DNA of 64,000 nt from an uncultured Pseudokineococcus sp. GTDB lineage: Bacteria > Actinomycetota > Actinomycetes > Actinomycetales > Quadrisphaeraceae. A program made the translations under genes and the position numbers. The notes under the pieces were generated by a model, which saw nothing but the letters and a program-made list of their open reading frames with translations, made no database searches and was not told the origin of the DNA. This document shows, piece after piece, positions 1 through 64,000 of this stretch. The stretch spans positions 62,001 through 126,000 of the forward strand of contig NZ_CANMPM010000004.1 of NCBI RefSeq assembly GCF_947499845.1, written 5' to 3'. Position 1 is the first letter of the stretch, and the number at the start of each line of letters is the position of its first letter.

Positions 1-361
1 CCTTCTCGATGTAGGTGTCCGTCTGCGGGACGTACGCCTCGGGCTGGTAGTAGTCGTAGTACGACACGAAGTACTCGACGGCGTTGTTCGGGAGCAGCTC
101 GCGGAACTCGTTGGCCAGCTGCGCCGCGAGAGTCTTGTTGGGCGCCATGACGAGCGTCGGCCGCTGGAGCTTCTCGATCATCCACGCCGTGGTCGCGGAC
201 TTGCCGGTGCCCGTGGCGCCGAGGAGGACGACGTCCTTCTCCCCCGCCTCGACGCGGCGCGCGAGCTCGGCGATGGCCGTCGGCTGGTCGCCGCTCGGCG
301 AGAACTCCGACACCACCTCGAAGGGGGCGACGCGCCGCTGCAGGTCGGTCACCGGTCTCAT
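1..361 (-). CDS. uvrB: Excinuclease ABC subunit B, N-terminal fragment
   Basis: UvrB is the damage-verification helicase of nucleotide excision repair; it is loaded by UvrA and then recruits UvrC. Only the first 120 codons lie in the window and the gene runs off the left edge. The N-terminus [16 protein letters not shown], the [10 protein letters not shown] segment and the Walker A region GATGTGKS (residues about 48-55) are typical of UvrB. The ATG is set by the family N-terminus. It is also supported by a TACCGT hexamer exactly 7 nt upstream, which suggests a leaderless mRNA. Upstream on the same strand lies coaE, the usual actinobacterial neighbour. Identity is secure; completeness cannot be judged. 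Confidence 0.97.
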
Positions 362-368
362 GGGGACA

Positions 369-374
369 ACGGTA
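369..374 (-). promoter_or_regulatory. -10 element of uvrB (leaderless type)
   Basis: TACCGT on the minus strand is followed by 7 nt and then the uvrB ATG. This matches the actinobacterial TANNNT -10 element placed so that transcription begins at the start codon. No -35 was recognised. Confidence 0.6.
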
Positions 375-472
375 GGCCCGCCCACCGACAGCGGCCCCGG
401 GAGGAGGGCCTCGGACGCCGGCTCGTCAGCCCGGCGGCCCGCCGGCCCGGCGCCCTCCCGCCCCGACGCGCG

Positions 473-1627
473 CTACCGGCCCGCGCGGGCCCGCTCGAGC
501 GCGGCGGCGATCCAGGGCCCCTTGCGGCTCGCGTACTCGTCGACGGAGCCGTGGGGCTCCGCGGCCAGCCGCGCCTTGAGCGCCGCGTAGGCCTCCCGCT
601 CCCCGGCGTCGCGGCGCAGGAGGTCCCGCAGGGCGAGGACGTCCCCCGTCTGGCCGCCCGCCGGGCGCACGTGGCAGTTCACGGGGCGCCCGGCGTCGGC
701 CTCCGTCGCGAAGGCCTTCGGCAGCCGGCTCCCGTCGGGCCGCTCGTCCCACCACTCCCCCGGCGGCCGCACGAGACCCGCGGCCCGCAGGTCGTCCGCG
801 ACGGCGCCCGCGGTCGCCAGGTCAGGGGTGACCACCTGCACGTCGAGGACGTCCTTCGCCGCCAGTCCCGGCACCGCCGTCGAGCCGACGTGCTCGACCG
901 AGAGCGCCCGCTCCCCCGCCGCCCGGCGCACGCGCGCCAGCAGCCGCTCCGCCTGGACCGGCCACGTCGGGTCGTACGGCACGAGCACCGCGTGCGCGGG
1001 TCGCGGCGCCCGCTCCCCCGCCCGCAGGTGCGCCTCGAAGGGCACGAGCCGCTCGCGCCAGAGGGCGTCGACGCCCCGCTCGAGGTCCGCCGGCGCCCGC
1101 GCGTTGTCGAGCACGACGTCGGCGGCCGCGCGGCGCTCGTCGTCAGAGGCCTGGGAGGCGGCCCGGCGGCGGGCGTCGTCCTCCGCCAGGCCGCGGCCCT
1201 CGACGAGCCGGCGCACCCGCACCTCGAGCGGGGCGTGGACGACGACGACGAGGGGCCACTCGGCGCCGCGGCCGGTCTCCACGAGGAGGGGGATGTCGTC
1301 GACGACCACGGCGTCCGCCGGGGCGGACGCCACGAGCTCGTCGCGGCGCGCCCGCACGAGGGGGTGGGTGATGGCCTCGAGCGCCCGGCGGCGGCCGGCG
1401 TCCGCGAAGACCACGGCGCCGAGCGCGGGCCGGTCGAGGGCGCCGTCGGGGCCGAGGACGCCCTCGCCGAACTCGCGGACGACGGCGGCGAGGCCCGGGC
1501 TGCCCGGGGCGACGACCTCGCGGGCGAGGGCGTCCGCGGCGACGACCACGGCCCCGAGCGCCGCCAGCCGGCGCGCCGCCGTGCTCTTGCCCGCCCCGGT
1601 CCCGCCCGTCAGCCCCACCCTCAGCAC
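473..1627 (-). CDS. coaE: Dephospho-CoA kinase fused to a GrpB/UPF0157 domain
   Basis: The N-terminal half phosphorylates dephospho-CoA at the 3'-hydroxyl of ribose, the last step of CoA synthesis. It shows the P-loop GGTGAGKS at residues about 8-15 and the CoaE-type ADALAREVV segment. The C-terminal half (about residues 205-384) is a GrpB/UPF0157 domain, a predicted nucleotidyltransferase fold, with the signature EHVGSTAVPGL. The 384-residue length is about twice a lone CoaE, and this two-domain form is known in actinobacteria. The GTG start gives MLRVGLTGGTG and lies 7 nt after a TAGGGT hexamer. It sits between rpsA and uvrB but probably has its own promoter, because a perfect terminator hairpin follows rpsA. 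The role of the GrpB domain is unknown. Confidence 0.95.
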   Translation of the reverse strand: MLRVGLTGGTGAGKSTAARRLAALGAVVVAADALAREVVAPGSPGLAAVVREFGEGVLGPDGALDRPALGAVVFADAGRRRALEAITHPLVRARRDELVASAPADAVVVDDIPLLVETGRGAEWPLVVVVHAPLEVRVRRLVEGRGLAEDDARRRAASQASDDERRAAADVVLDNARAPADLERGVDALWRERLVPFEAHLRAGERAPRPAHAVLVPYDPTWPVQAERLLARVRRAAGERALSVEHVGSTAVPGLAAKDVLDVQVVTPDLATAGAVADDLRAAGLVRPPGEWWDERPDGSRLPKAFATEADAGRPVNCHVRPAGGQTGDVLALRDLLRRDAGEREAYAALKARLAAEPHGSVDEYASRKGPWIAAALERARAGR

Positions 1628-1634
1628 GCCGTCG

Positions 1635-1640
1635 ACCCTA
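1635..1640 (-). promoter_or_regulatory. -10 element of coaE (leaderless type)
   Basis: TAGGGT lies 7 nt before the coaE GTG on the minus strand, inside the palindrome CCTAGG. A leaderless transcript is inferred from the spacing. Confidence 0.65.
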
Positions 1641-1699
1641 GGGCGCCGCCGGGACCGGGCTGGCCTGGTCGCTCCCGGGAGCGGCCCGGAGGCGCCGAA

Positions 1700-1727
1700 G
1701 GGGCCCGGCGCCGGAGCGCCGGGCCCC
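1700..1727 (-). terminator. Terminator hairpin after rpsA
   Basis: A perfect 12-bp GC stem (1700-1711 with 1716-1727) closes a 4-nt CGGA loop, 43 bp downstream of the rpsA stop. No U-tract follows, as is common in high-GC actinobacteria. Confidence 0.75.
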
Positions 1728-1770
1728 CTCGGGCCGTGCGGTGGTGCGGTGGTGCGGTGGTGCCGGAGCG

Positions 1771-3309
1771 TCAGCTGCCGGCGCCGGTGAGCTTCTCGCG
1801 CAGGGCCGCGAGGGCCTCGTCGGAGGCCAGCGTGCCCTCGCCGCCGCCCGAGGAGGGCGCCGGGGCGGAGGAGCCGCGGTCGTCGCGGTCCGCGCGGTCG
1901 CCGCGGTCGGAGGACGACGGGCCGCCCGAGGAGTAGGACGTCGCCGGGGCGTCGCCCGCGGTGACGGCCTCGGCCTCGGCCTGGCTGGCCGCCGAGACCT
2001 GCGCCTTGTGGGCCTCCCAGCGCGCCTGGGCCTCGGCGTACTGCCGCTCCCACTCCTCGCGCTGGGTCTCGAAGCCCTCGAGCCACTCGTTCGTCTCGGG
2101 GTCGAAGCCCTCGGGGTACTTGTAGTTCCCCGCCTCGTCGTACTCCTGCGCCATGCCGTAGAGCGACGGGTCGAAGTCGTCGCTGCTCGGGTCGACGCCC
2201 TCGTTCGCCTGCTTGAGGGACAGCGAGATGCGCCGGCGCTCGAGGTCGATGTCGATGACCTTGACGAAGATTTCGTCGCCGACGCCGACGATCTGCTCCG
2301 GCACCTCGACGTGGCGCACGGCCAGCTCGGAGATGTGGACCAGGCCCTCGATGCCCTCCTCCACGCGCACGAAGGCGCCGAAGGGGACGAGCTTGGTGAC
2401 GCGGCCCGGCACGACCTGCCCGATGGCGTGCGTGCGAGCGAACTGCTGCCACGGGTCCTCCTGCGTCGCCTTCAGCGACAGGGAGACCCGCTCGCGGTCC
2501 ATGTCGACGTCGAGGACCTCGACGGTGACCTGCTGACCGACCTCGACGACCTCGGAGGGGTGGTCGATGTGCTTCCAGGACAGCTCGGAGACGTGGACGA
2601 GCCCGTCCACGCCGCCCAGGTCGACGAAGGCGCCGAAGTTGACGATCGACGACACGACGCCGGAGCGGACCTGGCCCTTCTGGAGGGTCTGCAGGAAGTT
2701 GTGGCGGACCGCCGACTGCGTCTCCTCGAGCCACGCGCGGCGCGAGAGGACGACGTTGTTGCGGTTCTTGTCGAGCTCGATGATCTTCGCCTCGAGCTCC
2801 TGGCCCACGTAGGGCTGCAGGTCGCGGACGCGGCGCATCTCGACGAGGGAGGCGGGCAGGAAGCCGCGCAGCCCGATGTCGAGGATGAGGCCGCCCTTGA
2901 CGACCTCGATGACGGTGCCGGTGACGACACCCTCCTCGTCCTTGATGCGCTCGATCGTGCCCCAGGCGCGCTCGTACTGGGCGCGCTTCTTGGACAGGAT
3001 GAGCCGGCCCTCCTTGTCCTCCTTCTGGAGGACAAGGGCCTCGACCTCGTCGCCGACGCCGACGACCTCGTTGGGGTCGACGTCGTGCTTGATCGACAGC
3101 TCGCGCGAGGGGATGACGCCCTCGGTCTTGTAGCCGATGTCGAGGAGCACCTCGTCACGGTCGACCTTGACGATCGTGCCGCTGACGATGTCGCCGTCGT
3201 TGAAGTACTTGATGGTCGCGTCGATCGCGGCGAGGAAGTCCTCGGCCGTGCCGATGTCGTTGATCGCGACCTGCGGCGGCGTGGTCGTGCGCTCGGTGGT
3301 GGTGGTCAT
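1771..3309 (-). CDS. rpsA: 30S ribosomal protein S1
   Basis: S1 binds mRNA on the 30S subunit and assists translation of leadered messages. The 512-residue protein has four S1 OB-fold repeats at about residues 37-108, 126-192, 212-281 and 297-367; actinobacterial S1 normally has four, not the six of E. coli. A long acidic, Ser/Gly-rich tail (about 370-512) follows, ending in a short predicted helix. The ATG gives MTTTTERTTTPPQ, a typical N-terminus. A strong sigma-A-type promoter lies about 175 bp upstream, so the mRNA carries a long leader, unlike its leaderless neighbours. It is convergent with nothing and is followed by a strong hairpin terminator. Confidence 0.98.
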   Translation of the reverse strand: MTTTTERTTTPPQVAINDIGTAEDFLAAIDATIKYFNDGDIVSGTIVKVDRDEVLLDIGYKTEGVIPSRELSIKHDVDPNEVVGVGDEVEALVLQKEDKEGRLILSKKRAQYERAWGTIERIKDEEGVVTGTVIEVVKGGLILDIGLRGFLPASLVEMRRVRDLQPYVGQELEAKIIELDKNRNNVVLSRRAWLEETQSAVRHNFLQTLQKGQVRSGVVSSIVNFGAFVDLGGVDGLVHVSELSWKHIDHPSEVVEVGQQVTVEVLDVDMDRERVSLSLKATQEDPWQQFARTHAIGQVVPGRVTKLVPFGAFVRVEEGIEGLVHISELAVRHVEVPEQIVGVGDEIFVKVIDIDLERRRISLSLKQANEGVDPSSDDFDPSLYGMAQEYDEAGNYKYPEGFDPETNEWLEGFETQREEWERQYAEAQARWEAHKAQVSAASQAEAEAVTAGDAPATSYSSGGPSSSDRGDRADRDDRGSSAPAPSSGGGEGTLASDEALAALREKLTGAGS

Positions 3310-3486
3310 GAAGTCGTCGGGCTCCGATGCGGGCGGGGGATGAGGGGCGGCCCCGCGCTGCGCGGCACCACCTCGTGGTCAGGTCCTGCGCCCGTCCGGC
3401 GCGGACCGCGACATCGGCGCCGCGGGCCGGTCGGGCCGGTCCGCAGCGAGGAGGACGTGTGCCGCGCGCTGGACGCGCGCCCGTCA

Positions 3487-3516
3487 AGAGTACGCGGGCG
3501 CTCTCCGGGGGGTCAA
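3487..3516 (-). promoter_or_regulatory. Sigma-A-type promoter of rpsA
   Basis: On the minus strand TTGACC (3511-3516) and TACTCT (3487-3492) are separated by 18 bp, a good fit to the housekeeping consensus. The expected transcription start is near 3480, leaving about 170 nt of 5' leader. A GCGCGC/GCGCGC hairpin (3464-3480) sits at the very start of that leader. Confidence 0.7.
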
Positions 3517-3601
3517 AGGGGGACGGCGGAGGGTCCGCCGCCGTCCCGGGGCGGTCCGCGGCGGTGCCGCGGTGGTCCCCGGCGTGCGCGAGCATCGCGG
3601 G

Positions 3602-4441
3602 ATGGACCCCGAGGCGGACGCCCCCTCCCCCGCGGCCGGACCGGCGGGGCGCAGCGCGCTCGCCGCCGCCGGCTACCGCGACGTCGGCGCGGCGGCGTCC
3701 GTGCGCGCCAACCGCGGCTGGTGGGACGAGGCGGCCCCCGGCTACCTCGCCGAGCACGGCGAGCACCTGGGCGACCGCGACCTCGTGTGGGGCCCCGAGG
3801 GGCTGCGCGAGGCCGACGCGCACCTGCTCGGCGACGTCCGCGGGCGGCGGGTGCTCGAGGTCGGCTGCGGGGCGGCGCAGGGCAGCCGGTGGCTGGCCGA
3901 CGAGGGCGCCGAGGTCGTCGGCCTGGACCTCTCGGCCGGGATGATCGCCGAGGGGCGTCGCGCCGACCCCGCGGTCGCGCTCCTGCAGGCCGACGCCGCG
4001 CGCCTGCCGCTGGCCGACGCGTCGGTGGACCTGGCGGTGTCCGCCTACGGCGCGCTGCCCTTCACGGCCGAGCCCGAGCGGGTGCACGCCGAGGTCGCGC
4101 GCGTGCTGCGCCCCGGCGGCCGCTGGGTCTTCAGCCTCACCCACCCCGTCCGCTGGGCCTTCCCCGACGACCCCGGCGAGGCCGGGCTGGTCGTGACGAG
4201 CTCCTACTTCGACACCACGCCCTACGCCGAGACGGGCGAGGACGGCGAGGTGCTCTACGCCGAGCACCACCGCACGCTCGGCCAGCGCGTGCGCGAGGTC
4301 GTCGGCGCGGGCTTCCGCCTCGTGGACCTCGTCGAGCCGCGCTGGCCCGCCGGCCGCGACGTCGTCTGGGGCGGCTGGAGCCCGCTGCGCGGGCGGGTCC
4401 TGCCGGGCACGGCCGTCTTCGTCTGCGACCTGCCCTCCTGA
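3602..4441 (+). CDS. Class I SAM-dependent methyltransferase
   Basis: A Rossmann-fold methyltransferase of the Methyltransf_11 type. Motif I reads VLEVGCGAAQGSRWLA (about residues 80-95), followed by the acidic LDLS at the end of strand 2, the QADAARLPLAD segment and ARVLRPGG. The 279-residue length and the closing half with FDTTPYAE and W-rich strands match a common actinobacterial family encoded near polA. The substrate cannot be read from sequence. The ATG at 3602 is preferred over an upstream GTG because it leaves a family-length N-terminus. The only upstream signal is a weak GAGCAT 6 nt before the ATG. The gene stands alone, between rpsA (divergent) and polA (convergent). Confidence 0.9.
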   Translation: MDPEADAPSPAAGPAGRSALAAAGYRDVGAAASVRANRGWWDEAAPGYLAEHGEHLGDRDLVWGPEGLREADAHLLGDVRGRRVLEVGCGAAQGSRWLADEGAEVVGLDLSAGMIAEGRRADPAVALLQADAARLPLADASVDLAVSAYGALPFTAEPERVHAEVARVLRPGGRWVFSLTHPVRWAFPDDPGEAGLVVTSSYFDTTPYAETGEDGEVLYAEHHRTLGQRVREVVGAGFRLVDLVEPRWPAGRDVVWGGWSPLRGRVLPGTAVFVCDLPS

Positions 4442-4492
4442 GACCCGCTCACGACGCCCCCTAGCCCACCCCCACGGCGTGCGGCCGTGCGG

Positions 4493-4522
4493 ACCGGCCC
4501 CGCCGTCAGGGGCGGGGCCGGT
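4493..4522. terminator. Bidirectional terminator between the methyltransferase and polA
   Basis: A perfect 12-bp stem ACCGGCCCCGCC / GGCGGGGCCGGT with a 6-nt loop lies between the two convergent stop codons, only 3 nt beyond the polA stop. It can serve both genes. Confidence 0.85.
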
Positions 4523-4525
4523 GCC

Positions 4526-7357
4526 TCAGTGGCCCGCCTCGTGCCACGAGGTGCCGACGCCGACGGACACGTCGAGCGGGACGCTGAGCTCGGCGGCACC
4601 GCCCATCTGGGCGCGCACGAGCGCCTCGAGGGCCTCGCGCTCCCCCGGCGCCACCTCGAGCACGAGCTCGTCGTGGACCTGCAGCAGCATCCGCGAGCGC
4701 AGGCCCTGCTCGGCGAGCGCCTGCTCGACGCCGAGCATGGCGACCTTGATGACGTCGGCCGCCGAGCCTTGGATCGGCGCGTTGAGCGCCATGCGCTCGG
4801 CCATCTCGCGCCGCTGCCGGTTGTCGCTCGTGAGGTCGGGCAGGTAGCGGCGGCGGCCGAGGATGGTCTCCGTGTACCCCGTGGTCCGCGCGGTGTCGAC
4901 GACGCCGCGCAGGTAGTCGCGCACGCCGCCGAAGCGCTCGAAGTAGTCGTCCATGAGCCCGCGGGCCTCGTCGACGCCGATCCGCAGCTGGCGCGAGAGC
5001 CCGAAGGCCGACAGGCCGTAGGCCAGGCCGTAGGACATCGCCTTGATCTTGCTGCGCATGGCCGGCGTGACCTCCGCCGGCTCGACCTCGAAGACGCGGC
5101 TGCCGACGAAGGAGTGCAGGTCCTCCCCCGACCGGAAGGCCTCCACGAGCCCCTCGTCGCCGGACAGGTGCGCCATGATCCGCATCTCGATCTGGCTGTA
5201 GTCGGCCGTCAGCAGGCTCTCGTAGCCCTCGCCGACCACGAAGGCCTGCCGGATCCGGCGGCCCTCCTCGGTGCGGATGGGGATGTTCTGCAGGTTGGGG
5301 TCGGTCGACGACAGCCGCCCCGTGGCCGCGATGGTCTGCTGGTAGGTGGTGTGGATGCGCCCGTCGGGCGCGACCGTCTTGAGCAGGCCCTCGACCGTCT
5401 GGCGCAGCCGGCTGACGTCGCGGTGGGCGAGCAGGTGCACGAGGAAGCCGCTGCCGGGCTGCCCGTCGGTCTTGACCAGCAGGTCGGCCAGCGCCTCGGC
5501 GTCCGTCGTGTACCCGGTCTTGATGCGCTTGGTCTTCGGCATCCCGAGCTGGTCGAAGAGGACCTCCTGCAGCTGCTTCGGCGAGCCGAGGTTCACCCGG
5601 CGGTCGATGACGGCGTACGCCGCCTCCGCCTGCTCCTCGACCGCCGCGGCGAACTGCTGCTCGAGCGCCTCGAGGTGGCCGCGGTCCGCGGCCACCCCGC
5701 GGGCCTCCATGCGCGCCAGCACGCCGACGAGGGGCAGCTCGAGCTCGGCGAGCAGGGCCGTGCCGCCCCGCTCGGCCAGCTCGCCGGCGAGGACGGTGGA
5801 CAGCTCGACGACGGCGGCTGCGCGCACGGCCGCCGCGGGCGCCGGGTCGGGCGGCCCGTCGCCGTCGACGTCGAGCGCGAGCTGGTCGGCAGCGGGCGCC
5901 TCCGGCTCCTCGGCGCGCAGCTCGCGGTGCAGGTGGCGCACCGACAGGTCGGCCAGGTCGTAGGAGCGCTGGTCGGGCCGGCACAGGTAGGCGGCCAGGG
6001 CCGTGTCGTCGACCAGCCCGGCCAGCGGGAGGCCGGCGCCCGCGAGGGCCTGCAGCGGGCCCTTCGCGTCGTGGAGCACCTTGGGGCGCCCGGCGTCCGC
6101 CAGCCACGCGGCGAGCGCGGCGCGGCCCTCGTCGTCGAGGGCCCCCTCGTCCTCGCCGTCACCGCCGAGGGGCAGCCACGCCGTGGCCCCGTCGGCCGAC
6201 GCGAGCGCCACCGCCGTGGCGAGGCCCGACCCGGCGCCCCAGCGCCCGAGCACGTGCAGGCCCACGGGCTCCTGCCCGCGCGCGGCCAGCCAGCCGTCGA
6301 CCTCCGCGCCCCGCGGCCGCTCGACCGTGACGCTGAAGCCCTCCTCCGCCTCCGGCTCGGGGGCCGTGAGCGTGGCGAAGAGGCGGTCGCGCAGGACGCG
6401 GAACTCGAGGGAGTCGAAGACGCGGTGGACCTCCTCGCGGTCCCAGGCCGCGACGACGAGGTCGTCGACGACGACGGGCAGGTCGAGGTCGGCGACGAGC
6501 TGGTTGAGCCGGCGGTTGCGCAGCACCTGGTCGAGGTGGTCGCGCAGCGACTGCCCGGCCTTGCCCGTGATCTGGTCGACGTGGGCGACGACGCCGTCGA
6601 GGCCGTCGTGCGCGGCCAGCCACTTGGCGGCCGTCTTGGGCCCGACGCCGGGCACGCCCGGGAGGTTGTCGCTCGTCTCGCCGACGAGCGCCGCCAGGTC
6701 GGGGTAGCGCTGGGGGCGCACGCCGTACCTCTCCTCGACGGCGTCGGGCGTCATCCGCACGAGGTCGGAGACGCCCTTGCGCGGGTAGAGCACGGTGGTG
6801 GCCTCGTCGACGAGCTGCAGGGCGTCGCGGTCGCCCGTGGAGACGAGCACCTCGAAGCCCTGCGCGCGGGCCTGCGTCGCGAGGGTGGCGATGACGTCGT
6901 CCGCCTCGAAGCCCTCCTTCTCCACGACGGGCACGCGCAGCGCCGCGAGGACCTCCTTGACGAGCCCCACCTGCCCGGAGAACTCCGTGGGCGTCTTGGC
7001 GCGGCCCGCCTTGTACTCCGCGTACTCCTGGGCGCGGAAGGTGTCGCGGGACACGTCGAAGGCCACGGCCACGTGCGTGGGCGCCTCGTCGCGCAGGACG
7101 TTGATGAGCATCGACGTGAAGCCGTAGACGGCGTTGGTGACCTGGCCCGTCGTCGTCGAGAAGTTCTCCACGGGCAGGGCGAAGAAGGCGCGGTAGGCCA
7201 TCGAGTGGCCGTCGACGAGCAGGAGCCGCGGGCGCGGGCCGCCGTCCCCGGGGGCGTGCGGCGGTGCGGCGTCGGCCTCCAGGGGCGGCGCGACGAGCGG
7301 GTCCTCGCCCGTGTCGGCGGCCGCGGCGTCGGGGCGGAGGAGGGCGCTGTCGCTCAC
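4526..7357 (-). CDS. polA: DNA polymerase I
   Basis: Pol I removes RNA primers and fills gaps in replication and repair. The 943-residue protein starts with a short disordered tail, then the 5' nuclease domain (LLLVDGHSMAYRAF near residue 45). A 3'-5' exonuclease-like domain with a poor match to the catalytic motifs follows, as is usual in actinobacteria. The polymerase domain shows motif A DYSQIEMRI (about residue 720), QGSAADVIK and motif C VHDELVLEV (about 895). The GTG at 7357 is chosen because TAGTCT lies exactly 7 nt upstream and because only 19 bp separate it from a divergent gene. A long upstream extension of the frame is noise. Confidence 0.97.
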   Translation of the reverse strand: MSDSALLRPDAAAADTGEDPLVAPPLEADAAPPHAPGDGGPRPRLLLVDGHSMAYRAFFALPVENFSTTTGQVTNAVYGFTSMLINVLRDEAPTHVAVAFDVSRDTFRAQEYAEYKAGRAKTPTEFSGQVGLVKEVLAALRVPVVEKEGFEADDVIATLATQARAQGFEVLVSTGDRDALQLVDEATTVLYPRKGVSDLVRMTPDAVEERYGVRPQRYPDLAALVGETSDNLPGVPGVGPKTAAKWLAAHDGLDGVVAHVDQITGKAGQSLRDHLDQVLRNRRLNQLVADLDLPVVVDDLVVAAWDREEVHRVFDSLEFRVLRDRLFATLTAPEPEAEEGFSVTVERPRGAEVDGWLAARGQEPVGLHVLGRWGAGSGLATAVALASADGATAWLPLGGDGEDEGALDDEGRAALAAWLADAGRPKVLHDAKGPLQALAGAGLPLAGLVDDTALAAYLCRPDQRSYDLADLSVRHLHRELRAEEPEAPAADQLALDVDGDGPPDPAPAAAVRAAAVVELSTVLAGELAERGGTALLAELELPLVGVLARMEARGVAADRGHLEALEQQFAAAVEEQAEAAYAVIDRRVNLGSPKQLQEVLFDQLGMPKTKRIKTGYTTDAEALADLLVKTDGQPGSGFLVHLLAHRDVSRLRQTVEGLLKTVAPDGRIHTTYQQTIAATGRLSSTDPNLQNIPIRTEEGRRIRQAFVVGEGYESLLTADYSQIEMRIMAHLSGDEGLVEAFRSGEDLHSFVGSRVFEVEPAEVTPAMRSKIKAMSYGLAYGLSAFGLSRQLRIGVDEARGLMDDYFERFGGVRDYLRGVVDTARTTGYTETILGRRRYLPDLTSDNRQRREMAERMALNAPIQGSAADVIKVAMLGVEQALAEQGLRSRMLLQVHDELVLEVAPGEREALEALVRAQMGGAAELSVPLDVSVGVGTSWHEAGH

Positions 7358-7364
7358 GCGCGCC

Positions 7365-7370
7365 AGACTA
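7365..7370 (-). promoter_or_regulatory. -10 element of polA (leaderless type)
   Basis: TAGTCT is followed by 7 nt and the polA GTG. It lies inside the 19-bp interval between polA and the divergent thioesterase gene, so any -35 would sit within the thioesterase coding region. Confidence 0.65.
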
Positions 7371-7376
7371 GGCGCC

Positions 7377-7922
7377 GTGACCGACGACGCCCCCGCCGCG
7401 GACGCCCCCGCCCCTGCCCCCGGCCCGACCGCCGGCCCGCCCGCGGGGCCCGACCCCGGTGCCGGCGACGTCGCGGGCCTGCTGGCGCTGGCCGGGCACG
7501 ACCCGGCGGCCGCCGCGCGGGCCGCCACCGCCTGGTGCGCCGGCACCCTGGCCGAGCGCACCGGCACGGAGTTCACGGCCGTGGGCCCCGAGGAGGTGGC
7601 CGCGCGGATGCCCGTCGCGGGCAACACCCAGCCCATGGGCCTGCTCCACGGCGGCGCCTCGGCCGCCCTGGCCGAGACGGTCGGCTCGGTGCTCTGCTCG
7701 CTCGCCGCCGGCCCCGGGACGGCCGCGGTCGGCGTCGACCTCAGCGCCACCCACCACCGCGGCGTCACGCCCGCGCGCTCGACGTGGGTGACGGCGACGG
7801 CCCGGCCCCTGCACGTCGGCCGCCGCGTCGCGACGGTCGAGGTGGTCGTCGTCGACGACGACGGGCGGCGCGTGTGCACCGCGCGCCTCACCTGCCAGCT
7901 GGTCGCGGCCACGAGCGGCTGA
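7377..7922 (+). CDS. PaaI-family hotdog thioesterase
   Basis: A single hotdog-fold acyl-CoA thioesterase of the PaaI/YdiI type. The helix signature GLLHGGASAALAETVGS (about residues 88-104), preceded by NTQPM, carries the His-Gly-Gly and Glu positions used by the family. The next strands are VGVDLSATHHRGVTPA and the V-rich strand ending in CTARLTCQLV. The first 35 residues are Pro/Ala-rich and disordered. The GTG start is the first in frame after polA and leaves 19 bp between the divergent genes. The neighbours do not identify the acyl substrate; a general CoA-thioester scavenging role is possible. Confidence 0.9.
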   Translation: MTDDAPAADAPAPAPGPTAGPPAGPDPGAGDVAGLLALAGHDPAAAARAATAWCAGTLAERTGTEFTAVGPEEVAARMPVAGNTQPMGLLHGGASAALAETVGSVLCSLAAGPGTAAVGVDLSATHHRGVTPARSTWVTATARPLHVGRRVATVEVVVVDDDGRRVCTARLTCQLVAATSG

Positions 7923-7954
7923 CGCGGCCGGGCCCACGACGGTCGGGCGGACGA

Positions 7955-7978
7955 CGGGCCCCTCCCGAGGGGCGCCCG
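7955..7978. terminator. Possible terminator between the thioesterase and GNAT genes
   Basis: An imperfect GC hairpin (CGGGC.CCCTC / GAGGG..GCCCG) lies 4 nt from the GNAT stop and 33 nt after the thioesterase stop. A bulge makes it weaker than the other terminators in the window. Confidence 0.4.
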
Positions 7979-7981
7979 GCG

Positions 7982-8698
7982 TCAGGCCGTGCCGGCGAGG
8001 CCGCGCTCGCGACGACGCCGGCTGAGGACGCGCTCCAGCGCGGCGCGCCGCGACGCCTCCTGCTCGAGCCCGCCGGCGGGGCCGACCGCGGACTGGAGCC
8101 GCAGCGAGCGGCGCAGGGCCGGCACGGACGCGCACCGCTGGACGACGAGCGGCGTGAACCCGAGGCGGGCCAGCAGGCGGTGCGCCTCGCGGCCCCCGGG
8201 CGGCGCCGAGACCACGATGCGCTCGAGGCCGTCGGCGTCGGCGATGCGCGCGGCGGCCGCGAGCAGCGCACGGCCGACCCCCCGGCGTCGCTCGGACGGG
8301 ACGACGGCGAGCTGGTCGACGTGCGCCGCCGCCACGGCCGCCAGGGGCAGCACCTCACCGCGCCGCAGCACGAGGACGCCGACCGGGCGCTCCCCCGCCT
8401 CGGCGAGCAGCACCACCACGTCGGGGCGCCGCAGCGCGGACGCGACGAGCTCCTCGTCGACACCGGCGCCCGCGTCCGGCCCCTCGGGGGCCGGCCCGGC
8501 CGGGGCCCCCGCGGGAGCGACGGCGACGGCCGCCGCCGCGGGCGGGACCCCCGTGCCGACGAGCGGGGCCGCAGCGGGCGGCGCGACCGTCGCCGGGGAG
8601 GAGGTGGGCGCCTCCCCGCGGACGGCCCCGACCACGGCCGCGACGCGGGGGGCGTCCGCCGGCCCGGCCGACCGGACCACGAGCCTGGACCTGCTCAC
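7982..8698 (-). CDS. GNAT family N-acetyltransferase
   Basis: A Gcn5-type acetyl-CoA transferase of 238 residues. Motif A is clear: QLAVVPSERRRGVGRALLAAA (about residues 130-150), with the R-x-x-G-x-G/A loop that binds the CoA pyrophosphate. The later GREAHRLLARLGF is the usual C-terminal motif. Residues 30-80 form an Ala/Pro/Gly-rich insertion between the first strand and the rest of the fold. The GTG at 8698 follows a strong Shine-Dalgarno (GAGGAGGGGG) and gives MSRSRLVVRSAG. A TACGCT hexamer at 8729-8734 may be its -10. The acceptor substrate is unknown. Confidence 0.88.
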   Translation of the reverse strand: MSRSRLVVRSAGPADAPRVAAVVGAVRGEAPTSSPATVAPPAAAPLVGTGVPPAAAAVAVAPAGAPAGPAPEGPDAGAGVDEELVASALRRPDVVVLLAEAGERPVGVLVLRRGEVLPLAAVAAAHVDQLAVVPSERRRGVGRALLAAAARIADADGLERIVVSAPPGGREAHRLLARLGFTPLVVQRCASVPALRRSLRLQSAVGPAGGLEQEASRRAALERVLSRRRRERGLAGTA

Positions 8699-9021
8699 GC
8701 GCTCCCCCTCCTCGTCGACGGCCGCTGGAGCGTAGTCCTGCAGCCGCCGCCGCGCCGCACCTCCGCCGCACCACCACCCGACGGGGTCACCCGGCCCGGC
8801 GCCGGCGCCCCGGCGCCCCGGACGCGGTCTCGCGCGGCCCTTCTCGTCGAGCCGGTCGGCGGGCCCCCGTGGCGGGGCGGCACGGGCCTCCCCCGGCGGG
8901 TGACGTCCTCCCCCTTCGGCGAGGTGGTCCCCGCGGCGGGCGATCGCGTGGTTGAGTACGCGCGCTCGTCCGGCCGTGCCGCTGTCGCCGCACCGCCGCC
9001 GTCCTGCCCCAGGAGACCGTG
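8699..9021. other. 323-bp divergent regulatory region before livH
   Basis: This interval between the GNAT gene and the liv operon has no convincing open frame. On the minus strand TACGCT (8729-8734) could be the GNAT -10. For livH no clear -35/-10 pair was found; a TTGAGT near 8953 has no -10 partner. AGGAGA at 9011-9016 is the livH ribosome binding site. Confidence 0.5.
9011..9016 (+). promoter_or_regulatory. Ribosome binding site deciding the livH start
   Basis: AGGAGA lies only 2 nt before a GTG (9019) but 5 nt before the adjacent TTG (9022). The usual spacing favours the TTG as the initiation codon. Confidence 0.55.
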
Positions 9022-10368
9022 TTGACGACGCTCGCCGCCCCCCGGGCGCTGCTCGCCCTCGTGGCGCTCGCGCTGCTGCTCGCCCTCGCCCCCGCGCTGC
9101 CGGGCGGCGGCGGCGCGCGCGCCGACGCCGCCACGCCCGCCCCCTCCCCCGGGGCCAGCGCCCCGACGGACGTCGAGGGCGAGACCATCACGGTCCGGGT
9201 GCGGACCGCCGACCGCGAGGACGTGCCGGGCGCGGAGGTCACGGCGACCGGCGCGGGCGTCGACCCGGTCTCCGGCACGACCGACGACGGCGGGGCCGTG
9301 GAGCTGGTCGTCCCGGGCACCGGCACCTACGAGGTCACGCTCGACGTCGACAGCCTCACCGGGCCCGCCGCCGGGCTGCTCCCCCGCGAGAACCCGGTGC
9401 AGCGGTCGGTGGCCTCGGGCAGCGCCAACCCCGTCATCTTCCAGCTGTCGGAGGACGGCGGGGCGTCGGCGTCGGCCGGTGGCGTGAGCGCCGGCCAGGT
9501 GGCCCAGCTCGTCGCGAACGGCCTGCGGTACGGCCTCATCATCGCCCTGGCGGCCATCGGCCTGTCGCTCGTCTTCGGGACGACGGGGCTGACGAACTTC
9601 GCCCACGGCGAGCTCATCACCTTCGGCGCCATCGCGACCTACTTCCTCAACGTGGGCGCAGGCGTCCCCTTCCTGCTGGCGGCACCGCTCGCCGTGGTGC
9701 TGGGCGGGGTCGCGGGGTACGCCAACGACCGTCTCCTCTGGAGACCGCTGCGGCGCCGCGGCACGGGCCTCGTGGCCATGATGATCGTCTCGATCGGCCT
9801 GGCCCTGCTGCTGCGCTACCTCTTCCTCTACGTCTTCGGCGGCTCGACGCAGACCTACGCCGAGTACCAGGGCCAGCGCGGGCTGGACCTGGGCCTGTTC
9901 ACCCTGCGCCCCATCGACCTCATCAGCATGGCCGTCGCCGCGGTCGTGCTCGTGGCGGTGGGCCTCGTCCTGGTGCGCACCCGGCTGGGCAAGGCCACCC
10001 GCGCCGTCTCCGACAACCCGGCCCTGGCCGCCGCCTCGGGCATCGACGTCAACCGCGTGATCCTCGTCGTCTGGGTCGCCGGCGCCGCGCTCGCCGCGCT
10101 CTCCGGTGTGCTGCTGGGCCTCGCCCAGCAGGTGCAGTACCAGATGGGCTTCCAGATCCTGCTGCTCGTCTTCGCGGCGGTGACGCTCGGCGGCCTCGGC
10201 ACGGCCTTCGGGGCCATGGTGGGCGCCCTCTTCATCGGCGTCTTCCTCGAGGTGAGCACGCTCGTCATCCCGACCGAGCTGCGCAACGTCGGCGCCCTGC
10301 TCGTCCTCATCCTCGTCCTCCTCGTGCGGCCCCAGGGCATCCTCGGCCGCGCCTCGCGCATCGGCTGA
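9022..10368 (+). CDS. livH: Branched-chain amino acid ABC permease LivH with an extracytoplasmic N-terminal domain
   Basis: One of the two membrane subunits of a HAAT-type ABC importer. It begins with a signal-peptide-like hydrophobic segment (residues about 8-26). A beta-rich extracytoplasmic domain follows at about 53-145 (ETITVRVRTADREDVPGAEV through PVIFQL), resembling carboxypeptidase-regulatory/Ig-like domains. From about 160 comes a normal LivH permease (LIIALAAIGLSLVFGTTGLTNFAHGEL, later GGLGTAFGAMVGALFIGV). Total length is 448 residues against about 290-310 for ordinary LivH. The TTG at 9022 is favoured by Shine-Dalgarno spacing; GTG at 9019 adds one residue. It is the first gene of livHMGF. 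Confidence 0.93.
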   Translation: MTTLAAPRALLALVALALLLALAPALPGGGGARADAATPAPSPGASAPTDVEGETITVRVRTADREDVPGAEVTATGAGVDPVSGTTDDGGAVELVVPGTGTYEVTLDVDSLTGPAAGLLPRENPVQRSVASGSANPVIFQLSEDGGASASAGGVSAGQVAQLVANGLRYGLIIALAAIGLSLVFGTTGLTNFAHGELITFGAIATYFLNVGAGVPFLLAAPLAVVLGGVAGYANDRLLWRPLRRRGTGLVAMMIVSIGLALLLRYLFLYVFGGSTQTYAEYQGQRGLDLGLFTLRPIDLISMAVAAVVLVAVGLVLVRTRLGKATRAVSDNPALAAASGIDVNRVILVVWVAGAALAALSGVLLGLAQQVQYQMGFQILLLVFAAVTLGGLGTAFGAMVGALFIGVFLEVSTLVIPTELRNVGALLVLILVLLVRPQGILGRASRIG

Positions 10369-10381
10369 GCGGAGCACCCCC

Positions 10382-11377
10382 GTGGACTGGTCCTCGATCC
10401 TCGGCAACACCGCCCGCGCGGCCATCGGGCTGGAGACGGTCATCTACGCCCTCGCGGCGATCGGGCTCAACGTGCAGTTCGGCTACGCCGGCCTGCTCAA
10501 CTTCGGGCAGGCGGCGTTCGTCGCCGTCGGGGCGTACGGCATCGCCGTCACCGTGACCGTGCTCGGGCTGCCCTTCTGGCTCGGCGTCGTCGTCGGCCTC
10601 GTCGCCGCGGTGCTGCTGGCGGTGCTCCTCGGCATCCCGACGCTGCGCCTGCGCGCCGACTACCTCGCCATCGCCACCATCGCCGCGGCGGAGATCGTGC
10701 GCCTCACCGTCCGCAGCGCCACGCTGCGCGACCAGACCGGCGGCTCGAGCGGGCTCTCCGGCTTCGCCGAGGGGTTCTACGACCTCAACCCCTTCACCCC
10801 CGGGCAGTCCTACGGCTTCGGGCCCTGGGTCTTCGGCGCACGGCTGGCGTGGATCCTCGTCGTCGGGTGGGTCCTGGTGGCCGTGTGCTGCCTCGTCGTC
10901 TTCCTGCTCATGCGCAGCCCCTGGGGCCGCGTGCTCAAGGGCATCCGCGAGGACGAGGACGCCGTCCGCAGCCTCGGCAAGAACGTCTACGCCTACAAGA
11001 TGCAGGCGCTCGTCATCGGCGGCGTCATCGGCGCGCTGGCCGGCTTCGTCTTCGGCGTCGGCCGCGCCTCGGTGCAGCCGGACCTCTACGGCACGGAGCT
11101 GACGTTCTTCGTCTACACCGTGCTCCTGCTCGGCGGCGCGGCGCGCGTCCTCGGGCCCGTGGTCGGCGCGGCGATCTTCTGGGTGGCGCTCGTCCTCATC
11201 GAGAACGTGCTCGTGCAGGCCGTCGGCGCCGGCTACGTCCCCGACTGGCTGATGTCGTCCACCCAGGTGGGCCAGGTGCGCTTCATGCTCGTCGGGCTCG
11301 CGCTCATGCTGCTCATGATCTTCAGGCCGCAAGGCATCTTCGGCGACCGGAGGGAGCTGGCGATCGATGCCCGCTGA
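10382..11377 (+). CDS. livM: Branched-chain amino acid ABC permease LivM
   Basis: The second membrane subunit of the importer, 331 residues with about ten hydrophobic segments. The LivM pattern is visible in LNVQFGYAGLLNFGQAAFVAVGAYG near the N-terminus, TLRLRADYLAIATIAAAEI in the middle, and IREDEDAVRSLGKNVYAYKMQAL, the cytoplasmic loop that couples to the ATPases. The GTG follows livH by 13 nt with GGAG upstream. Its last codons overlap the livG start by 11 nt, so the two are probably translationally coupled. Confidence 0.95.
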   Translation: MDWSSILGNTARAAIGLETVIYALAAIGLNVQFGYAGLLNFGQAAFVAVGAYGIAVTVTVLGLPFWLGVVVGLVAAVLLAVLLGIPTLRLRADYLAIATIAAAEIVRLTVRSATLRDQTGGSSGLSGFAEGFYDLNPFTPGQSYGFGPWVFGARLAWILVVGWVLVAVCCLVVFLLMRSPWGRVLKGIREDEDAVRSLGKNVYAYKMQALVIGGVIGALAGFVFGVGRASVQPDLYGTELTFFVYTVLLLGGAARVLGPVVGAAIFWVALVLIENVLVQAVGAGYVPDWLMSSTQVGQVRFMLVGLALMLLMIFRPQGIFGDRRELAIDAR

Positions 11378-12379
11378 CGAGAACCGCCCCGACCTGACCG
11401 ACCTCGACGAGGGCGCCCCCCACGAGGGCCACGGCGGGAGCCACCCGGCCACCGCCCCGGGTCCCGGGCCGCGCGCCCTCGCCGCCCGTGAGGTGCTCCG
11501 CGACGTCCCCCGGGTGCCGGGGGCGCCCAAGCCCGACCCCGTGCTCGTCGCCGACGGCGTCGTGCGCCGCTTCGGCGGGCTCACGGCCGTCGACGTGCAG
11601 CACGTGGAGTTCCAGCGCGGCGCCATCACGGCCCTCATCGGGCCCAACGGCGCCGGCAAGACGACGTTCTTCAACCTCCTCACGGGGTTCGACCGGCCCG
11701 ACGAGGGCTCGTGGACCTTCGAGGGCCGCAGCCTCGCCCGGGTGCCGGCGCACCGCGTCGCCCGTCGCGGCATGGTCCGCACCTTCCAGCTGACGAAGGC
11801 GCTCTCGCGGCTCACCGTCATCGAGAACATGCGCCTCGGCGCCACCGGCCAGGTGGGCGAGCGGCTGCTGTCGGCGATGTTCCGGCGGGTGTGGCGCGGC
11901 CAGGAGGACTCCAACACGCGGCGCGCCGACGAGCTGCTGCGGCGCTTCAAGCTCGACGCCAAGCGCGAGGACTTCGCGGGCAGCCTCTCCGGCGGGCAGC
12001 GCAAGCTGCTGGAGATGGCCCGCGCCCTCATGACCGAGCCGCGGCTCGTCATGCTCGACGAGCCGATGGCCGGGGTGAACCCGGCGCTCACCCAGTCGCT
12101 CCTCGGGCACGTCAAGGACCTGCGGGAGCAGGGCATGACGGTCGTCTTCGTCGAGCACGACATGGACATGGTCCGCGACATCTCGGACTGGGTGGTCGTC
12201 ATGGCCCAGGGCACCGTCGTCGCGGAGGGTCCCCCGGACGCCGTCATGGCGGACCCGGCGGTCATCGACGCCTACCTCGGGGGCCACCACGACGCCCCGC
12301 TGACCGAGGAGGACGAGGCCGAGCAGATCGCCGCCGCCGAGGCGGAGCTCGAGCGGGAGCGCGACCAGGAGGTCGGACG

Positions 12380-12383
<4 letters not shown>
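11367..12383 (+). CDS. livG: Branched-chain amino acid ABC transporter ATPase LivG
   Basis: An ABC ATPase of the LivG type (338 residues) that powers import with LivF. Walker A is GPNGAGKTTFFN (about residue 95), the signature LSGGQRKLLEMARAL, Walker B LVMLDEPMAGVNP and the switch histidine VEHDMDMV. About 55 disordered residues precede the ATPase core and about 25 charged residues follow it, making it longer than the usual 250-260. The ATG at 11367 overlaps the end of livM, and its stop overlaps livF as ATGA. Confidence 0.95.
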
Positions 12384-13156
<773 letters not shown>

Positions 13157-13183
13157 GCCGCCGTCCGACGCCCCGCCGCGGTC

Positions 13184-13218
13184 GACGCCCGGTCCCCCGT
13201 CCAGGGGGGCCGGGCGTC
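13184..13218 (+). terminator. Terminator of the livHMGF operon
   Basis: A 9-bp outer stem GACGCCCGG / CCGGGCGTC (13184-13192 with 13210-13218) continues through a T.G pair into a CCCCC/GGGGG stem, with a 5-nt loop. It begins 28 nt after the livF stop. Confidence 0.8.
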
Positions 13219-13279
13219 GTCGCGTCCGGGCCCCGGCGCCGCGGCCGCCCTCCCGGCCGGGGCGCACCCCGGACGAGGC

Positions 13280-13316
13280 GGAGCCCCGGCCCCCCGCAGC
13301 GGGGGACCGGGGCTCC
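13280..13316 (-). terminator. Terminator of livK
   Basis: GGAGCCCCGG pairs with CCGGGGCTCC; after one mismatch a CCCCC/GGGGG stem follows, closed by GCAGC. It lies 35 nt beyond the livK stop on the minus strand. Confidence 0.75.
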
Positions 13317-13350
13317 GGTGGTGCGGCTCCACGGCGTGGAGCGGGTCGGC

Positions 13351-14700
13351 TCAGTCGAGCGAGCCCTCCACGTAGGAGTCGTTCACGTAGCTGTTGTCCT
13401 CGACGTAGGAGTAGATGCCGATGGTGGCCTCCGTCGGGTCGCCGAGGTCCGAGAACTCGACCGGGCCGGACACGCCCTGGTAGTCGATGTCCTCGCCGGC
13501 CTCGAGCAGGTCGCGGCACTCGACGAAGCCCGAGCACTCCGTCCCCTCGCGGCTGACCGCCGGCAGCTGCGAGGCGATGCTCGCCCCGCTGTCGTCGCCG
13601 GCCGCGATGGCCGCCAGCGCCGTCATGATGACGGCGTCGTAGGACTCCGGCGCGTAGCTGAAGTCCGCCAGCGACGGGTCGACGGCGAGCAGGCGCTCCT
13701 GGAAGTCACCCGTTGAGGCGGCGCCGGGCAGGGTGCCCTTCGTGCCCACGAGCGCGCCCGGCTCGAGGCCGTCGTCGCTGTAGTTCGCCAGGTTGCCGTC
13801 CACGAGGTAGAGCGGCACCTCGCTCGGGCCGATGCCCTGGGAGATGAGCTCGGGGATGACGCGCAGCGACTCGTCGAAGCCGATGAGGACGATGGCCTCC
13901 GGGTTCGTCTCCGCGAGCTGGGCGACCTCCGCGCTGTAGTTCGGCGCCTGCGGGTTGTAGATGATCGGGTCACCGCCGGCGATGCTGCCGCCGCCGGCCT
14001 CGACCGCCTCCTGCACGTTGGCCGCGAGGCCCGTGCCGTACGGGTCGTCGATGGCCATCATGCCGACGTCGAGGTACCCGTCGCCGATCACGAGGTCGCC
14101 CATCACGCGGCCCTGGAGCACGTCCGAGGGGGCCGTGCGGAAGTACAGGCCGGAGTCGCTCGCGCAGGTGAAGTCCGGCGCCGTGTTCGCCGGCGAGATC
14201 TGCACGACCCCGGCGCCGGTGATGGCGTCGATGATGGTGAAGGAGACGCCCGAGGACGCCGCGCCGATGATCGAGTCGACGTTCGCGGACAGGAGCCGCT
14301 GGACCGTCGACGAGGCGATGTCGGTGTTGGTGTCACCGGAGTCGCCCTCGACGTAGGCGACGTCCTGGCCGTTGTAGCCGCCGGCCTCGTTGATCTCCTG
14401 CACCGCCAGCTCGACGCCGGCGAACTCCGGCGGGCCGAGGAAGGCCAGGTTGCCGGTCTGCGGCAGGACGGAGCCGATGGTGAGGACGCCGTCGCCCTCC
14501 GCCTCCGGCGGGGTCTCGGGCTCGCAGTCCTCGGAGCCCGCGGCGGCGTCGTCGGACGACGACGAGCTCGCGCTCGGCTCGCCCGAGGCGGCCGGCGCCG
14601 CGCCGTCGTCGGTCCCGCCGTCGTCACCGCACCCGGTGAGGGCGAGGGCTGCGATGCCGGCCACGGCGACGGACCGCCGCGCCAGGGTGGTTCGCTTCAT
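13351..14700 (-). CDS. livK: Branched-chain amino acid binding lipoprotein LivK-like
   Basis: A type-1 periplasmic-binding-fold protein (Peripla_BP_6) that captures substrate for the LivHMGF importer. The N-terminus MKRTTLARRSVAVAGIAALALTGC has a basic n-region and a lipobox ending in Cys24, so it should be lipid-anchored after processing by Lgt, which is also encoded in this window. A Ser/Asp/Glu-rich linker follows, then GVLTIGSVLPQTGNLAFLGPPE and AVQEINEAGGYNGQDV, typical of the family. Length is 449 residues. The ATG is preceded by AGGAG at good spacing, and TACGGT (14756-14761) may be the -10. Ligand specificity within the family (amino acids, amides, urea) cannot be fixed. Confidence 0.93.
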   Translation of the reverse strand: MKRTTLARRSVAVAGIAALALTGCGDDGGTDDGAAPAASGEPSASSSSSDDAAAGSEDCEPETPPEAEGDGVLTIGSVLPQTGNLAFLGPPEFAGVELAVQEINEAGGYNGQDVAYVEGDSGDTNTDIASSTVQRLLSANVDSIIGAASSGVSFTIIDAITGAGVVQISPANTAPDFTCASDSGLYFRTAPSDVLQGRVMGDLVIGDGYLDVGMMAIDDPYGTGLAANVQEAVEAGGGSIAGGDPIIYNPQAPNYSAEVAQLAETNPEAIVLIGFDESLRVIPELISQGIGPSEVPLYLVDGNLANYSDDGLEPGALVGTKGTLPGAASTGDFQERLLAVDPSLADFSYAPESYDAVIMTALAAIAAGDDSGASIASQLPAVSREGTECSGFVECRDLLEAGEDIDYQGVSGPVEFSDLGDPTEATIGIYSYVEDNSYVNDSYVEGSLD

Positions 14701-14755
14701 GCAGGGCTCTCCTTCGTCCCAGCGGCTGAGCGCTGAGGTCCAGTAGGTGAGCCGG

Positions 14756-14761
14756 ACCGTA
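14756..14761 (-). promoter_or_regulatory. Candidate -10 of livK
   Basis: TACGGT on the minus strand would start transcription near 14749, leaving about 50 nt of leader with an AGGAG site. No -35 match was seen. Confidence 0.35.
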
Positions 14762-14913
14762 CTCGACGGGCGCCCCCCACGGGCCGGGCCCGGACCGATC
14801 CGCCGCGTCGTCACCCCATCGTGACCCTGGCTCCGCCGCACCGTGACCCGCTGCACGAGCAGGCCGCTCGCGCCGGGCCGCCGGGCCGCCCCCGCGGCGG
14901 CCCGGCGGCGTCC

Positions 14914-15573
14914 TCAGCGGCTGCCGCCGCCGACCTGCTCCAGCACCACGTCCGCCACCTCGCGCATCGTGAGGCGGCGGTCCATCGACGTCTTCTGGAT
15001 CCAGCGGAAGGCCTCCGGCTCGGACAGGCCCATCTGCTGCATGAGCAGGCCCTTGGCCCGCTCGACCCTCTTGCGGGTCTCGAACCGCTCGGTGAGGTCG
15101 GACACCTCGTCCTCGAGGGCCCGCAGCTCCGCGTGGCGGCTCAGCGCGATCTCCACGGCCGGCAGGAGGTCCGCCGACGTGAAGGGCTTGACCACGTACG
15201 CCATCGCCCCGGCGTCGCGCGCCCGGTCCACGAGCTCCTTCTGCGAGAACGCCGTGAGCAGGACGACCGCCGACCGGCCCGAGCGCCCGATCCGCTCCGC
15301 GGCCGAGATGCCGTCCAGCACCGGCATCTTCACGTCCATCACGACGAGGTCGGGCGTCATCTCCTCGACGAGGCGCACCGCGCTCTCTCCGTCGCCCGCC
15401 TCCCCGACGACGTCGAAGCCCGCCTCCGTCAGCGTCTCCACCACGTCGAGGCGGATGATCGCCTCGTCCTCGGCGACGACGACGCGCCGACGCGGACCCT
15501 GGGGGACGTCGACGTCCTCCGCTCCCGTGGTCGGTCCGCTGCTGGCCTCGGGGCTGGGGGGCTGCTCGCTCAC
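14914..15573 (-). CDS. pdtaR: ANTAR-domain response regulator (PdtaR-like)
   Basis: A two-domain response regulator of 219 residues. The receiver has the acidic pair ED (about 35-36), the phosphorylation site in VVMDVKMP (Asp80) and the lysine in YVVKPF. A coiled linker leads to an ANTAR RNA-binding domain (TERFETRKRVERAKGLLMQQMG through MREVADVVLEQ). In mycobacteria the PdtaR homologue, phosphorylated by PdtaS, acts by antitermination on dual-hairpin RNAs. The locus beside pyk and upstream of polA/rpsA is conserved. The GTG at 15573 is chosen because TAGGGT lies exactly 7 nt upstream. The first 28 residues are disordered. Confidence 0.92.
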   Translation of the reverse strand: MSEQPPSPEASSGPTTGAEDVDVPQGPRRRVVVAEDEAIIRLDVVETLTEAGFDVVGEAGDGESAVRLVEEMTPDLVVMDVKMPVLDGISAAERIGRSGRSAVVLLTAFSQKELVDRARDAGAMAYVVKPFTSADLLPAVEIALSRHAELRALEDEVSDLTERFETRKRVERAKGLLMQQMGLSEPEAFRWIQKTSMDRRLTMREVADVVLEQVGGGSR

Positions 15574-15580
15574 GTCGGCT

Positions 15581-15586
15581 ACCCTA
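15581..15586 (-). promoter_or_regulatory. -10 element of pdtaR (leaderless type)
   Basis: TAGGGT on the minus strand, 7 nt before the GTG of the ANTAR regulator. Confidence 0.65.
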
Positions 15587-15662
15587 TCCGCGCATCCGGG
15601 CGACGACGCCCGGGCCGCCGCAGCGCGTCCGTCCCGGCCCCACGGCCCCGACCGCCCGGCCC

Positions 15663-15736
15663 GCCCCGGTATCCCAACCGGCAGAGGAAGTGGCCTCAAA
15701 ATCCACGCAGTGTGGGTTCGAGTCCCACCCGGGGCA
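15663..15736 (+). tRNA. tRNA-Leu(CAA)-like, short variable loop
   Basis: A cloverleaf can be drawn by eye. The acceptor GCCCCGG pairs with CCGGGGC. The D-arm is short and its loop contains AACCGGCAGA. The anticodon arm is GTGGC-CTCAAAA-TCCAC, with a C.T mismatch next to the loop. The T-arm GTGGG-TTCGAGT-CCCAC is perfect and the discriminator is A. The anticodon at 15697-15699 is CAA (Leu, UUG). The variable region is only 5 nt (15707-15711), whereas normal tRNA-Leu is class II with a long variable arm. A full CCA is not encoded. It is a conserved type of locus next to pdtaR and pyk, so it is likely functional, but its charging identity is uncertain. Confidence 0.8.
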
Positions 15737-15752
15737 CCTCTCGCGGCCCGCT

Positions 15753-15779
15753 GGGCCCGCCGCTCGTGCGGTCGGGCCC
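15753..15779 (+). terminator. Terminator of the tRNA gene
   Basis: GGGCCCGCCG pairs with CGG-T-CGGGCCC around a 6-nt loop, beginning 17 nt after the tRNA discriminator base. Confidence 0.65.
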
Positions 15780-15798
15780 GTCGTGGTCGGGCCGGGAC

Positions 15799-15904
15799 GG
15801 CGGGGGGCGGTCGGTGCGACGGCACTGGCTCCGACGTCCCCGCGGGGCAGTGGCCCCGCCGGGACGTCGGGCCTAACGTGCCGCCCCACCGACCGCCCCC
15901 CGCC
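15799..15904. repeat. 106-nt long imperfect hairpin between tRNA and pyk
   Basis: A nested inverted repeat folds into one long hairpin. The outer arms (15799-15816 and 15887-15904) match perfectly over 18 bp. Inside, 15820-15825 pairs with 15878-15883 (6 bp) and 15827-15829 with 15871-15873. Then 15831-15840 pairs with 15861-15870 (10 bp) and 15842-15848 with 15853-15859 (7 bp), ending in a 4-nt loop. About 44 pairs form in 106 nt. It is separate from the tRNA terminator and from the pyk terminator. No known family was recognised; it could be a structured RNA, a strong bidirectional terminator or a small palindromic element. Confidence 0.7.
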
Positions 15905-15944
15905 TGCGCGCCTCACCGGCCCGTGGGCCCGCTCGGACGGCGAC

Positions 15945-15978
15945 GGCCCACCCGGTCACGTCGGTGACCGGGTGGGCC
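15945..15978 (-). terminator. Terminator of pyk
   Basis: A perfect 15-bp stem GGCCCACCCGGTCAC / GTGACCGGGTGGGCC with a GTCG loop, 37 nt beyond the pyk stop on the minus strand. Confidence 0.88.
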
Positions 15979-16015
15979 GGTGCTGTCGGAGGGCCGGTGG
16001 TGTCGAAGGGTGGCG

Positions 16016-17506
16016 TCAGCCGGCGTCGGGGGCGCCGAGCTGGCGGGCGCTCGTGTCGCGGCGGGTCTCCCGGTAGGCCTGCGTGACGCCGTTGACGGCG
16101 TCGCCCATGCGGTGGGCGCGCAGCGCGTTGGTCGAGCCGGGGATGCCCGGGGGCGCCCCGGCCACGACGACGACGAGCTCGCCCTCCTGCGCGACGCCGC
16201 TCTCGAGGAGCACCTCGTCCATGGCGAGGACCATCTCGTCGGTGTGGGTCACGTAGGGCATGAGGAAGGTCTGCACGCCCCACGTGAGGGACAGCTGCGC
16301 GCGGACGGAGGGCTCCGGCGTGAAGACGATGAGCGGGATCTCCGAGCGCAGGCGGGACATGCGCCGGGCGGAGTCGCCCGTCGTCGTGAAGACGACGAGG
16401 TGCTTGGCGTCGAGGTTGACGCCCACGTCGAGCGCGGCCCGCGTGATGGCACCGCCCGTGGTGTGCGGGTTGGTGCCCAGCGGGCTGATCCGGTCGAGGC
16501 CGTGGTCCTCGGTGCTCTCGATGATGCGCGCCATCGTCCGCACCGCCTCGAAGGGGTACTGGCCGACGCTCGTCTCGCCCGAGAGCATGATCGCGTCGGC
16601 GCCGTCGAGGACGGCGTTGGCGCAGTCCGACGCCTCGGCCCGGGTCGGGCGGGGCGCGGAGATCATGGACTCGAGCACCTGCGTCGCCACGATGACCGGC
16701 TTGGCCGCGCGGCGGCACAGCTCGACCGCGCGCTTCTGCACGAGCGGCACCTGCTCGAGCGGCAGCTCCACGCCGAGGTCGCCGCGGGCCACCATGACGC
16801 CGTCGAAGGCGTCGACGACGGCCTCGAGGTTGTCGACCGCCTGCGGCTTCTCCACCTTGGCGATGACCGGGACCCGCCGGCCCTCCTCGTCCATGACGCG
16901 GTGGACGCCCTCGACGTCGGCCGCGTCGCGGACGAAGGACAGCGCCACGAGGTCGCAGCCCGCCCGCAGGCCCCAGCGCAGGTCCTCGACGTCCTTGTCG
17001 GAGAGCGCCGGGACGCCGACCGCCACGCCGGGCAGGTTGAGGCCCTTGTTGTCCGACACGACGCCCGCCACCTCGACCTCGGTGACGACGCGCGGGCCCT
17101 CGACGCCGGTGACCCGCAGGGTCACCTTGCCGTCGTCGACGAGGATGCGGTCGCCCGGCGAGACGTCGCCCGGCAGACCCTCGTGCGTCGTCGAGACGAG
17201 GGTCGCGTCGCCCGGCACGTCCTCGGTGGTGATGGTGAGCACGTGGCCCACGGGCAGCGCCTGCGGCCCGCTCGCGAAGCGGCCCAGCCGGATCTTGGGG
17301 CCCTGCAGGTCGACGAGCACCGCGACCGGGCGCCCCGCCTCCTCGGCGGCGCGGCGCACCGCCTCGTAGCGCTCCGAGTGCTCGGCGTGCGAGCCGTGGC
17401 TGAGGTTGAAGCGGGCGACGTCCATGCCCGCGTCCACGAGCTCGCGGAGCTGCTCGGGGGTCGAGACGGCGGGGCCGAGGGTGCAGACGATCTTGGCGCG
17501 GCGCAT
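16016..17506 (-). CDS. pyk: Pyruvate kinase
   Basis: This enzyme converts phosphoenolpyruvate and ADP to pyruvate and ATP in glycolysis. The 496-residue protein shows KIVCTLGPA at the start, GMDVARFNLSHG, GPKIRLGRF, the active-site lysine segment VIAKVEKPQAV, VMVARGDLGVELP and ATQVLESM, with the C-terminal allosteric domain complete. The ATG at 17506 is preferred to a GTG three codons upstream because TAAGGT lies exactly 7 nt before the ATG. This matches the leaderless pattern seen elsewhere in the window. The gene stands alone between gltD and the tRNA/pdtaR pair, with a strong terminator. Confidence 0.97.
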   Translation of the reverse strand: MRRAKIVCTLGPAVSTPEQLRELVDAGMDVARFNLSHGSHAEHSERYEAVRRAAEEAGRPVAVLVDLQGPKIRLGRFASGPQALPVGHVLTITTEDVPGDATLVSTTHEGLPGDVSPGDRILVDDGKVTLRVTGVEGPRVVTEVEVAGVVSDNKGLNLPGVAVGVPALSDKDVEDLRWGLRAGCDLVALSFVRDAADVEGVHRVMDEEGRRVPVIAKVEKPQAVDNLEAVVDAFDGVMVARGDLGVELPLEQVPLVQKRAVELCRRAAKPVIVATQVLESMISAPRPTRAEASDCANAVLDGADAIMLSGETSVGQYPFEAVRTMARIIESTEDHGLDRISPLGTNPHTTGGAITRAALDVGVNLDAKHLVVFTTTGDSARRMSRLRSEIPLIVFTPEPSVRAQLSLTWGVQTFLMPYVTHTDEMVLAMDEVLLESGVAQEGELVVVVAGAPPGIPGSTNALRAHRMGDAVNGVTQAYRETRRDTSARQLGAPDAG

Positions 17507-17513
17507 GTGACGC

Positions 17514-17519
17514 ACCTTA
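17514..17519 (-). promoter_or_regulatory. -10 element of pyk (leaderless type)
   Basis: TAAGGT is followed by 7 nt and the pyk ATG. It overlaps the alternative upstream GTG codon, which argues against that start. Confidence 0.7.
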
Positions 17520-17549
17520 CAGAGCCGGGCACCCCGCCACGGCGGGCGA

Positions 17550-17568
17550 GGCCGTCCGTGGGACGGCC
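17550..17568 (-). terminator. Terminator of gltBD
   Basis: GGCCGTCC-GTG-GGACGGCC forms an 8-bp stem. A second hairpin (CCCCCGCG with CGCGGGGG, 17587-17613) lies between it and the gltD stop, so the operon has tandem stem-loops. Confidence 0.65.
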
Positions 17569-17653
17569 CGGCGCGCCGGAGCGCCGCCCCCGCGCCGCCC
17601 GGTGACGCGGGGGGTGGCGACGCGGGGGCGGGCGGACGTCCGTCGAGGGCCCG

Positions 17654-19147
17654 TCAGACGACGAGCGGCCGGTCCGTCGGGCGCACCGGGGCGGGCAGCG
17701 TGCTGGGCCGCCCGGAGAGCCGGGCGTCGATCGCGGCCGCCGCGGCGCGGCCCTCCGCGATGGCCCAGACGATGAGCGACTGCCCCCGGCCGGCGTCACC
17801 GGCGACGAAGACGCCGGGGACCGACGTCGCGTACGAGCCGTCGCGGGCGACGAGGCCGCGCTCGTCGAGGTCGACGCCCACCTCGTCCAGCAGCGGGCCG
17901 CGCTCGGGGCCCGTGTAGCCCGTGGCGATGAGGACGAGCTGGGTGTCGAGCACCTCCTCGGTGCCCGGGACCGGCCGCACCTCGCGGCCCACGCGCTCGG
18001 CCTGGACGATCTCCAGGCCCGCGACCCGGCCGTCCTCCCCCGCGACGAAGCGGGTGGTGGAAGCGGTGAAGCGGCGGTCGCCGCCCTCCTCGTGGGCGCT
18101 CGTCACCTCGAACAGGCGCGGGTCGACGGGCCAGGGCTCGCCCGCCGACCGCTCGGCGGGCGGCTGCGGCCCGTGGGCCAGCTGCGTCACCGAGCGGGCG
18201 CCCTGGCGCAGGGCCGTGCCGAGGCAGTCGGCGCCCGTGTCGCCGCCGCCGATGATGACGACGTCGCGGCCGCGGGCGTCGAGCTCCCCGGGCACGTCGC
18301 GGCCCTCCGGCCCCTCCCCCGCGCCGCGGGCGGCGCGGTTGGCGGGCACGAGGTAGTCCATCGCCGGCATGACGCCGGGCAGGTCGCGACCGGGCACGGG
18401 CAGGTCGCGGGGCGCCGTGGCGCCGACCGCCAGGAGCACCGCGTCGTAGCGGGCGACGAGCGCCGCGCCCGACACGGCGCCCGGGGCGCTGCCGCCGACG
18501 GGTGTGCCCGGGCGGAAGCGGGTCCCCTCCGCGGCCATCTGGGCCAGGCGGGCGTCGAGGAGGTCCTTCTCCATCTTGAACTCGGGGATGCCGTACCGGA
18601 GCAGCCCGCCGATGGCGTCGTCGCGCTCGTAGACGGCCACGGTGTGGCCGGCGCGGGTGAGCTGCTGCGCGGCGGCCAGGCCCGCGGGGCCGGACCCGAC
18701 GACGGCGACGGTGCGCCCGGTCAGGCGGTCGGGGGGCTGCGGGACGACCCACCCCTCGGCGAAGGCCCGGTCGGCGATCGACACCTCGACCTGCTTGATC
18801 GTCACCGGCGGCTGGTTGATGCCGAGGACGCAGGCGCTCTCGCACGGCGCCGGGCACAGCCGCCCCGTCACCTCGGGGAAGTTGTTCGTCGCGTGCAGCC
18901 GCTCGACGGCCTCGGCCCAGTCCCCGCGCCACGTGAGGTCGTTCCACTCCGGGATGAGGTTGCCCAGCGGGCAGCCCTGGTGGCAGAAGGGGATGCCGCA
19001 GTCCATGCAGCGGCCCGCCTGCCGCAGCAGCGCGCCCTCCTCCTGCTTCTCGTAGACCTCGCGCCAGTCCATGATCCGGACGTCCACCGGGCGGCGCTGC
19101 GGCAGCTCGCGCTCGCGCTGGGTGAGGAAGCCCTTCGGGTCAGCCAT
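17654..19147 (-). CDS. gltD: Glutamate synthase (NADPH) small subunit
   Basis: The beta subunit passes electrons from NADPH through FAD and Fe-S centres to GltB, for glutamate synthesis from glutamine and 2-oxoglutarate. The N-terminus has two cysteine clusters ([17 protein letters not shown] and [15 protein letters not shown]) for [4Fe-4S] centres. The FAD motif [14 protein letters not shown] (about residue 155) and the NADPH motif [15 protein letters not shown] (about 300) follow, with a closing [18 protein letters not shown] flavin motif. Length is 497 residues, normal for GltD. The ATG at 19147 overlaps the gltB stop by 8 nt, so translation is coupled. Confidence 0.97.
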
Positions 19148-22100
19148 GCGTCGTCGCCTCCACGATCCGGCCCCAGACGACGTCGCCGTCGAGGTCCAGC
19201 CCCTCCTCGGCCGCCTGCGCCCGCACGGCGAGCACGCGGGAGAACTCCCGGGGCAGCAGCTTGGTGATGCGGTCCAGGCCCGCGTCGCCCTGCTCGAGCA
19301 GGGCGGCCGCGACCTCCGACCCGGTCTCGTCGCGGTGGCGCACGAGCAGGTCGGCCACGAGCACCCGGTCGGCCTCGTCGAGCGGGTGCAGCCCGAGCTC
19401 CCCGCTGCGCACGGCCGCCTGGTTGACCTCGGCCTCGTCGAGGTCGAGCACGTACGCCGTGCCGCCGGACATGCCCGCCGCCACGTTGCGGCCGGTGCCG
19501 CCGAGAACGAGCACGGTGCCACCGGTCATGTACTCGCAGGCGTGGTCGCCCACGCCCTCGACGACGGCGATGGCGCCGGAGTTGCGGACGCAGAAGCGCT
19601 CCCCGACGACGCCGCGCAGGAACATCTCCCCCGACGTCGCGCCGTAGCCGATCGTGTTGCCGGCGATGACGTTGTCCTGCGCCGGGAAGGGCGCGGCGTC
19701 GTCGGGGCGGACCACCACGCGGCCGCCCGACAGGCCCTTGCCGACGTAGTCGTTGGCGTCCCCGACGAGGCGCAGCACGACCCCACGGGGCAGGAAGGCG
19801 CCGAAGGACTGGCCGGCGCTGCCCGTCAGGATCACGTCGACGGTGCCGTCGGGCAGGCCCTGCTCGCCGTAGCGGCGGGTGACCTCGTGGCCGAGCATCG
19901 TGCCGACGGTGCGGTTGACGTTGCGCACCGCGCTCGCGACCCGCACCGGCGTGCCGTGCTCGAGGGCGTCGCGGGACATCGCGATGAGCTGGTGGTCGAG
20001 GGCCTTCTCGAGGCCGTGGTCCTGGCTCGTCGTGCGCCGGCGCGAGGCGCCCTCGGGCAGCTCGACCTGGTGCAGGACCGGGCCGAGGTCGAGCCCGGAG
20101 GCCTTCCAGTGGTCGACGGCGCGGCGGACGTCGAGGGCGTCGCTGCGACCGATGGCCTCGTCGAGCGAGCGGAAGCCCAGCGCCGCGAGGTGCTCGCGCA
20201 CCTCCTGCGCCACGAACTCGAAGAAGCTCACGACGAAGTCGGCCTTGCCGCCGTACCGCGCCCGCAGCTCGGGGTTCTGCGTCGCGATCCCGACGGGGCA
20301 CGTGTCGAGGTGGCAGGCGCGCATGAGGATGCAGCCGGAGACGACGAGCGGCGCCGTCGAGAAGCCGTACTCCTCGGCGCCGAGGAGCGCCGCCACGACG
20401 ACGTCGCGGCCCGTCTTCAGCTGGCCGTCGACCTGGACCGTGATCCGGTCGCGCAGGCCGTTGAGCAGCAGCGTCTGCTGCGCCTCGGCCAGCCCGACCT
20501 CCCACGGCCCGCCCGCGTGCTTGAGCGACGTCAGCGGGCTGGCGCCCGTGCCGCCGTCGTGGCCGGAGATGAGGACCACGTCCGCGTGCGCCTTGCTCAC
20601 GCCCGCCGCGACCGTCCCGACGCCGATCTCGCTGACGAGCTTGACGTGCACGCGCGCCGACGGGTTGGCGTTCTTGAGGTCGTGGATGAGCTGGGCGATG
20701 TCCTCGATCGAGTAGATGTCGTGGTGCGGCGGCGGCGAGATGAGGCCGACGCCCGGCGTCGAGAAGCGCGTCCGCGCGATCCACGGGTAGACCTTGTGGC
20801 CCGGCAGCTGACCGCCCTCACCCGGCTTGGCGCCCTGCGCGATCTTGATCTGCAGGTCGTCGGCGTGGGTGAGGTACATGCTCGTCACGCCGAAGCGCCC
20901 CGAGGCGACCTGCTTGACGGCGCTGCGGCGCTCCGGGTCGAGCAGGCGCTCGACGTCCTCGCCGCCCTCGCCGGTGTTGCTGCGCCCGCCCAGGCGGTTC
21001 ATCGCGACCGCGAGGGTGGAGTGCGCCTCCTCGGAGATGGAGCCGTAGCTCATCGCGCCCGTCGAGAAGCGCTTGACGATCTCGCTGACCGGCTCGACCT
21101 CGTCGATCGGGACCGGCGGGCGGGCGCCCTCGCGGAAGGAGAAGAGGCCGCGGAGCGTCATGAGCCGCTCGGAGGAGTCGTCGACCCGCTGCGTGTACTG
21201 CTTGAAGACGTCGTAGCGCCCCGCGCGGGTGGCGTGCTGCAGGCGGAAGACCGTCTCCGGGTCGAAGAGGTGGTGCTCGCCCTCGCGGCGCCACTGGTAC
21301 TCCCCGCCCACCTCGAGGCGCCGGTGCGCGGGCTGCACGCCCCCGACGGGGTAGGCGGTGCGGTGGCGGGCGGCGACCTCCTCGGCGAGGACGTCGATGC
21401 CGACGCCGCCGAGCTGCGTCGTCGTGCCCGTGAAGTACCGGTCGACGAGCTCCTGGGACAGGCCGATGGTCTCGAAGGTCTGCGCGCCCCGGTAGGAGGC
21501 GACCGTCGAGATGCCCATCTTGCTCATGACCTTGAGCACGCCCTTGCCGAGCGCGTAGATGAGCCGGCGGACGGCGTCCTCGGGCGCGATGCCGGTGAGG
21601 TGGCCGGAGCGGACCTGGTCCTCCACCGACTCCATCGCCAGGTACGGGTTCACGGCCGCCGCGCCGTACCCGACGAGCAGGGCGACGTGGTGGACCTCGC
21701 GGACGTCACCCGCCTCGACGACGAGCCCGACCTGGGTGCGGGTCTTCTCCCGCAGCAGGTGGTGGTGGACGGCCGCGGTGAGCAGCAGCGAGGGGATGGG
21801 CGCCAGCACGGAGTCCGAGTCGCGGTCCGACAGGACGACGAAGCGGGCGCCGTCGGCGATGGCCGCGCTCACCTCGGCGCAGATCTCGTCGATCCGGGCC
21901 GCCAGGGCCGCTCCCCCGCCGTCGACCCGGTACAGGCCGGACACGCGGACGCAGCGGAAGCCGGGGAGGTTGCCGTCGGCGTTGACGTGGACGATCTTCG
22001 CGAGCTCGTCGTTGTCGATGACCGGGAAGGGGATGACGAGCTGGCGGCAGTGCGCCGGGCCGGCGTCGAGCATGTTCTGCTCCGGGCCCACGCCCGTGAC

Positions 22101-23762
22101 GAGCGACGTCACCAGCTCCTCGCGGATGGCGTCCAGCGGCGGGTTGGTCACCTGCGCGAACATCTGCGTGAAGTAGTCGAAGACGAGCCGGGGACGCTCC
22201 GAGAGCACGGCGATCGGCGTGTCGGTGCCCATCGAGCCGATGGGCTCGGCCCCCGCCCGCGCCATCGGCGCGACGAGCAGGCGCAGCTCCTCCTCGGTGT
22301 AGCCGAAGGTCTGCTGGCGGCGGGTCACCGAGGAGTGCGTGTGCGCGACGTGCTCGCGCTCGGGCAGCCCGTCGAGCGTGACGAGGCCGGCGTGCAGCCA
22401 CTCGTCGTAGGGGTGCGCCGCTGCGAGCTCGGCCTTGACCTCCTCGTCGTCGACCACGCGCCCCGCGGCCGTGTCGACGAGGAACATGCGCCCGGGCTGC
22501 AGGCGCCCCTTGCGCACGACGGTGGCGGGGTCGAGGTCGAGCACGCCCGTCTCGCTGGCGAGGACGACGAGGCCGTCGGAGGTGATCGAGTACCGCGAGG
22601 GGCGCAGGCCGTTGCGGTCGAGCACCGCGCCGATGAGCGTGCCGTCGGTGAAGACGACGTCGGCCGGGCCGTCCCACGCCTCCGTGAACATCGAGTGGAA
22701 CTCGTAGAAGGCGCGGCGGGCCGGGTCCATGGAGGCGTGGTTCTCCCAGGCCTCCGGGATCATCATGAGCATCGCGTGCGGCAGCGAGCGGCCGGACAGG
22801 TGCAGCAGCTCGAGCACCTCGTCGAACGACGCGGAGTCGCTGGCGCCCGGCGTGCAGACGGGGAAGATCCGCTGGAGGTCGCCGGGGATGACCGACGAGC
22901 TGAGCATGCTCTCCCGCGCCCGCATCCAGTTGCGGTTGCCCTGGACGGTGTTGATCTCGCCGTTGTGGGCGATGAGGCGGAACGGGTGCGCCAGCGGCCA
23001 CGACGGGAAGGTGTTGGTCGAGAAGCGCGAGTGCACGACGGCGAGCTCGGTCGTGTAGCGCCGGTCCGACAGGTCGGGGAAGAAGGGCTCCAGCTGGCCC
23101 GTCGTCAGCATCCCCTTGTAGGTGATGGTGCGGCACGAGAGCGACGCGACGTAGACGCCGACCTCGCGCTCCGTGCGCTTGCGCAGGCAGAAGGCCCGGC
23201 GCTCGAGGGCCATGCCCGTGATGCGCGCGCCACGGCCGGCGACGAAGAGCTGCCGGAAGCGCGGCATCGTGGCGCGGGCGGTGGCGCCGACGAGCTCGGC
23301 TGCGACGGGCACGTCCCGCCAGCCGAGGACGGCGAGGTCCTCCTCCTCCGCGAGGGCCTCGACGCGGCGCACGGCCTCGGCCGCCGCGTCGTCCTCGGCG
23401 GGCAGGAAGACGATGCCGACGGCGTAGGCGCCCTTGGGCGGGAGCTCGACGCCCATCTCCTCCTCCGCCAGGGCGCGGAAGAGGTCGTCGGGGACCTGCG
23501 TGAGGATCCCGGCGCCGTCACCGGTGTCGACCTCGGCGCCCACGGCGCCGCGGTGGTCGAGGTTGCGCAGGGCGGTGAGCGCGGCGTCGACGATGTCGTG
23601 GCCCGGCTCGCCGCGCAGCGTCGCGACGAAGGCCACGCCGCACGCGTCGTGCTCGTGGCGCCCGTCGTAGAGGCCCTGCGGGGCCGGGACGGCGACGGCG
23701 CGGGGTCCGGGCGCCGGGTTCTCGTGCTGGTCCTGCGGGCTGATCTGCGAGGTCGTCGTCAT
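19140..23762 (-). CDS. gltB: Glutamate synthase large subunit
   Basis: The alpha subunit of GOGAT, 1540 residues. The glutaminase (Ntn-type) domain begins at Cys41 in [16 protein letters not shown], so a 40-residue propeptide must be removed to expose the catalytic Cys. The central domain, FMN-binding synthase domain ([33 protein letters not shown]) and 3Fe-4S cysteines ([15 protein letters not shown]) follow. The C-terminal GXGXG beta-helix repeats ([21 protein letters not shown]) are complete. The chosen ATG gives [10 protein letters not shown]; another ATG four codons upstream is possible. Upstream is a regulatory region with phased GTGA repeats. Confidence 0.97.
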
Positions 23763-23867
23763 GCGTCGCACCATCCTCACGGGGACCGCCGGGGCGGTCG
23801 ACGTGCCCCGCCGGCGGGCCGGCGGGACGGGGGACGGGAGGGGACGTCGTCGGCCCCGGGTCGGGAG

Positions 23868-23873
23868 AAGGTA
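23868..23873 (-). promoter_or_regulatory. -10 element of gltBD
   Basis: TACCTT on the minus strand would start transcription near 23861, giving about a 100-nt leader. No good -35 is present, consistent with an activator-dependent promoter. Confidence 0.45.
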
Positions 23874-23931
23874 CACCGGGGGCCGCGGCGCCCCGGCGGT
23901 CGATCCACCCCGCGAGACCACCGTCGGCGCG

Positions 23932-23968
23932 GTGACCGGGTCGTGACCGTGACGTGATCGCGGCGTGA
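23932..23968. promoter_or_regulatory. Four 11-bp phased GTGA repeats upstream of gltB
   Basis: On the plus strand GTGA begins at 23932, 23943, 23954 and 23965, exactly 11 bp apart, with an extra copy at 23949. Read on the gltB strand this gives GTCAC-N6-GTCAC. OmpR-type regulators such as GlnR, PhoP and MtrA bind GT(N)AC-like half-sites at 11-bp spacing. The position, about 70-100 bp upstream of the gltB transcription start, fits an activator. GlnR is the most attractive candidate because it controls nitrogen genes, but that is inference. Confidence 0.55.
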
Positions 23969-24174
23969 TGCCGGGGTCGGGCGTGCCCACCCGGTCGTGA
24001 CGCGACGTCGCAGGGAGGCCGGACGCCGCTCGCGCTGAGCTGGGCGCGCGCAGCTCCGGGGCCGGTGGCGCGAGCCGGTCCGTCGAGCGGTGTCCGGTGG
24101 CTGCGCACAGGACGGTGGAGCGGGGTCTCGTCCACAGACCACGGGACCGGCGCGGCGCTGTCGGACCCCGCCCC

Positions 24175-24180
24175 TAGCCT
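24175..24180 (+). promoter_or_regulatory. -10 element of the HNH gene (leaderless type)
   Basis: TAGCCT is followed by 7 nt and a GTG (24188) in the HNH reading frame. Confidence 0.65.
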
Positions 24181-24187
24181 CGTACAC

Positions 24188-26521
24188 GTGTTCGAGATGG
24201 GCGTGAGCGGGAGCGAGGGGGACGACGCCGTCCTGCCGTCCGCCTCGCCTCGCGCCGCTCGTGGCGCCGGCGCCCCTGACGCGACGGGTGCTGCCGGGGA
24301 CCAGGACGGCGGCGCCTCCGAGCTCGTGCGAGAGGCCGGTCGCGTGCGGTCGGCGGTGCGCGCCGGCGCGCTGGGCCGGGTGCAGGCGGTGGTCGCGCTG
24401 GAGGCGGCGCGGTCGGTGGCGTGGGCGGGGCTGCTGCGGCAGGTCGCCGCGCTGGTGGACGAGGTGTCGGTGTCGGGTGGGCCGGCGGCGCCGCTGGCCG
24501 ACGGCGGCGGGTCCGGCGCCGGTGACCGCGGGACGGGTGCGGTCGGTGTCGCGGTGCGGGATGGGGGCTCCGACCCGTGGTCTGGCCCCGGGTCTGACCC
24601 GGGGTCGGCGCCCGGGCCGACGTCGGGGTCGGGGCGGGACGTGGGCGTGGCGTTCGAGGCCGCCGCGGCCGAGCTGGCGGTCGCGCTGGTCGTGCCCTTG
24701 CGCCGGGCGCAGGACCTGGTCGCCGAGGCCCTCGCGGTCACCACCCGGCTGCCGGTCACGCTGGCGGCGTTGGAGGCCGGGCGGATCGACCCCCAGCGCT
24801 CCCGCCTGGTCGCCGAGGAGACCGTCGCCCTGTCCCCGGTGCACGCCGCGAAGGTCGACGCGGCCCTGGCCGACGACCTCGGCCCCCTCACCGTCCCCGC
24901 ACTGCGGGCCCGCGTGCGTCACCTCGTGGCGACGACCGACCCGCAGGCGGTGCGCCGGCGGGTGCGGCGCGCGACCTGCGCCCGCGGCGTGCGCCTGTTC
25001 CCCGTGGAGGACGGGATGGCCCAGCTGGTCGCGACGGGCCCGGTCATGGACCTGGCGTGCGTGTTCGAGCGGCTGACGACCACCGCCCGGGCCCGCGCCG
25101 GGGAGCACGGGCGCACCGACCCGCACGCCGCGACCACCGCCGGCCTGGACCCCCTCGCCCTGGGCGACGGTGCCGCCGCGGGGTTGCCCGACCGGCGGGG
25201 CATCGACGCGCGCCGCTTCGACGCCCTGGTCGACCTCGCCACCACCGACCCGGCCAGCACCACCGATCTGGTCGCCGGCGCTGATGCCCGTGCGGGTGCT
25301 CGCGGCGGGGCGACGGCCGGTGCGGACGCCGCCGGGACCGGGCAGTCGGCCTCGGCCATCGGCACGGCCACGTCCCGGGCGCGCAGCCCTCACGGCCCGC
25401 AGGTCACCGTGGCCCTGTCCAGCCTGCTGGGGCTGGATGACGACCCTGCCCAGCACCCCACCCTCGGACCCGTCCCGGCCGTGGCCGTCGCCGAGCTCCT
25501 CGCCGCCGGGCACCGCTTCCGCCGCGCCCTGACCGCACCGGTCACCGGCCACCTCGTCGGCCTCGACGGCCACCTGCTGACCCTCGACCCCAACACCACC
25601 AGGACCACGACGACGACGGCGACGTCGCCACCCGCCCCACCGCGGAAGGGCCCATGGAGCGCAGCCGCCCGACGCGGCCGCACAGCGGCGATCACCGTGC
25701 GCGTCGACACCCCCGACGGACCGGACGACCCCGCGCCACCATTGACATCGCTGACGCCTGACGTGACTCCCGCAGCCGCAGCGCCGTCGCCGCCTCCGCC
25801 GGGACCGGAACCGGGACCGGGACCGGGACCGAGCTCCTCACCTACCTCACGGCACACCTCGCTGCGCCACGCCGCCCGACGGTCCGCCTGCTCCTACGCC
25901 GCCGCGACCGGCGGACCCGGCCCCTACACGCCCACCGACGCCTGCGCCCGCTGGGTGCGCACCCGCTCACCCCGCTGCCAGGCCCCCGGCTGCCGGATGC
26001 CCGCCACCCGCTGCGACCTCGACCACCGCACCCCCCACGCCACCGGCGGACCGACGTGCCCGTGCAACCTCGACGTCCTCTGCCGGCGCCACCACCTCGC
26101 CAAGCACCACCACGGATGGACCGCCGTCCCGACCTCCGACGACCCCACCGACCCCTCCCTCACCTGGACCACCCCGCTCGGCCAGGTCGTGGACGTCCCG
26201 GCGCAGCCCCTGCTGCCGCGACCGGCGCCCCGCACCACCGACGACCACCGCGCGCAGACCGAGGCCGACGACGCGGCCGCCTCCGCCCTCGAGGACCACC
26301 TCCTCGGCCGACCCCGCTACCCCCACCGCGACAGCGCCGCCCACGACCTCGACCGCCTCCACGCCGAGCTCGCCCGGCAGCACGCCGAGACCGGCCGTCA
26401 GCGGCACGACGCCCTGCACGGCGAGGGCGGAGGCGCCGGTGACGGTCGCCCCGACGGCGACCCGACGCCTCCGGCTGACCGAGCAGGCGGATGGGGCGAC
26501 GACCACCCACCGCCGTACTGA
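24188..26521 (+). CDS. DUF222 domain-containing HNH endonuclease (13E12-repeat type)
   Basis: A 777-residue protein with a DUF222 domain over roughly residues 40-400 and a C-terminal HNH module at about 595-645. That module reads CQAPGC...CDLDHRTPHATGG...CPCNLDVLCRRHHLAKHHHGW, with paired cysteines for a structural metal and the His/Asp/Asn nuclease residues. Such proteins are encoded in multiple copies in many actinobacteria and resemble the mycobacterial 13E12 repeat family; their role is not known. Gly/Ala- and Pro-rich low-complexity stretches interrupt it, including a run of GGGACC hexamers near 25801-25830 coding for PGPEPGPGPGP. The GTG start is placed by the TAGCCT-N7 pattern. No partner genes or terminal repeats are visible. 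Confidence 0.88.
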   Translation: MFEMGVSGSEGDDAVLPSASPRAARGAGAPDATGAAGDQDGGASELVREAGRVRSAVRAGALGRVQAVVALEAARSVAWAGLLRQVAALVDEVSVSGGPAAPLADGGGSGAGDRGTGAVGVAVRDGGSDPWSGPGSDPGSAPGPTSGSGRDVGVAFEAAAAELAVALVVPLRRAQDLVAEALAVTTRLPVTLAALEAGRIDPQRSRLVAEETVALSPVHAAKVDAALADDLGPLTVPALRARVRHLVATTDPQAVRRRVRRATCARGVRLFPVEDGMAQLVATGPVMDLACVFERLTTTARARAGEHGRTDPHAATTAGLDPLALGDGAAAGLPDRRGIDARRFDALVDLATTDPASTTDLVAGADARAGARGGATAGADAAGTGQSASAIGTATSRARSPHGPQVTVALSSLLGLDDDPAQHPTLGPVPAVAVAELLAAGHRFRRALTAPVTGHLVGLDGHLLTLDPNTTRTTTTTATSPPAPPRKGPWSAAARRGRTAAITVRVDTPDGPDDPAPPLTSLTPDVTPAAAAPSPPPPGPEPGPGPGPSSSPTSRHTSLRHAARRSACSYAAATGGPGPYTPTDACARWVRTRSPRCQAPGCRMPATRCDLDHRTPHATGGPTCPCNLDVLCRRHHLAKHHHGWTAVPTSDDPTDPSLTWTTPLGQVVDVPAQPLLPRPAPRTTDDHRAQTEADDAAASALEDHLLGRPRYPHRDSAAHDLDRLHAELARQHAETGRQRHDALHGEGGGAGDGRPDGDPTPPADRAGGWGDDHPPPY

Positions 26522-26541
26522 CGACCCGGTCGGTGGGTCGA

Positions 26542-26562
26542 GCGCGGCCCGCCGGGCCGCGC
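26542..26562 (+). terminator. Terminator of the HNH gene
   Basis: GCGCGGCCC-GCC-GGGCCGCGC, a perfect 9-bp stem with a 3-nt loop, 20 nt after the stop codon. Confidence 0.75.
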
Positions 26563-26654
26563 GCAGCGCGAGGGCGCTCGCGGCGAGCCCCCGAGCTGCT
26601 GACTGCTGCGCCGGCCCGTCGGCTCGCCCCCGCTCGGGTGGTAACGGGTGAGGG

Positions 26655-26686
26655 CCTCCGGTCGCCGGCCGTCCAGGCGCCGGAGG
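26655..26686 (-). terminator. Terminator of the trpCBA-lgt operon
   Basis: CCTCCGG and CGCC pair with GGCG and CCGGAGG (one bulged T, 9-nt loop), 58 nt beyond the lgt stop on the minus strand. Confidence 0.55.
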
Positions 26687-26744
26687 GCAGGGCGCGACGT
26701 CGGCCGGGACCGCCGCGTGCGCGCCCGACCCGTGGGCCGGCGGC

Positions 26745-27791
26745 TCACTCGCGCCGGTCGCGCCCCGCGTCGTCGTCAGCCTCGGTGGCCACGTCGTCCT
26801 CGGAGGCGCCGGACGCGCTGGCCCGGGCGCGGGCCGCGGCGCGCTCTCCCTCGGCGGCGGCGTCCTCGGGCTCGGCCCCCGCGTCGAGGGCCTCCGTCTC
26901 GGCCGCGGCGGACGCCTCGGCGGGCGCCGGGTCGCGCAGTGCGGTCGCCTCGCGCCCGGGGTGCCGCAGCGAGCTCACGAGCAGGCCGAGGACGGCGAGG
27001 AGACCGACGACGACGGACGTCCAGACGTTGAGCCGGAGCCCTCCGACGACCTCCGCCTGGTCGACGCGCAGCGTCTCGATGAAGCCGCGGCCGATGACGT
27101 ACAGCAGGACGTAGGTGAGGAAGACGCGGCCGTGCCCCAGCTTGAGGCGCCGCTCCAGGAGCAGGAGCAGGCCCGCGGCCACCAGGCACCACAGCGACTC
27201 GTAGAGGAAGGTCGGGTGGAAGGTGGCGGCGTCGGCGTACTCGGCGGGCCGGTTCGCCGGGTCGATCTCCAGGCCCCAGGGCAGGTCCGTCGGGCGGCCG
27301 AAGAGCTCCTGGTTGAAGTAGTTGCCGAAGCGCCCCACCGCCTGGGCGACGAGGAGACCCGGCGCGAGCGCGTCCGCGACGACGCCGAGCCGCAGGCCCA
27401 GCTGCCGGATCGCCACGAGGGCCCCGACGAAGCCGCCCGCGATGGCGCCCCAGATGCCGAGGCCGCCCTCCCAGACGTACAGGGCGCGCACGAGGTCGCC
27501 GCCCTCGCCGAAGTAGGCGTCCGGCGAGGAGAGCACGTGGTAGATCCGGGCGCCGACGATGCCGAAGGGCACCGCCCACACCGCGATGTCCACGACCGCC
27601 CCGGGCGGACCGCCGCGCGCGCGAAGGCGCTTCTCGCCGATGACGACGCCGAGCACGATGCCGAGGATGATCGCGAGCGCGTAGGCGCGGATGGGGACGG
27701 GGCCCAGGTGCCACACGCCCTGGGAAGGGCTCGGGATCGCCGTGAGCACCGCCGACGCGAGGCTCCCCCCGGCCAGGGCCGTGCCGGTCAC
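26745..27791 (-). CDS. lgt: Prolipoprotein diacylglyceryl transferase
   Basis: An integral membrane enzyme that adds diacylglycerol to the lipobox cysteine of prolipoproteins, the first step of lipoprotein maturation. The signature GRFGNYFNQELFGRPTDLPWG (about residue 150) and the IPIRAYAL-like first segment are clear, with about seven membrane helices. About 75 Ala/Glu/Asp-rich residues follow the last helix as a disordered cytoplasmic tail. The GTG overlaps the trpA stop (GTGA), a conserved actinobacterial linkage of lgt to trpCBA. Total length is 348 residues. Confidence 0.96.
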   Translation of the reverse strand: MTGTALAGGSLASAVLTAIPSPSQGVWHLGPVPIRAYALAIILGIVLGVVIGEKRLRARGGPPGAVVDIAVWAVPFGIVGARIYHVLSSPDAYFGEGGDLVRALYVWEGGLGIWGAIAGGFVGALVAIRQLGLRLGVVADALAPGLLVAQAVGRFGNYFNQELFGRPTDLPWGLEIDPANRPAEYADAATFHPTFLYESLWCLVAAGLLLLLERRLKLGHGRVFLTYVLLYVIGRGFIETLRVDQAEVVGGLRLNVWTSVVVGLLAVLGLLVSSLRHPGREATALRDPAPAEASAAAETEALDAGAEPEDAAAEGERAAARARASASGASEDDVATEADDDAGRDRRE

Positions 27792-28609
27792 CGGCGGACC
27801 CCCGCCGCGAGGTCGGCGGCGACCGCGCCCACCGAGCGGACACCGCCGTCGCCGAGGGCGCGCACGAGCGCGGACCCGACGATGACGCCGTCCGCGAACC
27901 CGGCCACCTCGGCGGCCTGGTCCGCCGTCGAGACCCCGAGGCCGACGCACACGCGCTCGGCGCCCGCGGCGCGGGTGTCCCGCACGAGGCGCTCGGCGTC
28001 ACCGCCGACCGAGGCGCGCACGCCCGTGACGCCCATGGTCGAGGCCGCGTACACGAAGCCGCGGCAGGCCGCCGACGTGCTGGCGAGGCGCTGCGGGGTC
28101 GACGACGGCGCGACGAGGAAGACGCGGTCGAGGTCCGCCGCGGCGGAGGCCTCGAGCCAGTCCTGCCCCTCGTCGGGGATGAGGTCGGGCGTGATGAGCC
28201 CCGCTCCCCCGGCCGCGGCCAGGTCGCGCGCCCACGCGTCGACGCCGTAGCGCACCACGGGGTTCCAGTACGTCATGACGAGGACGGCGGCGCCCGTGGC
28301 CGCCACCTGCTCGACGGCGGTGAGGACGTCCCGCACCCGGAAGCCGCCCTCCAGGGCGGCCTGGGCGGCCGCCTGGATGACCGGTCCGTCCATGACCGGG
28401 TCGGAGTACGGCAGCCCGAGCTCGACGACGTCCACGCCCTCCGCGACCATCGCCCGCGCGGCCTCCACCGAGGTCGCCAGGTCCGGGAAGCCCACGGGCA
28501 GGTAGCCCACGAGGGCCGCCCCGCCCCGCTCCCGCGCGGCGTCGATCGCGGCGCCGGTGCGGCTCGACCCCGTCCCGGCCGCGCCGGGCGTCGTCACGGC
28601 GGCGGTCAC
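27788..28609 (-). CDS. trpA: Tryptophan synthase alpha chain
   Basis: TrpA cleaves indole-3-glycerol phosphate to indole and glyceraldehyde 3-phosphate; indole is channelled to TrpB. The 273-residue TIM barrel has [11 protein letters not shown], the catalytic Glu in [11 protein letters not shown] and the catalytic Asp in [10 protein letters not shown]. The phosphate-binding GVTGVRAS and GVIVGSALV segments are also present. The GTG start overlaps the trpB stop as GTGA, and its own stop overlaps lgt in the same way. Confidence 0.96.
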
Positions 28610-30075
28610 CGGTCGCCCCGGGCGCCCGTGGGGGCCTCGGCCCCGTCGTCGGCCGGACCGTCGGCCGAGCCGTCGACCGGGGCGTCGCCGCGGTCGGTCC
28701 TCGAGCCGGGCCCCTGCTCCGGCACGCCCTCGTCCCGCGGCTCGCCGCCGGCGACGACGTCGGGACCGGCGTGCACCCCGTCGTCGGCGCGGTCGGTGCG
28801 CACGTCCTCGGCCGCGACGAGGTCCTCGTCGCTGACGAGGTCGAACCAGCGGGCGGCCGTGTCGACGTCCTTGTCGCCGCGCCCGGACAGGTTGACGAGG
28901 ACGACGCCGTCCGGCCCGAGCCGGCGGCCCTCCTCCAGCGCACCGGCGAGGGCGTGCGCCGTCTCGATGGCGGGGATGATCCCCTCGGTGCGGCACAGCA
29001 GGCGCATCGCCTGCATCGCCTCGTCGTCCGTCACGGGGCGGTACTGCGCCCGGCCGGTGGCGGCGAGCCACGCGTGCTCCGGGCCGACGCCCGGGTAGTC
29101 CAGCCCCGCGCTGATCGAGTGCGACTCGACCGTCTGCCCGTCGTCGTCCTGCAGGAGCATCGAGCGGGCGCCGTGGAGGACGCCCGGCGCCCCGCCGGTG
29201 ATGGACGAGGCGTGCCGGCCCGTCGCGACGCCGTCGCCGCCCGCCTCGAGCCCGAGCAGCGCGACGTCGGCGTCGTCGAGGAAGGCGTGGAAGATGCCCA
29301 TGGCGTTCGATCCGCCGCCCACGCAGGCGACGACGACGTCCGGGAGGCGGCCGACGCGCTCGAGCACCTGCGCCCGCGCCTCCTCGCCGATGACGCGGTG
29401 CAGCTCGCGCACCATCGTCGGGAAAGGGTGCGGGCCGGCGACCGTGCCCAGCAGGTAGTGGGTGTCGTCGACGTTGGCGACCCAGTCGCGCATCGCCTCG
29501 TTCAGGGCGTCCTTGAGGGTGCGCGAGCCGGTGCGCACCGGCACGACCTCGGCCCCGAGGAGCCGCATCCGCGCCACGTTGAGCGCCTGGCGCTCGGTGT
29601 CGCGCTCCCCCATGTAGACGACGCACTCGAGGTCGAGCAGCGCCGCCGCCGTCGCCGACGCGACGCCGTGCTGGCCCGCGCCCGTCTCGGCGATGACGCG
29701 CGTCTTGCCCATGCGCTTGGTGAGCAGCGCCTGGCCCAACACGTTGTTGATCTTGTGCGAGCCCGTGTGGTTGAGGTCCTCGCGCTTGAGGAAGACCCTC
29801 GCCCCGCCCCCGTGGGCGGCGAAGCGCGGCGCCTCGGTGAGGATGCTCGGCCGCCCCGTGTAGGTCCGGTGCAGCTCGTCGAGCTCGGCCCGGAACGAGG
29901 GGTCGGCCCACGCCTGCGTGAAGGCCGCGTCGAGCTCGTCGAGCGCCGCGACGAGCGCCTCGGGCACGAAGCGCCCGCCGAACTCGCCGAAGTAGGGCCC
30001 TGAGGCGCTCGAGAGGGCCGCGCCCTCGGGGAGCCCGGTGGCCGTGCCCGCGCGGGGCGGTGTGCTCGTGCTCAT
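28606..30075 (-). CDS. trpB: Tryptophan synthase beta chain
   Basis: A PLP enzyme condensing indole with serine to give tryptophan. The PLP lysine lies in HTGSHKINN, followed by [10 protein letters not shown] and the phosphate-binding GGGSNAMG loop. The fold begins with [14 protein letters not shown]. The protein has 489 residues; the family norm is about 400-430. The excess is a C-terminal acidic, Gly/Asp-rich tail of about 70 residues with no recognisable domain. The ATG overlaps the trpC stop (ATGA). Confidence 0.97.
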
Positions 30076-30902
30076 GCGCGTCCTGCCCTGGTCGAGGGGT
30101 GGTTGCCGGCGGCGACGAGGTCCGCCACCGCGGCGCGGGGGTCGCCGCCCGTCACGAGCGCCTCGCCGACGAGCACGGCGTCGGCGCCCGCGCGGGCGTA
30201 GTCGAAGACGTCGTGGGAGCCCCGGACGCCCGACTCGGCGACGACGACGACGCCGGCCGGGACCGCGGGGCGCACGGCGGCGAAGGTGCTGCGGTCGACG
30301 TGCAGCGTCCGCAGGTCGCGCGCGTTGACCCCGATGACCCGAGCGCCGGCGTCGACGGCCCGGGCGACCTCCTCGACGTCGTGCACCTCGACGAGCGCCG
30401 TCATCCCGAGGGAGTGCACCCGCTCCACGAGGGACACGAGCGCGGGCTGCTCCAGGGCGGCGACGATGAGCAGCACGACGTCCGCGCCGTGGGCCCGCGC
30501 CTCCCACACCTGGTAGGAGGTCGTCACGAAGTCCTTCCGCAGGACCGGGACGTCCACGGCCGCGCGCACGGCGTCGAGGTCCTCCAGGCTGCCGCCGAAG
30601 CGGCGACGCTCGGTGAGGACGCTGATGACGGCGGCGCCCCCGGCCTCGTAGTCGCGCGCCAGGCCGGCCGGGTCGCCGATCGCGGCCAGGGCCCCCTTGC
30701 TGGGGCTCGAGCGCTTCACCTCGGCGACGACCTTCACCGCGCCGCGCTCCTCGTCGCCGTCGACCCGGCGCAGCCGCTCGACGGCGTCGAGGGCGCCGGG
30801 GCGGCGGGACGCGCGCTCCTTCAGCTCGTCGAGCGAGGTGGTCTCCTGCCGCCCGGCGAGGTCGGCGTGGACCCCGGCGAGGATGTCGTCGAGCACGCTC
30901 AC
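30072..30902 (-). CDS. trpC: Indole-3-glycerol phosphate synthase
   Basis: TrpC closes the indole ring from carboxyphenylamino-deoxyribulose phosphate. The 276-residue barrel shows [11 protein letters not shown] at the N-terminus, the catalytic [27 protein letters not shown] and the phosphate site AESGVRG. The GTG at 30902 has GGAGGAG upstream at a good distance. It is the first gene of trpC-trpB-trpA-lgt. The leader upstream may encode a short peptide with a Trp codon. Confidence 0.96.
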
Positions 30903-30976
30903 GTGAGGGCTCCTCCGCTTCGACGCTGTGCTTGCTCCGGTCGTCCTCGGCCGACGCCGTCCTGGTCCGCGAGCCG

Positions 30977-31018
30977 TCACCGCTCCGGCGTGTACCACCG
31001 GGTCCGTGGTGGCTGCAC
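30977..31018 (-). CDS. trpL: Possible trp leader peptide
   Basis: A 13-codon frame upstream of trpC reads [13 protein letters not shown] from a GTG. The Trp codon lies in the right arm of a small hairpin (ACCAC...GTGGT). Attenuation through a Trp-containing leader is known upstream of actinobacterial trp genes. Here only one Trp codon is present and no ribosome binding site is seen, so the call is tentative. Confidence 0.3.
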
Positions 31019-31061
31019 CGGAGGGTGGGCGCCGCGGCCCGAGCACCGGTCGGGTCGATCC

Positions 31062-31082
31062 GTCCTGCCGCGCAGGACTCTA
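31062..31082 (-). promoter_or_regulatory. Promoter and overlapping palindrome before trpC
   Basis: TAGAGT (31077-31082) is a TANNNT -10 on the minus strand. It partly overlaps a perfect 7-bp palindrome GTCCTGC-N3-GCAGGAC (31062-31078), which covers the expected transcription start. This is the geometry of an operator. About 165 nt of leader precede trpC. Confidence 0.45.
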
Positions 31083-31355
31083 GTGCGTGGCCCGCCGCGC
31101 TCCCGCGCCCCCGCCCTGCCGCCGACGGGGTGCGCCGTGGCCCCGTCCGGACCCGCCGGCGTCCGGTCCTGCTCGTGCGGGGGACCGGCAGCACTCGTGC
31201 GGGTCCCCCGGCGCGCGCGCCGCGCGGTGCGGGCGCAGCGCCGATAGCGTCGGACGACCGCCCCGAGCGGCGGGGCACCGCCGCAGGACGGCGGCGAGCC
31301 GGCCGACCGCCGACCCCCGACGACGGGCCCCACGGGCCCAGCCAGGAGGCCAGAC

Positions 31356-31928
31356 GTGAGCACCCCGAGCGACCCCGACCAGCCGCGCTACGGCCAGGAG
31401 CCGGCGGGCGACCGCCCGCCGGAGCCGCCCCGCTACGGCGACGCCGCGCCCGGCTACGGCCAGTCCTCCGGCGACGGCAGCGGGTACGACCGCCCCTCGA
31501 GCGGCGGGTACGGCGAGCCGGCCCGCTACGGCGGCGACGCCTCGGCCTCCCCCTACGGCGGGGAGCCGCACCAGGAGCCGCGCAACGGCCTCGGCGTCGC
31601 GGCGCTCGTCGTCGGCATCGTCGCCCTGCTGTCCGTCTGCGTCGGCATCTTCCTCGCCGGGATCCCGGCCGTGGTCATCGGCGTCGTCGGCATCGTCCTC
31701 GGCGTGGGCGCCCGCCGGCGCGTGAAGCGCGGAGAGGCGACGAACGGCGGCGTCGCGACGACCGGCCTCGTCCTGTCGATCGTCTCCCTCGTCCTCGGCA
31801 TCCTCAGCATCGTCCTCTTCGCGGTGGGTCTGAGCTTCTTCGGCGACATCGCCGAGCAGTGCCAGGGCCTCACGGGGGCTGAGCAGGAGCAGTGCGTCCA
31901 GGACCAGACGGAGAGCCTCTTCGGCTGA
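31356..31928 (+). CDS. DUF4190 domain-containing membrane protein
   Basis: A 190-residue protein. The first 75 residues are Gly/Tyr/Pro-rich with repeated YG(Q/G/E) motifs and should be disordered. A DUF4190 module follows: two hydrophobic hairpin helices ([22 protein letters not shown]... and [23 protein letters not shown]) around a basic loop [10 protein letters not shown]. The tail carries two cysteines (EQCQGL and EQCVQD). The GTG follows AGGAGG at ideal spacing. It sits on the opposite strand inside the trp cluster and ends at a very strong terminator. The function is unknown. Confidence 0.85.
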
Positions 31929-31977
31929 GGGCTGCGCCGCCGCCCGGCCCGGGCGAGCGCGCGTCACCCGCGCACCG

Positions 31978-32019
31978 ACGACGGAGGGCCCGGACCATGT
32001 GGTCCGGGCCCTCCGTCGT
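31978..32019. terminator. Bidirectional terminator between DUF4190 and DUF2752 genes
   Basis: The arms ACGACGGAGGGCCCGGACCA and its exact reverse complement (20 nt each) are separated by only TG, so the working loop is about 4 nt. It is the strongest simple hairpin in the window. Confidence 0.9.
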
Positions 32020-32097
32020 GCCTGGAGCGGTTGCGCCTCGTGCCGTCGTGCTGGCGCAGGGGCGGTGCTGGCGCGCCGAGCCCGGGTGGGCGCGGCC

Positions 32098-32496
32098 TCA
32101 GGGCCCGAGCACCGCCTCCACACCGGGCAGCCACCGGACGACCGCGAAGACGGCCAGCGCGGTCACCCCGAGGACGGCCCGCCGGTCCGTGACGGCGTCG
32201 ACCAGGCGCAGCGGCCGCCGACGCAGGGCCGCCGCGGTCCAGGCCGCCCACACGAGAGCTCCCCCGACGACGAGGGCGACGGCGAGGGCGTTGCTGCCGA
32301 GGGCCGCCAGCGGCTCACCGGCGAGGAGGTCGGACACGGCCCGGAGCCCGCCGCAGCCCGGGCACGGCAGGCCGGTGAGCAGCAGGACGGGGCAGGTGCC
32401 CCAGCTGCCCGGCACGTGCGGGTCGCGCAGCGCGACGGCGGCCAGCGACGCGGCCCCCACCGCCCCGAGGACGAGCGGGGGCCAGCGGCGCGGCAC
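32098..32496 (-). CDS. DUF2752 domain-containing membrane protein
   Basis: A small membrane protein of about 132 residues with the DUF2752 signature GLPCPGCGGLRAV, in which CPxCG precedes an Arg. Hydrophobic segments flank it (LVLGAVGAASLAAVAL, ALAVALVVGGALVWAAWTAA and AVLGVTALAVFAVV). The GTG at 32496 is the only good start before the domain; the Shine-Dalgarno is weak, so the start is uncertain. It is consistently found with trp genes in actinobacteria, but its role is unknown. Confidence 0.8.
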   Translation of the reverse strand: MPRRWPPLVLGAVGAASLAAVALRDPHVPGSWGTCPVLLLTGLPCPGCGGLRAVSDLLAGEPLAALGSNALAVALVVGGALVWAAWTAAALRRRPLRLVDAVTDRRAVLGVTALAVFAVVRWLPGVEAVLGP

Positions 32497-32546
32497 TCCC
32501 GGCGCCCGGCCCCTCGAGGAGGACGGGGCCGGCGTGAGCCGCGGGC

Positions 32547-32912
32547 TCAGCGGGGCCCGTTGGCCGTCGTCGACGCCGACTCGCCCGAGCGCCCGGCCGG
32601 GCCGTGGTGGGGCTCGTCGCCCGGCTCGTCGGAGGACTGCTCGGGCGTGCCGGCCCCGTAGCCCATCTTGGCGAGGACGATCCCGACGACGGGCCCGACG
32701 GCCATGACGACGAAGCCGACGGCCAGCAGCCACCACACGGTGAAGACGACGGCGAGGCAGCCGACGAGGGAGCCGAGCATGACGATGCCCACACCCACCC
32801 ACGCGGCGAGGCTGTGGCCGTGGTCCTCCGTGTGCGGGGGCAGCTGCGGCTGGTGCCTCGTGTCCGGCTGGGTGTCCGACTGGGTGTCGCGGTCCTGCGT
32901 GCGCTCGGCCAT
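32547..32912 (-). CDS. HGxxPAAW-family membrane protein
   Basis: A 121-residue protein whose central motif reads HGHSLAAW, a variant of the family's HGxxPAAW. Two hydrophobic helices follow (VGVGIVMLGSLVGCLAVVFTVWWL and AVGFVVMAVGPVVGIVLAKMGYG). The N-terminus is polar and rich in Gln, Thr and Asp. The ATG has GAGGAGGG upstream. In actinobacteria this gene lies between the Trp-associated membrane protein and DUF2752 genes, exactly as here, so a link to tryptophan supply is suspected but unproven. Confidence 0.85.
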   Translation of the reverse strand: MAERTQDRDTQSDTQPDTRHQPQLPPHTEDHGHSLAAWVGVGIVMLGSLVGCLAVVFTVWWLLAVGFVVMAVGPVVGIVLAKMGYGAGTPEQSSDEPGDEPHHGPAGRSGESASTTANGPR

Positions 32913-32971
32913 AGGGCCCTCCTCGACCGGCCCGGACGGCCCTGCGGCGGTCCGACGCGCGGCTCGCTCTC

Positions 32972-32991
32972 GTCGGTCGGTCGGTCGGTCG
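32972..32991. repeat. GTCG tetranucleotide repeat, five copies
   Basis: Five uninterrupted GTCG units, followed by a sixth imperfect one (GTCT), lie about 60 bp upstream of the HGxxPAAW start codon. Length variation here could affect promoter spacing. Confidence 0.7.
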
Positions 32992-33183
32992 GTCTGGTCG
33001 TCGGTGGTGGTCGGGCGACCCCGCGCCGCGCGGCGCGGTCGCGGCGCCCGCGGCGGCCGCTCGCGCGGCCCCACCGGGCGCGTCGTCATCATGCCAGCCG
33101 CCGCGCCCCGCGGCTCCCGCGCCGCCCCGCCACCCCGCCGTCCCGCTCACCCGGCGTCTCGTCGTCCCGGCGCCGGCGTCGGA

Positions 33184-33951
33184 TCAGCGGCGGCGGTCGC
33201 CCTCGGCCCCGCCGGTCGGGTCCTCGCCGCGCGACAGGGAGTCCCACGCGTCGAAGGCCTCGCCCCGTCGCCGGGCCCGCTCGGCGGCCGGGCCCTCGTC
33301 CTCGGTCCCGGTGACCGGGTCGCCGGTCCGGGCGCCCGCACCACCGGCCCCGGCCCAGGCGCTCGTCCCCGCGGACCCGCCGTCGCCGACCGCACCGGCG
33401 TCGACGCCGCGCTCCAGCTCCTCGGCCCGGGCGGTCGGCGCCTCGTAGCGGCGCCCGCTCGGCCACGCGCGCGAGGCGGGCAGCGCGGCGACCGCCAGCA
33501 CGGCGAGCAGCGCGCCGACCCCCGCGGTGACCCAGGGCCACGCCGTCGCGGTGGCGCTCGCGTCGCCCGGGCCCACCGAGCCGGCCGTGACGCCGAGCAC
33601 CTGACCGACCTCGCCGGCGGTGGCGCCCAGCGGGTCGGCGAGGACCCCCGCGGCGCCGGCGACGACGCCGGCGCCCGCGGCCGCCACGACGCCGAGCGCG
33701 ACGAGCGACCCGGCGCGGCGCGTGGTGCTGGCGGCGGCGGCCCCGGCGAGGGCCACGAGGCCGAGCGCCGGCACGAGCGGGGCCGCCGACCCGCCCGTCG
33801 CCGCCACCGCCCCCGCGCCGGCCAGGGCGCCGTCGACGTCCGCCCGCGTCCACGTGAGCGCCCCCGAGACGACGACGACCGCCCCGAGCGCCAGCAGGCC
33901 GAGCACGGCGCGGGCGCGCGGGAGCCGGGCGCTCCGGCCGGCCGGGCTCAC
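33184..33951 (-). CDS. Trp biosynthesis-associated membrane protein (TIGR02234 family)
   Basis: A 255-residue membrane protein with four predicted helices (AVLGLLALGAVVVVSGALTW, LVPALGLVALAGAAAAS, LVALGVVAAAGAGVVAGAAGVL and WPWVTAGVGALLAVLAVAALP). It shows the family's WTR turn after helix 1. The C-terminal 80 residues are polar and end in FDAWDSLSRGEDPT, a conserved closing motif of the family. Its GTG overlaps the trpE stop (GTGA). The family is always linked to trp genes in actinobacteria; the biochemical role is unknown. Confidence 0.88.
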   Translation of the reverse strand: MSPAGRSARLPRARAVLGLLALGAVVVVSGALTWTRADVDGALAGAGAVAATGGSAAPLVPALGLVALAGAAAASTTRRAGSLVALGVVAAAGAGVVAGAAGVLADPLGATAGEVGQVLGVTAGSVGPGDASATATAWPWVTAGVGALLAVLAVAALPASRAWPSGRRYEAPTARAEELERGVDAGAVGDGGSAGTSAWAGAGGAGARTGDPVTGTEDEGPAAERARRRGEAFDAWDSLSRGEDPTGGAEGDRRR

Positions 33952-35507
33952 CGGTGGCCGCCGGCCGGCGCCGGCGGTCGCAGCGTGCTCGCGGCCGCGA
34001 CGGCGCGCAGCACCGCCGCCGCCTTGGCCCGGCACTCGGCGTCCTCGAGCTCCGGCACCGAGTCCGCGACGACGCCGGCGCCCGCCTGCACGTGCGCCCG
34101 CCCGTCGGACAGCACGGCCGTCCGGATGGCGATGGCCATGTCGAGGTCGCCCGCGAAGTCGAGGTAGCCCACGACGCCGCCGTAGACCCCCCGCCGCACC
34201 GGCTCCAGCGCGTCGATGAGCTCCATGGCCCGCGGCTTCGGCGCGCCGGACAGCGTCCCCGCCGGGAAGGCCGCCCGGAGCACGGCCATCGCCGCCGTCC
34301 CGGGGCGCACGTCGCCGAGCACCGTCGAGACGAGGTGCATGACGTGGCTGTAGCGCTCGACCGCCATGAACTCGACGACGTCCACGGTCCCCGGCTCGCA
34401 GACCCGTGCGAGGTCGTTGCGCGCGAGGTCGACGAGCATGAGGTGCTCGGAGCGCTCCTTGGCGTCGTCGAGGAGCTCCTCCGCGAGGCGGACGTCGTCC
34501 TCGGGCTTGGCGCCGCGCGGGCGCGTGCCCGCGATGGGGTGCGCCAGGACCCGGCCCGCCTCGACCTTGACGAGCGCCTCGGGGCTCGAGCCGACGACGT
34601 CCACGCGGCTGCCGTCGGGGCGCTGCCCCCGGAACAGGTACATGTACGGGCTCGGGTTGGACGCCCGCAGGCAGCGGTAGACGTCGAGGGCGTCGGCCGG
34701 GCAGTCCAGCTCGAAGCGCTGGGAGAGGACGACCTGGAAGACCTCGCCGTCGACGATGGCTTCCTTGCCGCGCCGCACCGCCTCGAGGTAGTCCTCCCGG
34801 CGCGTGCGCTCCCGCGGCGCGGGCGGCTCGACCCCGCCGCCGTCGTGGACGGCGACCGTGGACGGCGCGGGTGCGGCCAGCTCGGCGACCATGCGGTCGA
34901 GCCGCGCGACGGCGTCGCCCCAGGCCTCGTCGACGCGCTCGTCGGTCCCGTCGTGGTTCACCGCGTTGGCGACGAGCAGCAGCGTGCCGTCGCTGTGGTC
35001 GAGGACGGCGACGTCCGCGGCGAGCGCCATCATCACCGGCGGCGCGCCGAGCTCGTCGGGCGAGCGCACCGGCAGCCGCTCCCAGGCGCGGACGACGTCG
35101 TACCCGAGGACGCCGACCATGCCGCCGGTGAGCGGCGGGAGGCCGGGCAGGCGCGGGGTGTGCAGGGCGTCCATCACGGCGGCCAGCACCTCCGTGGGCT
35201 CCCCCGAGGTCGGCACGCCCGCGGGCGGCTCGCCGATCCACTGCGAGGCGCCGTCGCCGCCCAGCAGCATCGCCCCGGAGCGCGCACCGACGATCGACCA
35301 GCGCGACCAGCGCCCGCCCTCGGCGGACTCCAGGAGGAAGGAGCCCGGGGCGTCGCCCGACAGCTTGCGGTAGAGGCCCACGGGCGTCTCGCCGTCGGCG
35401 AGCACGCGGCGCACGACCGGCACGACCCGACGGTCGCGGGCCAGCTCGCGGAAGACGTCGAGCGACGGCCACGTCGCCCCGAGGCGCCCGTCGGGTCCCG
35501 CGCTCAC
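33948..35507 (-). CDS. trpE: Anthranilate synthase component I
   Basis: This enzyme converts chorismate to anthranilate using ammonia or glutamine through TrpG, which is not in this window. The 519-residue protein shows FLLESAEGG near the N-terminus (the LLES element of Trp feedback binding), [44 protein letters not shown] and [13 protein letters not shown], all chorismate-enzyme motifs. The GTG overlaps the hisI stop as GTGA. trpE is separated from trpCBA by the membrane genes and the opposite-strand DUF4190 gene. Confidence 0.97.
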
Positions 35508-35944
35508 GCGCCGCCCCCGCCCGTGGCCCCGCCCGACCCGCCGCCCGCGGCCCCGCCCGAGGTCGCCTGCGTGACGACGTCGCGGGCGCCGAGGTCGCGG
35601 CCGTCGAAGCAGGTGCGGGTCCCGGTGTGGCACGCCGGGCCCGTCTGGTCGACGCGGACGAGCAGGGCGTCGCCGTCGCAGTCCAGCGCGACCGAGCGCA
35701 CGTGCTGCACGTGCCCGGAGGTGTCCCCCTTGCGCCACAGCTCCTGGCGGCTGCGGCTCCAGTAGGTGGCGCGGCCCGTGCTGAGGGTGAGCGCGAGGGC
35801 ACGGTCGTCCATCCAGCCGAGCATGAGCACCTCGCCGGTGTCGTGCTGCTGGACCACCGCGGCCACCAGGCCGTCGGGCGTGCGCTGCAGGCGGGCGGCC
35901 ACCGCGGGGTCGAGGTCGGTGCCGGAGGAGGTGGAGGCGCTCAC
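35504..35944 (-). CDS. hisI: Phosphoribosyl-AMP cyclohydrolase
   Basis: HisI opens the adenine ring of PR-AMP in step three of histidine synthesis. The conserved [29 protein letters not shown], the metal-binding [11 protein letters not shown] and [11 protein letters not shown] segments are complete. The 146-residue length includes a 20-residue Gly/Ala-rich tail. The GTG follows GGGAGG. It is coupled to trpE by a GTGA overlap, a known actinobacterial his-trp arrangement. Confidence 0.96.
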
Positions 35945-36000
35945 GCCCTGATCCTCCCACCGCCCCCGACCTCGCCCCGGCCGCCGCCGGCCCGGTGGCG

Positions 36001-37815
36001 TCAGCCGGCCGGGGACATCTGCGAGGACCACGCCCGGTGCAGCTCGGCGTAGTGCCCGTCCGCGACGACGAGGTCGGCGTGCCGACCGGTCTCGGTGATG
36101 CGCCCGCCGGAGACGACCACGACGAGGTCGGCGCGCTCGGCCGTCGACATCCGGTGGGCGATGGTCACCGACGTGCGACCGGCCATGAGGCGCTCGAGCG
36201 CCGCGCCGATGGCGACGTCGAGGCCCGGGTCGACGGCCGAGGTCGCCTCGTCGAGGACGAGGAGGTCGGGGTCGGCCAGGCGGGCGCGGGCCAGGGCCAC
36301 GAGCTGGCGCTCCCCCGCGGACAGCGCCTCGCCCCGCTGCCCGACGCGGGTGTCGAGGCCGTCGGGCAGCCCCTCGACCCAGGACGTGAGCCCCAGCTCG
36401 TCGACGACCCGGTGCACGTCCTCGGTCGTGCTGCCCTCGCGGCCCAGCGCGACGTTCTCGCGGACGGTGCCCTCGAAGAGGAAGCCCTCCTGCGGCACCA
36501 TCGCGACGCGCCCGCGGAGGCTGGCGGACCGCACCCGCCGCAGGTCCTCCCCGCCCAGGACGACGCGGCCGCTCACCGGGTCCTGCAGGCGCGTGAGCAG
36601 CCGCGCGAGGGTCGTCTTGCCCGACCCGGTGCGTCCCACGACCGCCACGCGCGTGCCCGCCGGGACGGAGAGGTCGACGTCGCTGAGCGCGGGTCGCCCG
36701 CCCGGGTAGGCGTACCCGAGCCCCTCGACGCGCAGGTCGAGCGGCCCCTCGGGCAGGTCGCGGCCGTCCTCGCCCGGGTCGGCGAGGTCGACGGGCGTGT
36801 CCAGCAGGGCGAGCACCCGCCGCCAGCCCGCGACGGCGTTCTGCAGCTCGTTGAGCACCTCGGTGAGGCTCTGGACCGGGCCCGTGAGCAGCTGGACGAG
36901 GAGCAGCACCGCGGTGAGCTGCCCGAGCGTCAGGTCGCCGTCCACGCCCAGCAGCGCACCGACGACGACGACCGCGGCGACGACGACGCCTGCGCCCAGC
37001 ACGGCCGTCGAGAAGGACGTCGCGACGAGGGTCTGCGCCCGGACCTGCGCGCGGCGCTGGTCCTCCACGGCGGCGTCCACCCGCGCCCGCGTGCGCGTCT
37101 CGGCGCCGTAGGCCCGGATGGTGTCGGCGCCGACGACGGTCTCGGACACGCCTCCGAGGACGCGGCCGACCCGGGCGCGGACCTCGGAGTAGGCGGCGGA
37201 GACCCGCGGCTGCATCCAGCGGCCGAAGGCCACGACCGGCACGAAGCACGCCAGGACGACGAGGAGCAGCTGCCACGACGTCACGCCGATGATGACGGAG
37301 ACGACGAGCACCTGGCCGAGCGACAGGACGAGCAGCAGACCGCCGAACTGCAGGAACTGGGAGATGGTGTCGACGTCGCTCGTCACGCGGGAGACCAGGG
37401 AGCCCCGCTGCTCGGAGGACTGGGTGAGCGCCGAGAGGTCGTGCACGCGCCGGAAGGCCGTGGTCCTCAGCTCGGCCAGCCCGGCCTCGGTCGCGGTGAA
37501 CAGGCGCCGGTTGACGAGGTAGGAGACGAAGGCCGTCGCGACGACGACCACCACGCCCACGAGGACGATGCGCAGCACGAGCCCCGGGTCGGGCCCGTCG
37601 GGCCCGTTGATGCCGGCGTCGACCGTCCGCTGCGTGGCCAGCGGCACGACCACGCGCCCGGCCGTGGCGAGCACGCCGAGCAGCAGCGTGCCGAGCAGGC
37701 CCCGGCGCATGAGCGGCGACAGGGCGAGGCCCCGGCGGACGGTGGCGACGACGCCGTCACCCGCCTCGCGGGCGATGCGCGTGCCGCCGGGCGTCGGCGC
37801 GGCCGGCGCGCTCAC
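36001..37815 (-). CDS. ABC exporter half-transporter, catalytic-site subunit
   Basis: A fused six-helix membrane domain and ATPase (604 residues) of the multidrug/lipid exporter type. Walker [10 protein letters not shown], Walker [13 protein letters not shown] with the catalytic Glu, and the switch His in TIAHRMST are intact. The signature reads LSAGERQ instead of LSGGQ. Together with its partner, which lacks the catalytic Glu and His, this predicts an asymmetric heterodimer like TM287/288. The GTG overlaps the partner's stop (GTGA). Substrate unknown. Confidence 0.93.
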
Positions 37816-39956
37816 CGCCGGCCCCCCGCGACCGCGGGGGCGGCACCCGCCCCGGTGCTCCGCCCGTCGTCGGCCGCGAGCGCGGCCTCCTCGTAGGCCG
37901 TGACGAGGTGGCGGTAGGCGGGCCGGCGCTCGAGCAGCTCCTCGTGGGTGCCCTCGTCGACGACGCGCCCGCGCTCCATCCAGGCGACGCGGTCGGCCAG
38001 GGCGATGGTGGCGCGCCGGTAGGCGACGAGCAGGACGGTGGGCCGCGGCGCGCCGGGCGCCGACGGGCGCCGGAGCGCGGTGAGGATCTCGGCCTCCACG
38101 GCCGGGTCGACGGCCGAGGTCGCGTCGTCGAGGACGAGCAGGCGCGGGTCGCGCACCAGCGCGCGCGCCAGGGCGAGCCGCTGCCGCTGGCCGCCCGACA
38201 GGGACGTGCCGCGCTCCCCCACCCGCGTCTCGAGACCGTCGGGCAGGGCGTCGACGAACTCGGCCGCCTGCGACGTCTCGAGGGCCCCGCGCAGGCGCCC
38301 CTCGTCCACCTCGGCGCCCAGGGTGATGTTCTCGCGGACCGTGTCGTCGAAGACGAAGGTGCTCTGCGGCACGAGGGCCACCTCGGACGGCAGGGAGCCC
38401 TCGCGCAGCTCGCGGGCGTCGACGCCGCCGAGGCGCACGACGCCGCTGTCGGGGTCGAGCAGCCGCACCGCCAGCGACGCGAGGGTCGACTTGCCGGAGC
38501 CGGTGGGCCCGACGAGCGCCGTCGTCGAGCCGGCGGGGACGTCGAGGTCCACCCCGCGCAGCGCGGGGACGCGTGCGCCGGCGCCGCTCCCGGGCGCCGC
38601 GGTGCCGGCCTCGCCGTCGCGCCGCCGCGGTGCCACCTCCCCCGCGTCGAGGTCCTCCCCCGTCTCGCGGGAGTGCGCCAGCTCGACGCCCCGCATCTGC
38701 AGGGAGAGCCCGCCCGCCGGCAGGGGGCTCTCGCCCCACGTGGTGCGGCCGCGGGCGTCGAGGACCGTCCGCACGCGCCCGAACCCCACGGCGGAGCGCG
38801 GCAGCTCGGCCAGCACCCACCCGAAGGCGCGCACCGGGGAGGCGAGGACCGCCAGGAGGTACACGACCGTGAAGACGGCGCCGACCCCGACGTCGCCCGA
38901 GGCGGCGCGCACCGCACCGACCGCCAGGACCGCGAGGCTCGCGAGCCCGGGCAGCGCCTCGACCGCCGGGTCGAAGGCGCCGCGGGTGCGCCCCACGTCG
39001 ACGTTGGCCGCCCGCAGGCGGTCGGCGGCGGCGCCGAAGCGGCGCGTCTCCGCGCCCTCGCGGCCGAGTGTCTTGACGACGACGGCGCCGTCGAAGCTCT
39101 CGTGCGCCATGGCCGAGACCTCGCCCCGCAGGGCCTGGGCCCGCACCACGCGGGGCGACATGGCGCGCTGGTAGGCGATGTTGGCGACGACCATGGCCGG
39201 CAGGCTCAGGAGGCCGACGAGGGCGAGGACCGGGTCGGCGGCCACCATCGCGACGGCGGCCACGACGGCCATGACGACGACGCCCAGCGCCATCGGCAGG
39301 GGGTTGAAGATCATGAAGCTGGCCTCGACGTCGCTGCTGGCGTTGGCGAGCAGCTGGCCGGCGGGGTGGCGGTGGTGCCAGGCGATCGGCAGGCGCAGGT
39401 ACTGGTGGGCGAGGCGCCGCCGGTAGCGGGCCTGGAGGTTGGCGAAGACCCGGCCCGCGACCATGCGCCGCAGGGCCACCGCCACCGCGGTGACGACCGC
39501 GACGGCGGTGAGGGCCAGCCCGGCCAGCAGCGCGTCGACCCGGCCCACGCCGGGCTCGCCGGCGAAGAGCGGCGTGAGGACCTCGTCGGTCGTGCGCCCG
39601 AGGAGCCAGCCCGCGGCCGCCGTCCCGGCGCCGTAGACGGCCGACACCGCGACCGCCAGGCCGAGGACGCGGGGCTCGTCGCGGGCGCCGCGGACGACCA
39701 CGCGCACGCCGCGGCGGGTGGCGCCCGGGGGGTGGGGCGCCCGCCCCGCGCGGCGGCGGCGGTCGGGCTGCCGGGGGACGCCGGCCGTGGTCTCCGAGGG
39801 CGCGCCCGCGGCCCGGGGCGGGGCCGGCGCGGGGCCGGGAGGGTGCGCTGCAGCTCGGTCCGGGACGGGGGGCGGTGCGGAGCGGCGGGGCACGGGCGTC
39901 CTCTCGGGGCGGGCCCGCGGCAGCGGGCAGGACACGTTCTCACGGGCAACCGACAC
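37812..39956 (-). CDS. ABC exporter half-transporter, degenerate-site subunit
   Basis: The first gene of the exporter pair. After an Arg/Pro-rich N-terminus come six membrane helices and an ATPase with Walker A GPTGSGKST and a canonical LSGGQRQRLALARAL signature. Walker B is LLVLDDATSAVD, with Asp in place of the catalytic Glu, and the switch His is replaced by Tyr (VAYRRAT). A 35-residue charged insertion lies just before the ATPase core. The start is uncertain: GTG 39956 gives 714 residues, but GTGs at 39935 or 39893 are also possible, and the family fold begins only near residue 85. Confidence 0.9.
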   Translation of the reverse strand: MSVARENVSCPLPRARPERTPVPRRSAPPPVPDRAAAHPPGPAPAPPRAAGAPSETTAGVPRQPDRRRRAGRAPHPPGATRRGVRVVVRGARDEPRVLGLAVAVSAVYGAGTAAAGWLLGRTTDEVLTPLFAGEPGVGRVDALLAGLALTAVAVVTAVAVALRRMVAGRVFANLQARYRRRLAHQYLRLPIAWHHRHPAGQLLANASSDVEASFMIFNPLPMALGVVVMAVVAAVAMVAADPVLALVGLLSLPAMVVANIAYQRAMSPRVVRAQALRGEVSAMAHESFDGAVVVKTLGREGAETRRFGAAADRLRAANVDVGRTRGAFDPAVEALPGLASLAVLAVGAVRAASGDVGVGAVFTVVYLLAVLASPVRAFGWVLAELPRSAVGFGRVRTVLDARGRTTWGESPLPAGGLSLQMRGVELAHSRETGEDLDAGEVAPRRRDGEAGTAAPGSGAGARVPALRGVDLDVPAGSTTALVGPTGSGKSTLASLAVRLLDPDSGVVRLGGVDARELREGSLPSEVALVPQSTFVFDDTVRENITLGAEVDEGRLRGALETSQAAEFVDALPDGLETRVGERGTSLSGGQRQRLALARALVRDPRLLVLDDATSAVDPAVEAEILTALRRPSAPGAPRPTVLLVAYRRATIALADRVAWMERGRVVDEGTHEELLERRPAYRHLVTAYEEAALAADDGRSTGAGAAPAVAGGRR

Positions 39957-40039
39957 CGGCTCCGCGGGCTTCCCGGCGGCGCTGCGGCGCTGCGGCGCCC
40001 GGACGGGACGGGGGGCGGCCGGACCGGGGGCGGCCGGGC

Positions 40040-40117
40040 GGGACGGGTGGGCAGGACGGCGGGACGGGTGGGCGGGAGCCCGACGGGACGGGTGGGCGGG
40101 AGCCCGACGGGACGGGG
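40040..40117. repeat. 24-bp tandem repeat in a divergent promoter region
   Basis: Two exact 24-bp copies (40061-40084 and 40085-40108), starting GGGACGGGTGGGC, are flanked by a partial copy on each side. They lie between the divergent ABC exporter and TIGR03085-like genes, ending about 40 bp before the latter's ATG. Confidence 0.8.
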
Positions 40118-40156
40118 CCGGCGGGCGCCGGCCGCCGGGGCGGGCACGATGGCGCC

Positions 40157-40795
40157 ATGACCCCCTCCGCCACCGAGCGCGCCGCCCTCGTCGCCGAGCT
40201 GCGCCGCTGCGGCCCCGACGCCCCCACGCTGTGCGCGGGGTGGTCGGCGCGAGACCTGGCCGCCCACCTCGTCGTCCGCGAGCGGCGCCCCGACGCCGCC
40301 CTCGGCCTCGTCCTGCCGCCCGTGGCCGGCCACGCCGAGCGGGTGCGCGCCGGGCTGGCGTCCCGCCCGTTCGCCGACCTCGTCGACCTCGTGGCCTCGG
40401 GACCGCCGCGGCTGTCCCCCTTCGCCCTCCCGGGCGTCGACCGGGCGGTCAACACGGGCGAGCACTTCGTCCACGCCGAGGACCTGCGCCGCGCCGGCGA
40501 CGAGCCCGCGCCGCCGCGCGACCTCCCCGCCGAGGTCCGCCGAGCGCTCTGGGCCGGCCTGCGGGGCCGGGCGGTGCTGCTGTACCGGCGCTCCCCCGTC
40601 GGTGTGGTGCTGGAGACGCCGGAGGGGCGGGTCGTCGCCCGCCGCGCCCCCGAGGGCGCCGGCACCGTCGTGCTGCGCGGCGACGTGGGCGAGGTGCTGC
40701 TCCACAGCTTCGGCCGCGAGGCCGTCGCCCGCGTCGAGGTCGAGGGCTCGCCCGAGGACGTCCGCGCGCTGGCGGGCGTCGACCGGGCGGTCTGA
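40157..40795 (+). CDS. TIGR03085-like protein (DinB/mycothiol-dependent isomerase superfamily)
   Basis: A 212-residue helical protein. It opens ATERAALVAELRRCGPDAPTLCAGWSARDLAAHLVVRERRP, the pattern of the actinobacterial TIGR03085/MDMPI N-terminal family with its metal-binding His in the AAHL segment. GEHFVHAEDLRRA supplies a second His pair. These four-helix bundles often use mycothiol, but the reaction here is unknown. The ATG fits the family start; only a weak CACGAT precedes it by 6 nt. It converges on hisF, the two stop codons lying in one inverted repeat. Confidence 0.85.
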   Translation: MTPSATERAALVAELRRCGPDAPTLCAGWSARDLAAHLVVRERRPDAALGLVLPPVAGHAERVRAGLASRPFADLVDLVASGPPRLSPFALPGVDRAVNTGEHFVHAEDLRRAGDEPAPPRDLPAEVRRALWAGLRGRAVLLYRRSPVGVVLETPEGRVVARRAPEGAGTVVLRGDVGEVLLHSFGREAVARVEVEGSPEDVRALAGVDRAV

Positions 40796-40835
40796 GGCCG
40801 CGGTGCTCCCCGACCTGCCGACGGGACCGGCCTCA
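40793..40835. terminator. Shared hairpin spanning both convergent stop codons
   Basis: TGAGGCCG (40793-40800, containing the TIGR03085-like gene's stop) pairs with CGGCCTCA (40828-40835, containing the hisF stop) across a 27-nt interior that can fold further. It may act in both directions. Confidence 0.5.
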
Positions 40836-41696
40836 GGGGGCGGGCGCGGGCCCGACGTCCTCCCGCCCGCCGGGGGACGGGGCGCCGTCCGCGGCGTGGA
40901 CGGCGGCGCCGGCGCGGCGCACGGGGTGCCCGGCGGCCGCGAGGGCGTCCTTCACCTGGCCCACGCGGAGCACGCCGAAGTGGAAGACGGAGGCGGCGAG
41001 GACGGCGTCCGCGCCCGCCGCGACGGCGGGCGCGAAGTCCTCGAGCCGGCCGGCGCCGCCGCTGGCGACGACGGGGACGCCCACCTCGCCGCGGACGGCG
41101 CGGAGCATCTCGAGGTCGAAGCCGCCGGTCGTCCCGTCCGCGTCGACGGAGTTGAGGAGGATCTCCCCCGCCCCCAGGCGGGCGGCCTGCGCGGCCCAGG
41201 CGAGCGCGTCGACCCCGGTCCCCCGGCGCCCTCCGTGCGTGGTGACCTCGAACCCGGAGGGGGTGCGCTCGGCCTCCGGGGTGCCCGGCGGGCAGCGGCG
41301 GGCGTCGACGGACAGGACGAGCACCTGGGCCCCGAAGCGGTCGGCCACCTCGGCGACGAGCCGCGGCCGCGCGACGGCCGCGGTGTTGACCCCGACCTTG
41401 TCGGCGCCGGCGCGCAGGAGCCGGTCGACATCGGCGACCGTGCGCACGCCCCCGCCCACGGTGAGCGGCACGAAGACCTGCTCGGCGGTGCGCGCGACGA
41501 CGTCGTAGGTCGTGGCCCGCTCGTCCGTGCTCGCCGTGACGTCGAGGAAGACGAGCTCGTCCGCGCCGTCGTCGCCGTACTGGCGCGCGAGCTCGACCGG
41601 GTCGCCCGCGTCCCGCAGGCCGGCGAAGCGGACCCCCTTGACGACGCGGCCGGCGTCCACGTCGAGGCAGGGGACGACGCGGACGGCGAGGCTCAC
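40833..41696 (-). CDS. hisF: Imidazole glycerol phosphate synthase subunit HisF
   Basis: HisF uses ammonia from HisH to make imidazole glycerol phosphate and AICAR. Both catalytic aspartates are visible: [14 protein letters not shown] (Asp near residue 11) and LVLSVDARR (about 130). The phosphate-binding VGGGVRTV and ASGGAG loops are also present. At 287 residues it exceeds the usual 255, because of a Pro/Gly-rich tail after [19 protein letters not shown]. The GTG is fixed by TAGGCT 7 nt upstream. hisH and hisA are not in this window. Confidence 0.97.
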
Positions 41697-41703
41697 GGGC
41701 ACC

Positions 41704-41709
41704 AGCCTA
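41704..41709 (-). promoter_or_regulatory. -10 element of hisF (leaderless type)
   Basis: TAGGCT followed by 7 nt and the hisF GTG. It overlaps a CCTAGG palindrome that could also supply a weak plus-strand -10 (TAGGGA) for the kinase-like gene. Confidence 0.68.
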
Positions 41710-41731
41710 GGGACCGCGGCGCCCCGGGCCC

Positions 41732-42227
41732 GTGCGCCGTCCCGCGCGCCGTCCTCGTCGAGGGCCGCAGCGGCGCGGGCAAGACGACGCTGGCCGCCGC
41801 CCTGGGGGCGGCGCTCGGCGCTCCCGTGCTGCACCTGGACGACCTGTACCCGGGGTGGGACGCGCTGGCGGCCGGTGCGGCGCGCCTCGCGGACGAGGCC
41901 CTGCCGGCCTGGCGGGCCGGCCGCGCCGCCCGGCTGCGGCGCTGGGACTGGGACGCCGGCGCCTGGTCGGGCGCCGGGGACGACCTCGTCGTCGCCCCCG
42001 GGCCGCTGCTCGTCGTCGAGGGCGTGGGGGCGGGCGCCGCGGAGCTCGCGCCGGGCGACGTCCTCGTGTGGGCGCAGGCGCCCGACGAGGTGCGACGGCA
42101 CCGGGCGCTGGCGCGCGACGGCGAGGCCTACGCCCCGCACTGGGACCGCTGGGCCGCCCAGGAGGAGGCGCACCTGCGCGCGCACGCGCCCGCCGCGCGC
42201 GCCGACGTGGTCGTCGTCACGGGCTGA
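41732..42227 (+). CDS. Uridine-kinase-like P-loop protein, start unresolved (possible frameshift)
   Basis: The frame reads [23 protein letters not shown]...[14 protein letters not shown], an (in)complete Walker A and the HxDDxYxGW motif of uridine-kinase-like P-loop proteins. Later [17 protein letters not shown] and a lid segment [24 protein letters not shown] match the family. About 160 residues are present. No ATG, GTG, TTG or CTG lies in this frame for over 100 bp before the P-loop. The nearest GTG (41732) is one frame off. One base fewer between 41735 and 41750 would give a normal N-terminus. It may be a real frameshift, a sequence error or an unusual initiation. Coordinates start at the out-of-frame GTG. 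Confidence 0.7.
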
Positions 42228-42249
42228 GGGCGGCACGAGCGCCGCCCGG

Positions 42250-42297
42250 CACCGGCACCGGGGAGCACCGGCACCGGGGAGCACCGGCACCTGGGAG
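42250..42297 (+). repeat. Three 16-bp tandem repeats before the FUSC gene
   Basis: The unit CACCGGCACCGGGGAG occurs at 42250-42265 and 42266-42281 exactly, and at 42282-42297 with one change. The array ends 9 bp before the GTG of the next gene, so it occupies its core promoter and the intergenic space after the kinase-like gene. Confidence 0.85.
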
Positions 42298-42306
42298 CAT
42301 CGGCGC

Positions 42307-43440
42307 GTGCCCGGCAGCCGTGCGAGCCAGCGCCTCGACCTCCAGCGCGTCTGGCAGCTGCGCGCCGCCGTCCGCGGGCGCCGGTCGGCGCGCGAGCGCC
42401 TGGCCCGGCTGCGCCGGCGCGGCCCGAACATCGTCCAGTGCGCGCTCGCCGCGGGGGCGGCCTGGGCCATCGCCCACCTCGTCCTGGGCCACGCCACGCC
42501 CTTCTTCGCGCCCGTCGCGGCGGTCGTCGCGCTCGGCCAGTCCTACGAGGGCCGGCTGCGGCGCACGGGCGAGGTGGTCGTCGGCGTCGCCCTGGGCATC
42601 GCCGTCGGGGACCTGCTCGCGAGCTGGCTCGGCACGGGCGTGTGGCAGCTCGCCGTCGTGGTGGGCCTGTCGATGGCCCTCGCCGTCCTGCTCGACGCCG
42701 GCCAGCTGCTCGTCACGCAGGCGGGCGTGCAGGCCAGCATCGTGACCTCGCTCGCCGCGCCGGCGTCCGCGGGGCTCGACCGCTGGGTCGACGCGCTCGT
42801 CGGCGGAGCCGTGGCGCTCGTCGTGGCGGCCCTCCTGCCGACCGCGCCGCTGCTGCGGCCGCGCCGCCTCGCCGCCGCCGCGACGGGCGAGGTGGCGCTG
42901 CTGCTCGCCGAGGCCGCCGCCGCGGCCAAGCACGCCGACGGCGAGCGGGCGCAGGCGGCGCTGGACCGGGCGCGCGCCGGGCAGCGGGCCTTCGAGGACC
43001 TCGCGCCCGCGGCGCAGGAGGCCCTGGAGGGGCTGCGGCTCTCGCCGTTCCGCCACCGCCACCGCCCGGGGCTCGAGGTGGTCCGCGACCTCGCCGTCCC
43101 CCTCGACCGGGCCATGCGCAACGTGCGCGTGCTCCTGCGGCGGGTGGCCGTCGCCGAGCAGCGCGACGAGCCGCTGCCGCCAGAGCTGTGGACGCTCCTC
43201 GAGGAGCTCGCCACCGGTGCTCGGCTGCTGTCCGAGGCCGTGGACGCCGGGCGGCGCGACGACGACCTCCTCGACGACCTCGTCGACCTGGGCCGCCGCG
43301 CCGGCGTCCTCGGGAGCCGGCGCCTCGGGCTGTCGGCCGCGGTCTGCGTCGGGCAGCTGCGCAGCACCGTGGTCGACCTGCTGCAGGTGGGCGGGATGTC
43401 GAGCGACCGGGCCCTCGCCGCCGTCCCGCCGGTCGACTGA
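42307..43440 (+). CDS. FUSC / aromatic acid exporter family membrane protein
   Basis: A 377-residue protein with an N-terminal basic segment, six hydrophobic helices (about residues 40-180, including [39 protein letters not shown]) and a long soluble helical half. The short helix-loop [12 protein letters not shown] between membrane segments is the usual FUSC pattern of a conserved small-residue helix followed by Arg. Family members export aromatic or related acids; the substrate is not evident. The GTG follows GAGCAT by 6 nt, a weak leaderless-like signal within tandem repeats. Confidence 0.85.
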
Positions 43441-43443
43441 GCC

Positions 43444-43944
43444 TCAGCCGTCGTCGCGGGGGCCGTGGAGGGCCACGAGCGTGGCCAGGCGCTGCGCCTC
43501 GGCCTCGGCGGCGGCGCCGTCGGCGCGCTGCACGGCCATGACGGGCAGGACGTCGCCGTCCGACAGGTCCAGCTGCACCCACGGCTGGCCGCCGCCGAAC
43601 CGCACCTGCACGACCTCGGCCCACTCCAGGCGCCGGGACAGGAGGAGGTTCTGCACGTGCAGCCCCCGCTCGTCGACGACGACGCGGACGCGCGCCTGCA
43701 GCGCCATGAAGCCCGCGACGAGGGCGCCGACCACGACGAAGCCCACCCGGTCGAAGGTGCCGAGCTCGGGCACGAGCACCGCGAGGAGCAGCCCGCCGAG
43801 CAGCGCGGCGGCGCCGACGGCGACGGCGACCACGCGGGCCCGGCGCGGGGCGAAGGGGCGGTGCAGGCGGGCGCGCTCGGACGCGCGCTCGGACGCGCGC
43901 CCGTCGTCGGGGCCGCCGCGGCGGGCGCCGGAGGGGTCGGCCAC
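43444..43944 (-). CDS. PH-domain membrane protein
   Basis: A 166-residue protein. Two adjacent membrane helices (residues about 36-80) are followed by a small beta-rich domain, RVRVVVDERGLHVQNLLLSRRLEWAEVVQVRFGGGQPWVQLDL, typical of bacterial PH-like (bPH) domains that often accompany hisG in actinobacteria. The C-terminus is an Ala/Glu helix. The start GTG is 1 nt after the hisG stop, so it is co-transcribed with hisG. The function is unknown. Confidence 0.82.
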   Translation of the reverse strand: MADPSGARRGGPDDGRASERASERARLHRPFAPRRARVVAVAVGAAALLGGLLLAVLVPELGTFDRVGFVVVGALVAGFMALQARVRVVVDERGLHVQNLLLSRRLEWAEVVQVRFGGGQPWVQLDLSDGDVLPVMAVQRADGAAAEAEAQRLATLVALHGPRDDG

Positions 43945-43945
43945 G

Positions 43946-44794
43946 TCAGATCCGGCAGGCGTGGATCGTCGTGACGAGGATGGCGCGGGCGCCGATCTCG
44001 TAGAGCCGGTCCATGACGGCGTTGACCTCCCCGCGCCGCACCATCGACCGCACGGCCACGTAGCTCGCGTCCCGCAGGGGCGAGACGGTCGGCGACTCGA
44101 GGCCCGGCGTGACCGCCGAGGCGGCGTCGAGCAGGTCGACGTGGACGTCGTAGTCGACCATGACGTACTCGCGGGCGACGAGGACGCCCTGCACCCGGCG
44201 CACGAGGACGTCGAGCCCCTCGGGGGCGCTCGTGCCGCGGCGCTGCACGAGAACCGCCTCGGACCGCAGGATCGGGTCGCCGAAGACCTCGAGCCCCGCC
44301 GCCCGCAGCGTCGAGCCGGTCTCGACGACGTCGGCGATGACGTCGGCGACCCCGAGGGCCACGGAGATCTCCACGGCGCCGTCGAGGCGCACGACGGGGG
44401 CGTCGACGCCGTGCTCGGCGAGGTGGGCGCGCACGAGGCCGTCGTAGCTCGTGGCGACGCGGCGCCCCGCCAGCCCCGTCACGTCGGCCGGGGCCTCCCC
44501 GGTGCGGGCGGCGAAGCGGAAGGTCGAGGAGGCGAAGCCGAGCTCGAGCACCTCCTCGGCGTCCGCGCCGGAGTCCAGGAGCAGGTCGCGGCCCGTGATG
44601 CCGGCGTCGAGCGTGCCGGCGCCGACGTAGACCGCGATGTCGCGGGGGCGCAGGAAGTACAGCTCCACGTCGTTGGCGTGGTCGTGGAGCACCAGCTCGC
44701 GACCCGTCCGGCGCTCGGCGTAGCCGGCCTCGCGCAGCAGGGCGGCGGCGGGCTCGGCGAGCGAGCCCTTGTTCGGGACGGCGATGCGCAGCAC
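43946..44794 (-). CDS. hisG: ATP phosphoribosyltransferase (long form)
   Basis: HisG joins ATP and PRPP, the first and feedback-regulated step of histidine synthesis. The 282-residue length and C-terminal ACT-like domain (LDVLVRRVQGVLVAREYVMVDYDV...ARAILVTTIHACRI) mark the long form that binds histidine directly. The catalytic half has IAVPNKGSL, GITGRDLL and the PRPP-binding DVIADVVETGSTL. The GTG start gives MLRIAVPNKG. It follows hisE by 90 bp and precedes the PH-domain gene by 1 nt. Confidence 0.97.
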   Translation of the reverse strand: MLRIAVPNKGSLAEPAAALLREAGYAERRTGRELVLHDHANDVELYFLRPRDIAVYVGAGTLDAGITGRDLLLDSGADAEEVLELGFASSTFRFAARTGEAPADVTGLAGRRVATSYDGLVRAHLAEHGVDAPVVRLDGAVEISVALGVADVIADVVETGSTLRAAGLEVFGDPILRSEAVLVQRRGTSAPEGLDVLVRRVQGVLVAREYVMVDYDVHVDLLDAASAVTPGLESPTVSPLRDASYVAVRSMVRRGEVNAVMDRLYEIGARAILVTTIHACRI

Positions 44795-44884
44795 GGGCGG
44801 GGTCTCCTGGGTGGTGCCGAGGGGCGGATGGCGGGCGCGGGTGGCGGGCGCCGATGCGGGGCGGGGCGCGTGCCGGGGGGCGGT

Positions 44885-45148
44885 TCAGAGGTGGGCGTAG
44901 ACGTCCTCGAGCGTGAGCCCGCGGGCCAGCAGCAGCACCTGCAGGTGGTACAGCAGCTGGGAGACCTCCTCGGCGGTCCGCTCGTCGCTCTCGTGCTCGG
45001 CGGCCATCCACACCTCGGCGGCCTCCTCGACGACCTTCTTGCCGATGGCGTGGACGCCGGCGTCGAGCTCGGCGACGGTGCGCGAGCCCTCCGGGCGCTG
45101 CTCGGCCTTGGCGGCGAGCTCGGCGAACAGGTCGTCGAAGGTCTTCAC
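44885..45148 (-). CDS. hisE: Phosphoribosyl-ATP pyrophosphohydrolase
   Basis: HisE removes pyrophosphate from PR-ATP in step two of histidine synthesis. The 87-residue all-helical protein matches the MazG-like HisE family: [31 protein letters not shown] with the metal-binding Glu residues, and [19 protein letters not shown]. The GTG at 45148 is supported by TAGCCT 8 nt upstream, which argues against a longer N-terminus. Confidence 0.97.
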
Positions 45149-45156
45149 GGGGGCCC

Positions 45157-45162
45157 AGGCTA
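45157..45162 (-). promoter_or_regulatory. -10 element of hisE (leaderless type)
   Basis: TAGCCT lies 8 nt before the hisE GTG on the minus strand. Confidence 0.6.
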
Positions 45163-45239
45163 GGTGCCCGCGCCCGGTGCCCGAGCCGGGTGCCCGAGCG
45201 GGGCACCCCCGGTCCGGCGCCGTCACGACCGGGTCGCCC

Positions 45240-45956
45240 TCAGCCCAGCGCCGTCACCGCGGGGTCGGCGGGCCCGTCCGCGCCGGGGCCGGCGCGCTGC
45301 TCGCGCCGGCGGGCGACCACCCACGTCCGCGCCCCCCAGACGACGAAGCCCGCGTACACGAGGTACAGCACGGCGGAGGGGTAGTACCCGGCTGCCAGCA
45401 GCAGCGGCACCCCGACGACGTCGACGGCGATCCACACGAGCCAGAAGTCGATCCAGCCGCGGGCCATGCCGTACGTCGCGAGCAGCGAGCCCGTGAAGAT
45501 CCACGCGTCCGGGTAGGGCCCGAAGGAGTCGAGCCGCGCGAAGACCTGCGCGAGGCCGAGCGTGCCCACGACCATGACGGCGACGAGCACGGCCCGCTCG
45601 CGGCCGGTGGCCCACCGCGGCTCCACGGCCGGGGCGCCCGCTCCCCCGGCGCGCCGGGTGCGGCTCCACCGCACCCAGCCGTAGACGCTGACGAGGAGGA
45701 AGAACACCTGCCGGCCGGCCTGCCCGTAGAGGTCGACGGCCTGCGGCGTCGCGAAGACGCCGCCGAGGAAGACGGTGAACAGCAGGGCGTTGCCGACGAC
45801 GCCGACCGGCCAGGCCCACACGCGCCGGCGCATCCCGCCGACGGCCGAGGCGAGGCCGAAGAGGTTGCCGACGACCTCGCGCAGCAGCAGGGGCACGCCC
45901 CCGATGACGACCGCGGCGTCGAGGACGGACGCCAGGGCGTCGACGGCGCCGCTCAC
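45240..45956 (-). CDS. pnuC: PnuC-family vitamin transporter (nicotinamide riboside or riboflavin)
   Basis: A 238-residue membrane protein with about seven helices. The PnuC pattern is visible: [52 protein letters not shown] and [30 protein letters not shown]. PnuC proteins are facilitators for nicotinamide riboside. The related PnuX/RibM proteins carry riboflavin and are encoded in actinobacterial rib clusters, which usually lie between rpe and hisE, the place this gene occupies. No FMN-riboswitch-like leader was seen. It is coupled to rpe by a GTGA overlap. Confidence 0.85.
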
Positions 45957-46735
45957 CCGCGGTCGACGGGGCCGCGGTCGACGGGGCCGGGGTCGACGGG
46001 GCCGGGGACGTCGGGGCCGGCGACCGCCGCCGCGGCCCGGGCGCGCAGGTCCTCGACCGCGGCCGCCGCGTCCTCGGCGCCGTAGACGGCGGAGCCCGCG
46101 ACGAAGACGTCGGCGCCCGCCTCGGCGGCGCGGCCCACGGTCTCGGCGCTGACGCCGCCGTCGACCTGCACGGCCACGGGCAGCCCCGCGGCGGAGATCG
46201 CCGCCCGCAGGCGCCGGACCTTCGGCAGCACGACGTCGAGGAAGGACTGGCCCCCGAACCCCGGCTCGACGGTCATGAGCAGCACCATGTCGACCTCGCC
46301 CAGGAGGTCGACCCACGGCTCGACGGGCGTCGCCGGGTTGAGCGCGACGGCGGCGCGCGCCCCGAGGCGGCGCAGCTCGCGGGCCAGCCGGACGGGCGCG
46401 GCCGCGGCCTCGGCGTGGAAGGTGACGCCCGCCGCGCCGGCCTCGGCGTACGCGGGCGCCCACCGGTCCGGCGCCTCGACCATGAGGTGGCAGTCCAGCG
46501 GCAGGTCGCTCACCTGCGCCAGGCGCTCGACGACGGGCAGGCCGAGCGTGAGGTTGGGCACGAAGTGGCCGTCCATGACGTCGACGTGCACCGCGTCCGC
46601 CGTGGGGATGCCGCGCACCTCGGCGGCGAGGTCGGTGAAGTCCGCCGACAGGATGCTCGGGTGGACGCGCATCGTGCGCTGCGGTCCCCCGCTCCCCTCG
46701 GGCCTGCTGTCCTGAGGGCTGCCGTCGTCCGTCAC
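45953..46735 (-). CDS. rpe: Ribulose-phosphate 3-epimerase
   Basis: Rpe interconverts ribulose 5-phosphate and xylulose 5-phosphate. [25 protein letters not shown] (metal-binding His/Asp), [25 protein letters not shown] and [10 protein letters not shown] are all intact. The GTG at 46735 adds 21 residues before the usual MRVHPSIL start, but TAGGCT 6 nt upstream supports it; the ATG at 46672 is the alternative. The C-terminus carries Gly-Pro-Val-Asp repeats encoded by a 15-bp tandem repeat. Confidence 0.96.
45958..46002 (-). repeat. 15-bp tandem repeat at the rpe-pnuC junction
   Basis: Three copies of a unit containing GGTCGACGGGGCC code for the GPVD(R/P)G repeats at the Rpe C-terminus and abut the pnuC start. 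Confidence 0.75.
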
Positions 46736-46741
46736 GCGCGG

Positions 46742-46747
46742 AGCCTA
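46742..46747 (-). promoter_or_regulatory. -10 element of rpe (leaderless type)
   Basis: TAGGCT lies 6 nt before the GTG at 46735 on the minus strand. Confidence 0.5.
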
Positions 46748-46810
46748 CGAGCCGCGGGCGGGTGCGGCGGGTCGGCGACTCCTCCCGGCACGAGCGTCCG
46801 GAGCGGGGGG

Positions 46811-46849
46811 GCGGAGGGGCACGTCAGGCCGGCGCCCCGCCCCCTCCGC
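46811..46849 (-). terminator. Possible terminator after rsmB
   Basis: GCGGAGGGG pairs with CCCCTCCGC across a 21-nt loop that can fold internally. It lies in the 227-bp gap between rsmB and rpe, which otherwise holds only the rpe promoter. Confidence 0.4.
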
Positions 46850-46962
46850 GAGCCGACCGCAGCGCGCCGCGCCAGTGCCCGGAGCCGCGCCGCGCCGGAC
46901 GCGAACCACACCGGGCGTCCGCCCGCCGTCGCGCCCTCCTACCGCTCGGGTCGCCCCCGCCC

Positions 46963-48765
46963 TCACGCCGTGCGGCGCAGCAGGGCCAGGAACATGGCGT
47001 CGGTGCCGTGGGCGTGCGGCCACAGCTGGGCGGTGCGGCCGGCAGCGTCCACCTCGGCGCCGCTCGCCCCGCCGCCCCCGTCGAGGGGCGGCGCCGTGCC
47101 CGGGACGGGCGACAGCGCCGCGGCGTCGAGGACGGCCGGGGCGTCGAGGAGGTCGACCGCGCCGCGCCGGACCGCGTCGCGGACGACGGCGACCGTCTCG
47201 GCGGGGTGCGGCGAGCACGTCACGTAGGCGACGACGCCGCCGACGCGCACCGCCGCCAGGGCGGAGGCGAGGAGGTCGCGCTGCAGCGGTCCCAGCCCGG
47301 ACAGGTCGGAGGGCTGCCGGCGCCAGCGCGCCTCGGGGCGGCGGCGCAGGGCGCCCAGACCCGTGCACGGGGCGTCGACGAGCACGCGGTCGTAGCCGCC
47401 GGGCTCGTCGTCGCCGACGGCGCGGCCGTCGCCGGTGCGCACCTCGACGTCCGGCCCGGCGGCCAGCGCCTGCGCGACGAGCCGGGCGCGGTGCTCGCTC
47501 ACCTCGACGGCCGTGAGCCGGGCGCCGCGGGCGGCGCCCGCCGCGGAGAGCAGCGCCGCCTTGCCGCCGGGGCCGGCGCACAGGTCGAGCCAGCGCTCGT
47601 CACGGCCCTCGAGCGGAGCGGCGGCGAGCGCGAGCGCCACGAGCTGGCTGCCCTCGTCCTGGACGCGGGCGCGGCCGTCGCGCACGGGCGCGAGCGCGCC
47701 CGGGTCGCCCTCCTCGAGCCGGACGGCCTGCGGCGACCACGCGCCGGAGGCGGTGCGCAGCACCGCGGCGCCCGCCGCCGCCACGAGCTCCTCGGGCGTG
47801 CTGAGCCCCGGCCGGGCCGCGAGGACGACCTCGGGGGCGGCGTTGTCGGCGCGCAGCAGCGCCTCGAGCTCGCCGACGTCGCGGCCGTGGGTGACGAGCG
47901 CCTCCCGCAGCGCGCGCACCACCCACGCCGGGTGGCTGTGGAGCACCGCCAGGCGCTCGGTCGGGTCGCCGTCCTCGGGCGCCACGCGCTCCGCCCAGGC
48001 GTCGCGGTCGTGCTCGGCCACCCGCCGCAGCACGGCGTTGGCGAAGCCGCCGCCGCCGGGGCCCACCCGGGTGCGCACGAGCCCGACCGTCTGGCTCACG
48101 GCCGCGTGCGGGGGCACGCGCGTCGCGATCAGCTGGTGGGCGCCCAGCCGCAGCGCGTCGAGCAGCGGCGGGTCGACCTGCGCGAGCGGGCGGTCGACGC
48201 AGGCGGCGAGGACGGCGTCGTAGAGGCCGCGGCCGCGCAGCGTGCCGTACGCCAGCTCGGTGGCCAGCGAGGCCTCGCGGGCGTCGAGGCGGTGCTTCCG
48301 CAGGAGCGCCGGCAGCACGAGGTTGGCGTAGGCGTCCTCCTCGCGGACGGCGGTGAGGACGTCGAAGGCGACCTCGCGCGCCGGCCCTCCGCCGCGCGAG
48401 CGCTGCGAGGGCTTCTGCGTGGACCAGCGCTGGCGGTCGGGGCCGCTGCGCCGCCCGGCCTCACCGCCGCGCCCGCCGGCTCCGGCGCCGGGACCCGACG
48501 TCCGCGGGCCGGCGCCCGCCGGACCGCCGGAGCGCGGCCCGTCGGCACGGGGCCCACCGCCGCGGGGCCCACCGGCGCGCGGCCCACCGCCGCGGGGACC
48601 ACCGCCGCGCGGCCCGCCGCCGGGTGCGCCCCCGCGCGGACCGCCGTCGCCGGCACCGCCCGGGCTGCGCGGGCGACCACCGCCGGTCCCGCCACCGCGC
48701 CCGCGCCCGCCCCGACCGGGGCCCGCCCCGGCGCCGGTCCCGGTGCCGCTCTCGTCGTCGCTCAC
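46963..48765 (-). CDS. rsmB: 16S rRNA m5C967 methyltransferase with an RGG-like N-terminal extension
   Basis: RsmB methylates C967 of 16S rRNA. The core has the NusB-like RNA-binding domain ([26 protein letters not shown]), SAM motif [14 protein letters not shown], motif [10 protein letters not shown] with its Cys and motif VI VTCSPH with the second Cys. Before it lies an extension of about 115 residues made of GGPRGGG-like repeats, which resembles eukaryotic RGG boxes and should be disordered and basic. Total length is 600 against about 450 for the family. The GTG overlaps the fmt stop as GTGA. Confidence 0.95.
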
Positions 48766-49730
48766 GCGTCTGCTCCCAGCACCTCGTCGTCGGCGGGACG
48801 GACGCCCCGGGCCCAGTCCTGCGCCGCCATGGGCCTCTTCCCGGCGGGCTGGACCTGTCCCAGCGCGACCGGCCCCGTCCCGGTGCCCACGAGGACCGCG
48901 CCCCGGGTGACCCGCAGCGCGCCCGGACCGAGCGCTGCCCCGTCCTCGGGTGCGGCGTCGGCGGACACGGCGTCGGCGGGCACGGGCTCCACCGGCCCCA
49001 GCCGCAGCCGCTGCCCGCGGAAGGTCGTCCACGCCCCCGGGGCGGGGGTGCACCCGCGCACGCGGCGGTCCACCGCCGCCGCGTCGTCCTCCCAGCGCAC
49101 GCGCGCGTCGTCGGGGCGCAGCTTGGGGGCGAGGGTGACGCCGTCCGCCGGCTGCGGGACGGCGCGCGCCGTCCCGGCCTCGAGGGCGTCGAGGACCCGC
49201 ACGAGCAGGTCCGCCCCTGCCGGCGCCAGGCGCTCGAGCAGGTCCCCCGCCGTGTCCCGCGGCCCCACCGGCTCCTCGAGGGAGCCGAGCACCGGACCGG
49301 TGTCCAGGCCCTCCTCGAGGCGGAACGCGCAGGCGCCCGTCACGGGGTCGCCCGCGAGGACGGCGTGCTGCACCGGCGCGGCGCCGCGCCAGCGCGGCAG
49401 GAGGCTGAAGTGGAGGTTGACCCAGCCGTGGCGGGGGACGTCGAGCGCGCGGCGCGGCACGAGCGCGCCGTAGGCGACGACGGGCACGCAGTCGGGGGCC
49501 AGGTCGGCGAGCTCGGCGAGGAAGGCCTCGTCCCCCGGCCGCTCGGGCGCCAGCACGGGCAGGTCCGCCTCGAGCGCCAGCTCCTTGACGGGGCTGGTGA
49601 CGGCGCGCCGGCCGCGCCCGGCGCGGGCGTCGGGACGGGTGACGACGGCGACGACCTCGTGCGAGGACGCGAGGAGGGCGCGCAGGGACGGGACGGCCGG
49701 CGCGGGGGTGCCGGCGAGGACGACGCGCAC
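48762..49730 (-). CDS. fmt: Methionyl-tRNA formyltransferase
   Basis: Fmt formylates initiator Met-tRNA using 10-formyl-THF. The 322-residue protein shows [33 protein letters not shown], the active-site strand [20 protein letters not shown] with catalytic Asn and His, and a C-terminal OB-like domain. The GTG start lies 3 nt after the def stop, and its end overlaps rsmB, giving a tight def-fmt-rsmB unit. Confidence 0.97.
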
Positions 49731-49733
49731 GGC

Positions 49734-50282
49734 TCAGGTCGCCCGGCCGAAGGTGGCGTGCGGGCTCGTGCGCACCACCGGCGCCGGCTCCCCCGCCGCC
49801 CAGGCCGCCTCCCGGATCGCCTTCATCGCCAGCTTGCGCTCCTCGCGCTCCATCCGGTCGATGAAGAGGATGCCGTCGAGGTGGTCCGTCTCGTGCTGGA
49901 TCGCCCGCGCCATCAGCGCGCTGCCGGAGAGGACGACGTCCTCGCCGTGGAGGTCCTGCCCGTGGGCCACGACGTGGAGGCTGCGGCGCGTGCTCGCGAA
50001 GACGCCGGGGAAGCTGAGGCAGCCCTCATCGCCGTCCTGGCACTCCTCCGACAGCTGCAGCCGCGGGTTGACGAGGTGCCCCAGCACGCCGTCGACGTGG
50101 TAGGTGAAGACCCGCAGTGAGACGCCGATCTGGGGCGCCGCGAGGCCAGCGCCCCGCTGCTCGAGCATCGTGTGCTCGAGGTCGGTGACGAGCTGCGCCA
50201 GCTCGCGGTCGAAGTCGACGACCTCGTCGGCGCGACGGCGCAGGACGGGGTCGCCGAACAGGCGGACGGGCTGGACGGCCAC
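49734..50282 (-). CDS. def: Peptide deformylase
   Basis: A metalloenzyme that removes the formyl group from nascent proteins. The three motifs are present: GAGLAAPQIG, EGCLSFPG and HETDHLDG, the last two providing the Cys and two His metal ligands. The length of 182 residues is typical of actinobacterial type I enzymes with a longer C-terminus. The GTG start has GAAGGG upstream, and TAGGAT at 50322-50327 may be the -10. Confidence 0.97.
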   Translation of the reverse strand: MAVQPVRLFGDPVLRRRADEVVDFDRELAQLVTDLEHTMLEQRGAGLAAPQIGVSLRVFTYHVDGVLGHLVNPRLQLSEECQDGDEGCLSFPGVFASTRRSLHVVAHGQDLHGEDVVLSGSALMARAIQHETDHLDGILFIDRMEREERKLAMKAIREAAWAAGEPAPVVRTSPHATFGRAT

Positions 50283-50321
50283 GAGCGGGGCCCTTCGACG
50301 ACGGCAGGAGGAGCGCAGGCG

Positions 50322-50327
50322 ATCCTA
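50322..50327 (-). promoter_or_regulatory. -10 element of def-fmt-rsmB
   Basis: TAGGAT, within a CCTAGG palindrome, would give a leader of about 33 nt carrying a GAAGGG ribosome binding site. Confidence 0.5.
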
Positions 50328-50377
50328 GGCTCCGCGCCGACCGGCTCCCGCGGGCGAGGCCGCCCCGCCCGGGCTCC

Positions 50378-52717
50378 TCACCAGCCCTCGAGCGGGTCGA
50401 GGGGGTCGACGACCACCCGCACCGCCGGCTCCCGCCTGGCCGACGTCGCGGCCCGCGCGGCGCGCAGCGCGTCGGCGAGGGCGAGGCGCTGCGCCGCCGG
50501 GGCGCGCAGCAGGGCCTGCACGCCGGGGGCGTCGTCGTCCGCCGCCTCCGCGGGGGTGGTGCCCGCGCCCGCTCCCCTTCCCCCCGCTCCCCCTGCGCCG
50601 TCCGGCCGGCCCGCGGGCCCGGGGCCGCCCCCGGTGCCGGGCAGCGCTGCGTCCCCCGGCGCGGGGCGCCGCGGCAGGACGGCCCGGCCGCGGGGGGCGC
50701 GGGCCGGCCCCGGGCCGCTCCGCCCGCCCCCGGCGGTCCCCGCCGCGCCGGGCGCGAGCGCCCCGGAGGCCCCGGATGACCCGGAGGCCCCGACCCAGGC
50801 CTGCTCCGCCATCGGCGCGGGGCCGAGCACGGACGCGCCCGCAGGGAGGTGGGCCGCCGCGAGCAGCGCCCGCACACCGGGGGCCGGTCCGCTGACCCGG
50901 GCCACGGCGACGGCCGGCGGCAGCGCCAGCTCGACGCGCTCGGCCAGCTCGCGCTCCGCGTGGCCGCCCGGGTCCCAGCGCACGAGGGCCTGCAGCGGCG
51001 CGAGACCCGCGTCCCCCACCGCCAGCACGCGCCCGCCGTCCGCCGCCGGGCGCACCAGGGACGCCGCCTGGAGCCAGCGCCGCAGGGCCTCCTCGGCCGA
51101 GCGCAGGTCGGCGCGGGTGAGCAGCGCCCAGGTGTCGAGCAGCAGGGCCGCGCTGTAGCCGCCCTCCGCGAGCGGCTCCGCGCCGGGCGTCGCGACGACG
51201 AGGGCCGGCTCGGCGGGGACCACGGGCAGCACGTCGGCCGCTCCGCCCGAGCGCCGGACCACCACCCCGGGCAGGGCCCGGCCGAGCTCCTCGGCGGTGC
51301 GCCCCGACCCGACGACGAGCGACCGCAGCGCCCGGCCCCCGCAGTGCCGGCAGGCCCACGCCGGGGCGCCGGTGGCGCACCAGCGGCACACCGGGGCGCT
51401 CGCGCCGCCCGGCTCGTCGGGCTGCGGCAGCGCGAGGGGCCCGCCGCACCGGTCGCACCGGGCGGGGTGGCGGCAGCGCTGGCACGCCGTGGCCGGCAGG
51501 TAGCCGGCGCGCGGCACCTGGACGAGCACGGGTCCCGAGGGCAGCGACTCCCGGACGAGGCGCAGGGCGCTGGAGGGCAGGCGCGCGCCCGGGCCGGCCG
51601 GGTCGCGCCCGTCGTCCTCCGCGACGGCGACGCGCGGCGCCCGGGCCCGCACGACCTCGCGGGCCGCGACGACCGGCCGCGCCCAGCCCGTGGCGAGCAG
51701 CTGCTGGGCCGCGGCGGTGCGCGCCCCCGAGCCGACGACCGCGGCGGCGCCCGTCGCCTCCGCGCGCTCGAGCAGCACGTCGCGCGCGTGCGGGTACGGC
51801 GCCCGCGGCTCGACGTGGAGGTCGTCACCGTCGTCCCAGCAGACGACGAGGCCGAGGTCCTGCACCGGCGCGAGGGCCGCCGCCCGGGTGCCGACGGCGA
51901 CGCGCACCCGCCCGCGCCGCAGGGCGAGGAAGGCGCGGTAGCGCGCGGTGGGGCCGTCGTCGGCCGTGAGGCGGACGTGGCGCCCGGCGCCGAGCACCTC
52001 GCCGAGCGCGGCGTCGACGCGGGCGACGTCGCGGTGGTCGGGGACGACGAGCAGCGCCCCGCGCCCCCCGGCCAGCGCGGCCGCGGCGAGCACCGCCAGC
52101 GCGGCGGGCCAGTCCTGCTCGGGCGCGCCGGGCAGCGCCGTCCAGACCGCCCGCGGGGCACCGCCGGCCGCCGTGCGCGCCACCAGCGCGGGCCCGCCCG
52201 CGTACGCCCGCCAGGGCCCGGGGTCCGGGAGCGGGAGGGGACCGAGCGGCGGGCCGGGGCGCTCCTCGGTCTCGACCGCCGCGCGCCGGGGCGGCACGGC
52301 GAGCCGCAGGACGTCGGCGGTCGTGCCGACCCAGCGGCGCGCGACGGCGCGGGCCAGCGCGAGCACCTGCGGGTCGAGCACCGGCTCGGCCGAGACGACC
52401 CGCCGCAGCGGCAGGAGGGTGCCGGTGTGCTCGGTGGTGGCGCGCCGCTCGACGACGTACCCCTCGACGTCCGACCCGGCGAAGCGCACCCTCACCCGGG
52501 CGCCCGGTACGGCGGCGTCCGCCGCGGACTCCGGGACGGCGTAGTCGAAGACGCGGTCGAGGTGCGGCAGCGGGACGTCGAGCACGACGCCCGCCACCGG
52601 GTCCACCGCCGCGGCGCCCTCGGGCGGGCGCGGAACCCGGCGCCGCGTCGACGAGCGCAGCAGGGCGAGCTGCTCGTCCTCGCCCCCGACCGACCGACCG
52701 GCCCCGCCCTCGCCCAC
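50378..52717 (-). CDS. priA: Primosomal protein N' (PriA), helicase motifs absent
   Basis: PriA restarts stalled replication forks. The N-terminal DNA-binding region (VVLDVPLPHLDRVFDYAVPESAADAAVPGARVRVRF) and the eight-cysteine zinc-binding segment (CQRCRHPARCDRCGG...CRWCATGAPAWACRHCGG, about residues 405-455) are clear. No Walker A GKT is present where one is expected (GRGALLVVPDHRDVARV), as is typical of actinobacterial PriA, thought to lack helicase activity. The GTG at 52717 gives 779 residues and lies 7 nt after TGGGAT, a weak leaderless-type signal. Low-complexity Gly/Ala stretches interrupt the C-terminal part. Confidence 0.93.
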   Translation of the reverse strand: MGEGGAGRSVGGEDEQLALLRSSTRRRVPRPPEGAAAVDPVAGVVLDVPLPHLDRVFDYAVPESAADAAVPGARVRVRFAGSDVEGYVVERRATTEHTGTLLPLRRVVSAEPVLDPQVLALARAVARRWVGTTADVLRLAVPPRRAAVETEERPGPPLGPLPLPDPGPWRAYAGGPALVARTAAGGAPRAVWTALPGAPEQDWPAALAVLAAAALAGGRGALLVVPDHRDVARVDAALGEVLGAGRHVRLTADDGPTARYRAFLALRRGRVRVAVGTRAAALAPVQDLGLVVCWDDGDDLHVEPRAPYPHARDVLLERAEATGAAAVVGSGARTAAAQQLLATGWARPVVAAREVVRARAPRVAVAEDDGRDPAGPGARLPSSALRLVRESLPSGPVLVQVPRAGYLPATACQRCRHPARCDRCGGPLALPQPDEPGGASAPVCRWCATGAPAWACRHCGGRALRSLVVGSGRTAEELGRALPGVVVRRSGGAADVLPVVPAEPALVVATPGAEPLAEGGYSAALLLDTWALLTRADLRSAEEALRRWLQAASLVRPAADGGRVLAVGDAGLAPLQALVRWDPGGHAERELAERVELALPPAVAVARVSGPAPGVRALLAAAHLPAGASVLGPAPMAEQAWVGASGSSGASGALAPGAAGTAGGGRSGPGPARAPRGRAVLPRRPAPGDAALPGTGGGPGPAGRPDGAGGAGGRGAGAGTTPAEAADDDAPGVQALLRAPAAQRLALADALRAARAATSARREPAVRVVVDPLDPLEGW

Positions 52718-52855
52718 GGGCCCGATCCCACCAGCCCCCACCGACGCCGCGCACGCCGCCCGGCGCGCCTCCCGCCGGGGACCGAGGGCCCGGGCCACCG
52801 GGTCGGAGGACGCCCCCCGCTCAAGGACGCCACCTCCCCGGCCGAGGGAACGGGT

Positions 52856-54814
52856 GTGACCGCCCTGCCCCCGCGCCACGCCGCCCCGGCGTGCCCGGTG
52901 CCGCCGCCCCCCTCGAGGCCGGTGCCCGGACCCCGGCGCGCCGCTGCGCCGCCGGCGCGGAGGTCGGACGCGGACGGACCGGTGGACGAGCAGCCAGTGG
53001 ACGTGCCGTCCGTGACCGTGCCGTCGGTGGACGAGCCGTCGGTGGACGAGCGCGCCGACCGCGTCCAGCTCGTCCTCGACGCCTTCACGGCCATGGCGGG
53101 CGAGGACGACGAGGAGGGCGCCCTCGAGCGCGCCGTCGACGTCGCGCGCCTGGCCACCCGGTCCCTGCTCGGGGCGGCCGTGCTCGTCGGCCCGGGCGGC
53201 GTGACGCACCTCGTCCACGCGGGCATGACGACGTCGCAGGTGGCGCGCCTGCCCGGCCCGCCGCAGGGCCACGGGGTGCTCGGCGCCGTCCTCGCCGGCG
53301 AGCTGGTGCGGACGGCAGACCTGCGCACGCACCCCTCCGCCGGCGCCGTGCCCGAGGGGCACGTGCCGATGCGCGCCTTCCTCGGCGTGCCCGTGCAGGT
53401 CGAGGAGGGCGCCGAGGTCCTCGGCGCCTTCTACCTCGCCAAGCCACCCCGCCACCCCGCGCACACCGGCGCCGACGAGGCGCTCGTCACCGCGCTGGCG
53501 CGCCAGTGCGCCCAGGTCGTCGTCCGGGTGCGCGACGCCCGCCGCGTCCGCGAGCTGGCCGCCCGCCTCGAGGTCGCCGAGCGCGTCCGGGCGGCGGCGC
53601 TCGCGCAGATGACGACCGACGTCGACCCGGTCGAGGCCGTCGACCGGCTCCTGGAGGTCGCCCGCGAGCAGCTGCGCATGCCGTTCGCGGCGCTCGTGCG
53701 CGTCGACGAGGACGCGCAGGTCGTCGAGCGCAGCAGCGGCGAGGCGCCCGTCCCGGCCCTGCGGCGCGACGTCGCCCTCGGCGGGCCCACGCCCTGCCGC
53801 CGCGTGCTGGCCGAGGGCCGCGGGGTCGTCGCCGACCTCGTCGGCGACCCGTCCGGCCGGGTGGCCCTCGCTGCGCCCGCGGGCCTGGCCGCCTACGCCG
53901 GGGCGCCGGTGCTCGTGCGGGGCCGCGCCCACGGGACGCTCTGCACCGCCTCGGACCGGCAGGTCGCGCTCACCCGGTCCGACGCGTCGGTGCTCGAGGT
54001 GCTCGCCGACCTCGCGGGCCGCCAGCTCGCGCGCCTGGAGGACGACGCCGCCGTCCGGACCCGCCGCGAGGAGGCCCTCGCCCCGCTCCTCGCCCCCGGG
54101 GGCCTGCGGGTCGTCCTGCAGCCGGTCGTCGACCTCGTCGCCGACCGCGTCGTCGGCGTGGAGGCCCTGGCCCGCTTCCCCGGGCGCGGGCAGGGGCCGG
54201 ACCGCGTCTTCGCCGCGGCGGCGGACGTCGGGCTCGGCACGGCGCTGGAGCTCGCGGCCGTCGACGCGGCGACCGCCCTGCTCGACCGCCTCCCGGCCCA
54301 CCTCCACCTCGCCGTCAACGCCGGGCCCGCTCTCGTCACCGAGCCCGGGCTGCTCGAGCGCCTCGCCGGGCTGCCGCCGGGGCGGGTCGTCGTCGAGGTC
54401 ACCGAGCACGAGGACCTCGCCGACCACCCCGGGCTGCCCGCGGCGCTGGCGGCCCTGCGCGCCGCGGGCGCCCGGGTGGCGCTCGACGACGTCGGCGCCG
54501 GCTACGCCGGCCTGCGGAGCGTGGCGGACCTGTCCCCCGACGTCATCAAGGCCGACGCCAGCCTCGTGCGGGGGCTCCCGGAGAGCCCGGCGCGCCGCTC
54601 GCTCGTGCGGGCGCTCGTCGCCCTGGCGGCCGACCTGGGGGCCGACCTCGTGGCCGAGGGCGTCGAGACGCCCGCCGAGCTGGCCGAGCTGCGGCGCCTC
54701 GGCGTCCGCCTCGCGCAGGGCTTCCTGCTCGGCCGCCCCGCGCCGCTCGAGGAGCTGCGCCTCAGCCGACCGCGGCGCGCAGCGCCTCGACCCGGTCCGT
54801 CCGCTCCCAGGTGA
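52856..54814 (+). CDS. GAF-GAF-EAL cyclic-di-GMP phosphodiesterase
   Basis: A soluble 652-residue signalling protein. Two GAF-type sensor domains (about 70-235 and 245-405) precede an EAL domain (about 420-645). The EAL residues needed for catalysis are present: GVEALARF, the Asn in [42 protein letters not shown] and QGFLLGRP, so activity is expected. No GGDEF domain or membrane helix is seen. The first 40 residues are Pro/Arg-rich. The GTG at 52856 has a weak GAGGG upstream. Its last 17 codons overlap the convergent metK gene. Confidence 0.92.
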
Positions 54815-55991
54815 AGCCCGGCAGCTCGCGGCCGAAGTGCCCGTACGCGGCCGTGGGGGCGTAGATCGGTCGCAGGAGGTCGAGGTCGCGCACGATCGCC
54901 GCGGGCCGCAGGTCGAAGACCTCGCGGATGGCCGCGGTGATGCGCTCGAGCGGCGCCGTCTGCGTCCCGAAGCACTCGACGTAGAGGCCCACCGGCCGCG
55001 CCGCGCCGATGGCGTAGGCCACCTGCACCTCGCAGCGGCGGGCCAGCCCCGCGGCGACGACGTTCTTGGCGACCCAGCGCATCGCGTAGGCGCCCGAGCG
55101 GTCCACCTTGCTCGGGTCCTTGCCGGAGAAGGCGCCGCCGCCGTGGCGCGCCATGCCGCCGTAGGTGTCGACGATGACCTTGCGGCCGGTGAGGCCGGCG
55201 TCGCCCATGGGGCCGCCGAGCTCGAAGCGGCCCGAGGGGTTGACGAGGAGGCGGACCCCCTCGGCGTCGAGGCCCGTGGTCGCGAGGACCGGCGCGACGA
55301 CGTGCTCGAGGACGTCGGGGGCGAGCATCCCCTCGAGCGAGACGTCGGCCGCGTGCTGGGTGGAGACGACGACGGTCTCGACCCGCACCGGGGTGTCGCC
55401 GTCGTAGCCGATGGTCACCTGGGTCTTGCCGTCGGGGCGCAGGTACGGCAGCACGCCGTCGCGGCGCACCTGGGCGAGCCGCTCGGCGAGGCGGTGCGCC
55501 GTCCACGCGGGCAGCGGCATGAGCTCGGGCGTGTCGTCGCAGGCGTAGCCGAACATCAGGCCCTGGTCCCCCGCGCCCTGCGCGTCGAGCGCGTCCTCGG
55601 CCGAGGCGCCGCTGCGCTGCTCCCAGGCGCTGTCGACGCCGGCCGCGATGTCGGGCGACTGGGCGCCGATGGAGACCTGCACGCCGCAGGACGCGCCGTC
55701 GAAGCCCTTGGTCGAGCTGTCGTAGCCGATGCGCAGGATCGTCTCGCGGACGATGCTCGGGATGTCGGCGTACCCGGTGGTCGTCACCTCCCCGGCCACG
55801 TGCACGAGGCCCGTCGTCACCATCGTCTCGACGGCGACGCGGCTGCGGGGGTCCTGCTCGAGGAGGGCGTCGAGGATGCCGTCGCTGATCTGGTCGCAGA
55901 TCTTGTCCGGGTGCCCCTCCGTCACCGACTCGGAGGTGAACAGGCGCAGGTCCTGCGCGCGGGGGCTGGGGGCGGACGGGCTCGTGGGCAC
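54762..55991 (-). CDS. metK: S-adenosylmethionine synthase
   Basis: MetK makes SAM from methionine and [45 protein letters not shown] and [22 protein letters not shown] cover all ATP- and methionine-binding motifs. The GTG at 55991 is chosen because GAGGAG lies 5 nt upstream; the open frame extends further but without family similarity. Length is 409 residues, as expected. The 3' end overlaps the convergent EAL gene by 53 bp. Confidence 0.97.
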
Positions 55992-56091
55992 GGGGCTCCT
56001 CGGGTGCAGCGGCTGCTGGCTGGGCCCGCCCCCTGCGCCGGTGGGCCGCCGCGGCGGCGGCGCCGGCGACGGGCGGTCGGGCGCCGTCACC

Positions 56092-57444
56092 CTAGCGGCG
56101 GGCCAGCAGCTCCCCCACGGCGTCCCACACCGCGTCGGCGACGACCTCCTTCGGCGCCGGCCCGACCGGCCGCTCCGTGCCGTCGCGGCCGAGGAGGACG
56201 ACGGCGTTGTCCGGCGTGCCGAAGCCGCGTCCGGAGCCGACGTCGTTGACGACGAGGAGGTCGCAGCCCTTGCGCGCCAGCTTGGCGCGCCCGTGGGCGA
56301 GGACGTCGCCGTCCTCGTCGCCGGTCTCGGCCGCGAAGCCCACGACGACCTGCCCCGGGCGGGCGTCCTCGCGGTCGCGGCGGGAGACCTCGGCCAGGAC
56401 GTCGGGGGTCCGCACGAGGCGGACGACGGGCGCGTCGTCCGAGCCCGGGTCCTTCTTCATCTTCGTGGCCGCGACGGCCTCGGGCCGGAAGTCCGCGACG
56501 GCGGCGGCCATGACGACGACGTCGGCCCCGCCCGGCCCGGACGCCTCCGCGAGGACGGCGTCGCGCAGCTCGCGCGCCTCGCCCACGGGCACGACGCGGA
56601 CGCCGGGCGGAGGGGGCACCTCGAGGTGGGCGGCGACGAGCACGACGTCGGCCCCGCGGGCGGCCGCGCGGGCGGCGAGCGCCACGCCCTGGCGGCCCGA
56701 GGACCGGTTGCCCAGGTAGCGCACCGGGTCCAGCGGCTCGCGCGTGCCCCCGGCCGAGACGACGACGCGCCGGCCCGCCAGGTCGTGGGCGGGCTCGTCG
56801 CCGGGGCCGGGAGCCTCGGGGTCGGGGGCCTGCGGGTCGGGGGTGGGCGCCGACGTCGCGCGGTCGGCCGGGCGCCGCTCGTCCAGCAGCGCGAGGGCCG
56901 CGGCGTGGACGTCCTCGGGCTCGGGCAGCCGGCCGGGCCCCGAGTCGGCGCCCGTGAGACGCCCCGTCGCCGGCTCCATGACGTGGGTGCCCCGCTCCCG
57001 GAGGAGGGCCACGTTGGCGCGCGTCGCGGGGTGCAGCCACATCTCCGTGTGCATGGCCGGAGCCAGCAGCACGGGGCAGGTCGCGGTGAGGAGCGTCGTC
57101 GTCAGGAGGTCGTCGGCGAGGCCCGCCGCGGCGCGGGCCAGCAGGTCCGCGGTGGCCGGGGCGACGACGACGAGGTCCGCCTCGCGGCCGAGCCGTACGT
57201 GGGGCACCTCGTGGACGTCCTCCCAGACGCCCGTGGCCACCGGGTGCCCCGAGAGCGCCGCCCACGTGGGCGCGCCGACGAAGCGCAGGGCGGCCTCCGT
57301 CGGCACGACGCGGACGTCGGCGCCGCCCTCGGCGAGCAGCCGCAGCAGGGAGGCGGCCTTGTACGCGGCGATGCCCCCGCCGACGCCGAGGACGACGCGG
57401 GGACGGCGCCCCGCCGGCGGGTCGCCCGCGGGGGCGCCGCTCAC
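56092..57444 (-). CDS. coaBC: Bifunctional phosphopantothenoylcysteine decarboxylase/synthase
   Basis: CoaBC couples phosphopantothenate to cysteine (CoaB) and decarboxylates the product (CoaC) in CoA synthesis. The N-terminal flavin domain (about 15-190) has [32 protein letters not shown] and [12 protein letters not shown] Pro/Asp-rich linker of about 30 residues follows. CoaB (about 228-450) shows [27 protein letters not shown] and [13 protein letters not shown]. The GTG lies 4 nt after the rpoZ stop. Confidence 0.97.
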
Positions 57445-57448
57445 GCGG

Positions 57449-57799
57449 TCAGCCCTCAGCGGGGACGTCGCCCGGGGTGAAGGGGTCGTCGAGGCCGCCG
57501 TCGTCGGCCATCTCGAGGCCCTCGGGCGCGTCGCCCTCGCCGTCGGACGGGCGGATCGTCAGCATGCCGGCGTCGATCTCGCGCAGCGCCACCGACAGCG
57601 GCTTCTCCTGCACGTGGGTCTCGACGAGGGGGCCGACGTTCTCGAGCAGGCCCTCGGAGAGCTGGGAGTAGTAGGCGTTGATCTGGCGGGCGCGCTTGGC
57701 GCCGTAGATGACCAGCGCGTACTTGGAGTCGGCGGCCTTGAGCAGGTCGTCGATGGGCGGGTCGGTGATGCCCTCGGGGGCGGCGCTCGTTCCGGACAC
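57449..57799 (-). CDS. rpoZ: RNA polymerase omega subunit
   Basis: Omega helps the beta' subunit fold. The 116-residue protein contains [37 protein letters not shown], the actinobacterial omega core, and [15 protein letters not shown]. An acidic tail ends it. The GTG at 57799 has AGGAGG at ideal spacing. It lies downstream of gmk across 195 bp with no other gene, and immediately before coaBC. Confidence 0.96.
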
Positions 57800-57994
57800 G
57801 GGGTCCTCCTGCGGTCGGGGCCGGCGCCCGTGGCGCCCGCCGTCCTCGCGGCCCGCCGGTCCGATGCGTCCCGGTGGCCCTCTCGTGCTGTCAGTCGTGC
57901 TGCCGCTCCTGCGGCCGTCCTGGTCCCGGCGGCCCCGCGGTCGCGCGGTGCTCGCGCACCGCACGCACCCGTCCCGGGCCGCCCGGCGACGCCC

Positions 57995-58699
57995 TCAGGC
58001 GCCCTGCTGCCGCCCGCCGGGGTGGTCGACGGCGGGGCCGTCGGTCGCCGGCAGCGGCCGCAGACCCATCGATGATACGAGGTCGTCGCCGGCCTGGCGG
58101 ACGTCCGCGTTGACGACGGTCACGTCGAACTCCCGCTCCGCCTCGAGCTCCGTGCGGGCCGTGGCGAGCCGGCGCTCCCGCTCGGCCTCGTCCTCGGTGC
58201 CGCGGCCGACGAGCCGGCGGACCAGCTCCTCCCACGAGGGCGGTGCGAGGAAGACGAAGCGCGCCCCCGGCATGGTGGCCCGCACCTGGCGGGCGCCCTG
58301 CAGGTCGATCTCCAGCAGGGCGGGCCGCCCCTGCGCGAGCACCTCCTCGACCGGTCGGCGCGGCGTCCCGTACCGGTGCCGCCCGTGGACGACCGCCCAC
58401 TCGAGCAGCTCGCCGGCCGCGGCCATCCGGTCGAACTCCGCCTCGTCGACGAAGTGGTAGTGCACGCCGTCGACCTCCCCCGGGCGCGGCGACCGGGTCG
58501 TCGCCGACACCGAGAGCCACACCTGCGGGTAGCGGTGCCGCACGTCGGCGGAGACGGTGCCCTTGCCGACGGCCGTCGGCCCTGCGAGGACGGTCAGGCG
58601 AGCCGCGTGGGGGCTTCCGTCGACCTCGGCTGAGGTATGTGGAACAGGACCACGGCTCGACACCGCGTCCGACCGAGCGGCGTCCTGCTCCGGCCCCAC
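57995..58699 (-). CDS. gmk: Guanylate kinase
   Basis: Gmk phosphorylates GMP to [17 protein letters not shown] is the P-loop in its actinobacterial form (GKGT). [22 protein letters not shown] binds GMP, and [32 protein letters not shown] and the lid follow. The GTG at 58699, 8 nt after the mihF stop, gives 234 residues with an N-terminal extension of about 30; a later start cannot be excluded because no clear ribosome binding site is seen. Confidence 0.95.
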
Positions 58700-58707
58700 C
58701 GCGGCGC

Positions 58708-59022
58708 TCAGCGCTCGAAGCGCGCGACGAGGGCGGAGATCTGGTGGGCCCCCAGGCCGCGGACGCGCCGCGACTCCGAGATGCCGACCTCCTCCATGAT
58801 CTTGCGCGCGGTGACGCGCCCCACCCCGGGCATCGACTCCAGGAGGGCGCTGACCTTCATCTTGCCGACGACGTCGTCGCTCTGGCCGTCGCGGACCACC
58901 TGCTCCAGGGAGCCCTGGCCGTACTTGAGGCGGTTCTTGATCTCCGCCCGGGCGCGGCGCGCCTGGGCGGCCTTCTCGAGCGCCGCGGCGCGCTGCTCGT
59001 CGGTCAGGTGCGGGAGCGGCAC
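58708..59022 (-). CDS. mihF: Mycobacterial-type integration host factor (mIHF)
   Basis: A small nucleoid protein unrelated to proteobacterial IHF. The 104-residue chain starts with an Ala/Arg-rich helix ([30 protein letters not shown]) and has the helix-two-turn-helix core [23 protein letters not shown], ending [12 protein letters not shown], all typical. The GTG follows GAGGTGG by 7 nt. A good promoter and an array of palindromic repeats lie upstream. gmk follows after 8 nt. Confidence 0.96.
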
Positions 59023-59101
59023 GGCGGGTCCACCTCGGGGCAGAAGGGGTCGGGTCGCCGGCGGCGGAGCGCGGGCGCTCGCCCCGGCGGCGGGTGACGT
59101 G

Positions 59102-59131
59102 ACGCTAGCGACTCCCGATCGCGGGCGGCAA
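59102..59131 (-). promoter_or_regulatory. Promoter of mihF-gmk
   Basis: TTGCCG (59126-59131) and TAGCGT (59102-59107) on the minus strand are separated by 18 bp, with the start codon about 80 bp downstream of the -10. Confidence 0.6.
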
Positions 59132-59166
59132 CGAGGGGCGGCGAGCCCGGGGCCGGGCCCCGCTGG

Positions 59167-59270
59167 AGAGCCGACCGTCGCCCGTCCCCCCTCCCGGGCG
59201 CCGGCAAGGGCGAGTCGTCGCCCGTTCGTCGGCTCCCGAGGCCTCCGGAGGGCGAGTCGTCGCCCGTTCG
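59167..59270. repeat. Three palindromic direct repeats upstream of mihF
   Basis: A 22-bp sequence beginning AGGGCGAGTCGTCGCCC occurs at 59207-59228 and 59249-59270 without a mismatch. A diverged copy sharing CGTCGCCCGT lies near 59167-59187. Copies are 40 and 42 bp apart, about four helical turns. Each exact copy contains the inverted repeat GGGCGA-N4-TCGCCC. They lie between the mihF promoter and the pyrF terminator. Confidence 0.8.
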
Positions 59271-59288
59271 CCCCTCCCGGAGCCCCCG

Positions 59289-59313
59289 GGGGCCGCCGCT
59301 CCCCCGCGGCCCC
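59289..59313 (-). terminator. Possible terminator of pyrF
   Basis: GGGGCCGC pairs with GCGGCCCC (9-nt loop), ending 6 bp from the pyrF stop on the minus strand. Confidence 0.5.
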
Positions 59314-59318
59314 GGCCG

Positions 59319-60254
59319 TCAGGCGAGGGCGACCGCGCAGCGGTCGGCGAGGTCGCGCGCCGCGGCGCGGACGTCGGCGGCGCGCGGACCGGCGGCGAGG
59401 ACGCCCCGGCTCGACGTCGCGAGCACCTGGCGGCGGGCGTCGCCGAAGACGGCCGCGAGGTCCTCCGGCCCCGCCCCCTGCGCGCCGACGCCGGGGGCCA
59501 GCAGCGGCGCGGCGGTGGCGGCGAGGTCGAGGCCGAGCCGGGCGGCGGCCCCGCCCGTCGTCGCGCCGACGACCATCCCCACCGAGCCGAGCGCGCCGCG
59601 AGCCCGCGCCCCGGCGTTCTCGAGCGCGACGCCGCGCGCCACGGCGGCGGCGACCGGGGTGCCGTCGTCGTCGCGGGCGTGCTGCACCGACGCCCCCTCG
59701 GGGTTGGAGGTGAGCGCCAGGACGAAGGCGCCCCGACCGGTGGCGGCGGCGAGGTCGAGCGCCGGCCGCAGCGAGCCCAGCCCGAGGTACGGCGACAGCG
59801 TGACGGCGTCCGCGGCCAGCGGGGCCCCGTCGGCGAGGTGCGCCTGCGCGTAGGCGGCCATGGTGCTGCCCACGTCGCCGCGCTTGACGTCGAGGAGCGA
59901 CAGGGTGCCCGCGGCGGCCAGCTCGCCGAGGAGCCGCTCGAGGACGGCGACCCCCCTGCAGCCGTGCCGCTCGAAGAACGCCGACTGCGGCTTCACCGCC
60001 GCGACGACGCCGCCCAGCGCCTCGACGCAGGTGAGCGCGAAGCGCTCGAGACCGGTCGGGTCGTCGGGCAGGCCCCAGCGGGACAGCAGCGCCGGGTGCG
60101 GGTCGACGCCGACGGCCAGCGGGCCGTGCGCGTCCGTCGCGGCGCGCAGCCGGTCGCCGAAGGGCGTCGGGGCGCTCCCCTCCGCCCCCGTCCCCCCGCC
60201 GCTCGCGGGGCTCGTCGGACGGGCGGGCGGCTGCGGCGGCGTCGCGGGGTCCAC
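59319..60254 (-). CDS. pyrF: Orotidine 5'-phosphate decarboxylase
   Basis: PyrF converts OMP to UMP, the last step of de novo UMP synthesis. The protein is of the longer subfamily 2 type: VGVDPHPALLSRWGLP, VKPQSAFFERHG, the catalytic LLDVKRGDVGSTM with Lys and Asp residues, and LTSNPEG. The GTG at 60254 gives 311 residues and is supported by TGGGAT 6 nt upstream; the upstream open frame is Arg-rich noise. It is separated from pyrD by 230 bp, so it may be transcribed separately. Confidence 0.94.
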   Translation of the reverse strand: MDPATPPQPPARPTSPASGGGTGAEGSAPTPFGDRLRAATDAHGPLAVGVDPHPALLSRWGLPDDPTGLERFALTCVEALGGVVAAVKPQSAFFERHGCRGVAVLERLLGELAAAGTLSLLDVKRGDVGSTMAAYAQAHLADGAPLAADAVTLSPYLGLGSLRPALDLAAATGRGAFVLALTSNPEGASVQHARDDDGTPVAAAVARGVALENAGARARGALGSVGMVVGATTGGAAARLGLDLAATAAPLLAPGVGAQGAGPEDLAAVFGDARRQVLATSSRGVLAAGPRAADVRAAARDLADRCAVALA

Positions 60255-60484
60255 GGCCCCATCCCACCGCACCCGGCCGCTCCCGGGTGACCGGGCCGAC
60301 GGGCGAGAGCGCCGGGGCCGCACCGACGGCGCCGCGCACGGCGACCTGCGCACCGGACGCCGCCCGCACCCGGCCGGGGCGTCACCGCAGGTCAGCGCCC
60401 CGCCGCCCGCGCGACGCCCGCGGTGCGCAGGTCGCCGTGCGCGCCACCGCACCCCTCACCCGCCCCCCGCGGACGGTGGCGGGC

Positions 60485-61459
60485 TCAGGGGCGGTGGGCG
60501 AACCCCACGGCCTCGGCGACGGAGGCGAAGCCCCGCTCGGCGAGCAGGGCGACGAGCTCGTCGACGACCCGGCCCGGCGTCGTCGGGTCGGCGAAGACGG
60601 CGGTGCCCACCTGCACGGCGGAGGCCCCCGCCAGCACCATCTGCAGCGCGTCGACCCCGCTCGCGACCCCGCCCGTCCCGACGACCGGCGCCTCCGGGAG
60701 GAGACCGGCGAGCATCGCCGCGCGCAGCTGCCAGACGCAGCGGACGGCGACCGGCCGGATCGCCGGCCCCGACAGCCCGCCCGTGGTGACGGCGAGCCGC
60801 GGGCGCATGGTGCGCACGTCGACGTCCACGCCGAGGAGCGTGTTGATCGCGGTGAGGCCGCTCGCCCCCGCCTCGAGGCAGGCGCGGGCGATCGCCACGA
60901 GGTCGGTGACGTCGGGCGAGAGCTTGGCGAGCAGCACGACGTCGTCGCCGACCGCGGCGCGCACGGCTCCCAGCACCGCGGCGCTGCTGCCCGGGTCGCA
61001 GGCGAAGACGAGGCCGCGGTTCGCGACGTTCGGGCAGGAGATGTTGACCTCGAGCGCGGCCACCCCCGGCGCGCCGACGACGCGGCGGGCCACCTCGGCG
61101 AACTCCTCCGGGTCCCCGCCCGCCACGGACACGACGGCGGTGGCGCCGCGCTCGGCGAGCCACGGGAGGTCGTGCTCGACGAGCGCGTCGACGCCCCCGC
61201 CCTGGAGGCCGATCGAGTTGAGCATCCCCGCCGGCGTCTCGGCCATGCGCGGGGTCGGGCGGCCCGAGCGCGGGCTGAGCATCACCGACTTCGTGACGAC
61301 GGCGCCCAATGCGGCGACGTCGGTGAAGGCGTCGAGCTCGCGGCCCGCGGCGGCGCAGCCGGACGCCGTCATGACGGGCGAGCGCAGGCGCGTCCCCGCC
61401 AGGTCCACCGCGAGGTCGACGGCGGACTTCGCAGGCCGCGGAGCGGCGGGCGCGCTCAC
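60485..61459 (-). CDS. pyrD: Dihydroorotate dehydrogenase, class 1B catalytic subunit
   Basis: PyrD oxidises dihydroorotate to orotate. The 324-residue barrel shows SPVMTASGCAAAGRELDAF, VVTKSVMLSPRSGRPTPRM, LNSIGLQGGG, LEVNISCPNV with the class 1 catalytic Cys, and VGTGGVASGVDALQM for FMN. The Cys and the adjoining pyrK mark class 1B, which uses NAD through PyrK. The GTG overlaps the pyrK stop (GTGA). Confidence 0.97.
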   Translation of the reverse strand: MSAPAAPRPAKSAVDLAVDLAGTRLRSPVMTASGCAAAGRELDAFTDVAALGAVVTKSVMLSPRSGRPTPRMAETPAGMLNSIGLQGGGVDALVEHDLPWLAERGATAVVSVAGGDPEEFAEVARRVVGAPGVAALEVNISCPNVANRGLVFACDPGSSAAVLGAVRAAVGDDVVLLAKLSPDVTDLVAIARACLEAGASGLTAINTLLGVDVDVRTMRPRLAVTTGGLSGPAIRPVAVRCVWQLRAAMLAGLLPEAPVVGTGGVASGVDALQMVLAGASAVQVGTAVFADPTTPGRVVDELVALLAERGFASVAEAVGFAHRP

Positions 61460-62582
61460 GGCCGACCGCCCACGACGCCGGGCTGCACCGCGTCGCCGCC
61501 GGCGGGCGGCGCCAGTGGCGACGACGATGCGGGAGCGCCGACGGCGTCCTCGGGCACGCGGGCCCCCACGCCCGCGGGGCGCTGCGGCGCGGGCGCTCCG
61601 ATGGCGTCCCACCGCAGCCGCTCCCCCGCGAAGACGGGGCCCTCGGTGCAGGCGCGGACCATCCGGGTGCGCCCGTCGTCGCCGACGACCGGCAGGACGC
61701 AGGTCATGCACACCCCGATCCCGCAGGCCATGGACTCCTCCGTGGCCAGCTGGGTGGTCGCCCCCGCGGCGGACGCGACCTCGTGGACGGCCCGGAGCAT
61801 CGCCATGGGGCCGCACGCCAGCACGTGCCGCGCTCCCCCGCCGTGCCCCGCGCTCTCCTCGGGCCCCGCGCTTCCGTCGGGCCCCGCGCTCCCGTCCGGC
61901 CCGGCGAGGAGGTCGGGCAGCAGGTCGGTCACGCGCCCCCGCGCGCCCGCCGAGCCGTCCTCGGTCGCGACGTGGACCCGGTCCACGGGAGCGTCCGCAC
62001 CCCCGGGGACCCCGTCGGCACCGCCGGCGGTGCTCGGCGTGTCGTGGCCCAGCAGCCGCCGCGCGTCGCCCGCCCCGACGACGAGGTCGACGGCGCTGCC
62101 GCGGGCCCGCAGCGCGGCGCCGAGCCACGCCAGGGGCGCGGCCCCGTACCCGCCGCCGACGAGGACGACGCCCTCGCCGGCCGGCGGCAGCGCGAAGGGC
62201 CGGCCGAGGGGGGCCAGCACGGGCAGGACGTCGCCGGCTCGCAGGCCGGCGATCCGCGCGGTCCCGGGGCCGGCGGCGGCGACGACGAGGACGAGCTCGC
62301 CCGCCTCCGCGTCGGCCGACGAGATCGAGAAAGAGCGGCGCAGGAGCATGCCCGAGTCGCCCGTCGAGCACGCCGCGAACTGCCCCGGGCGCGCCGCGGC
62401 GGCGCTGCGCGGGGCCGCGAGCACGAGGCGCGTGTACGCCCCGACCGGCTCGGCCGAGCGCACGACCGCGCGCTCGGCCACGGCGCCGGGAGGCGCGACG
62501 GCCTCGTCGTCGACGACCTCGGCCCCCGCCTCCACGCCGTCCACGGCGACTGCCCCCGGGCCGTCCAGCGGGCCGGCGGCCG

Positions 62583-62586
<4 letters not shown>
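61456..62586 (-). CDS. pyrK: Dihydroorotate dehydrogenase electron transfer subunit
   Basis: PyrK carries FAD and a [2Fe-2S] cluster that pass electrons from PyrD to NAD. The FAD-binding [12 protein letters not shown], the nucleotide-binding [15 protein letters not shown] and the cluster cysteines CGIGVCMTC (about residue 289) plus a fourth Cys in [10 protein letters not shown] are present. Length is 376 residues against about 260-290; the excess is an Ala/Gly insertion, a repeated [11 protein letters not shown] segment and a C-terminal low-complexity tail. The GTG overlaps the carB stop. Confidence 0.94.
61843..61896 (-). repeat. Three 18-bp tandem repeats inside pyrK
   Basis: Units related to GGGCCCCGCGCTCCCGTC (on the plus strand) occur at 61843-61860, 61861-61878 and 61879-61896, coding for the GSAGP-type repeats in PyrK. 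Confidence 0.75.

Positions 62587-64000
<1,414 letters not shown>

Follow-up and report, generated by a model that had tools for sequence, protein, structure and literature searches.

A four-unit, 11-bp-phased array upstream of gltBD in Pseudokineococcus: a probable GlnR-type operator beside a conserved leader motif

In actinomycetes, the GlnR box is described as two 5-bp half-sites in direct repeat, GTnAC-n6-GTnAC, or in its less even form gTnAc-n6-GaAAc, and a list of consensus sequences is found in the available text of PMC10704036. The GAAAC-type b-site is the Streptomyces coelicolor consensus, and it is described as not obligatory in S. venezuelae. In this latter species, the accessible part of a ChIP study reports a GlnR peak at the glutamate synthase gene Sven_1677, the homologue of SCO2026, with the site GTAACCTGCACGAAAT; despite this peak, gltB mRNA was almost unaltered in a mutant of glnR (-1.1 fold at T30) (PMC3087709). 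In Mycobacterium smegmatis, on the other hand, GlnR raises both gltB and gltD, according to the portion of PMC3662644 at hand. GlnR may also have company on its boxes: extracts of two papers (PMC9045223, PMC6988585) describe MtrA as binding to GlnR boxes and repressing nitrogen genes in Streptomyces, and PhoP as sharing some of the GlnR/MtrA sites.

The locus considered here lies in a 64,000-nucleotide stretch of DNA from an uncultured Pseudokineococcus sp., the whole of which is called the window below. It was compared with its counterparts in the genus, making four Pseudokineococcus genomes in all: its own (G000), G001, G002 (P. marinus) and G003. Among named genomes, a gltB search brought up P. 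marinus JCM 14547, with 99% identity along the query. The features on which the argument depends are the following.

17654..19201 (as translated in this stretch), minus strand: gltD-like small subunit gene, after gltB, with Fer4_20 and Pyr_redox_2 domains.
19140..23762, minus strand: gltB, glutamate synthase large subunit, with GATase_2, Glu_syn_central, Glu_synthase and GXGXG domains.
23770..23777, minus strand: AGGATGGT, a Shine-Dalgarno-like element before the gltB start; in other genomes AGGAYGGT co-occurs with the leader motif.
23841..23856, minus strand: leader motif GGGCCGACGACGTCCC, just after the -10 and near the presumed 5' end of the gltB transcript; a candidate hairpin.
23868..23873, minus strand: TACCTT, the -10-like hexamer of the gltB promoter, the same in all four Pseudokineococcus genomes.
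23902..23919, minus strand: block GGTCTCGCGGGGTGGATC (also given as GGTCTCGCG), between the array and the -10, identical in G000, G002 and G003 and absent from G001.
23932..23969, minus strand: four-unit array phased at 11 bp, the proposed GlnR-type operator.
23949..23952, plus strand: one more GTGA, not in step with the 11-bp phase; P. marinus has lost it but keeps the four phased units.

Direct reading confirms what the earlier note had seen on the forward strand, namely four GTGA starting at 23932, 23943, 23954 and 23965 with a step of 11 bp; the copy at 23949 and another at 23997 were not in its list. Read on the gltB strand from 23969 down to 23932, the array is ATCAC-GCCGCG-ATCAC-GTCACG-GTCAC-GACCCG-GTCAC, with its units at 23969-23965, 23958-23954, 23947-23943 and 23936-23932. 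It occupies the stretch from 170 to 207 bp upstream of the gltB start codon (ATG at 23762, minus strand), with a gap of 58 bases to the -10-like TACCTT (23873-23868). The same note had placed the array about 70-100 bp upstream of a promoter devoid of a -35. By eye, no -35 hexamer is recognisable at the usual distance from TACCTT. Counted from a transcription start that we infer near 23861, the array covers roughly -71 to -108. As a side observation, a palindrome-like element, GTCTCGCGATGTGAGATAGC, similar to GGTCTCGCGGGGTGGATC at 23902-23919, recurs before gltB in each of the six genomes that make up the genus labelled g4 (L008-L013).

Beyond the array lies a DUF222 gene (24197-26521), divergent from gltB and of the 13E12 type, with lgt on its far side. 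Could the array be an operator of this divergent gene instead? Such an assignment is disfavoured: in G003, lgt adjoins gltB with no DUF222 gene between them, three phased units are still present, and because they persist with lgt as the next gene upstream, the array belongs with gltB. The adjacency of lgt and gltB in G003 suggests that the DUF222 gene itself was inserted immediately upstream of the array.

The spacing of the array is not a matter of chance. The four-unit pattern occurs once in the window, where none of 100 dinucleotide shuffles gave any, and once in the 3.72 Mb of the organism's own genome, for which a reversed control had 0 matches. When the 322 occurrences of TCAC on both strands of the window were scanned at steps of 5-30 bp, runs of three or four were found solely at step 11. 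Random placement of six GTGA in the 425-bp intergenic stretch gave four equally stepped copies in 28 of 200,000 trials, and 20,000 base shuffles of the same stretch produced no run of four and two runs of three. The 11-bp direct-repeat operators of the OmpR family contain at least two head-to-tail half-sites at this step, and here there are four.

A search of the four Pseudokineococcus genomes for a three-unit RTCAC-n6 pattern finds it upstream of gltB and nowhere else in G000, G002 and G003; G001 has it once, at a different place, and the reversed control gives 0. The array is kept at gltB in three of the four and absent from G001. Between P. marinus and our genome the array shows two base changes; both fall in linkers, and one of them abolishes the out-of-phase TCAC. 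G003 has three phased GTCAC units and a GTCGC one step upstream; its linkers have changed, while the distance from array to leader is the same within 1 bp. In G001, the most divergent congener, the region upstream of gltB holds no comparable site, its best score with the GlnR matrix described below being -2.7, which speaks against a GlnR reading. The sole three-unit RTCAC array of G001 at 11 bp (L014:1501-1527) lies upstream of a secreted-protein-like gene, beside a pdxS-like gene, both genes being named by eye.

A wider comparison covered the gltB upstream regions of 117 genomes from the order and the family, 19 of the 136 gltB-positive genomes having been left out. GTnAC or GAAAC words on either strand are set at 11 bp in 17 of these regions, from 7 families, whereas 50 block shuffles of the 117 averaged 0.4 regions and never exceeded 2, and no other step from 5 to 39 is present in more than 6 regions. 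In a second set of 79 loci from named genomes, the 11-bp pair occurs in 7 and tops all steps (the next has 4), while 200 shuffles averaged 0.35 and never went above 3; as the two sets overlap in species and include many close relatives, these counts are not independent events. Against GlnR it must be said that 100 of the 117 order regions have no such pair, and that among the 12 gltB regions of the family the pair is seen only in G000, G002 and G003.

These comparisons also bear on whether the array has any present function at all, or is simply a repeat, fortuitous or in decay, within a GC-rich spacer. A lack of function would fit its absence from G001 and from the sampled other genera of the family, and only four congeners can be compared. 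Yet chance runs are absent or very rare in the shuffles and random placements, the phased units are kept while the linkers and the out-of-phase copy change, and 11-bp pairs are enriched at gltB in 7 families, all of which makes a functionless array very unlikely.

Which regulator, then, would occupy it? Eleven matches to the Trans_reg_C domain are found in the genome. One protein (L020) carries the Pfam domain GlnR_1st (149.5 bits for a cut-off of 27) followed by Trans_reg_C. Searched against the PDB, it comes closest to 8hih (E 1e-90), 8hig and 8hml, which we take to be GlnR structures although they are not so titled, and it also matches 4o1h, titled GlnR (E 2.7e-25); compared with NCBIfam, it finds no model above its cut-off. 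On these matches L020 is GlnR, and the organism encodes this regulator. Two other candidates are encoded as well: L022 is MtrA (NCBIfam MtrA, 390 bits for a cut-off of 300; PDB 2gwr, E 2.7e-102), and L021 is RegX3-like, with 2oqr (regX3) as its best PDB match (E 1.2e-111).

Other nitrogen promoters of the genus carry arrays of the same kind. Upstream of glnA (L140-L143), all four Pseudokineococcus genomes have GCAAC-n6-GAAAC-n6-G(TG/AC/TC)AC-n6-GCAAC at the 11-bp step, with one GAAAC unit in each genome and GTCAC as the third unit in G001. Upstream of amtB, again in four out of four, stands GACAC-n6-GTAAC-n17-GTAAC, the last GTAAC coming 22 bp further on. The forms that prevail at these two genes are missing from gltB, where the array has no GAAAC, GTAAC or GCAAC unit, and this counts against GlnR; by the S. 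venezuelae definition, an array lacking GAAAC may nevertheless be a GlnR box. Compared with GTnAC-n6-GTnAC, the promoter-proximal box fits exactly, and the two distal ATCAC units are each one base off.

For scoring, a GlnR matrix of 16 positions was built from the 39 MEME-marked sites of the S. venezuelae GlnR ChIP-chip regions, a training set in which the S. venezuelae gltB site is 1 of the 39 (PMC3087709). Among the 127,970 positions of the 64 kb window on both strands, the proximal pair GTCAC-n6-GTCAC ranks second with all 16 positions and first with the half-sites only. With 12.6 it falls short of the training mean (15.5), to the detriment of the GlnR reading; the G003 array scores 14.5. 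In a set of 196 gltB upstream regions, a score of 15 or more is reached by 33, whereas 15 shuffles averaged 2.3 such regions and never had more than 5. The other top match in the window, GTCACCCCATCGTGAC at 14810-14825, lies by eye upstream of a minus-strand gene starting near 14700. The matrix does not separate GlnR from PHO boxes, since the PHO boxes upstream of pstS score 13.5 to 15.4 in the four genomes, all above the 12.6 of the window array.

This last result raises the question of whether the array is itself a PHO box. RegX3, which is the PhoP of Streptomyces, would in that case bind the 11-bp direct repeats and link gltBD to phosphate supply. A RegX3-like protein is encoded, the 11-nt GTTCACC units of PHO boxes share TCAC and the 11-bp step with the array, and the two promoter-proximal units match 11 of the 14 letters of GTTCACC-N4-GTTCACC, a fit equalled at one other position of the window and bettered at none. 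A PHO box, however, has GTTCAC in each 11-bp unit, whereas the gltB units read GGTCAC or NATCAC, with G or A in place of the T, and all three units of G003 are GGTCAC. The genus does use the canonical word, because pstS carries GTTCACC at both units in all four genomes (14 of 14 letters, as counted for G000). With perfect GTTCACC units at pstS and none at gltB, this assignment was rejected as first choice, and we regard it as scarcely probable.

MtrA deserves more weight. It might be the primary ligand, sitting on GlnR-like boxes to repress gltBD when nitrogen is plentiful, either alone or in competition with GlnR. MtrA is encoded, its reported recognition of GlnR boxes and repression of nitrogen genes in Streptomyces speak in its favour, and so does the position of the only three-unit array of G001, ahead of a gene whose product is, by eye, a secreted protein. 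MtrA sites themselves resemble the array in having two short direct repeats, which stand in a loosely conserved site of 17 to 18 nt, as far as the available extracts describe them; the sign differs, the reported effect being repression of nitrogen genes in rich medium. No usable MtrA matrix was found in the accessible parts of PMC5650626 and PMC5487470. On the other side, half-site words of the same type recur with the same spacing at glnA and amtB, gltB is a nitrogen-assimilation gene, and competition with GlnR would keep GlnR as a ligand of the site. That the array is primarily an MtrA operator is an unlikely reading.

The ligand is thus most likely GlnR, even though letters by themselves cannot tell GlnR from MtrA, and the array is probably a GlnR-type operator that helps to switch on gltBD when nitrogen is short. 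It would act in cis as the operator of gltBD through four 5-bp half-sites set about one helical turn (11 bp) apart, on which two dimers of an OmpR-family winged-helix regulator could lie side by side along one face of the DNA. The regulator would dock some 70 to 110 bp upstream of the promoter without a visible -35. If this regulator is GlnR, acting as an activator under nitrogen limitation, glutamate synthase would rise together with glnA (glutamine synthetase) and amtB (ammonium transporter). The half-site logic of OmpR-family activators invoked in the earlier note finds support in the 11-bp phasing, the conservation and the matrix rank. Neither of the two outcomes that the note had named as refuting it came about: in 3 of 4 Pseudokineococcus genomes the array retains its half-sites and their spacing, with pairs also in 17 of 117 gltB regions from 7 families, and the GlnR-matrix score is above background (rank 1 or 2 of 127,970), though PHO boxes also score high. 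Its choice of GlnR as the natural candidate gains from the matrix rank and from the 11-bp pairs in relatives; it is tempered by the reported binding of MtrA to GlnR boxes, by the higher scores of the PHO boxes and by the absence of such a site from G001.

The array is followed, about 75 bp downstream, by a second conserved element, the motif GGGCCRNNGNCGTCCC, which lies near the presumed start of gltB transcripts in many Actinomycetia. The pattern NGGCCRNNGNCGYCCN (position 11 being C or A) is present near the gltB start in 69 of the 117 order regions, from 12 families; G083 and G093 were left out of the leader set as misplaced matches, as was G107 in one comparison. Among 80 named loci, 58 have the motif by the strict pattern, 4 more by a relaxed one, and 18 are without it. 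Those that have it include Nocardioides, Cellulomonas, Cellulosimicrobium, Promicromonospora, Kribbella (relaxed pattern) and a Frankiaceae genome, while it was not found in the Corynebacterium, Nocardia and Amycolatopsis loci examined. In the window, the pattern alone gives 7 matches for 4.8 expected. A covariance model ranks the gltB leader first there with 30.4 bits against 20.3 for the next match, the leader being itself among the 59 sequences of the model. It also puts gltB first in all four Pseudokineococcus genomes, with weak E-values (0.037 to 0.168) and many matches close behind in these GC-rich genomes, 150 of about 11,000 to 16,000 candidates having been scored per genome. The 4227 covariance models of Rfam, run on 23500-24500, gave a single match up to E 5 (E 4.6), away from the leader motif, and no description of a gltB leader element was found in the literature searched, which included the available portions of PMC2864571 and PMC1262725.

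Does this motif fold? The search pattern selects its own fixed letters, forcing pyrimidines at motif positions 4 and 13, and so only the variable positions and the flanks count as evidence of structure. For an 8-pair hairpin in 59 sequences, 73.1% of the cells are standard pairs, compared with 66.8% in shuffles (0/500 as high) and at most 50.0% when the pairing is slid. Covariation scores 0.186, where shuffles give 0.107 (0/500 as high) and slid pairings up to 0.158. Two other measures in the same sequences do not depart from shuffles: 5 pairs changed on both sides (270/500 as high) and 20 further pair types (128/500 as high). In 100 non-redundant leaders, the hairpin folds at a mean of -9.9 with its own flanks versus -8.6 with swapped ones, and none of 60 swaps was as low. 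When the 118-nt leader of the window is folded, it is no more stable than its shuffled versions (z -0.70), and its minimum-energy fold does not contain the local hairpin.

Of 151 regions with the leader motif, 79 also carry the Shine-Dalgarno-like AGGAYGGT, against 2 of the 45 that lack the motif, an association that may reflect phylogeny. Pairing between the leader CGUCC and the GGAYG of this element was considered but is not borne out by covariation: of the 15 sequences with C at position 13, 13 have AGGAYGGT, one of them being the misplaced match G093, and all 13 keep the A opposite. The leader motif is perhaps an RNA hairpin, or possibly a DNA operator at the start site. Taken with the array, it suggests a two-tier control of gltBD that we put forward tentatively, as possible rather than probable: in Pseudokineococcus, a GlnR-type array would drive the promoter, and the transcript would begin with a conserved hairpin, GG(G)CC-R-NNGN-CGUCC, marking gltB mRNAs over much of the Actinomycetia as an undescribed cis-regulatory RNA (or a start-site DNA operator) that controls the supply of glutamate synthase. 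The gltB leader is the less ordinary and more open question of the two. If real, it would be a gene-specific element spread over many families at a central nitrogen-assimilation operon, and as such would open a new way into how glutamate synthesis is controlled.

How does the array itself stand beside the systems already described? It would extend GlnR-type control of GOGAT to Pseudokineococcus, a genus named in none of the papers found by a literature search for it, and as a clean four-unit array made of RTCAC only, it could serve to measure competition between GlnR, MtrA and RegX3. From the GlnR boxes of other actinomycetes this candidate differs in being all RTCAC, with neither GAAAC nor GTAAC among its units, and in missing from one of four congeners. 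It follows the plan of the glnA array of these genomes, four units at 11 bp, with RTCAC at each of the four. The likeness to GlnR boxes lies in the 5-bp half-sites, the n6 linkers and the 11-bp step, in the two boxes set in tandem, four units in all, ahead of a nitrogen-assimilation operon of an organism that encodes GlnR, and in the occupancy by S. venezuelae GlnR of its own glutamate synthase promoter. The array is most likely a known type of operator at a new address.
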